Assembly: GCA_002839315.1 (NCBI GenBank) | Contig: PGXV01000005.1 | Location: forward strand, 377,572 to 422,528 | From: Spirochaetae bacterium HGW-Spirochaetae-3 | GTDB taxonomy: Bacteria > Spirochaetota > Spirochaetia > Treponematales > UBA12059 | Direction of reading: 5' to 3' | DNA length: 44,957 bases | Shown here: one piece after another, positions 1-44,957 of the stretch | Position numbering within the stretch: position 1 is the stretch's first letter | Layout of the letters: every line of letters starts with the position of its first letter | Notes under the pieces: model-generated | What the model was told of the DNA's origin: nothing | Seen by the model: only the letters and a program-made list of their open reading frames with translations | Databases searched by the model: none | Made by a program: the position numbers and the translations under genes

Positions 1-1908
1 CATCATCGGGTTCATCACGAAGATGTACGGCACCAGGAAGGCCGCGATCGCGAGCCTCGACGCCTGGAGGCCGGTCTTCATCGGATTGGCCTTGGCGATG
101 CCCGCTCCCGCGAAGGCCGCGAGCGCTACCGGCGGCGTCACGTCCGCGACGATGCCGAAGTAGAACGCGAACATATGCGCCGGTAGCACGATCGATATCG
201 CGTCGACCGGCATGCCCGGGAATTTCTGCCTGAGTATCATGATGATCGCGGGCGCGGCGATCGTCGAGGTGATAATGTAGTTCGCGGTCGTCGGCACGCC
301 CATGCCCAGTATGATGCTCGTTATCATCGTGAAGACGAGGGTGAGGATCAGGTTGCCGTTGGCCAGGCTGACGAGGACGGTGCCGAGCTTGAGACCGAGT
401 CCGGTCTTCGTGACGACGCCGATGATGATTCCTGCGCAGGCCGTAGCCGATAGGACGCCGATCGCGCTCCTGGCGCCGGATTCCAACCCGCCGACTATCT
501 CCTTGAACCCGATGTTCGGCTTCTTCTTGAGGATGGCGAACCCGAGGAGTATGACGCCGAGCACGGCGAGGGCGCCGAGCGGCGTCATCTCCGTCAGGTA
601 CTTTAGCGCTCCGTCGGCGCCGTAGGGGCCTACGTGGAAGATCGGCCTCAGTACCGCGAACAGGACGACCATGCCGCCTATCGGTAGCGGGGCCCACCAG
701 CCGAGGACGGCGGCGGCGATCGACAGCACGATGGCGTAGAACGCCGCGAGCATCGGGGTATAGCCGGTGACGAGCAGCCATACGATGCCGACGAGCGGCA
801 TCATCAGGTAGCCCCTTCCGAAGAATATCTCCTTGAGGTTCGGCAACTCCTCCTTGGTCATCCCCCGGAGGCCTAGTTTCTTGGCCTCGAAGTGAACCCC
901 GGCCCATACGCCGAAGAAGTAGAGCATCGCGGGGATCACCGCCGCGCCGATGATGCGCACGTACGGTATGCCCGTCATCTCGGCCATCAGGAACGCCGCG
1001 GCGCCCATGATCGGCGGCATCAGCTGGCCGCCGGTAGACGCCGTGGCCTCGACCGCGCCCGCGAATTCAGGCGCGTAGCCGAGGCGCTTCATCATCGGAA
1101 TCGTGAACGAGCCGGTGCCTACGACGTTGGCTACCGAGCTGCCGGATACGGTGCCCATCAGCCCGCTGGACAGGACGGCGACCTTGGCGGGGCCTCCCGC
1201 GGCGCGTCCGGCTATCGAATTGGCGAGATCGATGAAGTACTGGCCGAGGCCGGTCTTCTCGAGGTACGCGCCGAACAGGATGAACAGGAAGATGAAGGTG
1301 CTCGACACGCCCAGGGGTATGCCGAATACGCCTTCGGTGGTGAAGTACAGGTGCTGTACGAGGTCGCCGACGTCGACTCCCCGGTGAGCGAGCTGGCCGG
1401 GCAGGTAGGGGCCGGCGAACGCGTACGCTATGAAGAGGCTGGCGATGACGACGATGGGCACGCCGACTATGCGCCGCGCGGCCTCGAGCACGAGCAGGAT
1501 GCCAATGACCCCGACGATCATGTCGGCGGTCGTGGCCGTGCCGGCCCTGAGTACGAGCTCGCCGTAGTTGACGATGATGTACATCGGCGTCAGCGCGCCG
1601 AGTATCGACAGCGCGAGGTCGAGCGGGTGCAATTTCGTCCTGGACCACTTCTTGCTCGTCGGGTACAGAAGGTAGATGAGAGACATGCCGAACGCGAGGT
1701 GGATCGATCGCTGTATCATAGCGTCGAGCACGCCGAATAAGGCGGTGTAGAGCTGGAAGCACGAGAAGGTAATCGCTATGGCCGTGATGACCTTGGCCAT
1801 GAAACCGGTATAGGTGCGGTAATCCGCTTCCTTGTCGTACTTCCTCAGAATATCCTGGCTATCGCCGATAGTCTCGGCCGTAGCCTCGTTCGTCGTCGAT
1901 TCGTTCAT
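1..1908 (-). CDS. TRAP transporter fused permease, TAXI type (3' end missing)
   Basis: Inner-membrane permease of a TRAP importer in which the small (DctQ-like) and large (DctM-like) subunits are fused; it would move a carboxylate-type substrate using an ion gradient together with the TAXI binding protein encoded just upstream. The frame stays open for 636 codons from ATG 1908 to the window edge, so the C-terminus lies outside. Reading the minus strand gives many hydrophobic segments and the DctM-type signature around GLMGTVSGSSVANVVGTGSF and ASTGGQLMPPIMGAAAF. The start is preceded by AGGAGATCGATCG and overlaps the stop of the DUF1850 gene by 4 bases (ATGA), so the two are translationally coupled. 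The substrate cannot be read from sequence. Confidence is high for the family. Confidence 0.93.
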   Translation of the reverse strand, partial: MNESTTNEATAETIGDSQDILRKYDKEADYRTYTGFMAKVITAIAITFSCFQLYTALFGVLDAMIQRSIHLAFGMSLIYLLYPTSKKWSRTKLHPLDLALSILGALTPMYIIVNYGELVLRAGTATTADMIVGVIGILLVLEAARRIVGVPIVVIASLFIAYAFAGPYLPGQLAHRGVDVGDLVQHLYFTTEGVFGIPLGVSSTFIFLFILFGAYLEKTGLGQYFIDLANSIAGRAAGGPAKVAVLSSGLMGTVSGSSVANVVGTGSFTIPMMKRLGYAPEFAGAVEATASTGGQLMPPIMGAAAFLMAEMTGIPYVRIIGAAVIPAMLYFFGVWAGVHFEAKKLGLRGMTKEELPNLKEIFFGRGYLMMPLVGIVWLLVTGYTPMLAAFYAIVLSIAAAVLGWWAPLPIGGMVVLFAVLRPIFHVGPYGADGALKYLTEMTPLGALAVLGVILLGFAILKKKPNIGFKEIVGGLESGARSAIGVLSATACAGIIIGVVTKTGLGLKLGTVLVSLANGNLILTLVFTMITSIILGMGVPTTANYIITSTIAAPAIIMILRQKFPGMPVDAISIVLPAHMFAFYFGIVADVTPPVALAAFAGAGIAKANPMKTGLQASRLAIAAFLVPYIFVMNPMM

Positions 1909-2396
1909 CGATCGATCTCCTTAGGTGAATCTTTAGTCGACCATAAGCCGTTGTTTTTTTTCGTTCCGCGTAGCACGAGCAATCCTCCGACGGGAGCCCA
2001 TTCGGTCAGAGGCCGGACCGACCCGTTCACGCCTAACGCGTGCCCCGGTATCGGTGATACCCGGACCGCTATTTCCTCGAGGCGCCTGCGGGGCATGGTC
2101 GCGAATCGACCGTCGACGATCGCGAAGCCGTCCTCGTCGCCGGAAGGCATGCCCGTAGACATCTGGTTATACAGGACCCGCTCGAGCGTTATACTCCCGG
2201 TTTCATCTACGGTGAATTCTTCATCTACCGCGGACAGGTTTATCGAATGTATAAATGATAGGGTGAATCCGGCCGGAACGGCGATCGTCGTCAGCGGGGC
2301 GCCCGATTCGCCGAATATACGTAATCCCGGCTCGGGGCCCGCCCACCGAAGGATCGAGACCGCGCACGCGAGCGCGACGGCCGCGCTTCGATTCAT
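1905..2396 (-). CDS. DUF1850 family protein of the TRAP-TAXI cluster
   Basis: Exported or membrane-anchored protein of 163 residues with a hydrophobic N-terminus (about residues 5-18). The middle part has the DUF1850 look: FTLSFIHSINLSAVDEEF (a conserved HS followed by acidic residues), then ERVLYNQMSTGMPS. DUF1850 genes are known to accompany TRAP-TAXI permeases, and here the gene sits between the binding protein and the permease, overlapping the permease start by 4 bases. Its biochemical role is unknown; a periplasmic or assembly role for the transporter is inference from context. It lies 80 bases downstream of the binding-protein gene, presumably in the same transcript. Confidence 0.82.
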   Translation of the reverse strand: MNRSAAVALACAVSILRWAGPEPGLRIFGESGAPLTTIAVPAGFTLSFIHSINLSAVDEEFTVDETGSITLERVLYNQMSTGMPSGDEDGFAIVDGRFATMPRRRLEEIAVRVSPIPGHALGVNGSVRPLTEWAPVGGLLVLRGTKKNNGLWSTKDSPKEIDR

Positions 2397-2476
2397 ACGA
2401 CAGGGGCGGAAACGCCGTCCGGCGCCGTCGCCAAGCGACGGATAGTCGGACGGCTCATTGCTCGATGGTCCGTTAG

Positions 2477-3430
2477 CTACTTGGCCTTGCCGTAGAACTT
2501 CTCGGCACCGGCGTGCAACGGCAGCGACATTCCCGCCTGCGCGTTCTTAAGGGTGATCATCGCGCCGGCCTTGGCGTGGGCGGCGGTCAGGCGCTCGCTA
2601 CCGGCGGTTGAGAACAACGTCTGGAGCATTTTCTCCACGACGGCGGCGTCGAGCTTGGAGGAGACGGCGAGCATCGCCTGGACGGCGACGGTCTGGGTGT
2701 CGGAGTCGACGCCCTTGTAGGTGCCGGCGGGGATGGTCGTCTTGGTGTAGAAGGGGTAGGTCGACTGGAGCTTGGCGACGATGGCGTCGTCGATCGTGAC
2801 GACGTTGATGTCCTTGGTCGCGGAGATGTCCTGTACGGCGGCGGTCGGATGGCCGGCGGTAAGGAACGCGGCGTCGATGTTGCCGTCCTTGAGGTTGCTG
2901 GCGGCTTCGTTGAACGACAGGTACTGGACCTGGATGTCGGCGTATGTGACGCCGGCGGCGGCCATGATCTGGCGGGCGTTGGCCTCTACTCCGGAACCGG
3001 CGGCGCCCACGGCGACTTTCTTGCCCTTGAGCCCGGCGACGTCCTTGATGCCCGAATTGGCGAGCACGATCAGCTGGCAGGTCTCGGGGTACAGGATGGC
3101 CATGCCCTTCATGTCGGGGAAGGCCTTGTCCTTGAACAGCTCGAGGCCGTTGACGGCGTAGTACGCGATATCGTTCTGAACGAAGATGATATCGGCCTTG
3201 CCCTCGCGGAGCAGGTTGACGTTGGCTACCGAGGCGCCGGTCGTCTGCGCGGCGGCGTTCATTCCCTTGACGCCGTCGTTCCATATCGCGGCCATGGCGC
3301 CCGCGAGCGGATAGTAGGTACCGCCGGTGCCGCCGGACGCTATGGACACGAAAGTCTGCTTGGGAGCTCCGCAAGCCATGATCGATGCGATCAGGGCGAG
3401 GGTTACCAGCACGATGCTAAGCTTCTTCAT
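2477..3430 (-). CDS. TAXI family TRAP transporter solute-binding lipoprotein
   Basis: Periplasmic substrate-binding subunit (317 residues) of the TRAP-TAXI importer. The N-terminus is a lipoprotein signal peptide with a Cys at position 20 (SIMAC lipobox), predicting a lipid-anchored protein. The TAXI fold is indicated by ASGGTGGTYYPLAGAMAAIW near residue 32, then TGASVANVNLLREGKADI and GLKGKKVAVGAAGSGVEANA. The ATG at 3430 has an excellent ribosome binding site (AAGGAGG, 7 bases away). It is the first gene of a minus-strand operon with DUF1850 and the fused permease. TAXI proteins usually bind glutamate or related dicarboxylates, but the ligand cannot be assigned from sequence. Confidence 0.93.
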   Translation of the reverse strand: MKKLSIVLVTLALIASIMACGAPKQTFVSIASGGTGGTYYPLAGAMAAIWNDGVKGMNAAAQTTGASVANVNLLREGKADIIFVQNDIAYYAVNGLELFKDKAFPDMKGMAILYPETCQLIVLANSGIKDVAGLKGKKVAVGAAGSGVEANARQIMAAAGVTYADIQVQYLSFNEAASNLKDGNIDAAFLTAGHPTAAVQDISATKDINVVTIDDAIVAKLQSTYPFYTKTTIPAGTYKGVDSDTQTVAVQAMLAVSSKLDAAVVEKMLQTLFSTAGSERLTAAHAKAGAMITLKNAQAGMSLPLHAGAEKFYGKAK

Positions 3431-3514
3431 TAAGATCCTCCTTGTTTGCGCGGATCCGTATAAACCTCAGAGTTCTATAACTGTGCGCGCAAGACGCCAG
3501 TGTACCTTTGAAGT

Positions 3515-3540
3515 CTTGCATGCGCAAGTTAATTAATTAT
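3515..3540. promoter_or_regulatory. Short inverted repeats upstream of the TAXI operon
   Basis: The 140-base gap between zwf and the TAXI gene holds a small dyad, CTTGC-ATGC-GCAAG, followed by an AT-rich run of TTAATTAA type. A GCGCAAG motif recurs about 40 bases nearer the gene. This could be an operator or promoter element for the TRAP operon. No clear -35/-10 pair was found, so this is weak. Confidence 0.25.
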
Positions 3541-3573
3541 TCGGGGGCGAATACGAGGGCGAGCCTCGCGGCT

Positions 3574-5019
3574 TTAGCCGGCGGCGCGGCTGTCGTTCCG
3601 GCGCGATTTCGCTGCGAGCAGGGGCGCTACGTCGGGGCCGTCGCCTCCGGCCGGGTAGATCAGCAGGCCCGCCGTCCCCCGCTCGCTCCAGCTCCGCAGG
3701 ATCGGGTCGACGAGGCGCCAGGCTTCTTCGGTCTCGTCGAATCGGATGAATAGCGTCGGGTCTCCGGCCATCGCGTCAGCGAGCAGGCGCTCGTACGGGC
3801 CGGACGTCCTGGATTCCGAATCGCGGAGCATGCCGATCAGCTCCTCGCGTTCGGCCTTCTCGGATCCCGGAGCCTTGGCGTTGAAGCGGAGCACGACGCC
3901 TTCGTCGGGCTGTATCCTGAGGACGAGGTGATTCGCGTCGAGCGCGGGCCCCGGTACGTCGGCGTCGCCCTGCTTGAAGTGCACGACGATCTCCGTGCTG
4001 CGGCTGGACAGGGCCTTGCCGGTCTTCAGGATGAAGGGCACGCCAGCCCAACGCCAATTATCCACGTCGAGCCTCAGCGCGACGAAGGTCTCCGTAGCGG
4101 AATCGGCGTGCACGTCCGGCTCGTTGCGATAGCGTTCGTACTGGCCTCGTAGAGCGACCTCGGCGGCCGTCTCGGCGTTGGCGTGCGGCGAGGCGCGCAG
4201 TACCCGTACCTTCTCCTCGCGCACCGCTTCCTGGGACAGCAGGTCCGAGGGAGCCTCCATCGCGCAGAGACAGAACAGCTGCATCAGGTGATTCTGCAGC
4301 ATGTCGCGGGCGGCCCCGGTCGCATCGTAGAAGTCCCCGCGCGCGCCGATTCCGCCTGACTCAGCGACGGTGATCTCCACGCGGTCTATGTGCTTGCGGT
4401 TCCATAGCGGCTCGAAGATGGAATTCGCGAATCGAAAATACAATATGTTCTGTACCGCGTCCTTGCCGAGGTAATGGTCGACGCGGAAGATGTCCCGCTC
4501 GTCATAGTCCTCGTGGAGCAGGCGATTGAGCTTGCGTGCGCTCTGGAGGTCGGTCCCGAATGGTTTCTCGACGAGCAGCCGCCGGTATCCCAAGGCTTTC
4601 GAGGCGTATCCGGCCAGGCCGGCTTCAGCGAGGCGCGTGGCGGCTACGCCGAAGCGGTCGGGGGTACAGGCGAGGTAGAAGAGGCCGTCGGTGGCCGGAG
4701 ACGAGAAGTACAGCCTCCCGAGGCGATCGTATAGTTCCTCGTCCGACGCGTCGCCCTGAAGGTAGCCGATACGAGACGAGAACGCGGCCCACGAATCGGG
4801 ATCGAAGCTCCGGTCGGCCTCTCGGCACGCGGTTTCCAGCAGGCTCCGGTACGCCCGGTCGTCGAGGGCGCGCCGGGCTACGCCGACCGTCTCGAAGCCG
4901 GCCGGCAAACCGCCTGCCTTGAAGAGTCTATATAGCGATGGAACGATGCGCCTGGTCGCCAGGTCCCCGGTGCCGCCGATCACGGTAATCACCGTCCGTC
5001 GCGATCCGTAGTCCTTCAT
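3574..5019 (-). CDS. zwf: Glucose-6-phosphate 1-dehydrogenase
   Basis: Catalyses the first step of the oxidative pentose phosphate pathway, oxidising glucose 6-phosphate to 6-phosphogluconolactone with reduction of NAD(P). The 481-residue product has the nucleotide-binding motif GGTGDLATRR (15-24; usually GASGDLAKRK), EKPFG (151-155) and the substrate-binding motif RVDHYLGKD (179-187), then the conserved NILYFRFANSIFEPLWNR. Start 5019 is chosen because AGAAGG lies just upstream and MKDYGSRRTVITVIGGTGDL matches the usual N-terminus; a longer frame reaches 5112. No pgl or gnd gene is adjacent, so it appears monocistronic. Family assignment is firm; coenzyme preference is not determined. Confidence 0.96.
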   Translation of the reverse strand: MKDYGSRRTVITVIGGTGDLATRRIVPSLYRLFKAGGLPAGFETVGVARRALDDRAYRSLLETACREADRSFDPDSWAAFSSRIGYLQGDASDEELYDRLGRLYFSSPATDGLFYLACTPDRFGVAATRLAEAGLAGYASKALGYRRLLVEKPFGTDLQSARKLNRLLHEDYDERDIFRVDHYLGKDAVQNILYFRFANSIFEPLWNRKHIDRVEITVAESGGIGARGDFYDATGAARDMLQNHLMQLFCLCAMEAPSDLLSQEAVREEKVRVLRASPHANAETAAEVALRGQYERYRNEPDVHADSATETFVALRLDVDNWRWAGVPFILKTGKALSSRSTEIVVHFKQGDADVPGPALDANHLVLRIQPDEGVVLRFNAKAPGSEKAEREELIGMLRDSESRTSGPYERLLADAMAGDPTLFIRFDETEEAWRLVDPILRSWSERGTAGLLIYPAGGDGPDVAPLLAAKSRRNDSRAAG

Positions 5020-5512
5020 CGAGCCTTCTTTCGACACCGTAGCCTTAGCCCTCCCGCGGCTTCTTCCCCGAGCCGATACCTCTGGTCTACGCGAAACGCC
5101 GGAGGTATCCAATGCCCCTCGACGTTACTATCGACATTCCACCGTAAAACTTGAACGATATCATCGCGGGCGCGGTTCCGGGCCCGACGCGCAGGCGGCC
5201 GTCCGAACCGGTCTATGAAAAAAAAAGGCTTGCCGCACTCGCGCGCCGGTCGTATGGCGGGAAGATCCAGACCGCGCCCCGTTGAGGCAACTGGAACCCT
5301 GCGTGGCTCGGCGTTTGGTATACCCCGGGCGTATCGTCCGTGTCCACGGCGATACGCGACGACGCGGCCGGGTCTTGCGAGCCTTCAGGACGAGGCGAAA
5401 CGCTAGCCGGCCTCCTCAAGCGCTCGTTCCATAGCAGAATTCGGGGGGCGATACGGGCGCCGCCGCAGTCCGTGCTGCGTGAGGCGCTGGAAGGGGCGTT
5501 GAAGGGAGCGGC
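5020..5512. other. Intergenic stretch without a convincing gene
   Basis: About 490 bases between zwf and the next minus-strand gene. It holds a run of nine A at about 5219 and a plus-strand frame open from 5286 to 5516 without an ATG. No tRNA, 4.5S RNA core or RNase P core motif was recognised by eye. The zwf promoter probably lies in the first 150 bases. The rest may be a decayed gene. Confidence 0.4.
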
Positions 5513-6082
5513 CTAGAAGCTGGCTAGCGCGTATACGCCGACGAGCAGCTCGATGCGCGCGAGGTCCGGATCGACCGGCCCTTGCTCGCGCAACTCGCCT
5601 ACGTACCAGTAGAAGATGCCGAGCCTCGGGTCGATACGGAACACGTAATCGATGAAGCCCGCGTCTCCGGGGGCCTCGCCGAACAGGAGCGAGGCTATAG
5701 CGTCCGCTACTCCGATGAAGGCCGGGATGGCGTTATTATAATCCCCCGCGTGGACCATGCCCGAGAACGCCTCGAGCAGGGTCAGCGCCTCCGCCTTCTT
5801 CGATTCGTCCTTGCCGTCGACCCATGTCTTGGCGACGAGCAGGCGAACGTTGTCCCTGAAAACCTCCAGCAGGTGGGCCCTCTTGGCCATGAGGTCGCCA
5901 GAGTTGCCGACGACGTACTTCCTGAAGGCTCCTGGCCCGCCGATGAGATCGGCGAGAGCGGAAGCGTACTCGCAACGGAGGACGGCATTGTCCGTTCCGG
6001 CGAGGAGTGGGAAAATCTCGAAGGCGGCCTTCTCGACGTCCAGGTCAGCCGGATCATCGACCGCGTACACAGGTGCGCCCAT
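5513..6082 (-). CDS. Conserved hypothetical protein, 189 residues
   Basis: Soluble protein with no signal peptide, no membrane segment and no catalytic motif that I recognise. It is helical and acidic in character, with a patch rich in large residues (RLGIFYWYVGELREQGP) near the C-terminus. Start ATG 6082 has no purine-rich ribosome binding site. Instead, TTGACA (6113-6118 on the opposite strand) and a poor -10 end 7 bases before the ATG, suggesting a leaderless transcript. It is divergent from the DUF4954 gene. The function is unknown. Confidence 0.7.
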   Translation of the reverse strand: MGAPVYAVDDPADLDVEKAAFEIFPLLAGTDNAVLRCEYASALADLIGGPGAFRKYVVGNSGDLMAKRAHLLEVFRDNVRLLVAKTWVDGKDESKKAEALTLLEAFSGMVHAGDYNNAIPAFIGVADAIASLLFGEAPGDAGFIDYVFRIDPRLGIFYWYVGELREQGPVDPDLARIELLVGVYALASF

Positions 6083-6088
6083 GGGGTA

Positions 6089-6118
6089 ACCATGTCATGG
6101 CGCCCGTAGCTTTGTCAA
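6089..6118 (-). promoter_or_regulatory. Putative leaderless promoter of the 189-residue protein gene
   Basis: On the minus strand a consensus TTGACA (6118-6113) is followed after 18 bases by CATGGT (6094-6089, weak -10). The ATG at 6082 starts 7 bases beyond it. The geometry repeats that at 15286 and 31402. The -10 matches the consensus poorly. Confidence 0.4.
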
Positions 6119-6233
6119 CAATAGGGCGAACGATAGCCTTTGGGCGTGTTGAAAACATGGAACGTAACGATTACCATTATACGCGAGGGGGCGTCTGAGT
6201 ATCCCTCTATTACTGAACGTCTGGAAGGCCATC

Positions 6234-8459
6234 ATGAACGACATCCTTGTCCATTCCGAGGCCGTCTTGGGATCCTCCTTCGTATCGTCCCGCTATCTCG
6301 GTCCCGGGGAGAGCGAGTATCGCTTCCGCGACGTCCAGAACGGGAAGCCGCTGGACTCGTATCGCCCGCTCAACCACCTGGACGTCGAGATACTCATCAA
6401 GAACGGCAACCGTAGCTCCGACTGGAGCAAGATCCTCGTCAGGGACCCGTTCGACGCCACGCTGATACGCAATAGCGAATTCGCGGGCCTCGTGCGAATA
6501 GGCCGACTGGAGCGCGTGGTGCTGGAACACCATGATATGATGATCCCCGCCGGTATCACTATGTCCCGCGTCATTGCGTGCGATATCGGCGACGAGTGCG
6601 CCGTGCATGGGTGCAATTACCTGGCCCATTATGTCGTAGGCGACCGGTGTATCCTCATGAACAACGACGAGATCCAAGTCTCCGACCATGCCAAGTGGGG
6701 CAACGGCATCATCAAGGAAGGCGAGAGCGAGGACGTGCGGGTCTGGCTGGACCTGATGAACGAGGCCGGCGGCCGCTCCGTGCTGGCCTTCGACGGCATG
6801 CTGTGCGCCGACGCGTACCTGTGGGCAAAGCGGCGCGAGGACGCGGTGCTCATGGAGCGCTTCAAGGAGATGACCGAGGCCGGCTTCGAGCGCCGCCGCG
6901 GCGAGTACGGCGTCATAGGCGCCGGCTGCGTACTCAAGAGCAACCGCATCATCAAGGACGTGCGCATAGGCGAGTGCGCCTATATCAAGGGCACCAACAA
7001 GCTCAAGAACCTCACGATCAACTCGAGCGAGGACGAACGGACCCAGGTGGGCGAGGGCGTCGAGCTGGTCAACGGTATCATAGGCTACGGTTGCCGCGTC
7101 TTCTACGGATGCAAGGCCGTGCGCTTCGTGATGGGTACGAATTCGTCGCTTAAGTACGGCGCCCGGCTAATACACTCGGTGCTCGGCGATAATTCCACGG
7201 TGTCGTGCTGCGAGATACTCAACAACCTGATCTACCCCGCGCACGAGCAGCACCATAATACCAGCTTCCTTATCGCCGCTCTCGTCCGGGGCCAGTCGAA
7301 CATGGCCGCGGGCGCTACGATAGGGTCGAACCACAATTCCAGGGCGAACGACGGCGAGGTAGACGCTGGCCGCGGGTTCTGGCCCGGTCTGTCCACCTCG
7401 GTAAAGCACAGCTCGCATTTCGCGTCGTACTGCCTGCTCGCGAAGGGGGACTACCGTTTCGAGCTTGACGTGCCGTTCCCCTTCGCGCTCGTCGCCGACG
7501 ACGCGGCGCGAGACCGCCTGGATATCATGCCCGCCTACTGGTGGATGTACAATATGTACGCGCTCCTCCGCAACGAGGCGAAATTCCTCGCCCGCGACAA
7601 GCGCCTGAACCGAGGTCAGAACATAGAGTTCTCGCCGTTCGCTCCCGATATCGCCGAGGAGGCCTTCACGTCGCTTGAATTGCTGGAGCGGTTCGTCGGT
7701 AGCGCCTGGTACCGGGCCGCCGGCGGCGCCGAGGCGATGGTAGAGGGCACCGATGAGGAGACGGTCAGGGCCAAGGGCCGCGAGTTGCTCGTCGGCCCCA
7801 AGGAAGAGGTAGACTCTATCGAGGTCCTGGCTTACGGCATAGAGAATTCCAGGCGTCGCGTCGTGATACAGAAGCCTCGCCGCGCCTATAAGGCGTATCG
7901 CCACATGCTCCGCTGGTACGCCATGCGCGTATTGATCGCGTACTTCGCCGAGCGCCCCGACGTCGGGTTCCAGGACGCGTCTGACGTGCTCGCGGGAGCC
8001 CGGGTGCGCGAATGGGAGAACCTGGGCGGGCAGTTGGCTCCCCGCGACAAGATCGAGTCTCTCGTCGCCGGGATCAGGACCGGAGCGATCAACGGCTGGG
8101 ACGAGGTCCACGCCGAGTACGCGCGTCTTTGGGCAGAGTATCCGCTCGACAAGGCTCAGCACGCGTGGGCGACGCTGTGCGACCTGCTGGGCGCGACCGA
8201 ACTCGAGGAGCAGGTGTTCGCCCGCGAGGTGTCGAGGTTCATGGATACGACCCGCTTCATCGAGGAGCAGGTATACCTGACGCGGCAGAAGGATTACGTC
8301 AACGGATTCCGGAAGGCTACGTTCCGTTGTGACGACGAGATGCGCGCCGTCCTCGGTTCGCCCGAGTCCAGCGCGTTCGTGAAGCAGTCCCGGGCCGACA
8401 TGGAACGTTGGCGCGCCCGCGCGGACGCCCTGTTAGGGCGCTTGTCGCCGGGAGAGTAG
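6234..8459 (+). CDS. DUF4954 family protein (hexapeptide/beta-helix)
   Basis: Large cytoplasmic protein of 741 residues. The first two thirds contain irregular left-handed beta-helix style repeats (for example YGVIGAGCVLKSNRIIKDVRIG, VELVNGIIGYGCRVFYGCK and YGARLIHSVLGDNSTVSCCE) like those in sugar-nucleotide acyltransferases and nucleotidyltransferases. The overall length and C-terminal helical part fit DUF4954 proteins known from Bacteroidetes and spirochaetes, whose activity is not established. The ATG at 6234 is preceded by GGAAGG at a good distance. The gene is monocistronic, ending at a strong hairpin terminator. A role in sugar-nucleotide metabolism would be inference from the fold only. 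Confidence 0.82.
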   Translation: MNDILVHSEAVLGSSFVSSRYLGPGESEYRFRDVQNGKPLDSYRPLNHLDVEILIKNGNRSSDWSKILVRDPFDATLIRNSEFAGLVRIGRLERVVLEHHDMMIPAGITMSRVIACDIGDECAVHGCNYLAHYVVGDRCILMNNDEIQVSDHAKWGNGIIKEGESEDVRVWLDLMNEAGGRSVLAFDGMLCADAYLWAKRREDAVLMERFKEMTEAGFERRRGEYGVIGAGCVLKSNRIIKDVRIGECAYIKGTNKLKNLTINSSEDERTQVGEGVELVNGIIGYGCRVFYGCKAVRFVMGTNSSLKYGARLIHSVLGDNSTVSCCEILNNLIYPAHEQHHNTSFLIAALVRGQSNMAAGATIGSNHNSRANDGEVDAGRGFWPGLSTSVKHSSHFASYCLLAKGDYRFELDVPFPFALVADDAARDRLDIMPAYWWMYNMYALLRNEAKFLARDKRLNRGQNIEFSPFAPDIAEEAFTSLELLERFVGSAWYRAAGGAEAMVEGTDEETVRAKGRELLVGPKEEVDSIEVLAYGIENSRRRVVIQKPRRAYKAYRHMLRWYAMRVLIAYFAERPDVGFQDASDVLAGARVREWENLGGQLAPRDKIESLVAGIRTGAINGWDEVHAEYARLWAEYPLDKAQHAWATLCDLLGATELEEQVFAREVSRFMDTTRFIEEQVYLTRQKDYVNGFRKATFRCDDEMRAVLGSPESSAFVKQSRADMERWRARADALLGRLSPGE

Positions 8460-8508
8460 CGTCGGGGCGACGCCTGCCGATCGTCCGGCGACGCGGATTA
8501 CCTCGAAC

Positions 8509-8550
8509 GGGAACGCCCCGGGCTTGGCCCGGAGCGTTCCCGCGGCTTTT
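8509..8550 (+). terminator. Rho-independent terminator after the DUF4954 gene
   Basis: A 15-base stem (GGGAACGCCCCGGGC pairing with GCCCGGAGCGTTCCC, one G-T type mismatch) with a very short loop, followed by GCGGCTTTT. It lies between two convergent genes and may work in both directions. Confidence 0.85.
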
Positions 8551-8563
8551 ATTCCTGATACTG

Positions 8564-9100
8564 TTACTTGCCTTTTTCCGTCGATCCGCTCGGATCGGCG
8601 CCGAGGCGGTCCCTCGTGCGGTCCTGATCCTGGTCCGGTTCTTGATCGCAGGTCCCGTCCTGAAGCTGATCCCTGAGCCGATCCCGGTCCTGGTCTTTGT
8701 CCTGATCGGCCGAGAGCGCGGCGTCGGCCTCCGCGACGTACATCCTGACGCGTTCACGTATCATCTCGCGAGCCGCGTTCTCGCATTCGGCCGGCCCGAA
8801 TCCATGCTCGCTCCGTAGTCGTACCTTCTCGGCGAGCTGTATCATATCCTCCGCGCGCAACCCGCCGTCGAGGCCCTCCGAGACCAGCCGGTATGCGTTC
8901 CGTACCATGATCCCGGCTCGCGTCATTACCTGGAACGCGCCGGAAGCGGCGTCGTAGTCCCGCACGGACAGCCTGAGCATGGTAGTCTGCCTGAGCAATA
9001 GACCGAGGGCCTCGCCTTCGGCCGTCGGCTCCGAGGTCGCTTGCGCGAAGGCCATACCGGCCGCGGCCAAGAGCGCCACGATGATAACAATTCTCTTCAT
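8564..9100 (-). CDS. Exported protein with Asp/Gln/Arg-rich tail (paralogue A)
   Basis: 178-residue exported protein. It has a Sec signal peptide (cleavage after MAFA, about residue 19), a helical core of about 100 residues and a very polar low-complexity tail (about 125-178) built from repeated QD, RD and DQ dipeptides. The core is clearly paralogous to the protein at 9211-9663: both have TS.PT...EA, RNAYR, AE+VRLR, a conserved ECE/AECE and AR.MI.E.(I/V)R. Start 9100 has GGAGGACTAG upstream. It resembles no family I can name. The acidic-basic repeats suggest an unstructured or cation-binding tail, which is inference. Confidence 0.75.
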   Translation of the reverse strand: MKRIVIIVALLAAAGMAFAQATSEPTAEGEALGLLLRQTTMLRLSVRDYDAASGAFQVMTRAGIMVRNAYRLVSEGLDGGLRAEDMIQLAEKVRLRSEHGFGPAECENAAREMIRERVRMYVAEADAALSADQDKDQDRDRLRDQLQDGTCDQEPDQDQDRTRDRLGADPSGSTEKGK

Positions 9101-9210
9101 CCTAGTCCTCCTATACGTTCGCTATCCGCCCGACGGACGATTCGTCGCGCTCTAAAGCCATTCGTCGAGGGATACCTCCCGTCGGCGCCGCCGGTTGCTT
9201 CTTTTCTCGA

Positions 9211-9663
9211 TTACTTGCCTCTGCTCGACGGCGCTTCCGATGGTTCGGCAGGACGATCCTGCGTCTGCTTTTGGGTTGCGGTCCCTGCGGCCGTCTGCGT
9301 TCGTATCCTGATCTGCTCCTGTATCATGGCTCTGGCCGTTTCCTCGCATTCCTGCGCCGATAGGCCAAGGCTCCTGCGAAGCCGCACTCGTTCGGCGATC
9401 ATCGTCAGCTCGCGCGCCTTAAGGCCATTATCCAAGGCGTCCGACGTGATACGATAGGCGTTCCTTACCTGGACGCCCGCTTGGACCATCGCCCGGAACG
9501 CGTCGCCGGCCGCCGCCGAATCCTCGGCAGTCAGCCTGAGCGTTTCCGTTTGCTGGATAAGCATTGTTATTGCCTCGGTTTCCGTGGTCGGTACGCTCGT
9601 TTCCTGGGCGAAGGCGATACCGCCTGAAGCCAGGATCGCCGCCACCAATATAAGTCTTCTCAT
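9211..9663 (-). CDS. Exported protein, paralogue B of the tandem pair
   Basis: 150-residue exported protein. The signal peptide ends at about residue 19 (GIAFA), followed by the same helical core as its neighbour at 8564-9100 and a shorter polar tail (QKQTQDRPAEPSEAPSSRGK). Start 9663 is chosen over an upstream extension to 9804 because GGAGGGACTACG precedes this ATG and the signal peptide begins there. The two paralogues point the same way and diverge from the ECF sigma factor gene 140 bases away, so they may belong to its regulon. No known domain was recognised. Confidence 0.75.
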   Translation of the reverse strand: MRRLILVAAILASGGIAFAQETSVPTTETEAITMLIQQTETLRLTAEDSAAAGDAFRAMVQAGVQVRNAYRITSDALDNGLKARELTMIAERVRLRRSLGLSAQECEETARAMIQEQIRIRTQTAAGTATQKQTQDRPAEPSEAPSSRGK

Positions 9664-9788
9664 CGTAGTCCCTCCGCGAGCCTCCAACGGGGCCCATGAC
9701 CGTATACCGACTTGCTCGATCCGCGGTTGCACTATTCCGGCGACGCTCGCCCGGCGCGCGGCGAATCGCCTTTCCGCCGTTCGCGTGC

Positions 9789-9794
9789 TATATT
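9789..9794 (+). promoter_or_regulatory. Extended -10 of the ECF sigma gene, likely leaderless
   Basis: TGCTATATT forms an extended -10 (TATATT at 9789-9794) ending 10 bases before ATG 9804. No Shine-Dalgarno sequence is present in the intervening bases. The -35 (TCGCCT, 18 bases away) is weak. Confidence 0.45.
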
Positions 9795-9803
9795 CGACTT
9801 CCA

Positions 9804-10397
9804 ATGAATCAAGACGACGACGCCAGGATAGCCGGGCGTGCGCTCGCGGGTGATGAGGACGCCTTCCGCGCGCTCGTGGACAAGTACTCAGAACGCCTCT
9901 TCAGGTTCTGCCGGGTGCGCCTCGGCGACGATGACGACGCGGAGGACGCGGTCCAGGACGTATTTATACGGGCGTATCGTTCGCTCGCAGCATTCGACGT
10001 ATCGAGGAGCTGGTCATCATGGCTGTTCGCGATAGCCGCGAATCGGGTCAAGTCCCGTTACGCGGCCCGTTCGTCGGCCGCAGGCCTCGTCGAGCGCGCC
10101 GGCGGCGAGTCGCTCGTCTCGGGCGAAGCGACCGCCGCGGGCGATGATCCTGCGGAGCGAGCGGTGGAAACGCTCGCCGCCGAGGCTCTACACGAGGCCG
10201 TCGCCTCCCTGCCCGCTCGATACAGGGCGCCCGTGGAGCTATTCTACTTCGCCGGCCTCGGCGTCGCGGACGTGGCGAAGGCGCTCGGACTGGGTGAAGA
10301 AGCCGTAAAGACGAGGCTGTTCCGCGCTCGCAAGGCGCTATCGAGAATTCTGGACGATACCGGGCAACCATCGGGCCGAGGGAAGGGTAGACACTGA
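9804..10397 (+). CDS. RNA polymerase ECF sigma factor
   Basis: 197-residue alternative sigma factor of the sigma-70 ECF class, directing RNA polymerase to a small regulon. Region 2 is visible as DEDAFRALVDKYSERLFRFC and DAEDAVQDVFIRAYRSL, with SWLFAIAANRVKSRYAAR; region 4 follows as LPARYRAPVELFYFAGLGVADVAKALG and the helix EEAVKTRLFRARKALS. The start at 9804 is preferred over an upstream frame (9696) because MNQDDDARIAGRALAGDEDAF matches the ECF N-terminus. One base separates its stop from a gene for a single-pass membrane protein, the usual arrangement for a sigma/anti-sigma pair. Confidence 0.95.
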   Translation: MNQDDDARIAGRALAGDEDAFRALVDKYSERLFRFCRVRLGDDDDAEDAVQDVFIRAYRSLAAFDVSRSWSSWLFAIAANRVKSRYAARSSAAGLVERAGGESLVSGEATAAGDDPAERAVETLAAEALHEAVASLPARYRAPVELFYFAGLGVADVAKALGLGEEAVKTRLFRARKALSRILDDTGQPSGRGKGRH

Positions 10398-10398
10398 T

Positions 10399-10983
10399 AT
10401 GGAACGATTCGATAGAGACGGACGCGATGGCGCCGAGCGTCGCTCCGCCCGCCGCATGGCCCTCGATTTCCTCGAGTCGCGCGACGCCGACGGCGACGGC
10501 TCGGCGTCCGACGACGCGCCCGCCCCGTTCCTCAGGGACGCGTCGGCGGCCGCGCGGAGCTCCGACGCGATAATGGCCGGGATACGTTCCGCAGGGCCTC
10601 TGACGACGTTCCTGCCGCGGCCGGATCGCCGCGGGCCAGGGCTGGTCGGCCTCGCGGCGGCGGCGGCGTTGCTCATCGCCTTATCGTCCCTCGTCACGTT
10701 CGGCGTAATGCGGTCCGGCGCCACGGTCGAAGTCAGGTTCGTGCTCGTCGCGCCCGACGCCAGGAGCGTCTGGCTGGCCGCTGATTTCAACCAATGGTCC
10801 CCGGACGGCTATGAGATGCATCGTACGTCCGATGGACCGTGGGAGATAACGGTACCGCTTCGCAAGGACAAGTCGTACTCGTACAACTTCATCATAGACG
10901 GCGAGCGCTGGATCGCCGATCCGGGGGCGCCTTCGCGCGTCGACGACGGCTTCGGCGGCGCGAGTTCGTCCCTGTCTCTCTAG
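10399..10983 (+). CDS. Probable anti-sigma factor with external CBM48-like domain
   Basis: 194-residue single-pass membrane protein. The charged N-terminus (1-78) would be cytoplasmic, residues 81-104 form one membrane helix, and residues 110-190 form a glycogen-binding (CBM48/AMPK-type E-set) domain: VRFVLVAPDARSVWLAADFN, then W at the typical position, DGPWEITVPL, YSYNFIIDGERWIADP and DDGFGG. The N-terminus lacks the HxxxCxxC zinc motif of classical ZAS anti-sigma factors, so the anti-sigma call rests on position directly after the ECF gene and on topology. If correct, a carbohydrate or peptidoglycan-like ligand outside the membrane could control the sigma factor; that is inference. Confidence 0.75.
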   Translation: MERFDRDGRDGAERRSARRMALDFLESRDADGDGSASDDAPAPFLRDASAAARSSDAIMAGIRSAGPLTTFLPRPDRRGPGLVGLAAAAALLIALSSLVTFGVMRSGATVEVRFVLVAPDARSVWLAADFNQWSPDGYEMHRTSDGPWEITVPLRKDKSYSYNFIIDGERWIADPGAPSRVDDGFGGASSSLSL

Positions 10984-10993
10984 GAGGCGACCT

Positions 10994-11848
10994 ATGGCAC
11001 GTTTCAAATCGATTCGCTTCCGATCGGTCTTGCTCGCCGCGTCGATCACGCTCGCCGTCGCGTCTCCCGTTTCCGCACAAGGAGGAGGCCAGGGGGGCGG
11101 CTCGTCCGGAGGAGGCAGGCCCGCCTCTTCGGAACCGACCGAGACTGGCGAGCGGGCTCAGCCGCCCGGTTCCCCGTCCGGCGCCGACGGATCGGCGCTC
11201 GGATGGGGAACCGTCCCGTCTTCGGCCGGAGATCCGGAAAACCGATTCTCGGCATGGCTGGATTCCTCTATGGAAGGCTCGAGGCTCGCGAGCGTGCGCG
11301 AACGGCTGCGTACGCTCGCCGGACCGGCCTTGCGCGCCGGGGTGCCGCTAGACGCGTTCGTCTCCAGGGTTCGCGAGGCCGTCGCCAAGGGCGCGCCGCC
11401 CGTCCTGGTAGCCGAGGCGATCGAGTCGGACGCCGCCGCTTGGATATGGCTGGCGGGTATCCTCGCGGATGGAACCTGGCCGCCTGAGAATGCCGCGACG
11501 GACTTGTACCTCGCCGTGGCGACTGCGTTCAGGAACGGGCTCGATACGGGCGCCGTCTCCGGACTCGTTTCCTGGGCTCGGGTCTCCGGTTCTAGGACGG
11601 GGAAGGCGGTCGCCGCCCTCGCGACGGCCTCGGCCATATCGTCCGAATTCGGCGCGAGCGGGGCCGGCGACGTAGCGAGGATAGTCGCCGCATCCAGACT
11701 CAAGATAGGCCGGTATGACGACGTCGCCGCGCTCGCCGCGAGGGCCGCGGCGTCCGGAATCGGCGCCGATCGGTTCGATTCGGCGCTCGCCGCTACCCTC
11801 GGCGCCGGCGGCTCGCTGGCGGACCTGGAGCGCGCTCTCTTCCGTTAG
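10994..11848 (+). CDS. Exported hypothetical protein of the sigma operon
   Basis: 284-residue protein with a signal peptide (cleavage after PVSAQ, about residue 29), a Gly/Ser/Pro-rich linker (about 30-70) and a helical, alanine-rich domain of about 200 residues with repeating units of the type VREAVAKGAPPVLVAEAI and ATAFRNGLDTGAVSGLVSWA. GGAGG lies just before the ATG, and only 10 bases separate it from the preceding gene, so it is in the ECF operon. Its repeated helical units could form a solenoid. I do not recognise a family; a role in the cell envelope is inferred from export and context. Confidence 0.72.
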   Translation: MARFKSIRFRSVLLAASITLAVASPVSAQGGGQGGGSSGGGRPASSEPTETGERAQPPGSPSGADGSALGWGTVPSSAGDPENRFSAWLDSSMEGSRLASVRERLRTLAGPALRAGVPLDAFVSRVREAVAKGAPPVLVAEAIESDAAAWIWLAGILADGTWPPENAATDLYLAVATAFRNGLDTGAVSGLVSWARVSGSRTGKAVAALATASAISSEFGASGAGDVARIVAASRLKIGRYDDVAALAARAAASGIGADRFDSALAATLGAGGSLADLERALFR

Positions 11849-11873
11849 CCGCGGGCGCTCCCGTCGGGCCGGC

Positions 11874-12362
11874 TTAAGAAGCCGAGCCGGATTCTTTCGG
11901 CTTCTTAGGCCGCGTCGGCGTCGAGGCGGGCGCCTCGATCAGGTTGCGCGTTGCCGACGCGGCTATTTCCGGCGTCCCGAAGTGCTCCTGGACCAGTCGC
12001 GCGAGTTCCGCCGCGGCGTTAATGAGCTTGAACAGACGACCGGATATGACCTTCAGTTCGGCCTCGTCTATCGAATCGTCGTCTTCGAGCGACCTCACGA
12101 TCGACATGTTCAGCGCCGCGGTCTCGCTCATCAACTCGGCCATGCGCGTTACCAGCTCCTTGTAGGAGTACTCCATCCGCCGGTCGGCGATAGACGTAAC
12201 CGTCTCGATGATCGACATGATGTTCTTGAGGGAGTGGATCATCATCGGGTTCGGCTTCCGCTCCACCTCGATGCGCCAATTCTCGAAGCGCGTCAGGGTC
12301 TGGTCGAGCATGTGCTTCAGGTCCGCGTTGCTCATCTCCGGAATATCGTGCTTACCCTTCAT
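11874..12362 (-). CDS. Conserved hypothetical helical protein, 162 residues
   Basis: Cytoplasmic, mostly alpha-helical protein without signal peptide or membrane segment. It contains PMMIHSLKNIMSIIETVTSI, in which an H within a helix recalls the phosphoacceptor helix of histidine kinases or HisKA-like dimerisation domains. However, no ATPase domain follows, so this is only a resemblance. The C-terminal 25 residues are Pro/Lys/Ser-rich. Start ATG 12362 lacks a clear ribosome binding site. It is convergent with the sigma operon. The function is unknown. Confidence 0.6.
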   Translation of the reverse strand: MKGKHDIPEMSNADLKHMLDQTLTRFENWRIEVERKPNPMMIHSLKNIMSIIETVTSIADRRMEYSYKELVTRMAELMSETAALNMSIVRSLEDDDSIDEAELKVISGRLFKLINAAAELARLVQEHFGTPEIAASATRNLIEAPASTPTRPKKPKESGSAS

Positions 12363-12385
12363 GAATCAGCCTTGTCGCGGAAGCT

Positions 12386-12498
12386 GAGCACAGAGACTCG
12401 GAGAAGGCGAGGGGGAAAACGGGAAGGCGCTAGACTCGATCTCATTCTCCCCCTCCTTCCTCTTCATATCCGGTCCTTATCCCTGCGTCTCCGTGCTC
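12386..12498. repeat. Imperfect inverted repeat between two minus-strand genes
   Basis: GAGCACAGAGAC (12386-12397) is mirrored by GTCTCCGTGCTC (12487-12498), with one mismatch. Purine-rich GAGGGGGAAAA and pyrimidine-rich TTCTCCCCCTCC tracts lie inside the arms. The whole element of about 113 bases could form a long imperfect hairpin. It looks like a dispersed intergenic repeat or small MITE-like element, but there is no second copy in this window. Confidence 0.4.
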
Positions 12499-12522
12499 GC
12501 GTATCCTACCCGAGCGGTCTTA

Positions 12523-13617
12523 TCAGGCCGGGTTCCTGGACTTGAAGTCTTCCATGAACTGTACGGTCGTCTCGACGTCCTTGAGGCTGACGGCGTTATA
12601 GGCCGACAGCCGGATGCCGCCCATCGAGCGGTAGCCCTTGGTCTGAACGATCCCGGCGGCCTTCGCGTCGGCTACGAACTTGGCGTCGAGCTCGGGGGTG
12701 GGGAGCTTGAAGTCTATGTTCATCCACGAGCGGGAATCGACGTCGGCGGTACCCTTGAAGTATCCCTTGGACGCGTCGACGGCCGTGTACAGGAGCCGCT
12801 GCTTCTGCTCGTTGATCTTGCCCATCGCGGCGAGCCCGCCGTTCTTCCTGAGCCACTTCATCGTCAGGTTGAGGATGTAGATGGAGAAGCAGGGCGGGGT
12901 GTTGTGCATGGAGAATTTCTCCTTGAACACCTTGTACGACAGCATCGTGGGAAGGTCGTCGTGCGCCTTGGCGAGGAAGTCGTCCTTGATCGCTACGACG
13001 GTGACGCCGGACGGTCCGAGGTTCTTCTGCGCGCCGGCGTAGATCATGCTGAATCTACCGAAGTCGACGGGGCGGCTGAAGATATCCGAGGACATATCGC
13101 AGACGAGGGGCTTGCCCTTTACGTCGGGTATGTAGTGCCACTCGGTCCCCTCCACGGTATTGTTGCTCGTATAGTGCACGTACTCGGCGGCGGGGTTGAG
13201 CTTGAGCTCGCCCTGCTTCGGGATGGCGACGAAGCGCTCGCCCTCGAGCTCCATGTTAGCGGGCATGGATATCTTGCCGTAGCGCTTGGCCTCCTTGATC
13301 GCAGCCTTGGACCAGTTGCCGGTCGCGATGTAGTCGGCTTCCTTGCCCGCGCCCAGGTAGTTCATCGGCAGCATGAGGAACTGCGTGCTCGCGCCGCCGG
13401 TGGTAAAGAGCACGTTGTACTCCTTGCCGAGGCCGGCCAGCTCGCGGAACAGGTCCATGGTCTCCATGTGGAGGGCGTCGTACTCCTTGCCGCGATGGGA
13501 TACTTCCATGACGGAACAGCCGGTGCCCTGCCAGTCGAGCATCTCGCTCTGGGCCTGCTCGAGGACTTCTACGGGGATGCCGGCGGGGCCGGCGCTATAA
13601 TTGATGACTCGCTTCAT
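12523..13617 (-). CDS. serC: Phosphoserine aminotransferase
   Basis: PLP enzyme converting 3-phosphohydroxypyruvate and glutamate to phosphoserine and 2-oxoglutarate, the second step of serine synthesis. The 364-residue length is normal. The N-terminus INYSAGPAGIPVEVLEQAQ, the HRGKEYDALH motif and the PLP lysine in AGAQKNLGPSGV (K198) are all present. AGGAGA precedes ATG 13617. It follows serA by 22 bases on the same strand, so the two form a serA-serC operon driven from about 14650. No serB (phosphoserine phosphatase) is seen here. Confidence 0.97.
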   Translation of the reverse strand: MKRVINYSAGPAGIPVEVLEQAQSEMLDWQGTGCSVMEVSHRGKEYDALHMETMDLFRELAGLGKEYNVLFTTGGASTQFLMLPMNYLGAGKEADYIATGNWSKAAIKEAKRYGKISMPANMELEGERFVAIPKQGELKLNPAAEYVHYTSNNTVEGTEWHYIPDVKGKPLVCDMSSDIFSRPVDFGRFSMIYAGAQKNLGPSGVTVVAIKDDFLAKAHDDLPTMLSYKVFKEKFSMHNTPPCFSIYILNLTMKWLRKNGGLAAMGKINEQKQRLLYTAVDASKGYFKGTADVDSRSWMNIDFKLPTPELDAKFVADAKAAGIVQTKGYRSMGGIRLSAYNAVSLKDVETTVQFMEDFKSRNPA

Positions 13618-13639
13618 GATAGGTCTCCTTTTCCTGTTC

Positions 13640-14515
13640 TTATTTCTTGGCCGCGTAGGCCTTGACCCTGTCGACGATGCAGTCGCCGAGCCGCACGAGG
13701 TTCTCGGCCGTGGAGGCGCCGATATGGGGAGTCATCAGCGCGTTGGGGGCCGTCAAGAGCGGCGAACCTTCCGGCGGCTCCTTGTCGTAGACGTCGGTGG
13801 CGAAACCGGCGAGCTGGCCGGACGCGAGGGCCGCCGCGACGTCGGCGACCACGACGACGGGGCCGCGGCAGGTGTTGACGAGGCGGACGCCCTTCTTCAT
13901 CTTGGCGATGGATGCGGCGTTTATCATGCCGCGGGTCTCGTCGGTCAGCGGCGTATGTATCGAAATATAGTCGGATTGGGCGTAGACCTGCTCGAGGCTC
14001 ATCATCTCGGCGGCGTCGCTCTTCTCGACGTACTTGTCGTACGCGACGACGCGCATGCCGAAGGCCTTGGCGCGGACGGCGAGCTCCCTCGCTATACGGC
14101 CGATGCCGATGAGGCCGAGCGTCTTGCCCATGAGCTCGGTCCGCTCGAGTTCCTTCTTGAGCCACTTGCCTTGCTTCATCGATACGTCCGCGGCGACGAT
14201 ATTGGCCGGCATGGCGGCCATCATCGCGAAGGCCAGCTCGGCGACCGCGACGCTGGAGGCCTCGGGGGTGTTGACTACGGTGATGCCCTTGGACTCGGCG
14301 TACGGAACGTCGATGGTATCGACGCCGACGCCGCCGCGGATGACGAACTTGAGCTTGGGGGCCGCGTCGATCATGTCCTTGCCGACCTTGGTCTTTGAGC
14401 GAACGATGACGATCTCGGCCTCGCCAACGCGTCCGATATCCTGGGTGACCTGTCCGAAGGCCTCGAGACGTTTCGGCAGATCGGCCTGGAACGCATCCGC
14501 GAGAAGAATAAGCAT
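13640..14515 (-). CDS. serA: D-3-phosphoglycerate dehydrogenase, short form
   Basis: NAD-dependent oxidation of 3-phosphoglycerate to 3-phosphohydroxypyruvate, the first step of serine synthesis. At 291 residues it has only the catalytic and NAD-binding domains; the C-terminal ACT/ASB regulatory domains of long forms are absent, so serine feedback through an ACT domain is not expected. Visible motifs are IRGGVGVDTIDV (60-70), the Rossmann loop LGLIGIGRIA (133-142), NTCRG with Arg218, and the catalytic His264 in TPHIGAS. AAGGAGGATCCC precedes the ATG. The adjacent serC supports this rather than another 2-hydroxyacid dehydrogenase. Confidence 0.93.
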   Translation of the reverse strand: MLILLADAFQADLPKRLEAFGQVTQDIGRVGEAEIVIVRSKTKVGKDMIDAAPKLKFVIRGGVGVDTIDVPYAESKGITVVNTPEASSVAVAELAFAMMAAMPANIVAADVSMKQGKWLKKELERTELMGKTLGLIGIGRIARELAVRAKAFGMRVVAYDKYVEKSDAAEMMSLEQVYAQSDYISIHTPLTDETRGMINAASIAKMKKGVRLVNTCRGPVVVVADVAAALASGQLAGFATDVYDKEPPEGSPLLTAPNALMTPHIGASTAENLVRLGDCIVDRVKAYAAKK

Positions 14516-14628
14516 GGGATCCTCCTTGTTTTAATCGCCGGTTGCAGAAGGCTCCCCGACGAAGGCCTCGAATCGATGGTCGAGACTACTCCATCATGGG
14601 TTTGCCGTACCTGAAGGGCGATCAGTCA

Positions 14629-14656
14629 ATCTTACCATGGCGGGGGGGCTTGTCAA
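14629..14656 (-). promoter_or_regulatory. Promoter of the serA-serC operon
   Basis: Minus strand: consensus TTGACA (14656-14651), a 16-base spacer that includes a run of C, and TAAGAT (14634-14629). The predicted leader is about 105 bases and contains a tiny ATG ATG GAG TAG frame and a small CTCGA/TCGAG stem. Whether these regulate serA is unknown. Confidence 0.55.
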
Positions 14657-14679
14657 GGTTGGCCGCCGTATATGGATTC

Positions 14680-15177
14680 CTACGACTCTAGCGTAACCCC
14701 GATCGCGTCGGCGATGGCGAGGGCCGACGCTTCGAGCTCGGCCCTGCGCTTGAACGGCACGGAGTCGAGCATGAAGGCCTCGCCGTCCTTGGTCTCGACT
14801 ATCAGCCTGGCTTGCGAGCCGAACGGCATCTTGTCTTCGGGCGGCAGGTCCTTCTGGTCGAGCCGGCCCTTGGCGAAGATGTCCAGGCGTAGCCTGGCGA
14901 CGTCGGACGCCTTGTACGTAGGCCCCTTGGCAGCGAATACCAGGCCTATCCTGCCAGTACAGGAGTCGGAGCCCGGGTCGAAGGTCCAGCGCTCCTGGTA
15001 GAGCGCCGCGAGCGCGGCTATGACGACGATGACGTTGCCCGCGATGCCGAGGCCCCCGGAGAATGCCGCCGCGACGACGAGAGCCAGCGCCGTGGCGCCC
15101 GAGACTATCCTGTACCAGACGGGTATGCCGTACACGAGGACGTTCCCGGATCGATGGAGCGATAGATGAATCTGCAT
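14680..15177 (-). CDS. Small PH-like membrane protein (paralogue 1)
   Basis: 165-residue protein with two adjacent hydrophobic segments (about 25-42 and 45-60), then a C-terminal domain that begins with ERWTFDPGSDSCTGRIGLVF and resembles bacterial PH-like or YcxB-like membrane-associated folds. It is paralogous to the gene at 33029-33541: both share the (E/D)RW.FD motif after the hydrophobic pair, and both end in an Arg-Glu-Ala-Ile helix. Start 15177 is chosen because the hydrophobic region follows directly; a much longer open frame upstream is antisense to the M23 and rpsU genes and is not real. The function is unknown. Confidence 0.7.
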   Translation of the reverse strand: MQIHLSLHRSGNVLVYGIPVWYRIVSGATALALVVAAAFSGGLGIAGNVIVVIAALAALYQERWTFDPGSDSCTGRIGLVFAAKGPTYKASDVARLRLDIFAKGRLDQKDLPPEDKMPFGSQARLIVETKDGEAFMLDSVPFKRRAELEASALAIADAIGVTLES

Positions 15178-15249
15178 GCCGCGACTATAGCGCCTGGGTC
15201 CCGCCCCCGGCAAGTGCGCGCTCCCGATCGTCGCGACTCCCGGGTCGGC

Positions 15250-15279
15250 TTGCCCGGCTCGCTCGCGACGGAGTAGACT
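15250..15279 (+). promoter_or_regulatory. Putative leaderless promoter of the M23 peptidase gene
   Basis: TTGCCC (15250-15255), an 18-base spacer and TAGACT (15274-15279), then 6 bases and the ATG at 15286. No Shine-Dalgarno sequence fits between the predicted transcription start and the ATG. Confidence 0.5.
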
Positions 15280-15285
15280 GGCGGC

Positions 15286-16269
15286 ATGAAGGCGCTCCCG
15301 CATATGTTCCTTATCATCGCGCTCGGCGCCGTCCCGGCTTTCTCCGAGTCTCCCGTCCTGCTGCCTCCATCCGGGCTTCGACGCGGCGAGCCCGCGTTCG
15401 CGGCGCTCGCGTTGACGGAACCCGGCGGGAGAGCCCGCGACTATACGCTGTCGATCCGCTATGCCGACGGATCGGACGGGCCCCGCTCGATAGGATTCTC
15501 CGCCCCTGCCGCCGGCCGCGACGTGAGGTCGGAGGGGCCGTCCGCCGCGTCGACCTATCCCCGGGTCGTCCTTTTCCTGGCGGCGGCGCCTATAACCGCG
15601 CCGCTCGGCGAGGCCTCGATGGTAGTATTCGGACCCGGCGGCGAGGCCGTCGCCGGCGCGCGGCTCATAGTCGCGGACCGCGTCTTCGAGCGCCAGGACC
15701 TGCCGCTCGACCAGGCGCTGACGAGCCTGCGCGTCGATCCCGATCCGCTGAAGACGGAGCAGGCCCTGCGTTACCAGGCCGTGCTCGCGTCGGCGGACCC
15801 GTCGGCGGCCTTCCTGGATTCCGGTTTCGTGAAGCCGGTCGCGAGCGAGAGGCGGACTTCGCTGTTCGGGCTCAGGCGGCGCTATCTCTACGTCGACGGC
15901 GGCGTGGACGTGACGACGCACAACGGCATCGATTACGGCAGTCCGACCGGTACGCCCGTCGTCGCCGCGGGCGCCGGCCGGGTCGTCATGGCCGAGGCGA
16001 GGATCGTTACCGGGAATACCGTCGTCATCGAGCACCTGCCCGGCGCCTATACGATCTACATGCACCTTGATACGATGGCCGCGAGGGTCGGAACCGTCTT
16101 GGCGCGCGGCGATCCCGTCGGTACCGTCGGGATGACCGGCCTCGCGACCGGTCCCCACCTGCATTGGGAATTCCGCGTTATGGGCACGGCCTGCGACCCC
16201 GAGGTCCTCGTCGGCCTTGACAAAATGCCCGATATCCATAGAATAGTCAGCGCTATCGAGGGGGGGTGA
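15286..16269 (+). CDS. M23 family metallopeptidase (LytM-type)
   Basis: Exported zinc peptidase of 327 residues that would cleave peptide cross-links in peptidoglycan or act as an amidase activator. It has a signal peptide (about residues 1-20), a beta-rich N-terminal region (20-180) and a C-terminal LytM domain with complete zinc ligands: HNGID (H212, D216) and GPHLHWE (H291 and H293), plus YMHL (H260). Because all catalytic residues are present it should be active, unlike degenerate EnvC or NlpD types. Its TGA stop lies inside the Shine-Dalgarno region of rpsU, so the two genes are probably co-transcribed and coupled. Confidence 0.92.
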   Translation: MKALPHMFLIIALGAVPAFSESPVLLPPSGLRRGEPAFAALALTEPGGRARDYTLSIRYADGSDGPRSIGFSAPAAGRDVRSEGPSAASTYPRVVLFLAAAPITAPLGEASMVVFGPGGEAVAGARLIVADRVFERQDLPLDQALTSLRVDPDPLKTEQALRYQAVLASADPSAAFLDSGFVKPVASERRTSLFGLRRRYLYVDGGVDVTTHNGIDYGSPTGTPVVAAGAGRVVMAEARIVTGNTVVIEHLPGAYTIYMHLDTMAARVGTVLARGDPVGTVGMTGLATGPHLHWEFRVMGTACDPEVLVGLDKMPDIHRIVSAIEGG

Positions 16270-16275
16270 TTTTTT

Positions 16276-16485
16276 ATCAGCCAGATTATAGTCGACGACA
16301 ACGAGCCGCTCGAGAAGGCCATCAAGCGTTTCAAGCGCATGGTCGAGAAAGAGGGCATCATCCGCGAGTGGAAGAAGCGCGAATTCTTCGAGAAGCCTTC
16401 GACCGTCCGTAACCGCAAGGAGAAGGCCATGAAGCGCAAGCTCCTTCGCAAGGCTCGTAAACCCCGCGAGGGCAAGTCCTACTAA
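16276..16485 (+). CDS. rpsU: 30S ribosomal protein S21 with an ATC start codon
   Basis: Small basic ribosomal protein of the 30S platform, 69 residues. The frame reads [20 protein letters not shown], then [19 protein letters not shown] and a Lys/Arg-rich tail, a full-length S21. The frame has an in-phase TGA at 16267-16269 followed only by TTT TTT ATC before the conserved Ser-Gln, so there is no ATG, GTG or TTG. GGGGGGTGA pairs well with the 16S anti-Shine-Dalgarno (one G-U) and ends 6 bases before ATC 16276, which marks ATC as the start. The next in-frame ATG is codon 22, inside the conserved fold. A sequencing error of ATG to ATC is the main alternative. Confidence 0.93.
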
Positions 16486-16501
16486 GCTTGAACCCGCATC
16501 T

Positions 16502-16530
16502 TCCAAGCCCCGGTAACCCCGGGGCTTTTT
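16502..16530 (+). terminator. Rho-independent terminator after rpsU
   Basis: AGCCCCGG-TAAC-CCCGGGGCT stem-loop followed by TTTTT. It also faces the end of the convergent antiporter operon. Confidence 0.88.
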
Positions 16531-16552
16531 GAATTCTCCCTTGTCGACGCCG

Positions 16553-18268
16553 TCAGGGGAACAGGACGAGCCTGGCTCCGAGCGCCGCCAGGCCCGAGAC
16601 GAACGCCAACACCAGTCCCGCGTAGCTCCTCGGTCGGCTACGAACCAGGGCGGCCGCTGCCTTTCCCGGTTTCGATACGGCGAAGAGGAACAGCGCGGCC
16701 CCGAGGACGAGGCTGATACCGGTCTTGGCTAGTTCGCTCGAGCCGTAGAGCGTCCCCGCTCCGACCTTCGGGGCCGTGCCGAGCAGCGTTGCCGCGAAGC
16801 CGTTCAGCTTGCCGTAGAACAGCCCCGTCGCGATGCAGAGGAGCGCGAGGGCGAGCATCGCCGTCTTCATCGAGAGGCTTATTCGGTACGCGGCGACAGC
16901 GATCTGGGTTTCTGCCGTTGCCTCGTCAGGCCCGGCGACGGGGCGGCGCGGCGGCAGGTAGATCATGGACAGCTTCATGAACGACGCGATCGTGCATACG
17001 CCGGCGGCGAAGAGCGCCCAATACTCCCAGCCCCCCTTGAAAAGGTACGCTATGGCGTTCTTGCTCGCGAACCCGTTGAACGGCGGGATCGCGCATATGG
17101 AGAGCGCTCCGACGGCGTACGCGGCGGCGACGGTCAGCCGCCGGTCTCCCGAGAGCCGGAGCGCCGCGGTAGCGTTCCGTAGGGTATAGACGTTCCGGTT
17201 CCCCGCCGCGTCCGTGACGGTGCCGACGCTCAGGAAGAGCAGTCCCTTGAAGAGCGCGTGGAAGAGCGCGTGCATGTACGCCGCGTTCAGACCCTCCGCC
17301 GTTCCGAGTCCCCACGCCGCCACGATATAGCCGACCTGGCTTATGGAATGGTACGCCAGGAGCCGTTTAGCGTCTTTCTGCGACAGGGCGACGATGACCG
17401 CGACGAGGGCCGTGACTACGCCCGCCGTGCCGACGAGCGCCATCGCCTGGTGCCCCGTCGGCAGGAAGCCGAGCAGGCGACCGAGAGCGAAGAGCGGCGT
17501 CTTTATAAGCACGCCGGACAGGACGGCCGAGACCGCGTGCGGCGCCATCGCGTGCGCGTCGGGCAGCCAGCCGTAGACGGGCATGACGGCGACCCTGATG
17601 GCTATGGCCGCGACGATGCACGCCGATGACAGAGACGCTGTCGCGCCCCCTCCGTCGGCCAGGGCAGACAGTCCTGCCTCGATGCCTTCGTAGGAGAGGC
17701 TGCCGGTCAGGCGGTAGAGGCCGAAGAGCCCGATGAGGAAGAATACCATGGCCGCGGAACTGACGGTCAGGTAGCTGAACGCCGCGAGGAAGGCGCCCGG
17801 TTTCTGCGAACTCGCGACGAGCACGTACGAGGAAAGCCCGAGCACCTCGAGGCAGACGAACAGATTGAAGAGATCGGCCGTAGACGCGGTCGCGGCGAGC
17901 GCGGAGGTCTGGACGAGGAATATGGCCGTGAAGACGGGCCCCTTGGGCCCGTTGCCGCGCGAATAGAGGTACGCCGCTCCCGCTCCCGCGAACCCGAGCG
18001 CGTCTACGAGCCACGCGAGCCCGTCGAAACGCTCGGCTATGCCTATCGCCGGAGCCCACCCGGAAACGGTGAACGAGACGCCTCCGGCCATGACGGCCGG
18101 CAGCAGGCCCGCGAGGGCCGCCCATGGCAGCGCGAGGCCGACGACCGCTCCCGACGTCTCGAGGATCCTCGAGGCCCGACCCTCGCTGAGCGACTTCGCG
18201 ACGAGCGCCATGGCCGCGCCTACGAGGGGGAGGAATATCGGTACGAGGGCCAGCTCGGCGTCATTCAT
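16553..18268 (-). CDS. mrpD: Mrp/Mbh-type antiporter subunit D (ND2/ND4-like)
   Basis: 571-residue polytopic inner-membrane protein of the complex I antiporter-like family (MrpD/MnhD/MbhH), about 14 hydrophobic segments. Key residues are visible: the TM5 glutamate in DLFNLFVCLEVLGLSSYVL (E141) and K256 in SAVLSGVLIKTP. At the usual TM7 lysine before P.h.WLPDAH the sequence reads IRVAVMP, so Arg225 stands in for the Lys. It is the last gene of the operon and overlaps mrpC by 8 bases. Since no MrpA ND5-like subunit is encoded nearby, this is the only channel-type subunit of the module. Confidence 0.93.
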   Translation of the reverse strand: MNDAELALVPIFLPLVGAAMALVAKSLSEGRASRILETSGAVVGLALPWAALAGLLPAVMAGGVSFTVSGWAPAIGIAERFDGLAWLVDALGFAGAGAAYLYSRGNGPKGPVFTAIFLVQTSALAATASTADLFNLFVCLEVLGLSSYVLVASSQKPGAFLAAFSYLTVSSAAMVFFLIGLFGLYRLTGSLSYEGIEAGLSALADGGGATASLSSACIVAAIAIRVAVMPVYGWLPDAHAMAPHAVSAVLSGVLIKTPLFALGRLLGFLPTGHQAMALVGTAGVVTALVAVIVALSQKDAKRLLAYHSISQVGYIVAAWGLGTAEGLNAAYMHALFHALFKGLLFLSVGTVTDAAGNRNVYTLRNATAALRLSGDRRLTVAAAYAVGALSICAIPPFNGFASKNAIAYLFKGGWEYWALFAAGVCTIASFMKLSMIYLPPRRPVAGPDEATAETQIAVAAYRISLSMKTAMLALALLCIATGLFYGKLNGFAATLLGTAPKVGAGTLYGSSELAKTGISLVLGAALFLFAVSKPGKAAAALVRSRPRSYAGLVLAFVSGLAALGARLVLFP

Positions 18269-18599
18269 GGCCGACGAGCCTCTTCAGTTCGTCCGCGTCG
18301 AGGGTCCCGTATATCCGGTGCAGACGGTAGGCGATGGTCAGCGCGAGGGCGGAGACGCAGACTCCGACGACGATGGCCGTGAGCATCAGCGCCTGCGGTA
18401 CCGGGTCCACGAAGACCCCCGGAGATCCGCCCAGTAGCGGGGCCTTGTCTCCGATCCCGGAGCCTTCGAGGACGAAGAGCAATACGACCGCCGAGTTCAT
18501 GATCGATAGCGCGTAGGCCTTCTTGACGAGGTTGCGCCTCGTGGTCAGCCCGACGAGGCCCGTGATGAAGAGGCACAGTATGAGCGACCGTGCTATCAT
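18261..18599 (-). CDS. mrpC: Mrp/Mbh-type antiporter subunit C (NuoK-like)
   Basis: 112-residue membrane protein with three helices, matching MrpC/MnhC and MbhG, homologous to NuoK of complex I. The motif VFVDPVPQALMLTAIVVG, typical of MrpC/NuoK, is at about 62-79. The start at 18599 overlaps the stop of the preceding gene by 4 bases (ATGA); a longer frame in this phase runs antisense to nothing useful and only reflects an open upstream frame. It would partner with MrpD in cation/proton exchange. Confidence 0.92.
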   Translation of the reverse strand: MIARSLILCLFITGLVGLTTRRNLVKKAYALSIMNSAVVLLFVLEGSGIGDKAPLLGGSPGVFVDPVPQALMLTAIVVGVCVSALALTIAYRLHRIYGTLDADELKRLVGHE

Positions 18600-19342
18600 T
18601 CGTCGTTCCCTCCGAGCATCAGCACGCACATGAGCGCCACTCCCGCGCCGACCTTTAGCCCGATGGCTACGTTCAGGGCGATTATGGTCGAGACCGCCGG
18701 TATCCCGAGCCCGCGGTTCCAGGCGGCGACGCGAAACGCTTCGACCGCCCGGCCGACGCCGGGGAATGACAGGAGGAGTATCCCGGAGAACGCGGCGGCC
18801 TCGATGCGCGCCAGAGAGGCGTGGCCGAAGGCGGTGAGGCTCGGATCTATCCTGCCTAAGCCCCCGGAACGCCGGCCTATGGCTATGAAGATGATTCCCG
18901 ACGCCAGCACGACGCCTCCCTGGAACCCGCCGCCCGGCGATGAATGGCCGTAGAGCATCACGTACGCGCCGAAGAGGAGCACGATGGGCGCCAGTTTTCC
19001 GGCTATGACGTTGACTATCTCCGTATGGAGGGGCTTGGCCTTGTCGGCGAGGTTCTTTCCGGCTCCGCGCGACGAGCCCTCTGCGACGATCAGCGATACG
19101 GAACCGGCGAGCGCGGCGAGTAGCACGATGGTTTCGCCGAGCGTGTCGAAGGCTCGGTACCCGAGGTATATGGCGCTGACGAGGTTGCTGGCGCCCGTAT
19201 CCTCGAGGCCAGCCGTCGCCAGGAGATCGCGGGCGGCTCGCGGCCATGGCGCGTCCGCTAGCACGATCGGCGCGACGGCGGCGAGCGACAGGACGGCCGC
19301 GATAGCCCCGCCCAGCGCGTTCATCGTCCGGCGCCCCGTCAT
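18596..19342 (-). CDS. mrpB: Fusion of MbhE-like and MrpB-like antiporter subunits
   Basis: 248-residue membrane protein joining two subunits. The N-terminal part (about 7-90) carries SNLVSAIYLGYRAFDTLGE (52-70), the MbhE or MrpA C-terminal signature. The second part carries GHSSPGGGFQGG (132-143), the hallmark of MrpB/MnhB/MbhF, and ends in further helices. In Mrp operons MbhE is part of MrpA, while in Mbh hydrogenases it is separate, so this fusion is a distinct arrangement. Start 19342 overlaps the preceding MbhD-like gene by 4 bases; an alternative Met is six codons in. Confidence 0.88.
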   Translation of the reverse strand: MTGRRTMNALGGAIAAVLSLAAVAPIVLADAPWPRAARDLLATAGLEDTGASNLVSAIYLGYRAFDTLGETIVLLAALAGSVSLIVAEGSSRGAGKNLADKAKPLHTEIVNVIAGKLAPIVLLFGAYVMLYGHSSPGGGFQGGVVLASGIIFIAIGRRSGGLGRIDPSLTAFGHASLARIEAAAFSGILLLSFPGVGRAVEAFRVAAWNRGLGIPAVSTIIALNVAIGLKVGAGVALMCVLMLGGNDE

Positions 19343-19572
19343 GATCGGTCCTTGCGTTCCGTTTCCCGGATTGCCCAGACGAAGATGACGGTGGAGACGC
19401 CCGCGCCCACGGCCGCCTCCGTAATGGCGACGTCGGGGGCCTTCAAGATGAAGAACAGCAACGCCGACAGCACGCTCGTGGCCGACAGCGCTATCGCGCC
19501 GTGCAGGAGGTCCTTCGAGAGCAGCGCGTACGCCGAGCCGACGCATACCAGGAAGAGTATGAGCTCCGTCAT
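19339..19572 (-). CDS. MbhD-like (DUF4040) antiporter subunit
   Basis: 77-residue protein of three membrane helices containing KDLLHGAIALSATSVLSALL and KAPDVAITEAAVGAGVST, the signature of the DUF4040/MbhD domain that forms part of the C-terminus of MrpA in classical Mrp systems. Here it is a free-standing subunit. The stop and start overlap both neighbours by 4 bases. Conserved acidic residues (APDVAITEA) in this segment contribute to the ion path in Mrp/Mbh complexes. Confidence 0.88.
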   Translation of the reverse strand: MTELILFLVCVGSAYALLSKDLLHGAIALSATSVLSALLFFILKAPDVAITEAAVGAGVSTVIFVWAIRETERKDRS

Positions 19573-19928
19573 GGTCTATCCTCGCCCCGTCCGCGTCGCC
19601 TGGCGGAGTCCGTCCACGGGTCGAGCCCCGATTTCCACGCGTACCGCGCGATGATATGGGTCGTGGTCGGATTCGATACGAGGAAGAAAATGACGATGAC
19701 CACGACGCGGGCCGCGATGGCTATGGACGGCGAGGCGACCAACGAGGCCGCCAGGACGGAGAACGTCGCCGTCGTGCCGGTCAGCGACGAGGCCTGTAGC
19801 CTCGTGTAGGCGTCGGGGAAGCGGAATACGCCGATGGTGCCGGCGATGGCGAACAGAGCCGCGACGGCGCATAGGCCGGACACGGCCAGTTCCCTGGTCA
19901 GCTCGGCGATGGCCTGCGGATCCGTCAC
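19569..19928 (-). CDS. mrpG: Mrp/Mbh-type antiporter subunit G
   Basis: 119-residue membrane protein of the MrpG/MnhG/MbhC family, three helices, with the typical GTIGVFRFPDAYTRLQASSL (ending at about residue 46) and NPTTTHIIARYAW. The start is GTG 19928, overlapping the stop of mrpF by 4 bases (GTGA). A longer open frame upstream in the same phase is antisense-like arginine-rich noise. Expected to sit at the MrpE-F-G end of the complex. Confidence 0.92.
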   Translation of the reverse strand: MTDPQAIAELTRELAVSGLCAVAALFAIAGTIGVFRFPDAYTRLQASSLTGTTATFSVLAASLVASPSIAIAARVVVIVIFFLVSNPTTTHIIARYAWKSGLDPWTDSARRRGRGEDRP

Positions 19929-20230
19929 GCCCGGGGCTCCTCGACGCCGCCGGGATCCTTGCCGCCGTCTATGCGGGTATCCTTGGTGAACGTGGCGATC
20001 GCCAGTATCCCGAGGAATCCCAGTATGTCGTAGACGAACGCTACGTCGAGGAAGGCGGGCCGGGCTTCCCGGACGCCGCTCATCGTCAGCATGCCGAGCA
20101 CGAGAGCCGATATCGCGGCGAGCGCGGTCAGGCGGTCGGCGCTGCTCGGACCGATCACGAGGCGGACGAGCAGTGCCGCGGAGCATCCCGCGAATATCCA
20201 CGTCGTCCAGGCGAAGGCTATCTCGATCAT
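19925..20230 (-). CDS. mrpF: Mrp/Mbh-type antiporter subunit F
   Basis: 101-residue membrane protein of the MrpF/MnhF/MbhB family with three helices and the conserved RLVIGPSSADRLTALAAIS plus FVYDILGFLGILAIA. ATG 20230 overlaps the stop of mrpE by 4 bases; another Met lies two codons upstream (20236) but 20230 fits the ATGA coupling seen throughout this operon. Confidence 0.92.
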   Translation of the reverse strand: MIEIAFAWTTWIFAGCSAALLVRLVIGPSSADRLTALAAISALVLGMLTMSGVREARPAFLDVAFVYDILGFLGILAIATFTKDTRIDGGKDPGGVEEPRA

Positions 20231-20739
20231 ACCCATATCCTCTTGATGGCCGCCTCGAGGGGGCCCTTGACCTCGTCGCCGGCTCTCGCCGAGTGTCTCG
20301 TCGTCGCGTTGAGCCAGTGCACGATGAAGTGGTCCTCGTCGAGCTCTATGCTGATGGTGCCCGGCGTGAAGGTGATGGCCTCCGCCAGCGCGACGCGCGC
20401 GATATCGGACTTGAGCCTCGAGCGGAAGTGTACGACGCGCGGGGATACCCGGCCGCTCAGCACGGAGGCGAGCGTCCTGAAGCTGGCCGCGTACATGGCG
20501 GCGACGAGCCTGAACGGATAGGCCAAGGCGGGTAAGAGCCGCGGGAACACCATGTTCCTGGCGGCTTCGTGCTCGTCTATGAAGGTGTTGTACGATATCA
20601 ACGCGATCAGCGCCGAGCAACCTATCCCCGTCAGGATCGACGCCGGCGAGAAGCTCCCCGAGAAGAGGAACCAGAGCGCGATGAGTACGGCGAACGTCGC
20701 CAGTATGCGGATGAGCTTCCAGAGGCTTCGAGGGCGCAT
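20227..20739 (-). CDS. mrpE: Mrp/Mbh-type antiporter subunit E
   Basis: 170-residue protein of the MrpE/MnhE/MbhA family. Two or three N-terminal helices are followed by a cytoplasmic domain with the family motif ALAEAITFTPGTISIELDED and the short HWLN segment. It begins 4 bases after the EIIA gene. It is the first of seven antiporter genes in the order E-F-G-D'-E'/B-C-D, which matches mbhA to mbhH of archaeal membrane-bound hydrogenases except that no hydrogenase genes follow. Confidence 0.93.
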   Translation of the reverse strand: MRPRSLWKLIRILATFAVLIALWFLFSGSFSPASILTGIGCSALIALISYNTFIDEHEAARNMVFPRLLPALAYPFRLVAAMYAASFRTLASVLSGRVSPRVVHFRSRLKSDIARVALAEAITFTPGTISIELDEDHFIVHWLNATTRHSARAGDEVKGPLEAAIKRIWV

Positions 20740-20743
20740 CGCG

Positions 20744-21208
20744 CTACTCCCTCTCGCGTAGGAGCCGCGCCAGCGACGGGGCGTCGACGGCCTCCCTGGC
20801 CGCCTTCCTGAACGAGGGATCGTGCGCCATGCGCGCCAGCTTTGAAAGGAGCTGCAGGTGCTGCGACGCGTTATCGCGCGACCCCGCGATCATGAACACG
20901 AGATCGACGGGGACGGAGTCCTGCGCGCCGAAATCGACCGGTCGAGCGAGGCGCGCCACGGCCAAGGACGTTTCGTGTATATCGTCGCACAAGGCATGCG
21001 GGATGGCGATGCCCTCTCCTATGCCGGTGGACGCTAGGGCCTCGCGGGCGACTATCGCCGACAGGAGCCGCTTCGGATCCATGGGCGCGCTATCCGCGCA
21101 TAGCAATCCCGCCACCGCCTCGAGCGCTCCGGCCTTGTCGCTGGCTTCTATCCCGACGGCGACCCGTCCTTCCTGGATTATCCGTTTAAGGCTCGTCATG
21201 GCGCTCAC
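20744..21208 (-). CDS. PTS EIIA (fructose/nitrogen type) regulatory protein
   Basis: 154-residue EIIA domain of the PTS fructose/PtsN superfamily. The phosphoacceptor His71 is in GIGEGIAIPHAL. Other landmarks are KAGALEAVAGLL and PVDLVFMIAGSRDNASQHLQLLSKLA. No membrane EIIB/EIIC genes are near, so a regulatory (EIIA-Ntr-like) role is more likely than sugar uptake. It overlaps the PII-like gene by 4 bases and precedes mrpE by 4 bases, so it is made together with the antiporter. EIIA-Ntr is known to control potassium transport in proteobacteria; control of this antiporter by phosphorylation state is inference. Confidence 0.9.
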   Translation of the reverse strand: MSAMTSLKRIIQEGRVAVGIEASDKAGALEAVAGLLCADSAPMDPKRLLSAIVAREALASTGIGEGIAIPHALCDDIHETSLAVARLARPVDFGAQDSVPVDLVFMIAGSRDNASQHLQLLSKLARMAHDPSFRKAAREAVDAPSLARLLRERE

Positions 21209-21558
21209 TCCTCATCGTCGTCGTCGAGCCGAGCGAATCCATAACCCCATTCTATGGGCAGCATGAACATCACGCCGGTTCCCGGGTTCTCGAGCCCGCC
21301 GACCACCTCGTCCAGGATCGGTACGAGGCGGTTGACGGCCTTGTCGTCCTTGACGACCGAAAGTATCGTCTTGTTGTACGGTTTGTTCCCCTTCATGAAT
21401 TCCTTGAAGCCCGCGAAGAGCGGTACCTCGTATGCCAGGAAGTACCCCAGGCCCTCCGAGTCGAGGATGGTCGCCCCCGGGATGCCCGCCTCTACGTAGG
21501 CTTCCAGCACTTCCTCGAGGTACTCTTCCTTGTTGAGAACGAATACGAGTAGCTTCAT
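21205..21558 (-). CDS. PII-like regulatory protein
   Basis: 117-residue protein with the ferredoxin-like beta-alpha-beta pattern of PII relatives: MKLLVFVLNKEEYLEEVLEAY at the start, GIPGATILDSEGLGYFLAYE in the middle (the T-loop region, lacking the uridylylation Tyr of GlnB) and a C-terminal acidic tail (RLDDDDEE). It heads the antiporter operon. Members of this wider PII-like group occur beside bicarbonate or cation transporters, where they bind nucleotides. Here a role as sensor for the Mrp-type complex, together with EIIA, is inference. No Shine-Dalgarno sequence precedes the ATG; the promoter suggests a nearly leaderless transcript. Confidence 0.83.
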   Translation of the reverse strand: MKLLVFVLNKEEYLEEVLEAYVEAGIPGATILDSEGLGYFLAYEVPLFAGFKEFMKGNKPYNKTILSVVKDDKAVNRLVPILDEVVGGLENPGTGVMFMLPIEWGYGFARLDDDDEE

Positions 21559-21567
21559 GGATTTTCA

Positions 21568-21597
21568 AGTATCCGTTTAGCTCGTAAAGCCTGTCAA
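21568..21597 (-). promoter_or_regulatory. Promoter of the PII-EIIA-Mrp operon
   Basis: Minus strand: perfect TTGACA (21597-21592), an 18-base spacer and GATACT (21573-21568). Transcription should begin about 3 bases before or at ATG 21558, with no Shine-Dalgarno sequence between. Confidence 0.6.
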
Positions 21598-21613
21598 GCA
21601 AAACCTTTTTATC

Positions 21614-21642
21614 TTGACGCCGGGGCCCGATTCATCAAGAAT
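21614..21642 (+). promoter_or_regulatory. Promoter of the DUF1576 gene
   Basis: TTGACG (21614-21619), a 17-base spacer and AAGAAT (21637-21642). ATG 21651 begins 9 bases after the -10, leaving almost no leader. It is divergent from the antiporter operon promoter within a 92-base gap, so the two could be co-regulated. Confidence 0.5.
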
Positions 21643-21650
21643 ACGGCGAG

Positions 21651-22943
21651 ATGTCAAATTTAACATACGAACCCCCGCCGAACGATTTCGAGACCGAATC
21701 GCGGCATGCGCGCACTGCGCTCCTCGGCTTCCTCGGCTTCCTCCTGGCTTACGGCCTGGCGGCGTCGAGATTCGACCTGTCGGCGATAGCCCGCGGGCTT
21801 GGAGTCATAATCGTAAGCCCGGATATCCTGATTAACGATTACGCGAGCGTCGCCGGCCTCGGGCCCGCTTTCATCAATTCGGCGCTCTGCGTTTGCGTCG
21901 CGATAGGGATTCTCAAGGCTTCGCGCGTGTCGGTGTCCGGTCCGGCGATAGCGGTCGTCTTCACGATCGCGGGATTCTCGCTGTTCGGCAAGAATATTGC
22001 CAATATCTGGCCGGGCATATTGGGCGCCTACCTGTATTCGGTAGCCAGCCGCCGGCCGTTCGGCGAGAATATCATCGTGGCGTTGTTCGGCACCGCGCTC
22101 GCGCCGCTTTCTAGCGAGGTCGCGTTCGGACTCGGCATCCAGGCTCCCTGGAACATCGCGCTCGCCGTGAGCGTCGGAGCGGTCGTCGGATTCCTCATAT
22201 CGCCGATCGCCAGGCACGCGCTCGACTTCCATCGCGGCTATAACCTCTATAATATCGGCTTCGCCGCGGGCCTCATAGGCACGGTGGTGATGTCGGGGTT
22301 CAAGGCTTTCGACATACCCTTGTCGGGCGGTTTCCATTGGGCCGTCCTCGGGCCGCTTCCCGTGCTGCCGGGCCTCGCGGCGTTCTTCGTCGCGCTCATC
22401 GTCACCGGCGCGATCATCGATCCGGGCTGGCCCGCCTCGTACCGTAGGCTCCTGGCCTCGCCGGGGCGGCTCGTCAGCGATTTCGTGCGCTATTACGGGC
22501 TCGGCGCGACCTTCGTGAACATGGGCGCCATGGGGCTCCTGTCCAGCGCCGTCGTATTGGCGATAGGCGCATCCTGGAACGGCCCGATCATCGGAGGCGT
22601 GCTGACGATAGTCGGCTTCTCGGCGTTCGGCAAGCATCCCCGCAACGTAGTGCCGCCGATGCTCGGCGCGATCGGGATGGCGCTCGTCTCCAAATACGGC
22701 ATCGACAATCCGGCGAGCCAGCTCGCGATCCTGTTCGCGAGCACGCTCGCGCCTATCTCCGGGGAATACGGCCCCGTAGCCGGCTTCGCGGCCGGCATGA
22801 CCCATCTGCTCCTCGTCCAGGTGGTCGGGACGCTGCACGGGGGGCTCAACCTTTACAATAACGGTTTCGCCGGCGGATTGACGGCGGGGCTGTGCCTGCC
22901 CGTGCTCGAGTGGCTACGCGAATGGAGGAGACATGAAATCTGA
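21651..22943 (+). CDS. DUF1576 family membrane protein
   Basis: 430-residue polytopic membrane protein with about ten hydrophobic segments in two similar halves: each half carries a motif of the type GFSLFGKN / GFSAFGKHPRNVVPP and YNLYNIGFAAGLIG / LNLYNNGFAGGLTAG. That internal duplication and length fit DUF1576 proteins, presumed transporters or channels of unknown substrate. The start overlaps a leaderless promoter. The last 11 bases overlap the next gene, so the 123-residue protein is probably a partner. It is divergent from the Mrp operon. Confidence 0.85.
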   Translation: MSNLTYEPPPNDFETESRHARTALLGFLGFLLAYGLAASRFDLSAIARGLGVIIVSPDILINDYASVAGLGPAFINSALCVCVAIGILKASRVSVSGPAIAVVFTIAGFSLFGKNIANIWPGILGAYLYSVASRRPFGENIIVALFGTALAPLSSEVAFGLGIQAPWNIALAVSVGAVVGFLISPIARHALDFHRGYNLYNIGFAAGLIGTVVMSGFKAFDIPLSGGFHWAVLGPLPVLPGLAAFFVALIVTGAIIDPGWPASYRRLLASPGRLVSDFVRYYGLGATFVNMGAMGLLSSAVVLAIGASWNGPIIGGVLTIVGFSAFGKHPRNVVPPMLGAIGMALVSKYGIDNPASQLAILFASTLAPISGEYGPVAGFAAGMTHLLLVQVVGTLHGGLNLYNNGFAGGLTAGLCLPVLEWLREWRRHEI

Positions 22944-23304
22944 CGCTACACAGTTGATGCGCGTGGCCGAAGAAGTCCTGAAGTATTTTTATATAAAAGG
23001 TTCGAGATCGGTCAAGGTATCGTACGATTTCGGGGACGACCGATCGTTCTGCGCCGTGTCGGCTAAGGATATCCTCCTCGAGGCGGACGACGAGAATTAC
23101 CTGCGCCGGGTCTTCGACGGCCCCGTGCAGCCGGAGATAGCCAATTACTACGGCACCCTCGTCGGCAGGAGGCGCGATGAGCTCGAGATGGAACTCGTCG
23201 GCACGATGGCCGAGCTCGAGGATATCCAGAACGAGGAGGGGCTCGGGGTCGTCGTCGTGCTCAGCCGCCGCGAGATAGAATACCGGTCCGCCCACAAGAG
23301 GTAA
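22933..23304 (+). CDS. Conserved hypothetical protein coupled to DUF1576
   Basis: 123-residue soluble protein. Sequence landmarks are LMRVAEEVLKYFYIKGSRSV, DFGDDRSFCAVSAKDI and VQPEIANYYGTLVGRRRDEL, with an acidic C-terminal helix ending in VVVLSRREIEYR. It has no membrane segment or known catalytic motif. ATG 22933 is preceded by GGAGGAGAC and overlaps the DUF1576 stop by 11 bases, so translation is coupled. It may be a cytoplasmic regulator of the DUF1576 membrane protein; that is inference from position only. Confidence 0.7.
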   Translation: MKSDATQLMRVAEEVLKYFYIKGSRSVKVSYDFGDDRSFCAVSAKDILLEADDENYLRRVFDGPVQPEIANYYGTLVGRRRDELEMELVGTMAELEDIQNEEGLGVVVVLSRREIEYRSAHKR

Positions 23305-23392
23305 GGCGCCGGTCCCGGGCGCCGAGAAGCCCGGTGGCTTGTCCGCCCGAGGTCTTACGGTTTATTCTGTCGCGGCATTCCCGGAGGTCGCC

Positions 23393-23887
23393 GTGCATAA
23401 AGTCGCTCGCGTTATCAGCCAGTCGTTACTCGTGGTCTCGGTCGCCGCGGCCTCCCTCGCCGTCGCCTCGTGCGGTCCTTCGGATAGGTCGAGGCTCGAC
23501 AGGCCGCAATCCGGCCTCGCCACCGCGACGCTACGATCCGGTACCGTGGAGATAGTCGTCGAGTTGGCAGTGGAACCGGCGGTTCAGGAGATCGGCCTGA
23601 TGCACCGCAAGGAGCTGGAGGACGGTCGCGGCATGCTGTTCGTCTACGAAGAGGATCGCCGCCTGTCGTTCTGGATGAAGAACACGCTGATACCGCTTTC
23701 CATAGCCTATCTGGGCTCGGACGGGGTCATCAAGGAGATCCATGCCATGGAACCCCTGTCGCTGGCGCCGATAGAGAGCGAACGGTACGTCCGCTACGCC
23801 CTCGAGGCTCCTTCGGGGTGGTTCGGCCGGGTGGGCCTGAAACCCGGCGATCGCTTCGACCTGTCCCAGGTGCCCGGCGCTCGGTGA
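23393..23887 (+). CDS. DUF192 family lipoprotein
   Basis: 164-residue lipoprotein. Start GTG 23393 is chosen because GGAGG lies at the right distance and the signal peptide begins there; an upstream TTG at 23339 would add 18 residues without a binding site. The lipobox is AVASC. The DUF192 core is complete: EIGLMHRKELEDGRGMLFVY, then RRLSFWMKNTLIPLSIAYL, IKEIHAMEPLS and a C-terminal GWFGRVGLKPGDRF. DUF192 proteins are small secreted beta-barrel-like proteins of unknown function. Confidence 0.88.
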   Translation: MHKVARVISQSLLVVSVAAASLAVASCGPSDRSRLDRPQSGLATATLRSGTVEIVVELAVEPAVQEIGLMHRKELEDGRGMLFVYEEDRRLSFWMKNTLIPLSIAYLGSDGVIKEIHAMEPLSLAPIESERYVRYALEAPSGWFGRVGLKPGDRFDLSQVPGAR

Positions 23888-23895
23888 GCGCTGGC

Positions 23896-23926
23896 TTGCC
23901 GTATGCATGTAGCGTCATAGTATACT
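23896..23926 (+). promoter_or_regulatory. Candidate promoter of the def-fmt operon
   Basis: TTGCCG (23896-23901), a 19-base spacer (one or two bases long) and TATACT (23921-23926). A GGAG Shine-Dalgarno sequence lies in the short leader before ATG 23951. Confidence 0.45.
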
Positions 23927-23950
23927 AGTAGCTGTAGGAGAATACGTACG

Positions 23951-24439
23951 ATGCTTGATATCTATACCATAGGAGCCGATGTCCTCAGGGGGCAGGCCGC
24001 GCCGATAGACAAATTCGACGATGAGCTGGCCGCCTTCGTCGAGACGATGTTCGTGACGATGAAGCAGGGCAAGGGCGTCGGTCTCGCCGCTCCGCAGGTC
24101 GGCGTGCCTCAGCGCCTCTTCGTCATACAGATCGACGGCGACAAGCCGCGCGTCTTCATCAATCCCGAGATCGTGGAGACCAGCGTCGAGCTCGCGAGCT
24201 TCGAGGAGGGCTGCCTGTCGATACCCGGCGTCTACGCCGACCTCGACCGTCCCGCCGAGGTACGCGTACAGGCCTGGAACGAGCGCGGGCGCCGTTTCGT
24301 GCTCGGCGCGGAAGGATTCCTCGCGCGCGTAGTGCAGCACGAGCTGGATCACCTGAACGGCGTCCTCTTCACCGATCGCCTGCCGGAGCGTAGCCGCGAC
24401 CGGCTCCTCAAGCAATACGAGAAGCGGATGAGGGCCTAA
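23951..24439 (+). CDS. def: Peptide deformylase
   Basis: Removes the N-formyl group from nascent proteins. The 162-residue enzyme has all three metal-site motifs: GVGLAAPQVG (42-51), EEGCLS with Cys88, and QHELDHLNG with H130, E131 and H134. TAGGAG precedes the ATG. The fmt gene, which adds the formyl group, starts 4 bases after its stop, the common def-fmt pairing. Confidence 0.97.
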   Translation: MLDIYTIGADVLRGQAAPIDKFDDELAAFVETMFVTMKQGKGVGLAAPQVGVPQRLFVIQIDGDKPRVFINPEIVETSVELASFEEGCLSIPGVYADLDRPAEVRVQAWNERGRRFVLGAEGFLARVVQHELDHLNGVLFTDRLPERSRDRLLKQYEKRMRA

Positions 24440-24443
24440 CGGC

Positions 24444-25379
24444 GTGAGAGTGCTCTTCGCCGGTAGCCCGGAAATAGCCGTCCCGGCGCTCGAGGCCATC
24501 GCCGCGCGCCATCGGCTAGTAGGCGCGTTGACCAATCCGCCGTCCGCGAAGGGCAGGGGGCTAGCGCTGTCAGGCACGCCCGTCGCCGCCGCCGCCGCCG
24601 CGCTCGGCGTACCGGTGCTATCGCCCGAGCGGCTGGGGCCCGCCGAACGCGAGGCCGTCGCCGCGCTCGGACCGGAACTGCTCGTCGTCTTCGCGTACGG
24701 CAGGATATTCGGGCCCAAGTTCATGGCGTTGTTCCCGAAGGGCGGAATTAACGCCCACCCGTCGCTCCTTCCCCGCTGGAGGGGTTGCGCGCCCATACCG
24801 TACGCGATACTGAACCGCGACCCGATGACCGGCGTCAGCGTCCAGTACGTGGCGCCCAGGATGGACTCGGGCGACGTGCTCGCCACGCGCGAGATAGCCC
24901 TCGACGGTACCGAGACGACCGAGAGCCTGTCCGGACTGTCCGCCGGCATAGGCGCGGAACTGCTCGTGAGCGTCATCGACGGCATCGAGGCGGGGACGGC
25001 CAGGGGAGAGCCCCAGGACGAACCTGCTGCGACCTATTGCGCGGCGCTGACCAAGGACGGCGGCCTCGTGGACTGGGGCTCGTCCTCGCTCGAGATAGAC
25101 GCGCGCGTTCGTGCCTTCCATCCCTGGCCCGGCGCGTGGACGACCTTTTCCGGCGAGCGGCTCGCGCTCCTGACCGCTCGTCCCTGTCCGGGCGACGCAT
25201 CGGCATCGGAGCCGGGTACAGTCCTTTCTGTAGACAAGTCCAAAGGTATAATGGTACAAACAGGAGAGGGCCAACTCGCCCTCGCGCGCCTCCAGCTTCG
25301 CGGTAAGAGGCCCATGGACTTCAAGGACTTCGCGAACGGCGCACGGGGCCTGATCGGAACGCGCCTGGGCGCGTCCTGA
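24444..25379 (+). CDS. fmt: Methionyl-tRNA formyltransferase
   Basis: Formylates initiator Met-tRNA using 10-formyltetrahydrofolate. The 311-residue product has the catalytic set NAHPSLLPRWRG (N103, H105) and D141 in RMDSGDVL, plus the C-terminal OB-fold domain with DGGLVDWGSSSLEIDARVRA. The loop SAKGRGLALSGTPV near residue 35 corresponds to the tRNA-recognition insertion. GTG 24444 gives the standard MRVLFAGSPEIAVP start; no strong ribosome binding site is seen, so translation is probably coupled to def. Confidence 0.97.
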   Translation: MRVLFAGSPEIAVPALEAIAARHRLVGALTNPPSAKGRGLALSGTPVAAAAAALGVPVLSPERLGPAEREAVAALGPELLVVFAYGRIFGPKFMALFPKGGINAHPSLLPRWRGCAPIPYAILNRDPMTGVSVQYVAPRMDSGDVLATREIALDGTETTESLSGLSAGIGAELLVSVIDGIEAGTARGEPQDEPAATYCAALTKDGGLVDWGSSSLEIDARVRAFHPWPGAWTTFSGERLALLTARPCPGDASASEPGTVLSVDKSKGIMVQTGEGQLALARLQLRGKRPMDFKDFANGARGLIGTRLGAS

Positions 25380-25416
25380 TCGCTCCTCGTCCGATCATTT
25401 GAACGGGAGCCACGCT

Positions 25417-26427
25417 ATGGATCTTCGATCTGTTTTCAACTTCAAGCGACTCGACCAACTCGATCCCCGCCATTACCGCGCGCTCATAGCGGTGCTCATA
25501 TCGCTCGTCGTGCTGATGGGCTTCTCCGGCGTCATAGCGTTTTTCTTCACCCTCCGAGGCGAGGAACAGACGCTGGTACCAAACGTCGTCGACATGGAGC
25601 TGTCGGCCGCCCTCGTCAAGCTGCAGGAGAAGGAACTGTACCCGCGCGTCTCGCTACGCTTCTCGAGCGACCCCGAGACCCGGGGCAGGATACTCGAGCA
25701 GGAACCCCTGCCCGGAGCCATCGTCAAGGCCGGGCGGCGCATCGCGCTGGTCGTTTCAAGGGGAGCGGCGCAGGATAAGGTGGGCGACTACGTAGGCCAG
25801 ACCGTCGACGAGGTCAAGATACACCTTCAGACCGTCTTCGGCTCGACGCGGCAGCTTATTACCGTCAAGGAACCTCCGATCTATATCTACGACCCCAGCC
25901 CCGCCGGGACGATACTCGAACAGTCGCCGGCGCCCAACGTCGACCTGTCCGGCCCCACCCAACTGACCTTCGTGGTGTCGCGCGGCCCCGAGAAGGCCAA
26001 GGTCAAGGTCCCGGACCTCGTCGGGCTGACCATCCAGGACGCCGCGCTGCAGATAGAGAAATCGGGCATAGCCTTCCAGTTCACGATGCGCCCGACGGAG
26101 GGCCGCGAGCGCCCCGGCACCGTGGTCGCCCAGTTGCCCGCGCCCGGTACCCTCGAGGATCCCGGCGCCCCCGTATCCATCGTGTTCGGCGCCCCCGCGA
26201 AGGCCGAAGGCGTCGTCGTAGGCCTGTTCACGCAGTCCCTGCCCGAGTATCCCTATCCCCTGCGCGCGGTCCTGTACGCCGAGCCTCCGTCCGGGGCCCG
26301 GATCCCGCTGATATCCGTCGATCACCCGGGACGGTCGTTCACGATGCCCTACGCGCTGCCCGAGGGCAGCGTGCTCGTGCTCCAGGTGCTCAACAAGGTC
26401 GTGGCTCGAGTCGAGGCAGGCAGATGA
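25417..26427 (+). CDS. Membrane-anchored PASTA-domain protein
   Basis: 336-residue protein with a short cytoplasmic N-terminus, one membrane helix (22-46) and three PASTA repeats outside (about 54-118, 120-192 and 195-265). The third starts KVPDLVGLTIQDAALQIEKS. The last 70 residues are a distinct beta-rich end. PASTA domains bind peptidoglycan or muropeptides and usually hang on Ser/Thr kinases or PBPs; neither a kinase nor a transpeptidase domain is present here. ATG 25417 after GGGAG is preferred over an in-frame TTG at 25399. It overlaps the next gene by 4 bases. Confidence 0.9.
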   Translation: MDLRSVFNFKRLDQLDPRHYRALIAVLISLVVLMGFSGVIAFFFTLRGEEQTLVPNVVDMELSAALVKLQEKELYPRVSLRFSSDPETRGRILEQEPLPGAIVKAGRRIALVVSRGAAQDKVGDYVGQTVDEVKIHLQTVFGSTRQLITVKEPPIYIYDPSPAGTILEQSPAPNVDLSGPTQLTFVVSRGPEKAKVKVPDLVGLTIQDAALQIEKSGIAFQFTMRPTEGRERPGTVVAQLPAPGTLEDPGAPVSIVFGAPAKAEGVVVGLFTQSLPEYPYPLRAVLYAEPPSGARIPLISVDHPGRSFTMPYALPEGSVLVLQVLNKVVARVEAGR

Positions 26428-27569
26428 TCGATACGACGGCCTCGGATGATAGAGTCTACGCCGTCGAGATCGTACGGCTGGCGCTCTATGATATCGGCCG
26501 CGCGATAGACCTGAAGCAGGCCGCCGACCTCCTGCCCGGCGTTCCGGGAATGCGCATCCAGCGCCGTCGCGATACGCCCACGTCCCTGACCATGCCGGTC
26601 CCGCTCTGCGTCGACCTGCGTTCCGGGCTCAAGAGGATCTACAGCGAGGAGTCCATCGAGGGCTTCGCGGCCTCCGCCAGGCTATACGACGAGGGCGTCA
26701 TGTCCATCGTCGTCAGGCTCAACGTCAACGCCACCCTCGAGGGGCTCCACGGCATCGAGGCGAAGCCTATTACCAACACCATAAGCGACATCGATTCCTA
26801 TATCGACGAGCGTTACCGGGCGGTGCTCGAGCAGGTCCTCCCCGCGGTCAGGAGCCCCCGTCACGAGCCGGAGAGCGAGACCTACCTCGCGTATTGCTTC
26901 GCCGACGTCGGCGTCGACCCGACCCGCTTCCTCTCCGAGAACGAGCGCGACCTGACGACGCTCATAGCGGGGGAGCCGTGGGGGTATCCGCTCCACGAGT
27001 CGCAGATCCAGAAGACGATGAGCAATCCCTTCTCGTATAGCGGCAAGGACCTCGCCGTATTCGACATGGACCGTTGCATAATCGTCGACTCCGACCGGGA
27101 CTACGAGGACGTGCTCCTCATCTGCGAGTTGGCCAACTACCAGTACCTCGAGCTGCGGTCCCTCGATAAGCTGCTGGACCGGTGGCTCGACGAGGCCGAG
27201 GACGACGTCAACGCGATCTCCCTGAAGGGCCAGGGCAAGAAGCTGAAGACCGGCGCGCTCCGCAAGAAGTTCGGCAAGATCCAGGCTCTCCGGCTGGACG
27301 CCCTGTTCATCCTCGAGAACCTGGAGAATAGCGCCAAGATAATCGGCGACTACTTCCTGGGCACCGTCTACGAGCACATCTGCGGCATCTTCAACACCTC
27401 CGGCTGGACCCGCTCGGTCGAGCGCCGCCTCGACGCGCTGCAGAACATATACGAGATCGTCAAGGTCGAGCGCAGCGAGCGGACGATGCTGATACTCGAC
27501 GTCGTCTTCATCATCGTGTGCATCATCCTGCCGGTGCTCCAGATACTCCAGGTGATGCTGTCGAGCTAG
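26424..27569 (+). CDS. Hypothetical protein with C-terminal membrane anchor
   Basis: 381-residue protein, mostly soluble, with a single hydrophobic segment at the C-terminus (about 356-378). The last third (ALRLDALFILENLENSAKII, then VERRLDALQNIYEIVKVERS followed by the membrane helix) resembles the end of RMD1/DUF155 proteins, a family of unknown biochemical function, but the N-terminal half is not clearly of that family. ATG 26424 overlaps the PASTA gene stop by 4 bases, so the two products probably work together at the membrane. The family assignment is tentative. Confidence 0.68.
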   Translation: MIDTTASDDRVYAVEIVRLALYDIGRAIDLKQAADLLPGVPGMRIQRRRDTPTSLTMPVPLCVDLRSGLKRIYSEESIEGFAASARLYDEGVMSIVVRLNVNATLEGLHGIEAKPITNTISDIDSYIDERYRAVLEQVLPAVRSPRHEPESETYLAYCFADVGVDPTRFLSENERDLTTLIAGEPWGYPLHESQIQKTMSNPFSYSGKDLAVFDMDRCIIVDSDRDYEDVLLICELANYQYLELRSLDKLLDRWLDEAEDDVNAISLKGQGKKLKTGALRKKFGKIQALRLDALFILENLENSAKIIGDYFLGTVYEHICGIFNTSGWTRSVERRLDALQNIYEIVKVERSERTMLILDVVFIIVCIILPVLQILQVMLSS

Positions 27570-27626
27570 ACCCGCGCGCCCCTCTCTGCTATCCTTACCG
27601 CCATAACCTCGCCAAGGAGAATCCCC

Positions 27627-28970
27627 ATGGTCATACTCACCCTTAATTGCGGCAGCTCGTCCGTCAAGTACCAGGTCTACGACTGGGAACAGAAGAACGT
27701 CCTCGCCTCCGGCATAGTCGAGCGCGTCGGCCAGGAAGGCTCGATCATCAACCACAAGGCGCCGGGCATCGCCGACATCGGCCTCGAGCACGAGTGCCCC
27801 AACCACGTCGTCGCCGTCGAGCTTATCCTCAAGACCATTACCGATCCCCAGCACGGCGTCGTGAAGAGCATGCAGGACATCGGAGCCGTAGGCCACCGCG
27901 TCGTCCACGGCGGTATGAAGTTCGCGCGCTCGGTCCTGATCACCGACGAGTCCCTGGCTACCTTCAAGGAGCTCGTCGACCTTGCCCCGCTCCATAACCC
28001 GGCCAATATCACCGGCATAGAGGCCGCCAAGGCCGTCCTCCCGAACGTGCCCCACTGCGCGGTCATGGATACCGCCTGGCACCAGACCATGCCCAGCACC
28101 AGCTATACCTACGCCCTGCCCCGCGAGTGGCAGGAGAAGTACATGGTCCGCCGCTACGGCTTCCACGGTACCAGCTTCCTGTACACCGCCAAGCGCGCCT
28201 CCGTACTGCTCGGCAAGGACCCCTTCGCGTCCAACGTCATCATCGCGCATATCGGCAACGGCTCTTCCATCAACGCCGTGAAGGACGGCTGCTCGTACGA
28301 CACCTCGATGGGCATGACCCCGCTCGAGGGCCTCGTGATGGGCACCCGATCCGGCGACGTCGACCCCGGTATAATATTCCACATGTTGAAGAAGGGCGGC
28401 CTGTCCCCAGCCGACGTCGAGAAGGCGCTGAACAAGGAATCCGGCGTCCTCGGCATCACCGGCCGCTGGTCCGACAGGCGCGATATAGAGAACGCCGCCG
28501 AGGCGGGCGACAAGGTCGCCATCGTCGCCCAGGAGCTCGAAGGGTATCGGATCAAGAAGTATATCGGCGCCTATTACGCCGCCCTCGGCCGCGTAGACGC
28601 CCTCGTCTTCACCGCGGGCGTCGGCGAGATGGGCCCCGTAACCCGCCACCTGGCTACCCTCGGGCTCGAAGGCATGGGCATCAAGGTAGACCCGGACAGA
28701 AACGCCAAGGCCAAGTGCCGCAACGCGGAGCTCGAGATAAGCGCGCCCGACAGCGAGGTCAAGGTCTACGTGATCCCCACCGACGAGGAACTCGTGATGA
28801 CCGAGGACGCCTTCGCGCTGATGAACGGCAGCTATGACGTACACACCAATTATACGTACAGTTTCCAGAGCCCCGACTACGTCAACAAGCAGCGCGCCGC
28901 CGGCCTCGTGTCCGACCTCAAGAAGAAGCCGTACCTGGCCGACCTGATAGCGCACCCGAAGAAAGCCTAA
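27627..28970 (+). CDS. ackA: Acetate kinase with His184 replaced by Phe
   Basis: Interconverts acetyl phosphate plus ADP with acetate plus ATP, the substrate-level step of acetate fermentation. The 447-residue sequence keeps the catalytic residues at the positions known from Methanosarcina: R91 (GHRVVHGG), D148, H180 (YGFHGTS), H208 (IAHIGNGSS) and R241 ([10 protein letters not shown]). Two departures are visible: FHGTSH reads FHGTSF (F184), and the adenosine-site GIGEN reads GVGEM. The chain is about 40 residues longer than usual, the extra being a C-terminal tail with Tyr/Lys-rich segments. CAAGGAG precedes the ATG. No pta is adjacent. Confidence 0.95.
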
Positions 28971-29046
28971 CGCCGACGGGCCGCGAGCCTTGGAAGGATC
29001 GCGGCCCCGACGCATAGCCCATCGAAAAAACGGAACGGGGGGTCAC

Positions 29047-29967
29047 GTGGCGGCTAGCCTACGAAGTAGATTCTGGCGCTCGGTCATACGCAAGGTGTTC
29101 CAGGAACAAGGCCTCAGCGTCCTCGACGAGCGTGCCCGCACCCTCAAGAACAGCAAGGTTCACGTGCCGTTCCCCAAGGTGATACGGGTCGAGCGCATCG
29201 ATATCGACGGCGTGCCGTGCGCGACCGTTCGTCCGGCGCGCGAGTACGACGGGCGCACCGTCCTGTACCTCCACGGCGGCGGGTACGTCACCGGCTCCAT
29301 CGACGCGTCGCTGATGCTCTGCGTCCCTATGGCCCGGACGCTCGGCATGAAGATCCTCCTGCCCGAGTACCGGCTGGCGCCCGAGCACCCGTTCCCCGCG
29401 GCCCTCGAAGACGCCCTGAAGGCGTATCGCTGGCTGCTCTCGCAGGGCTACTCGGCCGCGGATATCGTCTTCGCCGGGGATTCCGCCGGCGGGGGCCTGT
29501 GCCTAGCGGTCGTCCGGTCGCTCCTCGACGCGGGCGAGGCCGCGCCTTCGGCCGTGCTGTGCCTGTCTCCCTGGGCCGACCTGACCCATTCCGGCTCCAG
29601 CCACGCATCCAACGCGGCCTCCGACGTTCTCCTCAACACGGAAATGCTCAGAGTGTGGGCATCGTACTACGCCGGCGGCGCGGCGCTCGATGATCCCCTC
29701 GTCTCGCCCGTATACGCCGATCTTACCGGCTTCCCGCCCCTGCTGCTCCAGGTCGATCGTAGCGAGGTCCTGCTCGACGACTCGCTGCGGATAGAGCGTA
29801 CGGCCGAGGCGGCCGGCGTCGACGTCCGGCTGAGCCTATGGGACGGCCTGTGGCACGTCTGGCCCGCGCTCGGGGACCTGCTACCGGAGAGCCGCGAGGC
29901 CTTCGAGGAGATGCGGGAATTCCTGGCTACCAGGAGGCCCGGCTTCATCTCCGGGAGGGAATCGTGA
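29047..29967 (+). CDS. Alpha/beta hydrolase (HSL family esterase)
   Basis: 306-residue serine hydrolase of the hormone-sensitive lipase (GDXG) family. Oxyanion motif YLHGGGY (HGGG at 76-79), nucleophile Ser146 in GDSAGG, LPEYRLAPEHPFPAALED between them, and a C-terminal Asp (QVDRSEVLLDD) and His (LWHVWP) complete the triad. Start GTG 29047 is chosen because GGGGGG lies at the right distance; an upstream frame to 28990 lacks a site. Its stop overlaps the start of the following amidohydrolase gene (GTGA), so the enzymes are coupled. The substrate is unknown, possibly a small ester. Confidence 0.9.
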   Translation: MAASLRSRFWRSVIRKVFQEQGLSVLDERARTLKNSKVHVPFPKVIRVERIDIDGVPCATVRPAREYDGRTVLYLHGGGYVTGSIDASLMLCVPMARTLGMKILLPEYRLAPEHPFPAALEDALKAYRWLLSQGYSAADIVFAGDSAGGGLCLAVVRSLLDAGEAAPSAVLCLSPWADLTHSGSSHASNAASDVLLNTEMLRVWASYYAGGAALDDPLVSPVYADLTGFPPLLLQVDRSEVLLDDSLRIERTAEAAGVDVRLSLWDGLWHVWPALGDLLPESREAFEEMREFLATRRPGFISGRES

Positions 29968-31355
29968 CGAAGAGGACGCTCATCCGGAAGGCGCGGGCCG
30001 TCGTCAGCTGCGACGGCGCCGATACCGTATACCGCGACGCTGATATACTGGTCGAGGGGCCGGCCGTAGTCGCCATAGGGCCCGATCTAGACGCCGTCGG
30101 CGCCGATGTCATAGAGGCCCGCGGCAAGTTCGTCTATCCCGGCCTCGTCAATACGCATCACCACTTCTTCCAGACCTTCGTCCGCAACCTGTCCGCGGTG
30201 GATTATCCGAGGCTATCGGTGATGGACTGGATCGGGAAGATCTATCAGCTTTTCAAGCTCATAGACTCCGACGCCATATACTATTCGTCGCTCACGGCCA
30301 TGGCCGACCTCCTCAAGCACGGCTGTACCTGCGCCTTCGACCATCAGTACTGCTTCCCGCGACATGCCGGGCCGGGCCTCGTCGATCGCCAGATGGAGGC
30401 CGCCGCGCTCCTCGGCATACGGTACCATGCCGGTCGGGGCGCCAATACCCTTCCTATGGCCGAGGGTAGCTCCATCCCCGACGAGATGCTCGAGACGACC
30501 GACGAGTTCATAGCGGACTGCGACCGCCTGATCGGGCTATACCATTCAGACGACGCCTTCAGGATGACCGACGTCGTCGTGTCTCCTTGTCAGCCCGTCA
30601 ATTGCCGGCGCGAGACCTTCGTCGAGTCGATAGCGTTGGCCCGCTCCCGCGGAGTCCGCCTCCATACCCACCTGGGCGAGGGCGAGAACGCGCCTATGGT
30701 AGAGCGTTGGGGGAAGCGTACCCTGGCCTGGTGCGAGGATATAGGCTTCGTCGGCGATGACGTCTGGTACGCGCACGGATGGGAGCTTTCACCCGCGGAA
30801 TATCCGGTCATGGCTTCGACGGGCACGGGGCTCTGCCATTGCCCCGCCCCGGCCGTCCTCGGGGGCTTCCCGATAATCGACGTCTCGGCGCTGAGGAAGG
30901 CCGGGGTTAGGCTCGGCCTCGGTTGCGACGGCTCGGCGACGAACGATAGCTCCAGTCTCCTCGATAGCCTGCGCGTGGCGTGGATGCTGCAGTCGTCCCA
31001 TTGCAAGGATCGGGGGGCGAGCCCCTCGGCGTACGACATGCTGAAGATAGCCACCGTGGGCGGCGCCGACCTCCTCGGCAGGGGCGACCTCGGCTCGCTC
31101 GAGGCGGGCAAGGCCGCGGATCTCTTCATGATAGACGCTTCCGGACTGGAGTTGGCCGGCGCGACCCACGATCCGGCCAACCTGCTGGCTCGCGCCGGCG
31201 TAACCGGGCCCGTCTGGCTTACCATGGTCAACGGACGTATCGTCTACGCCGACGGGCGGCTGGTCGGCGTGGACGAGGATAGGCTGGCGGCCGAGGCCGA
31301 CGCGGCGTGCGCTCGGGTCATCGGGACGCCTGGCCGGGCCTTCGCGGGGGCGTAA
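29964..31355 (+). CDS. Amidohydrolase, 8-oxoguanine deaminase/TrzN-like
   Basis: 463-residue metal-dependent amidohydrolase of the ATZ/TRZ deaminase branch. Metal ligands are seen at PGLVNTHHHFFQ (H65, H67), HTHLGEGE, YAHGWELS and LGCDGSATND (Asp). The NTHHHFFQTFVRNL segment is close to 8-oxoguanine deaminase and hydroxydechloroatrazine ethylaminohydrolase. Purine or aromatic amine deamination is therefore the best guess; the substrate is not proven. GTG 29964 is preceded by GGGAGGGAATC, and the longer frame upstream overlaps the hydrolase gene in another phase. It is translationally coupled to the esterase. Confidence 0.88.
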   Translation: MTKRTLIRKARAVVSCDGADTVYRDADILVEGPAVVAIGPDLDAVGADVIEARGKFVYPGLVNTHHHFFQTFVRNLSAVDYPRLSVMDWIGKIYQLFKLIDSDAIYYSSLTAMADLLKHGCTCAFDHQYCFPRHAGPGLVDRQMEAAALLGIRYHAGRGANTLPMAEGSSIPDEMLETTDEFIADCDRLIGLYHSDDAFRMTDVVVSPCQPVNCRRETFVESIALARSRGVRLHTHLGEGENAPMVERWGKRTLAWCEDIGFVGDDVWYAHGWELSPAEYPVMASTGTGLCHCPAPAVLGGFPIIDVSALRKAGVRLGLGCDGSATNDSSSLLDSLRVAWMLQSSHCKDRGASPSAYDMLKIATVGGADLLGRGDLGSLEAGKAADLFMIDASGLELAGATHDPANLLARAGVTGPVWLTMVNGRIVYADGRLVGVDEDRLAAEADAACARVIGTPGRAFAGA

Positions 31356-31365
31356 GAATCCAGCC

Positions 31366-31395
31366 TTGTCCGCGTCGTCGCCCTCGGAGTATACT
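31366..31395 (+). promoter_or_regulatory. Putative leaderless promoter of the Nif3-like gene
   Basis: TTGTCC (31366-31371), an 18-base spacer and TATACT (31390-31395), with ATG 31402 exactly 7 bases beyond the -10. No Shine-Dalgarno sequence is present. Confidence 0.55.
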
Positions 31396-31401
31396 TCGCC
31401 C

Positions 31402-32163
31402 ATGAATATCGCTGAATTCGACGATTGGGCCCAGGCTCTGCTGGGAATACCGAAATTCAAGACTATCGATGACTCTCTAAACGGGTTGCAGGTCGGGCGT
31501 TCCGCGGAGCCGATCAGGAAGATGGCCTTCGCGGTGGACGCGTGCGCCGAGTCGATCAGGCGCGCGCGCGACGCGGGAGCGCAGGCGCTTTTCGTTCACC
31601 ACGGTCTCTTCTGGGGTAAGCCGGCGCCCATTACCGGGGCGTTGCGCGGCCGAATAGCCGACCTGCTGGCGGCGGACATGGCCCTCTACGCCTGTCACCT
31701 GCCGTTGGACGCGCACGTCGAGCTCGGTAACAACGCCGTCTTGGCCGGAATGCTCGGGCTTCGCGATATCCTGCCCTTCGGCGAGTACCACGGCGTCAAG
31801 ATAGGCCTCAAGGGCCGTCTCGAGCCGGCCCTTCCGGTCGACGAGATCGTCAGGCGGGTCCTTCCCGACGGCGGGGCGCCTCGGTCCCTGTTGCCGTTCG
31901 GTCCCAAGGTGGTTTCCCGCGTCGCCGTCGTGTCAGGCGGCGCGGCCTTCGAGTCGCTGCAGGCCATATCCGAGGGGATCGAGCTATACGTCACCGGAGA
32001 ACCGTCCCATTCCATCTACCACGAAGCGATGGAGGCGGGGCTCAATTTCGTAGCCGCCGGCCACTACGCGACCGAGGTGCACGGCGTCAAGGCGGTAGCC
32101 GAGCGCGTCGCCCGCGAGCTCGGAATCCAGACAATATTCATAGAGTACCCTACCGGGCTGTAA
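31402..32163 (+). CDS. Nif3-like dinuclear metal centre protein
   Basis: 253-residue protein of the NIF3/YbgI (GTP cyclohydrolase I type 2-like) family. Metal ligands are visible in LFVHHGLFWGK (H66, H67), CHLPLDAH and the C-terminal GHYATEVHG with a Glu ligand. The family forms toroidal hexamers with two metal ions; the biological reaction is not settled. ATG 31402 is chosen over 31366 because MNIAEFDDWAQALL is the normal N-terminus and the -10 hexamer sits directly before it. Confidence 0.92.
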   Translation: MNIAEFDDWAQALLGIPKFKTIDDSLNGLQVGRSAEPIRKMAFAVDACAESIRRARDAGAQALFVHHGLFWGKPAPITGALRGRIADLLAADMALYACHLPLDAHVELGNNAVLAGMLGLRDILPFGEYHGVKIGLKGRLEPALPVDEIVRRVLPDGGAPRSLLPFGPKVVSRVAVVSGGAAFESLQAISEGIELYVTGEPSHSIYHEAMEAGLNFVAAGHYATEVHGVKAVAERVARELGIQTIFIEYPTGL

Positions 32164-32200
32164 GGCGCCGGAACCAACGCCAGATCGCAGGGAGCCCTTC

Positions 32201-32740
32201 ATGCCTGAAAAGAAGAACAAGAAACCGTTGGCGCCGTTCGCGCTGACGCTGGCAATCCTGGTCGCGGACCAGGTCACCAAGGCGGCGGTCGTCGCGTCGA
32301 TCAGGCCGGGGCGCATCGCGTGGAACGCGCTCGGCGACTTCTTCTGGCTCGTGCACCAGAAGAATACGGGGGCGGCCTTCAGCATGGGCGACGGCCTGGC
32401 GGAACCGCTACGGGTCGCCATACTCATCGTCGTACCGCTTGCCCTGATGATCGCGCTCTGCGTGTATTACTTCAAGACGGACGAATTGACGCCGGTACAG
32501 CGCTGGGCCCTCTGCGGCATCATAGGCGGCGGCGTCGGCAACATCATAGACCGGATAGCGAGGCCGGAAGGCGTCGTCGACTTCCTGTCGTTCAAATTCT
32601 ACGGTTTATTCGGGTTGGAACGCTGGCCGACCTTCAACGTGGCCGACTCTGCGGTGGTCTTGTGCGGCGTGCTGCTCGTAGTCGCGGGATTCTTCATCCC
32701 CTCTCCCGATGGCGGGACCCCGGGAAAGCCGAAGGCTTGA
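32201..32740 (+). CDS. lspA: Lipoprotein signal peptidase (signal peptidase II)
   Basis: Aspartyl protease of the inner membrane that removes signal peptides from prolipoproteins such as the TAXI and DUF192 proteins of this window. The 179-residue protein has four hydrophobic segments and both catalytic aspartates: D117 in GNIIDRIARP and D149 in FNVADSAVV. The NTGAAFS motif is present. The Lys-rich N-terminus is typical. AGGGAG precedes the ATG. Confidence 0.96.
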   Translation: MPEKKNKKPLAPFALTLAILVADQVTKAAVVASIRPGRIAWNALGDFFWLVHQKNTGAAFSMGDGLAEPLRVAILIVVPLALMIALCVYYFKTDELTPVQRWALCGIIGGGVGNIIDRIARPEGVVDFLSFKFYGLFGLERWPTFNVADSAVVLCGVLLVVAGFFIPSPDGGTPGKPKA

Positions 32741-32745
32741 CGACT

Positions 32746-33021
32746 ATGCCGCGTCGCCTTCCCGCGGCGCTCGGTCGCGCGGCGTCGTTCGCCGTCAGGG
32801 CGCTCGCCTGCGCCGCGTTCGCGTGCGCGGTATTCTTCGCGGTATTGTCGCTATGGGGCGCGCTCGCGGCGCCGTTCGTCAGGATGCGGTCGTCGAGCTT
32901 CGTCGTAGCCTGCGCGCTCGCCGTTTCAGCCGTAGCGACGCCCGCGTCGTACGGCGCGCTCCGCCGATGGCGGAGGGCCGGGCGCGCGAGACGGGATCCC
33001 GGGCGCGTGGAGTCGAGCTAG
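32746..33021 (+). CDS. Small hypothetical membrane protein
   Basis: 91-residue protein starting 5 bases after lspA. Two hydrophobic segments (about 15-40 and 50-68) are followed by an Arg-rich C-terminus. I see no known motif. It is probably co-transcribed with lspA. It is supported by position and hydrophobicity only. Confidence 0.5.
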   Translation: MPRRLPAALGRAASFAVRALACAAFACAVFFAVLSLWGALAAPFVRMRSSSFVVACALAVSAVATPASYGALRRWRRAGRARRDPGRVESS

Positions 33022-33028
33022 CGGCGGT

Positions 33029-33541
33029 TCAGGCCTCGACGAGCGGCTTCCCTATCGTCTCCGCTATCGCGACGGCGCGTTCGCGCAGTTCCGGCAATCG
33101 CTTGCGCTTGGCGGAGCACAGGACGAGCGTCCTGCCGTCCCCGAGCGCCAGGCGCAGCGCGCATCGGTCCTTGGCGGCGCCGGCCGATACCTTGGCGTAC
33201 GGATCGCCGCCTTCCGCGCCGCTGAACTCGGGATCTAGTTCGATAGACGATACCATGTCCAGGTCCATGGCCCAGCTCTTGGAGAGAAAGAGCACGCCGG
33301 TTCGCCGCCGCACTTCCTCCGCTTCCCCGTCGAAGATCCAGCGGTCCTCCGACAGCGCGGCGATCGCGATGACGATCGCGAACATTATTGCGAACGGGCT
33401 ACCCGCGGGATCGCGAACCAGGGTCACGACGAGCGCTATCCCGAGCCCGACGTACAGGGCCCTGGTAGCCGCGGATACGCTCAGCTCGACGCGCCCGGGG
33501 CGTCGCCTGATAAGCGACGGTAAAAGACTGAATGGAGCCAT
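33029..33541 (-). CDS. Small PH-like membrane protein (paralogue 2)
   Basis: 170-residue protein with two hydrophobic segments (about 25-40 and 45-63), then DRWIFDGEAEEVRRRTGVLF and a mixed alpha-beta domain ending in a helix RELRERAVAIAETIGK. It shares the hydrophobic pair, the (E/D)RW.FD motif and the C-terminal helix with the gene at 14680-15177, so the two are paralogues. AAGGAGATTCC precedes ATG 33541. The next gene on this strand ends 27 bases upstream, so it may be transcribed with the HAD gene. The function is unknown. Confidence 0.72.
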   Translation of the reverse strand: MAPFSLLPSLIRRRPGRVELSVSAATRALYVGLGIALVVTLVRDPAGSPFAIMFAIVIAIAALSEDRWIFDGEAEEVRRRTGVLFLSKSWAMDLDMVSSIELDPEFSGAEGGDPYAKVSAGAAKDRCALRLALGDGRTLVLCSAKRKRLPELRERAVAIAETIGKPLVEA

Positions 33542-33568
33542 GGAATCTCCTTCATCGGGTATGGTCGG

Positions 33569-34195
33569 CTAAAGATAGGCCGGCAACTCGTATATCGTGC
33601 GTACCGTAGGCAGTCCCGAGTCGGGATGCTTGCCGAAATGGTCTACGAGGACGCCCCTGCCGCCCCTGGCGACGAAGCCTTGGACGTAACGCGGTACGTC
33701 GTCGGAGAAAAGGGTCTCGGCGGCCGGGATCCCGATCGCGGCGATCACCCCGTCGAACGCCGAGGCGGCGGGCTTGCCCTTGAGGCCGCAGAACCTGACG
33801 TCGAATACACGCACGAACCTGTCCGCTATGCGCAACTTCCGCAGGACCCTTTCCGCGTGCTCCATGGGCGCGTTGGTAAAGACGTACTTAGGCAGGTCGA
33901 TGGAGTCGAGGAACGGGCCGAGCCCGGGATCGAAGGCGATGGTGTCTTCTTCGCCGTCCGGATGGACGTAGGAGAAGTAGTCCTCCGTATCGGTAAAACC
34001 GTGCTCCGCCATCAGCCACTCGAGCGTCGTGCCGTAGTTGGGCATCCGCTCCCGGCGTATAGCGGCCGCCTCGTCGGGGCCTACGCCGAGGAGCCTGGCG
34101 CAATACTCGTTCATCTTGCCGACCGTTAGCCGCTCCATGTCGGCGCTCGCGGGGTACAGGGTATTATCGAGGTCGAGGATCAAGGCTCTTACCAT
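33569..34195 (-). CDS. HAD-family pyrimidine 5'-nucleotidase-like hydrolase
   Basis: 208-residue HAD phosphatase. Motif I is DLDNTLYP (8-15); VFTNAPMEHAERVLRKL contains motif II and KGKPAASAFDGVIAAIGI with FSDD the later acidic motif. The DLDNTLYP and cap arrangement matches the SDT1/pyrimidine 5'-nucleotidase subgroup, which dephosphorylates UMP or CMP and similar nucleotides; the true substrate is open. The gene is divergent from the TetR regulator, sharing a 229-base region. Confidence 0.85.
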   Translation of the reverse strand: MVRALILDLDNTLYPASADMERLTVGKMNEYCARLLGVGPDEAAAIRRERMPNYGTTLEWLMAEHGFTDTEDYFSYVHPDGEEDTIAFDPGLGPFLDSIDLPKYVFTNAPMEHAERVLRKLRIADRFVRVFDVRFCGLKGKPAASAFDGVIAAIGIPAAETLFSDDVPRYVQGFVARGGRGVLVDHFGKHPDSGLPTVRTIYELPAYL

Positions 34196-34365
34196 GGGTA
34201 CTTCATACCATGACGGCGCGCCATTATGGAAGGCTATGGCGGCGCCGCGTCCTTAGGGGCCCTCCCTCGCCGCATCCTCGGTCCAAGCGAGGGCGTCGAT
34301 GAAGGCCGCGGGCGGCCCGGCCGTTTGTTTCGGATACTATCATCGCAGGGGCGTTACTCTTCGAA

Positions 34366-34399
34366 TTGACACTTGACGCGAAACCGGTATTCCGTCAAG
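34366..34399 (+). promoter_or_regulatory. TetR operator dyad overlapping a -35 box
   Basis: A perfectly centred dyad CTTGACG (34372-34378), ACCGGT (34383-34388), CGTCAAG (34393-34399): outer 7-base arms plus a central 6-base palindrome. A consensus TTGACA (34366-34371) directly abuts the left arm, and a second -35-like TTGACG lies within it. It sits 25 bases before the TetR start, as expected for an autoregulatory operator. The -10 was not clear. Confidence 0.65.
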
Positions 34400-34424
34400 G
34401 TAGGTTCTTACGCACGACTGGCGC

Positions 34425-35027
34425 ATGGAGGTTCCCCTGTCCGTTACGGTAGAGCACGAGAAGCGCAGGAAAGAGATACTCGAGAGCGCCCTCGACGTGT
34501 TCGTCGAGGAAGGCTACGCGGATACCACGTTCCAGAAGATAGCCGATCGGTGCGGTATCACCCGCACGATCCTGTACCTGTACTTCAAGAACAAGCGCGA
34601 GATATTCATGTTCAGCATCAAGCGGTTCACCGAGAAGCTCGAGGCCGAGGTCAGGATGCTGGCGGTCGTACCCGCTCCGGCGTACGAGACCCTGGCTAGG
34701 CTTTCCTCGCTCCTCATCGGCCGTTGCGCCGAGCAGTCGAGGCTATTGTCCGTCATAGTCGGGTACCTGGAGCATTCCAAGCGTTCCGGTACCGACGTCG
34801 GCGACAAGGTGCGCAGGCGTACCATCCGGATGCGGCATATCATATCGGGCGTCGTCATAGCCGGGCAGCAAAGAGGCGAACTCAAGCCGGTGCCGGTGGG
34901 CGCGGTCTCCGATTTCTTCTACGCTCTCCTTGAGGCGGCCACCTTCAGGGTCGCCGTGCTCGGCGTGACCGAAACCTCCGACCTGGAGGCGGCGATGCGC
35001 GTGTTCTGCGAAGGATTGAAGGCGTAA
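34425..35027 (+). CDS. TetR family transcriptional regulator
   Basis: 200-residue repressor-type protein. The N-terminal DNA-binding domain reads RRKEILESALDVFVEEGYAD, then FQKIADRCGITRTILYLYFKNKREIF (about 14-60), a textbook TetR helix-turn-helix. The C-terminal helical domain would bind a ligand. GGAGG sits just inside the frame after ATG 34425 and before a CTG at 34437, so the exact start is uncertain. lipA starts 3 bases after its stop, followed by lipoate ligase genes, so it probably controls lipoate metabolism along with itself; that is inference from the operon. Confidence 0.9.
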   Translation: MEVPLSVTVEHEKRRKEILESALDVFVEEGYADTTFQKIADRCGITRTILYLYFKNKREIFMFSIKRFTEKLEAEVRMLAVVPAPAYETLARLSSLLIGRCAEQSRLLSVIVGYLEHSKRSGTDVGDKVRRRTIRMRHIISGVVIAGQQRGELKPVPVGAVSDFFYALLEAATFRVAVLGVTETSDLEAAMRVFCEGLKA

Positions 35028-35029
35028 TC

Positions 35030-35902
35030 TTGATTCTACCTGTGGAGAGGAAGCCCGCCTGGCTCAGGGTCGCCGTACCGTCAGGCGAAAAATGGCGCTC
35101 TATGAGCGCTATGCTCACGAGACGCGGGCTCCATACCGTCTGCGACGAGGCGGCTTGCCCGAACAAGGCCGAATGCTGGGGTTGCGGGACCGCCACCTTC
35201 ATGGTGCTCGGCGACGTCTGCACCCGCGGTTGCAGGTTCTGCGCGGTAGCCACGGCCGTCTCCGGCGCAGATCCGCTCGCCGGGGAGCCCGACGAGCTTG
35301 CCAAGGCGGTCGCCGAGCTGGGCCTCCGCTACGCCGTCATAACGAGCGTCGACAGGGACGACCTGCCCGACCGCGGCGCCGCGCACTTCGCGGCGTGCGT
35401 CTCGGCCATCAAGGCCCGCGTGCCGGGCGTCCGCGTGGAGACGCTCATCCCCGACTACCGCGGCGACGAGCTGGACGCGGTCGCCGGCTCGGCCCCCGAC
35501 GTGATCGCCCACAACGTGGAGACAGTCCGCCGGCTACAACCTGTTCGAGACGCGAGGGCTTCGTTCGACCTGTCGCTACGGACCCTGCGCGAGGCCAAGG
35601 AACGCTCGCGGGCGATGACGAAATCGAGCCTCATGCTCGGGCTCGGCGAGACCGAGGCCGAGGTGCTGGGCGCTATGGACGAACTACGCTCGGCGGGTTG
35701 CGACATGCTGGTGATGGGGCAGTACCTGCGTCCGACCGCCATGCAGCTACCCGTAGCGGAGTACTTGCCGCCGGAACGATTCGCGCGATACGCCGAGCTC
35801 GCCCGCGAGCGCGGGTTCCTGTCGGTAGTGTCGGCGCCGTTGGCCAGGACCAGTTATCACGCGATGGAAGGCCGCGACGCCGCGGATACGACGCCCGCGT
35901 GA
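35030..35902 (+). CDS. lipA: Lipoyl synthase
   Basis: Radical SAM enzyme that inserts two sulphur atoms into octanoyl groups on carrier proteins to form lipoyl groups. The 290-residue protein has the auxiliary cluster cysteines C38, C43 and C49 (CDEAACPNKAEC) and the radical SAM cluster C64, C68 and C71 (CTRGCRFC), plus the C-terminal RTSY with the Ser ligand. It starts with TTG 35030 after AAGGCG. Its stop overlaps the GTG of the next gene by 4 bases. No lipB octanoyltransferase is next to it; the adjacent ligase may supply octanoyl or lipoyl groups. Confidence 0.96.
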   Translation: MILPVERKPAWLRVAVPSGEKWRSMSAMLTRRGLHTVCDEAACPNKAECWGCGTATFMVLGDVCTRGCRFCAVATAVSGADPLAGEPDELAKAVAELGLRYAVITSVDRDDLPDRGAAHFAACVSAIKARVPGVRVETLIPDYRGDELDAVAGSAPDVIAHNVETVRRLQPVRDARASFDLSLRTLREAKERSRAMTKSSLMLGLGETEAEVLGAMDELRSAGCDMLVMGQYLRPTAMQLPVAEYLPPERFARYAELARERGFLSVVSAPLARTSYHAMEGRDAADTTPA

Positions 35903-36192
35903 AGGGCTCGTACGTCGGGAAGGCGGAAGGCCGAAAGCTTCTTCGCCTGACGCTCGAATGGAACGGCGGCGTCGTGATGCGGGCCGATATACGGGGGGAT
36001 TTCTTCGCCCACCCGGAGGAAGGCTTCGACGAGGCCGAATCGGCGCTGATCGGCGCTCCCGTCGCCGATCTGGGCCGCACCTTCGCGAGCGAGCTGGCGT
36101 CGCGAGGCGTCGTGCTATTCGGACTGACGCCGGACGACGTCGGGGAGGCCGCGGCGGCGATAGTGGCCCGGATCGAGGCCGAGGAGCGATAG
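35899..36192 (+). CDS. lplB: Lipoate ligase accessory protein, LplB-like (small subunit)
   Basis: 97-residue protein starting with GTG 35899, overlapping the lipA stop by 4 bases. The sequence LRLTLEWNGGVVMRADIRGD, FFAHPEEGFDEAE and SALIGAP resembles the C-terminal accessory domain of lipoate-protein ligase, which in some archaea and bacteria is a separate protein (LplB) required for lipoate activation. Placed 2 bases before the catalytic part, it forms the two-subunit LplA-LplB enzyme. It was recognised by residues and context, not by search. Confidence 0.83.
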   Translation: MKGSYVGKAEGRKLLRLTLEWNGGVVMRADIRGDFFAHPEEGFDEAESALIGAPVADLGRTFASELASRGVVLFGLTPDDVGEAAAAIVARIEAEER

Positions 36193-36194
36193 CG

Positions 36195-36956
36195 ATGGCC
36201 GTATTCAGGTACCTTGAGACCGGAGAGAACCCGGCTGTCTTCAACATGGGCCTCGACGAGGCGATACTGGAATCGGTCGCCTCCGGCGCCGAGCCCCCGA
36301 CCCTGCGCCTGTACGCGTGGCGGCCCCGGGCCGTTTCAATAGGGTATTTCCAGGGCCTCCGCGAAGAGGTCGACCTGGACCGCTGCGCCGAACTGGGCGT
36401 AGACGTGGTCCGGCGCCTGACGGGCGGCGGCGCGGTCTTCCACGCGGCGGAGCTGACCTACAGCGTCGTCGTGCCCGAAACCCATCCACTGGTATCCGGC
36501 GACATCCTGCATTCATATCGAGCGCTCGGAGCCGGCGTAGTCGCGGGTCTCTCGGAGCTCGGCATCGCATCGGAGTTCTCCGGGCTCAACGACGTCGCCT
36601 CGGGAGGGAAGAAGCTGTCCGGCAACGCTCAGACCCGTAGGCGCGGATGCGTGCTGCAGCACGGTACGGTGCTGCTCGGCGTCGATCCCGAGGCCATGTT
36701 CTCGGTGCTTCTGGTTCCCGACGAGAAGTTGAAGGGCAAGCTGATCAGCGACGTGCGGGCGAGGGTGTCGTCGGTGTCGGACGCGCTCGGACGCGAGGTA
36801 GGCTACGCGGAGGCGGTCGCGGCGTTCGAGAGGGGCTTCGCCTCCGCGCTCGGAGGGCTGGAAGAGCGATCCGAGCCGAGCGGCGCCGAGCTGGAAAGGG
36901 CCCGGGCCTTAGCCTCCGAGCGGTTTTCCAGCGAGGCTTGGACTGCCAGGCGCTGA
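36195..36956 (+). CDS. lplA: Lipoate-protein ligase catalytic subunit
   Basis: 253-residue BPL/LplA/LipB-fold ligase that transfers lipoate or octanoate to lipoyl domains. Signature residues are RRLTGGGAVFH (73-83) and GKKLSGNAQ with the catalytic Lys140. It ends without the usual C-terminal domain of E. coli LplA; that part is encoded separately by the small gene upstream. ATG 36195 begins 2 bases after the LplB stop. It closes the TetR-lipA-lplB-lplA operon. Confidence 0.92.
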   Translation: MAVFRYLETGENPAVFNMGLDEAILESVASGAEPPTLRLYAWRPRAVSIGYFQGLREEVDLDRCAELGVDVVRRLTGGGAVFHAAELTYSVVVPETHPLVSGDILHSYRALGAGVVAGLSELGIASEFSGLNDVASGGKKLSGNAQTRRRGCVLQHGTVLLGVDPEAMFSVLLVPDEKLKGKLISDVRARVSSVSDALGREVGYAEAVAAFERGFASALGGLEERSEPSGAELERARALASERFSSEAWTARR

Positions 36957-36969
36957 GCCGTCCCGCTCC

Positions 36970-37707
36970 CTATAGTCCGGAAACGGATTCGCGCGCGGCG
37001 GCCAGCGTCGTTGAGTCGGAGTGCCGCGCGACTACCTGCGCCTCGAAAAGCGCCTCGAGCCGATCTCGATTGCCGGTTATCCTGTAGATATAATCGAGCG
37101 TCCTGCGGGGCGTACCGCCCTTGCTTACGCGGCCTAGCCCCGCGTTGTATACGGCGAGGGCCGCCACGTCGTTGCCGCCTTGTTTCAGGCAAAAGGCCAG
37201 ATGCGACACGCCGAGCCTGACGTTCTTTCGCACGTCGTAGAACTCGGCGATACTGAGCGACGGGAACGATGAGGAATTGAGCTGGAAAATGCCCCTGTCG
37301 ACCGATGCCGGGTTGCGGTTGAAGGCCTTCGGGTCGTATCCGCTCTCCTCGTAAGCCAGTGCGAAGGCGAGCGCGGGGGAGACGCCCTTGTCTATCGACT
37401 CGTCGAGTATCGCCGCCGCTATGTCGTAATCGCCGGTCAATTTCTCGAAGAACGCGAGCGTCATGATCCTGGTATCGGGATTCTGATAATAGGCGACGAC
37501 ATGATCGGACCGCGGTCCGTTCCGCATCGCCGTCTTGAAATCGCTCTCGTTCAGATCGCTCATCGTCTTGAACTGGTATGGAACGTATGCGTTGACTATG
37601 CGAATACCCGATTCGGGGGCGGCGGATCCTATGGTGGTGAGGATCAGGACCAATACAGAGAGTATAAGAAAAGAGACTGAGACGCTTGGTTCGTGTCTGG
37701 ATTCCAT
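36970..37707 (-). CDS. Lytic transglycosylase (SLT domain)
   Basis: 245-residue exported enzyme that would cleave peptidoglycan glycan strands. A hydrophobic signal or anchor is at about residues 10-30. The SLT/goose-lysozyme-like domain shows the catalytic Glu region FALAYEESGYDP, then GIFQLNSSSFPS and the AVYNAGLGRV motif. The start is set at ATG 37707 rather than the GTG at 37758, because a good -35/-10 pair (37762-37789) places the transcription start downstream of that GTG. GGGAGAAC precedes the chosen ATG. It is convergent with lplA. Confidence 0.88.
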   Translation of the reverse strand: MESRHEPSVSVSFLILSVLVLILTTIGSAAPESGIRIVNAYVPYQFKTMSDLNESDFKTAMRNGPRSDHVVAYYQNPDTRIMTLAFFEKLTGDYDIAAAILDESIDKGVSPALAFALAYEESGYDPKAFNRNPASVDRGIFQLNSSSFPSLSIAEFYDVRKNVRLGVSHLAFCLKQGGNDVAALAVYNAGLGRVSKGGTPRRTLDYIYRITGNRDRLEALFEAQVVARHSDSTTLAAARESVSGL

Positions 37708-37761
37708 GAGGTGCGTGTTCTCCCGATGATTAATTCGCCTCGAATATGAGAAGCTCACAGT

Positions 37762-37789
37762 ATTCTACTGTTTTTCGCGTCAGCGTCAA
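37762..37789 (-). promoter_or_regulatory. Promoter of the lytic transglycosylase gene
   Basis: Minus strand: TTGACG (37789-37784), a 16-base spacer and TAGAAT (37767-37762). The predicted start is about 50 bases before ATG 37707. Confidence 0.65.
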
Positions 37790-37826
37790 GTAGTAGACAG
37801 AATCGAGGTCGACAGAAACGAAGGCG

Positions 37827-38954
37827 CTATTCCGACGACGCTGTCGTATCCAGCGCCTTCGCGATGGCGCAGCGAGTGAGTTCCTCGACCCTTCGCGCCG
37901 CCGCCTCGGCGTCGATGCGCCGTTTGTCCTCCTCGAGCCTGGACCGTTCCTCGAGGTCGAGTCTGAGCCTTGCGTTGGCCGCCGTTAGCCCGTCATTCTT
38001 GGTCTTGAGCCCTTCCAGCTCGTTCTTAAGCGTCCGCGTCGCGGAGTCGACTATCGATCGGGTGCGGAAGGTCGTAGCGAACGAGAAGATCGCCGCGATG
38101 GAAGCGACGAGGATGGCCATCTTTGCGCCCCGCGATAGCGGCTCCCGTTCGGTAGGCTCGGACAGCGACGACCCCGTCCACTTGCGGTAGATCGTTTCGA
38201 GCGTCCCCGTGGACTTGGCCCTCTCTATACCGGCGTCCAGGACCGCGAGAAGAAATGCGTCGCCCTTGGCGACCGCCATGCAGTCGGCGCCCGCGTAAAG
38301 CGGCCCGGATGAGCTGTGGATCCTGTCTTCGAGCTCGCGGCTCCGGAGGTAGTAGCGTACCGTCTGCTCGTCCCCGATGATGGCGTCGGCCGCGCCCGTC
38401 GCGACGAGATCGATCGCCTCGCCGAAGTCGTCGGCGAAAACCCATTCCAGGGTGATTCCGGCCGACGCGAGGTGCTCGATGGCGTAATCTCCGCGTTGGG
38501 CCGCGATGCGCTTCCCGTTCAGGTCAGCCGCGCTCCGTATATTGGAACCGTCGTTTCGAGTGTAAATAGATGCGGGAACGCTGAATACGGGTGTGGAAAA
38601 ATCGAAGCGAAGAGACCTGGCGTCGCTTTTGAAGAGCCCGGTCAGCGCGTCGGCTTCGCCCTGAAGGACGGCGCTCTGGGCCGCCTCGAACGGCATGGGT
38701 TTGAAGACGGCAGAGAACCCGTACTCGGTAGCTATCCAGCGTATCAACTCTACGGACATCCCGGTGTATTCTCCCGTGCGCTCGTCGAGGAATTCGAATG
38801 GCGGGTAGGAAGCCTGTCCGACGAATACTATTTCCGGGCGTTCCGTCAGCCAGGCGCGAACCGCGGCCGGTAGTCCGTCGTACGCGGAGGAAGGGACCGC
38901 GAACGCGGCGCAGGCTATAATGGCGAGCGCTCCGGCGAAAGACTTTGTTCTCAC
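37827..38954 (-). CDS. Orphan solute-binding sensor with membrane helix and coiled coil
   Basis: 375-residue protein. It has a signal peptide (1-24), a type 3 periplasmic binding domain (about 40-270: QASYPPFEFLDERTGEYTGM, ADALTGLF, YRKWTG) and one membrane helix (about 278-298). A cytoplasmic coiled coil of about 70 residues (NELEGLKTKNDGLTAANARL onward) ends the protein. Sensor kinases and diguanylate cyclases use this layout, but no output domain follows. The start is GTG 38954, apparently leaderless. A stand-alone sensor needing a separate partner, or a truncated one, are both possible. Confidence 0.88.
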   Translation of the reverse strand: MRTKSFAGALAIIACAAFAVPSSAYDGLPAAVRAWLTERPEIVFVGQASYPPFEFLDERTGEYTGMSVELIRWIATEYGFSAVFKPMPFEAAQSAVLQGEADALTGLFKSDARSLRFDFSTPVFSVPASIYTRNDGSNIRSAADLNGKRIAAQRGDYAIEHLASAGITLEWVFADDFGEAIDLVATGAADAIIGDEQTVRYYLRSRELEDRIHSSSGPLYAGADCMAVAKGDAFLLAVLDAGIERAKSTGTLETIYRKWTGSSLSEPTEREPLSRGAKMAILVASIAAIFSFATTFRTRSIVDSATRTLKNELEGLKTKNDGLTAANARLRLDLEERSRLEEDKRRIDAEAAARRVEELTRCAIAKALDTTASSE

Positions 38955-38961
38955 GGCCCGT

Positions 38962-38967
38962 AGTATA
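38962..38967 (-). promoter_or_regulatory. -10 element of the orphan sensor gene
   Basis: Minus strand TATACT (38967-38962) ends 8 bases before the GTG at 38954. No Shine-Dalgarno sequence fits between. The -35 is poor. Confidence 0.4.
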
Positions 38968-39018
38968 TGATAGGCTATGCCTTTACGCTACGGGCTCCGG
39001 CCCGGGAAGGAATAACGT

Positions 39019-39585
39019 ATGTATGATAGGGAAGCCGCCTTGGCTCTTTGGCGCCGTCACAACGACGACGAGTCGCTTCTACGCCACGCGCTGTCCGTGG
39101 AGGCCGCGATGAGGCGCTTCGCCTCCGCGAGGGGCGAGGACCCCGAGTACTGGGGCCTCGTCGGCTTGCTCCATGACGTCGACTACCAGGAATTCCCCGA
39201 GGAGCACCTGAAGCACGCGCGCCCGATGCTCGCCGAGGGCGGCTATCCGGAGGCCTTCATCAGGGCGGTAGAGAGTCATGGCTGGGGCCTGTGCTCCGAC
39301 GTCGAGCCGGTCCTGACCATGGAGAAGGTTCTGTACGCCGTAGACGAGCTGACCGGATTCGTCGCCGCCTGCGCCTTCGTACGCCCGAGCCGTAGCGTGC
39401 TCGACATGGAAGTCAAGTCCGTCAAGAAGAAGTGGAAGAGCGCGGGGTTCGCCGCCGGCGTCAACCGCGACGTGATAGAGAAGGGCGCCGCGATGCTCGG
39501 CATGGAGCTCGACGCGCTGATCGAAGAGACCATACTGGCCCTCCGTGCCGCAGCGGAAGCCGTCGGCCTCAAAGGCGCATTATAA
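39019..39585 (+). CDS. HD-domain hydrolase (COG2316-like)
   Basis: 188-residue cytoplasmic metal-dependent phosphohydrolase of the HD superfamily. The HD motif is LLHDVDYQEFP (H52, D53), preceded by the helix RHALSVEAAMRRFA, and the length matches predicted hydrolases of the COG2316 group. The substrate is unknown. GGAAGGA precedes the ATG. It is divergent from the orphan sensor and ends at a terminator-like hairpin. Confidence 0.9.
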   Translation: MYDREAALALWRRHNDDESLLRHALSVEAAMRRFASARGEDPEYWGLVGLLHDVDYQEFPEEHLKHARPMLAEGGYPEAFIRAVESHGWGLCSDVEPVLTMEKVLYAVDELTGFVAACAFVRPSRSVLDMEVKSVKKKWKSAGFAAGVNRDVIEKGAAMLGMELDALIEETILALRAAAEAVGLKGAL

Positions 39586-39625
39586 GCGTCGGGGTAGGAT
39601 CAACGAAGGGGTCACGAGTAAGAGA

Positions 39626-39677
39626 GGCGGAAAAGAGTAGGAAGTGGAGGAGAAGCCACGGAATTCCGCCTTTTCCT
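39626..39677 (+). terminator. Terminator-like hairpin after the HD gene
   Basis: GGCGGAA (39626-39632) pairs with TTCCGCC (39664-39670), with an inner GTGG/CCAC stem, followed by TTTTCCTCTTT. Confidence 0.55.
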
Positions 39678-39714
39678 CTTTCTTAGCTCGAATTCATTAG
39701 CGTAAAGTCGGCGA

Positions 39715-39744
39715 TTGACGCGGCCGACGTGGCCGGGTGATAAT
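39715..39744 (+). promoter_or_regulatory. Promoter of ffh
   Basis: TTGACG (39715-39720), an 18-base spacer and GATAAT (39739-39744). The start is about 47 bases before ATG 39798. Confidence 0.65.
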
Positions 39745-39797
39745 CCCCTGCCCGCGTGCGCAGCGCGCCCGGGACTCGATACACAGGATATGCACGC

Positions 39798-41123
39798 ATG
39801 CTCGAGAAACTAACCCAGACATTCGGAGATATAGTAAGGACCGTCGGCGGCAAGTCGACGATCACCGAGAAGAACGTCGAGGAAGCCGTCGACCAGATCA
39901 AGATGGCCCTGCTCGAGGCGGACGTCAACCTGCGCGTCGTCCGCCGCTTCGTCAACGCTACGATCGAGGAAGCCAAGGGCGAGAAGGTCCTCCGCTCCGT
40001 CGACCCGGGCCAGCAATTCGTCAAGATCGTCTATGACCGCATGGTCGCGCTCCTCGGCGATACGAGGCAGGACCTTGTCCTGAAGGGCCCGGACGTCGTC
40101 AGCGTCGTGCTCCTCCTCGGCCTGCAGGGCTCCGGCAAGACGACGAGCGCCGCCAAGCTGGCGCTGTTCCTCAAGAATAAGGGCCGCAAGGTCCTCCTCG
40201 CAGCTTGCGACCTAGTACGGCCCGCCGCCGCGGAGCAGCTGGCGGTGCTCGGGGCGCAGATCGGCGTCGACGTATACCGCGGCGAGGGTTCCGACCCGTT
40301 GGCGATCGCTAGGGCGGCCCTCGCCAAGGCCAAGAAGGAGCTGTACGATACCGTCATCGTCGATACGACCGGCCGCATGCAGGTGGACGAGGCGATGATG
40401 GACGAGCTCGTCAGGATGCGCGACCTGTGCAAGCCCGACGAGGCGCTGCTCGTAGCCGATTCCATGACCGGCCAGAGCGCCGTCGACATAGCCAAGGCCT
40501 TCGACGAGCGCGTCGGCATCTCGGGCGTGATCCTGTCCAAGTTCGACTCCGACGCCCGAGGCGGCGCCGCCCTGTCGCTCAAGTCCATTACCGGCAAGCC
40601 CATCAAGTTCGTCGGCGTCTCCGAGAGTCCCGACGGGCTCGAACCCTTCTACCCTGACCGGGTCGCCAGTCGCATTCTGGGCATGGGCGACGTCGTGTCG
40701 CTCGTCGAGAAGGCCCAGGCCAGCATCGACAAGGACGAGGCCGAGGCTCTCGAGAAGAAGATGGCCAACGAGTCCTTCACGCTGCAGGACTACCTGGACC
40801 AATTGCGGCGCGTCAAGAAGATGGGCTCTATGAAGAGCCTCGTCGACATGATCCCCGGCTTGGCCGGCCAGGTAAGCGACGAACAGCTCGATAGCGCCGG
40901 CATGAAGTACGAAGAGGCCATCCTGTTGTCGATGACGAAGAAGGAGCGGCTCAACCACCTCATCATCGGTCCCACCAGGCGTTCCAGGATAGCCAGGGGA
41001 TCCGGCACGTCGGTCGCGGAAGTGGCGCGGCTCCTCAAGAAATTCGAGAAATCCCGGCTCATGATGAAGAAAGTCGTCAAGAACAAGAAAATGGCCGAGC
41101 GATTCATGGGCGGGGCCCGCTAG
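39798..41123 (+). CDS. ffh: Signal recognition particle protein Ffh
   Basis: GTPase that binds signal sequences with 4.5S RNA and delivers ribosomes to the membrane through FtsY. The 441-residue protein shows the N domain, P-loop GLQGSGKTT (108-116), DTTGRMQVDEAMMDE, SKFDSDARGGAALS and a Met-containing M domain ending RIARGSGTSVAEVARLLKKF. ATG 39798 gives the standard MLEKLTQTF start; a frame from 39756 is longer but atypical. In many genomes rpsP follows ffh; here rpmB does, from its own promoter. Confidence 0.97.
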   Translation: MLEKLTQTFGDIVRTVGGKSTITEKNVEEAVDQIKMALLEADVNLRVVRRFVNATIEEAKGEKVLRSVDPGQQFVKIVYDRMVALLGDTRQDLVLKGPDVVSVVLLLGLQGSGKTTSAAKLALFLKNKGRKVLLAACDLVRPAAAEQLAVLGAQIGVDVYRGEGSDPLAIARAALAKAKKELYDTVIVDTTGRMQVDEAMMDELVRMRDLCKPDEALLVADSMTGQSAVDIAKAFDERVGISGVILSKFDSDARGGAALSLKSITGKPIKFVGVSESPDGLEPFYPDRVASRILGMGDVVSLVEKAQASIDKDEAEALEKKMANESFTLQDYLDQLRRVKKMGSMKSLVDMIPGLAGQVSDEQLDSAGMKYEEAILLSMTKKERLNHLIIGPTRRSRIARGSGTSVAEVARLLKKFEKSRLMMKKVVKNKKMAERFMGGAR

Positions 41124-41140
41124 ATAGGCGGGCGCAGGAC

Positions 41141-41170
41141 TTTACACGTTCGGTGACTTTCGGATATAGT
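41141..41170 (+). promoter_or_regulatory. Promoter of rpmB
   Basis: TTTACA (41141-41146), an 18-base spacer and TATAGT (41165-41170), giving a leader of about 66 bases before the rpmB ribosome binding site (CGGAGAACAC). Confidence 0.7.
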
Positions 41171-41242
41171 ACCCCTCGCTTCCATGGACGCGTGTTCCGT
41201 GGCTAAGCCCCGAGTTAGCACTACTGAAACGGAGAACACGAT

Positions 41243-41434
41243 ATGTCTAGACAATGCGATATCTGCGGCAAGGGCACGATCACCGGCAACACCGTCAGCA
41301 AGTCCAAGAACAGGGTCCGCCGCGTCTGGCGCCCGAACATCCAGGCCGTCAAGACGATGATCGGCGGAACCGTCATCACCGTCAAGGTCTGCACCCGTTG
41401 CCTCAAGGCTAACAAGATCGTCAAGTACGTCTGA
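41243..41434 (+). CDS. rpmB: 50S ribosomal protein L28
   Basis: 63-residue ribosomal protein of the large subunit. The zinc-ribbon form is present: CDIC near the N-terminus and CTRC near the C-terminus (two CxxC pairs). The middle is typical L28 (NTVSKSKNRVRRVWRPNIQ). CGGAG precedes ATG 41243. It is followed by a strong terminator, so it is monocistronic. Confidence 0.97.
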   Translation: MSRQCDICGKGTITGNTVSKSKNRVRRVWRPNIQAVKTMIGGTVITVKVCTRCLKANKIVKYV

Positions 41435-41458
41435 TTCCGATCATCGACGATTATTGGA

Positions 41459-41486
41459 AAGCCGCCCGGTACGGGGCGGCTTTTTT
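41459..41486 (+). terminator. Rho-independent terminator after rpmB
   Basis: AAGCCGCCC-GGTAC-GGGGCGGCTTTTTT: a GC-rich stem followed by six T. Confidence 0.9.
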
Positions 41487-41570
41487 GTTGTTTCTCGTTG
41501 CGCTCCGCCTTTGTATCCTATGTTCGTTCCGAGATTAATAATATGAACCAATCGCCGCGCCTCTCTATCG

Positions 41571-42124
41571 ATGCGGGGCCGAATTAAAGGCGGCGTGGTT
41601 TCCCTGCGCGGTATCCCCGGCGAGGCTATGTGCGGGCGCCTGGCCATGGACGGCGATACGCTCGTCATGACGACGGCCGGCACCGGCCGCTTCGAGTTCC
41701 ATGAAGTCCTCGTATCTCGAGGCGCCCTAGGGAAGGACCGCCGGCGGGTACGACGCTCACGCGCTTCGCGTGGCGGCTCGTTTCGCCCGCGAGCGCACCT
41801 TCGCGTATTCCCGCCGAGTCTGGTTGGGCGATGGCTGGGCGGCGGAAGAGCGCTTCTATGCCGAGCCCGGGGCTGACGGGCCTCATTGTGACGGCCCGCT
41901 CATCGTGCTCGTATCCAGGGAAACGACGAGCGCGGCCGAGGTGCTGGCGATGGACCTTGAAGCCGCGCGTCAGGGCCGCGACCCGGGGCTCGACGCGGCC
42001 GTGACGCTACGGTCGTCCTTCGGAAAATATGCGCTCGCGGCATTAATCGCGGATTTTACCATTCCCCCTTGCGGACTTCGTGCCTATGGTCTATAAATTC
42101 TACGATCGTCCCGGCGGACGCTAG
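41571..42124 (+). pseudogene. Remnant of an S41 (C-terminal processing) peptidase
   Basis: The region between rpmB and cheY encodes broken pieces of one protein. AGGYDAHALRVAARF followed by DGPLIVLVSRETTSAAEVLAM is the S41 core, with GGYD from the substrate-binding strand and the Ser of TSAAE as nucleophile. At about 41730 the frame is interrupted by TAG directly upstream of GGYDA, with coding-like sequence continuing in another frame (41571-41740). A second shift at a run of five C near 42063 leads to ADFVPMVYKFYDRPGGR and a stop at 42124. The N-terminal PDZ-like region is missing. Either decay or two base errors could explain this. Confidence 0.6.
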
Positions 42125-42154
42125 TCCGGCGAGAGGTAAGGAGCGTGGAAGACC

Positions 42155-42592
42155 ATGATCGCCAAGAGTGACATGCCCAATATCAACGACAAGAAACCCG
42201 AGGGGCTCAAGCCCGAAGGGACTCCCTACCGGGTACTCATCGTCGACGATTCTATGTTCATAGCCAAGCAGCTCGGACAGATACTGACGTCCGAGGGCTT
42301 CGACGTCGTCGCTACCGCCGGGGACGGCCTCGCGGGACTCGAGAAGTACAAAGAACTATCCCCGGGTATCGACCTGGTCACGATGGACATCACCATGCCC
42401 AAGATGGACGGAGTCGCCGCCCTCGAGAAGATCCTCGAGTACGACAAAAACGCCGTCGTCGTGATGGTCAGCGCCCTCGGCAAGGAAGATATAGTCAAGA
42501 AAAGCCTGTTGCTCGGCGCGAAGAGCTATATCGTCAAGCCTTTAGACCGCAAGAAGGTGCTGGAGCGTATCCTTTCCATTTTAAATCGCTGA
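42155..42592 (+). CDS. CheY-like response regulator
   Basis: 145-residue single-domain response regulator. An N-terminal tail of about 24 residues precedes the receiver domain with D31-D32 (IVDDS), the phosphoacceptor D78 (TMDITMPKMDG), S107 (MVSALGK) and the Lys of SYIVKPL. There is no output domain, so it should act by protein contact, as CheY does at the flagellar switch. No kinase or chemotaxis gene is adjacent. GGAAGACC precedes ATG 42155. Confidence 0.92.
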   Translation: MIAKSDMPNINDKKPEGLKPEGTPYRVLIVDDSMFIAKQLGQILTSEGFDVVATAGDGLAGLEKYKELSPGIDLVTMDITMPKMDGVAALEKILEYDKNAVVVMVSALGKEDIVKKSLLLGAKSYIVKPLDRKKVLERILSILNR

Positions 42593-42620
42593 GGCGCGAA
42601 GCGGTCCGCCGCCAGCGCCC

Positions 42621-42649
42621 TTGACGATGATGCGCTCCGTATGCATAAT
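42621..42649 (+). promoter_or_regulatory. Promoter of the tiny ribosomal protein gene
   Basis: TTGACG (42621-42626), a 17-base spacer and CATAAT (42644-42649). The leader is about 70 bases, ending in AAGGAG before GTG 42728. Confidence 0.6.
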
Positions 42650-42727
42650 ATTTAGAGCCACTTCGTAAGCTAAGCGTACTCGCGGGCAAGGTTTTACCGA
42701 ACCCACGGGTCCATAAGGAGAACCAAC

Positions 42728-42820
42728 GTGCCCTGCGGAAGAAAACGCAAGCTCAAGAAGATAGCGACTCACAAGCGGAAGAAGAAGAAGAGAAAGAATC
42801 GGCATAAGACCCGCAAGTGA
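42728..42820 (+). CDS. AURKAIP1/COX24 (bS22/mS38-like) tiny ribosomal protein
   Basis: 30-residue, extremely basic protein starting with GTG after ATAAGGAGAACCAAC: PCGRKRKLKKIATHKRKKKK, then RKNRHKTRK. This is the AURKAIP1/COX24 domain found in mitochondrial small-subunit protein mS38 and in tiny proteins of Bacteroidetes and spirochaetes, related to mycobacterial bS22, which binds 16S rRNA near the decoding centre. It has its own promoter and terminator and is too short for standard gene finders. Confidence 0.85.
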   Translation: MPCGRKRKLKKIATHKRKKKKRKNRHKTRK

Positions 42821-42840
42821 CCGTGCGCTATCGCATCGGG

Positions 42841-42873
42841 ACGGCCGCGGCCTCAGGGCTCCGGCCGTTTTTT
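42841..42873 (+). terminator. Rho-independent terminator after the tiny gene
   Basis: ACGGCC (42841-42846) pairs with GGCCGT (42863-42868), with further G/C pairing in the loop, followed by TTTTTT. Confidence 0.78.
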
Positions 42874-42874
42874 A

Positions 42875-42903
42875 TTGCCCTAACGGCTCGCTACACGTAG
42901 AAT
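42875..42903 (+). promoter_or_regulatory. Putative leaderless promoter of the 635-residue protein gene
   Basis: TTGCCC (42875-42880), a 17-base spacer and TAGAAT (42898-42903). An ATG at 42902 falls inside the -10, so translation should start at ATG 42911, 8 bases beyond it. No Shine-Dalgarno sequence is present. Confidence 0.5.
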
Positions 42904-42910
42904 GATGACT

Positions 42911-44818
42911 ATGCCCCGAGAAATCGATGTATATCAGCTCGTAAAGACCTTCGCCTCCAGGAACAAGACCAACGCGATTGAGTTTTTCGCGTTCTCGCAG
43001 GCTATACAGCGACAAGCGAAGTCGTATGACCAGTCGGACCCGCTCTATAGGGACCTATCCCTGCATCCGGACGGGGTTCTCGTACCCAAGTTATTCCAGC
43101 TGGCCCGTGACGGCCGCATCTCGCTGCAGGCCGTCGAGAATCGTGTCGATATGATCTTCCTCCCCGAGGCCTTCACCGAGGTCGTATACGCCGAGTATCG
43201 CCGTATCGAGGAGAACCCGGACATACCGTTCCCCGACGAGGATTCCATGCGCCTGTCGGTTCCTCCTGAATGGATCCAGGCCGTCTCGGTCGAATCCGAC
43301 CTGCCGTCGCTTATCATGCACGAGGGCGACAGGCCCGTACCCTTGTATCGGCTCATGTTCCCCGAGGGTCTGAAGCCTATCGTGTTGCTATCGGTGATGG
43401 TCGGAGACAAGCTGCTCGAGTACGCGGTGTTGAAGATCAGGAATTACCTGCGCAAGGGCTCGAACAGGGACTTCATCCAGCAGCGTCTCGCCGGGGCGTT
43501 CTCCGGTAAGGACCGGATGCTCAGGGACAGCCTGACCGCCATATTGATACGCCCATTCGATTCGGTGCAGGCGATGAAGCAGGGATCCGGTGATTTTTCC
43601 TATTCATTCTGGGCGTACCTGACCTCGGCGATACGGAAGGACATGTCGAGCAAGGGCGACCTGATGCCCGACGATATCGCAGCCTACCAGGCGTCGTTCG
43701 TCGTCGATGTCTTCAATAACCATTACAAGAACCGGGCTCAGCGGGAGCAGGAACGCGATTCCGCCTTCAAGTTGCTGTCGACGCTGCTACGTAAGCCTCC
43801 GTACCTGTACGCGATAGAGGAGATAGTCGATTTCAGGGACGGCCAGGGGCGCCCCCTGCTCGGCAAGTTTAACCGCGAGGAGCTGGAGGGCTGGATAGCC
43901 GAGCGAACGACCCAGGCTCCCGAGGGCGCGCTGCCCGAGCTGCTCATCGTCGGTACCGGGGAGGCGAAGGGGCGGCTGATAGCCAAGGAGACCCTCATCC
44001 CGTACCTCGTCAAGGCGATGAGGGAATCCAGGGTAGCGATCAAGGCGGTGATAACGCGAGATTGGCGCGAAATCCTCGAGGACTTCGGGACTACGCTCGC
44101 GATGGAGGACGATGCCGCGTTCAGGACCGAGCTGGAGAAGCGGCTCGACGCCCAATCCCCGCTTCTATCGGCGGTCCTCTCGACTTCGCTGCCTACGCTC
44201 GTCTATCAGGAGTACCGGGGAGCCAAGGAATCGTCCGTGGACCTCGACCAGTGCTTCGGGGGCACTACCTCGGCCGGCGTCGACGTATTGCTGAATCTCG
44301 ACCGGAAGCGCCTGCTCTCCGACGTGAGGATGCTGTTGCCGGTCTGGTATGCCATACCGATCGTGTCATGGATAGTGCGCTTATTCATGCGCGGCGCCAA
44401 GCGGCGCTCGGCCAGGAAGGCTTCCGAGCCGACGCCCCGCCTGTCCGTCGACGGTGCCTCCTCGGGTCAGCCGGTCAATTCGCGCGCGGCCGAATTCGGG
44501 CAGATGGCGCGTGCCGCCGAGCAGCGCATGCTACCGAAGGGGCAGACCCTCGACGAGTACCTATGGACTCTGTCGTCTCGTTGGAACACTCTGCTCGACC
44601 CTACGTCCAAGGCCAACCTTACGGAGGATATCAATTCCTTGGTACGCGATTTCCTCCGCACGTCGCTACGGTCGATGCGGCCGGCCAGCTTTACGCCCGA
44701 GCGCATCGAGTCTATGGCCGCGATGCTCGCGGACCGGCCTAATCTCCTGCGGATCAGGAACCATCAGGCCCTTGAAGAGTATATTCGCCTCTATATCATC
44801 AAGATGCTCAAGCGTTGA
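42911..44818 (+). CDS. Large conserved hypothetical protein with one membrane segment
   Basis: 635-residue protein starting PREIDVYQLVKTFASRNKTN. It is largely soluble and helical, with one hydrophobic segment at about 465-485 (LPVWYAIPIVSWIVRLFMRG) and a Ser/Arg/Lys-rich linker after it, then a helical C-terminal domain ending at LEEYIRLYIIKMLKR. I recognise no family, catalytic motif or signal peptide. The start at 42911 is preferred over 42902 because of the overlapping -10 box. It is probably a lineage-specific spirochaete protein. Confidence 0.72.
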   Translation: MPREIDVYQLVKTFASRNKTNAIEFFAFSQAIQRQAKSYDQSDPLYRDLSLHPDGVLVPKLFQLARDGRISLQAVENRVDMIFLPEAFTEVVYAEYRRIEENPDIPFPDEDSMRLSVPPEWIQAVSVESDLPSLIMHEGDRPVPLYRLMFPEGLKPIVLLSVMVGDKLLEYAVLKIRNYLRKGSNRDFIQQRLAGAFSGKDRMLRDSLTAILIRPFDSVQAMKQGSGDFSYSFWAYLTSAIRKDMSSKGDLMPDDIAAYQASFVVDVFNNHYKNRAQREQERDSAFKLLSTLLRKPPYLYAIEEIVDFRDGQGRPLLGKFNREELEGWIAERTTQAPEGALPELLIVGTGEAKGRLIAKETLIPYLVKAMRESRVAIKAVITRDWREILEDFGTTLAMEDDAAFRTELEKRLDAQSPLLSAVLSTSLPTLVYQEYRGAKESSVDLDQCFGGTTSAGVDVLLNLDRKRLLSDVRMLLPVWYAIPIVSWIVRLFMRGAKRRSARKASEPTPRLSVDGASSGQPVNSRAAEFGQMARAAEQRMLPKGQTLDEYLWTLSSRWNTLLDPTSKANLTEDINSLVRDFLRTSLRSMRPASFTPERIESMAAMLADRPNLLRIRNHQALEEYIRLYIIKMLKR

Positions 44819-44957
44819 CGGTCGACTTGACTAGTGTTACGAACCTTAGTGATTTCAGCTCGGATCCTGGAACTCGAAAGCATTTTTCCGGACTAGGCGA
44901 TCGCGAATTTTTGTAGCCTCGGTCGTCGAGGGGTTCGAGGTATCGGTTCATAGATAT

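Follow-up and report, generated by a model that had tools for sequence, protein, structure and literature searches.

The window analysed here, a stretch of 44,957 nucleotides from Spirochaetae bacterium HGW-Spirochaetae-3, contains an operon that probably encodes a stand-alone group 3 Mrp cation/proton antiporter under the control of its own regulator with two inputs, a PII-like protein and an EIIA protein. Members of the PII-like family are linked to two kinds of cation/proton antiporter, Mrp and CPA, which have unrelated folds. Because one regulator family goes with two unrelated antiporter folds, this link strongly supports an antiporter-regulating role for the family. The MrpA-less stand-alone form has been described before, as group 3 Mrp, a point missed in the preliminary description of this DNA, and the new part is the regulator pair, not the ND5-less Mrp. 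The best-known role of PII proteins is in nitrogen control, and soluble regulators do not usually figure in accounts of Mrp antiporters; in the open-licence literature we found no paper tying PII-like proteins to Mrp or CPA antiporters.

Gene content of the operon

Nine open reading frames (ORFs) on the minus strand, spanning positions 16553-21558, follow each other in the order PII-like, EIIA, MrpE, F, G, MbhD, MbhE-MrpB, C and D. Neighbouring ORFs overlap by 4 to 8 bases, with a single 4-base gap between EIIA and MrpE; ORF coordinates and Pfam matches bear out the nine genes, their order and their overlaps as first described. The leading ORF (21205-21558) encodes a 117-residue member of the antiporter-linked PII family and overlaps by 4 bases with the GTG-initiated ORF of an EIIA-2 (PtsN/fructose-type) domain protein (20744-21208, 154 residues, Pfam EIIA2 7e-33). 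Downstream lie MrpE/MbhA (20227-20739, 170 residues, Pfam MNHE 7e-29), which keeps the TPG motif at 125-127, MrpF/MbhB (19925-20230, 101 residues, Pfam MrpF 1e-10) with Asp32-Arg33 kept, and MrpG/MbhC (19569-19928, 119 residues, Pfam MrpG 7e-20). These are followed by a MbhD-like subunit (19339-19572, 77 residues, Pfam MbhD 4e-21) with an invariant Glu52 and by a MbhE-MrpB fusion subunit (18596-19342, 248 residues) that matches Pfam MnhB at 8.5e-17 and MbhE at the cut-off. The MrpF, MrpG, MbhD and MbhE-MrpB ORFs each start within a 4-base overlap. The NuoK-like MrpC/MbhG (18261-18599, Pfam Oxidored_q2 3e-21) is overlapped by 8 bases by the last ORF, the antiporter-like subunit MrpD/MbhH (16553-18268, 571 residues, Pfam Proton_antipo_M 8e-47). 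For MrpC the second ATG was taken as the start, which gives a 4-base overlap; an alternative upstream ATG at 18608 is possible. The MbhD-like subunit corresponds to a portion of the C-terminal region of MrpA. Chance ORFs were ruled out by the conservation of the cassette across spirochaetes. A DUF1576 gene (21651-22943) is divergently transcribed and adjoins the operon only in the nearest relatives, and it was excluded from the parts.

The group 3 (Mbh-type) Mrp gene set (mrpE, F, G, MbhD/E, B, C and D, with no mrpA) is complete in the operon, within which we found neither an MrpA/ND5-type subunit nor hydrogenase or complex-I-like redox subunits. The source genome (3.9 Mb, 98% complete), whose nearest MrpD relatives are in spirochaete genomes, holds three Proton_antipo_M domains, one in the operon MrpD and the other two together in a fused subunit encoded on contig C9. 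The C9 locus is a separate Mbx/Mbh-like redox complex with NuoH-, NuoB-, NuoC- and NuoD-like subunits and a flavoprotein, and it has its own relatives of MrpE, MrpG, MbhD, MbhE-MrpB and MrpC. No PII gene was found beside this redox Mrp module, and membership of the PII-EIIA pair in a redox complex was ruled out, since the pair is not adjacent to the C9 locus. Among 26 spirochaete genomes with a close PII-like gene, MrpD is the sole Proton_antipo_M protein detected genome-wide in 15, of which six are single contigs (G194, G203, G326, G350, G371 and G387). A hidden ND5 partner encoded elsewhere was therefore ruled out.

Domain counts and operon content thus agree with the preliminary description, which had proposed a stand-alone antiporter with the gene order of the Mbh antiporter half and without ND5-like MrpA or redox subunits, and no distant ND5-like partner of the kind that it suggested looking for emerged in the source genome, outside the separate redox complex, or in 15 of the 26 spirochaete genomes. 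Its further claim of a single channel subunit holds for the window, with one MrpD, and is not universal: several Sphaerochaeta-type cassettes and the relatives G321 and G343 carry two tandem MrpDs, a single MrpD being the common form. Taken together, the sequence comparisons support the prediction of a stand-alone Mrp antiporter whose subunits follow the order seen in the antiporter half of Mbh and which has no ND5 or redox partner.

This composition is like that of the stand-alone group 3 Mrp of Pyrococcus furiosus, encoded by PF1147-1153 in the order mrpEFGBB'CD (PMC8415708), which likewise comprises E, F, G, MbhD/E, MrpB, C and a single D with no MrpA ND5 part and no redox module. Deletion of the archaeal operon leads to acidification sensitivity, and its driving force has been called unknown (PMC8415708). 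In the spirochaete operon MbhE is fused to MrpB, whereas in P. furiosus MbhD is fused to MbhE; the MbhE-MrpB fusion resembles MbsE of the Pyrococcus MBS complex. The spirochaete operon further differs by an arginine in transmembrane helix (TM) 7 of MrpD and by the PII-like and EIIA genes in front; neither of these two genes is part of the P. furiosus operon as described with seven mrp genes.

The PII-like and EIIA proteins

The Pfam P-II match of the PII-like protein lies under the cut-off (22.3 versus 25 bits), which its Bacillota relatives exceed. Its AlphaFold2 model has a mean pLDDT of 75, all 46 Foldseek matches of this model at E <= 0.001 are PII-family proteins, and a remote profile match connects it to solved PII proteins. 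A predicted PII superfamily fold (beta-alpha-beta/T-loop/beta-alpha-beta) is thus supported by the model. The protein is the most conserved of the cassette: among 24 complete cassettes 43 of its 117 residues are invariant, and mean pairwise identity is 72% compared to 49% for MrpD and 40% for EIIA. The T-loop region carries the family signature DSEGMGxFLxYEVPLF...FMKGNKPYNKTI.

The PII-like protein had initially been called nucleotide-binding, which is not borne out by its residues. In alignments with solved PII proteins and relatives the canonical ATP/2-oxoglutarate residues K90, R101 and R103 of GlnB are not retained, the B-loop reads PGTGxMF instead of the canonical GDGK, and the C-loop arginines are absent, so that the ligand residues place the protein outside canonical GlnB/GlnK. 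Diadenylate cyclase genes are present in all 30 genomes checked, which permits c-di-AMP as a candidate ligand without demonstrating it.

The EIIA protein finds its best solved-structure match in PtsN (1e-31). It diverges fast, with just 8 invariant columns in 20 homologues; these include the phospho-acceptor His71 and a second histidine, His117. In the motif GxGxAxPH the proline is replaced by threonine in Sphaerochaeta. The source genome has two EI genes, and 31 of the 32 genomes searched for EI have it; G364, which does not, has a module with PII only and without EIIA. These comparisons support an EIIA-2/PtsN-like protein that is predicted to be phosphorylatable.

Genomic neighbourhoods of the PII-like family

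A whole-genome Pfam P-II search missed the PII-like gene of the window, which was recovered by a family-specific alignment, and we searched this PII alignment against 393 Spirochaetota genomes. The PII-EIIA-mrpEFG set, which the preliminary description suggested searching for, recurs across genomes: among the 26 spirochaete loci whose upstream sequence is available, PII-like and then EIIA stand directly upstream of mrpE in 25, and one cassette (L032) has neither regulator. Viewed from the PII side, 24 of the 27 close copies in the 393 genomes adjoin mrpE. No antiporter adjoins the other three, which are orphan PII-EIIA pairs (G000:C5, G063 and G333); one of them is a second pair in the window's own genome, on contig C5 beside a tyrosine integrase.

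More distant spirochaete copies lead to a second antiporter fold. Ten of the 14 examined adjoin a Pfam-confirmed PF00999 cation/proton antiporter and one (L131) a fragment resembling such an antiporter, while L127, L128 and L130 are EIIA-PII pairs without an adjoining antiporter. Some distant pairs lie near rpsF/ssb. EIIA and PII are fused into one protein in 8 of the distant loci, and one genome (G203) holds both the Mrp-linked and the CPA-linked kind of module.

The link to CPA antiporters extends to Bacillota. About 70 of 299 genomes searched contain clear PII-like relatives, with scores of 56 to 118 bits. A CPA antiporter (PF00999) is the same-strand neighbour, at gaps of -7 to 441 bases, in 56 of 57 loci, a figure that describes the higher-scoring part of these relatives (at least 70 bits, in fetched neighbourhoods); the sole exception sits 38 bases from a contig end. 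The CPA partners examined have about 380 to 440 residues, which corresponds roughly to the membrane domain alone. Four weaker Bacillota matches, from another PII-like family, have no CPA neighbour and adjoin DUF1538-type genes. That the weak matches are canonical GlnB was ruled out, and they thus serve as other-family controls and not as GlnB controls. A tree of 107 sequences places the antiporter-linked PII family apart from this other PII-like group with support of 100/100, its few columns limiting the resolution within the antiporter-linked family. A search for PII-like relatives in Pseudomonadota gave weak matches only, of at most 28 bits. Borrelia BB0017 was judged to be of a different kind, its PII-like part being a membrane-linked DUF2179 domain.

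Ion path, regulation and alternative readings

The window MrpD keeps Glu141 (TM5), Lys256 (TM8) and Lys403 (TM12), while the TM7 lysine position is occupied by Arg225, a change that the preliminary description missed. The other 41 spirochaete MrpD copies in the comparison all have the same replacement, whereas arginine occurs at this position in none of 112 other aligned relatives, 96 of which have lysine. The remaining essential residues examined are all kept, namely DR of MrpF, TPG of MrpE, the glutamate of MbhD, RxxDTxxE of MbhE and PQ of MrpC. In Bacillus pseudofirmus MrpD the K219A replacement abolishes antiport (PMC5703873). According to a cryo-EM model, the TM5 glutamate passes a proton to the TM7 lysine and coupling of MrpA and MrpD yields 2 H+ per Na+; the coupling model requires neutralisation of the Lys7/Glu5 pair (PMC7419157). 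Because of the TM7 arginine and the absence of MrpA, coupling in the spirochaete MrpD is probably different, as judged from sequence. Since the MrpA pump unit is missing, the exchange stoichiometry may perhaps lie nearer 1:1, i.e. one H+ per cation.

In the mechanism that we propose, the PII-like protein, which homology suggests to be a trimer, would bind the antiporter from the cytosolic side through its highly conserved T-loop region. Whether it opens or closes the antiporter would depend on a small ligand, probably an adenine nucleotide or else a related second messenger, for instance c-di-AMP. A second input, presumably added in spirochaetes, would come from EIIA: phosphorylated by EI/HPr, it would reflect PEP and the sugar/energy state, and phosphorylation may alter how it contacts the PII-like protein or the antiporter, much as PtsN acts on YcgO. 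As the CPA partners correspond to roughly the membrane domain alone, a separate PII could there take the place of the RCK-type domain that Kef or YcgO proteins have on the cytosolic side. The physical contact, the gating, the sign of the effect, the ligand and the transported ion are thus what we infer here. That the PII-like and EIIA proteins regulate the antiporter, as suggested from the start, gains indirect support from the occurrence of the same PII family with CPA antiporters, where it is often fused to EIIA.

An experimentally tested precedent comes from Escherichia coli, where PtsN in its unphosphorylated form binds to YcgO and K+/H+ antiport is inhibited (PMC11808508). Control of a cation/proton antiporter by phosphorylation of a PtsN-type EIIA, as in this PtsN (EIIANtr)-YcgO/CvrA pair, is proposed for the spirochaete operon, but YcgO consists of one subunit of the CPA1 type that carries an RCK/CorC regulatory region of its own, and no PII is involved. 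GlnK-AmtB, SbtB-SbtA and PII-NrtBCD likewise pair a small protein of PII fold with a membrane transporter, with the T-loop as likely contact. Their targets are Amt, bicarbonate and nitrate transporters, whereas the family described here adjoins cation/proton antiporters, has its own T-loop signature, lacks the canonical ligand residues and forms a clade apart from the other PII-like group sampled. To our knowledge, ptsN is not in the ycgO operon. PstA/DarA are PII-like signal proteins of cells in which c-di-AMP controls K+ and osmolyte transport; they bind c-di-AMP, which for the present family is a candidate ligand, and in PstA the lengths of the B- and T-loops are reversed (PMC6516651).

Gene neighbourhood alone fits direct gating as well as co-expression for another reason. 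The PII-like and EIIA proteins could form a sensory pair whose main target, a transporter, enzyme or transcription factor, lies elsewhere, and which shares the operon through common conditions. The orphan pairs, including the second pair in the window's own genome and those near rpsF/ssb, speak for such an arrangement and indicate that the pair may have other targets. They are few, however, and nearly every Bacillota copy adjoins an antiporter, so that with the link recurring for two unrelated folds in two phyla we regard a main target elsewhere as rather unlikely. Still less can be said for an ordinary group 3 Mrp in which the two accessory genes carry no functional weight and simply travel along in an operon conserved among spirochaetes. 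This type of Mrp is established, and vertical descent alone would hold neighbours together among related genomes, but the PII-like protein evolves under tighter constraint than does the antiporter, and its link recurs with unrelated antiporters across phyla; we consider this reading, already weakened by the CPA link, highly improbable.

A different question is what the complex carries. The TM7 arginine casts doubt on the complex as an ordinary H+-coupled antiporter, and the complex might instead be an electroneutral or uncoupled cation path, i.e. a regulated leak or channel, or carry another species, with PII-EIIA as a shut-off valve. The arginine in every spirochaete MrpD compared and in no other relative is consistent with this, as are the loss of antiport in the Bacillus K219A variant (PMC5703873), the neutralisation of the Lys7/Glu5 pair that the coupling model requires and that is unlikely with arginine (PMC7419157), and the Pyrococcus Mrp without MrpA, whose driving force has been called unknown (PMC8415708). 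Yet the other essential residues examined in MrpC, D, E, F, MbhD and MbhE are all kept, and a fixed positive charge could still support an electrostatic mechanism; a leak, a channel or a carrier of another species therefore appears quite unlikely to us.

Within the preferred reading of a regulated antiporter, a wider and more tentative scenario, which we put forward as possible, is that the PII family, not recognised as such before, is a portable antiporter gate. It would act on single-subunit CPA antiporters in Bacillota, have gained its phosphorylatable EIIA partner in spirochaetes and been passed there to Mrp, an unrelated antiporter of several subunits, where the TM7 lysine-to-arginine change in the sole antiporter-like subunit would give a differently coupled, metabolically gated exchanger.

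If regulation of the antiporter by this family is correct, it would provide a route by which many Bacillota and spirochaetes adjust pH, Na+ and K+ balance to their energy or second-messenger state, and a testable role for many genes now labelled just 'P-II family'. The naturally MrpA-less complex with its TM7 arginine offers a natural experiment on ion coupling in Mrp, Mbh and complex I, and the antiporter link of the sensor family points to an unrecognised tie between ion balance and metabolism.

Arginine in TM7 of MrpD

In the window MrpD (gene 16553-18268, minus strand) the TM7 pump-lysine position is occupied by arginine (codon for residue 225), as it is in all other spirochaete stand-alone Mrp MrpD copies compared (41 of 41, window not counted), including tandem copies and that of L032, a cassette lacking the PII-like gene. 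Two mrpD genes lie in tandem in cassettes L025, L027, L029, L030, L117 and L118; the upstream gene of the first four is divergent at several positions, e.g. FWGKN around the TM12 lysine.

EIIA and flanking genes of the cassette

The EIIA active-site Pro-His is changed to Thr-His in the Sphaerochaeta-type cassettes L022, L024, L025, L027 and L030, with the histidine itself retained. Genes for a DUF1576 membrane protein (21651-22943, plus strand) and a small uncharacterised protein (22933-23304, plus strand) are divergent from the operon; their position beside it is conserved only in L007 and L008, the closest relatives.

Related complexes and PII-like genes elsewhere

The window's genome (G000) encodes a separate Mbx/Mbh-like redox complex at 4019-14500 of L004 (G000:C9:17000-36900), which includes NuoH/B/C/D-like subunits and a double antiporter subunit fused into one protein of >1100 aa; an NfnB/GltD-like flavoprotein gene adjoins it. 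The same genome carries a second PII-EIIA pair without antiporter (L116:9236-11577, contig C5), immediately followed by a tyrosine-integrase gene. EIIA-PII gene pairs of distant Spirochaetota (L127, L128, L130) lie close to rpsF/ssb, with no adjoining antiporter. In four Bacillota loci (L229-L232), genes for a different PII-like family (~110 aa, T-loop region shortened) adjoin DUF1538-type membrane-protein genes; this family is a second transporter-linked PII-like group.
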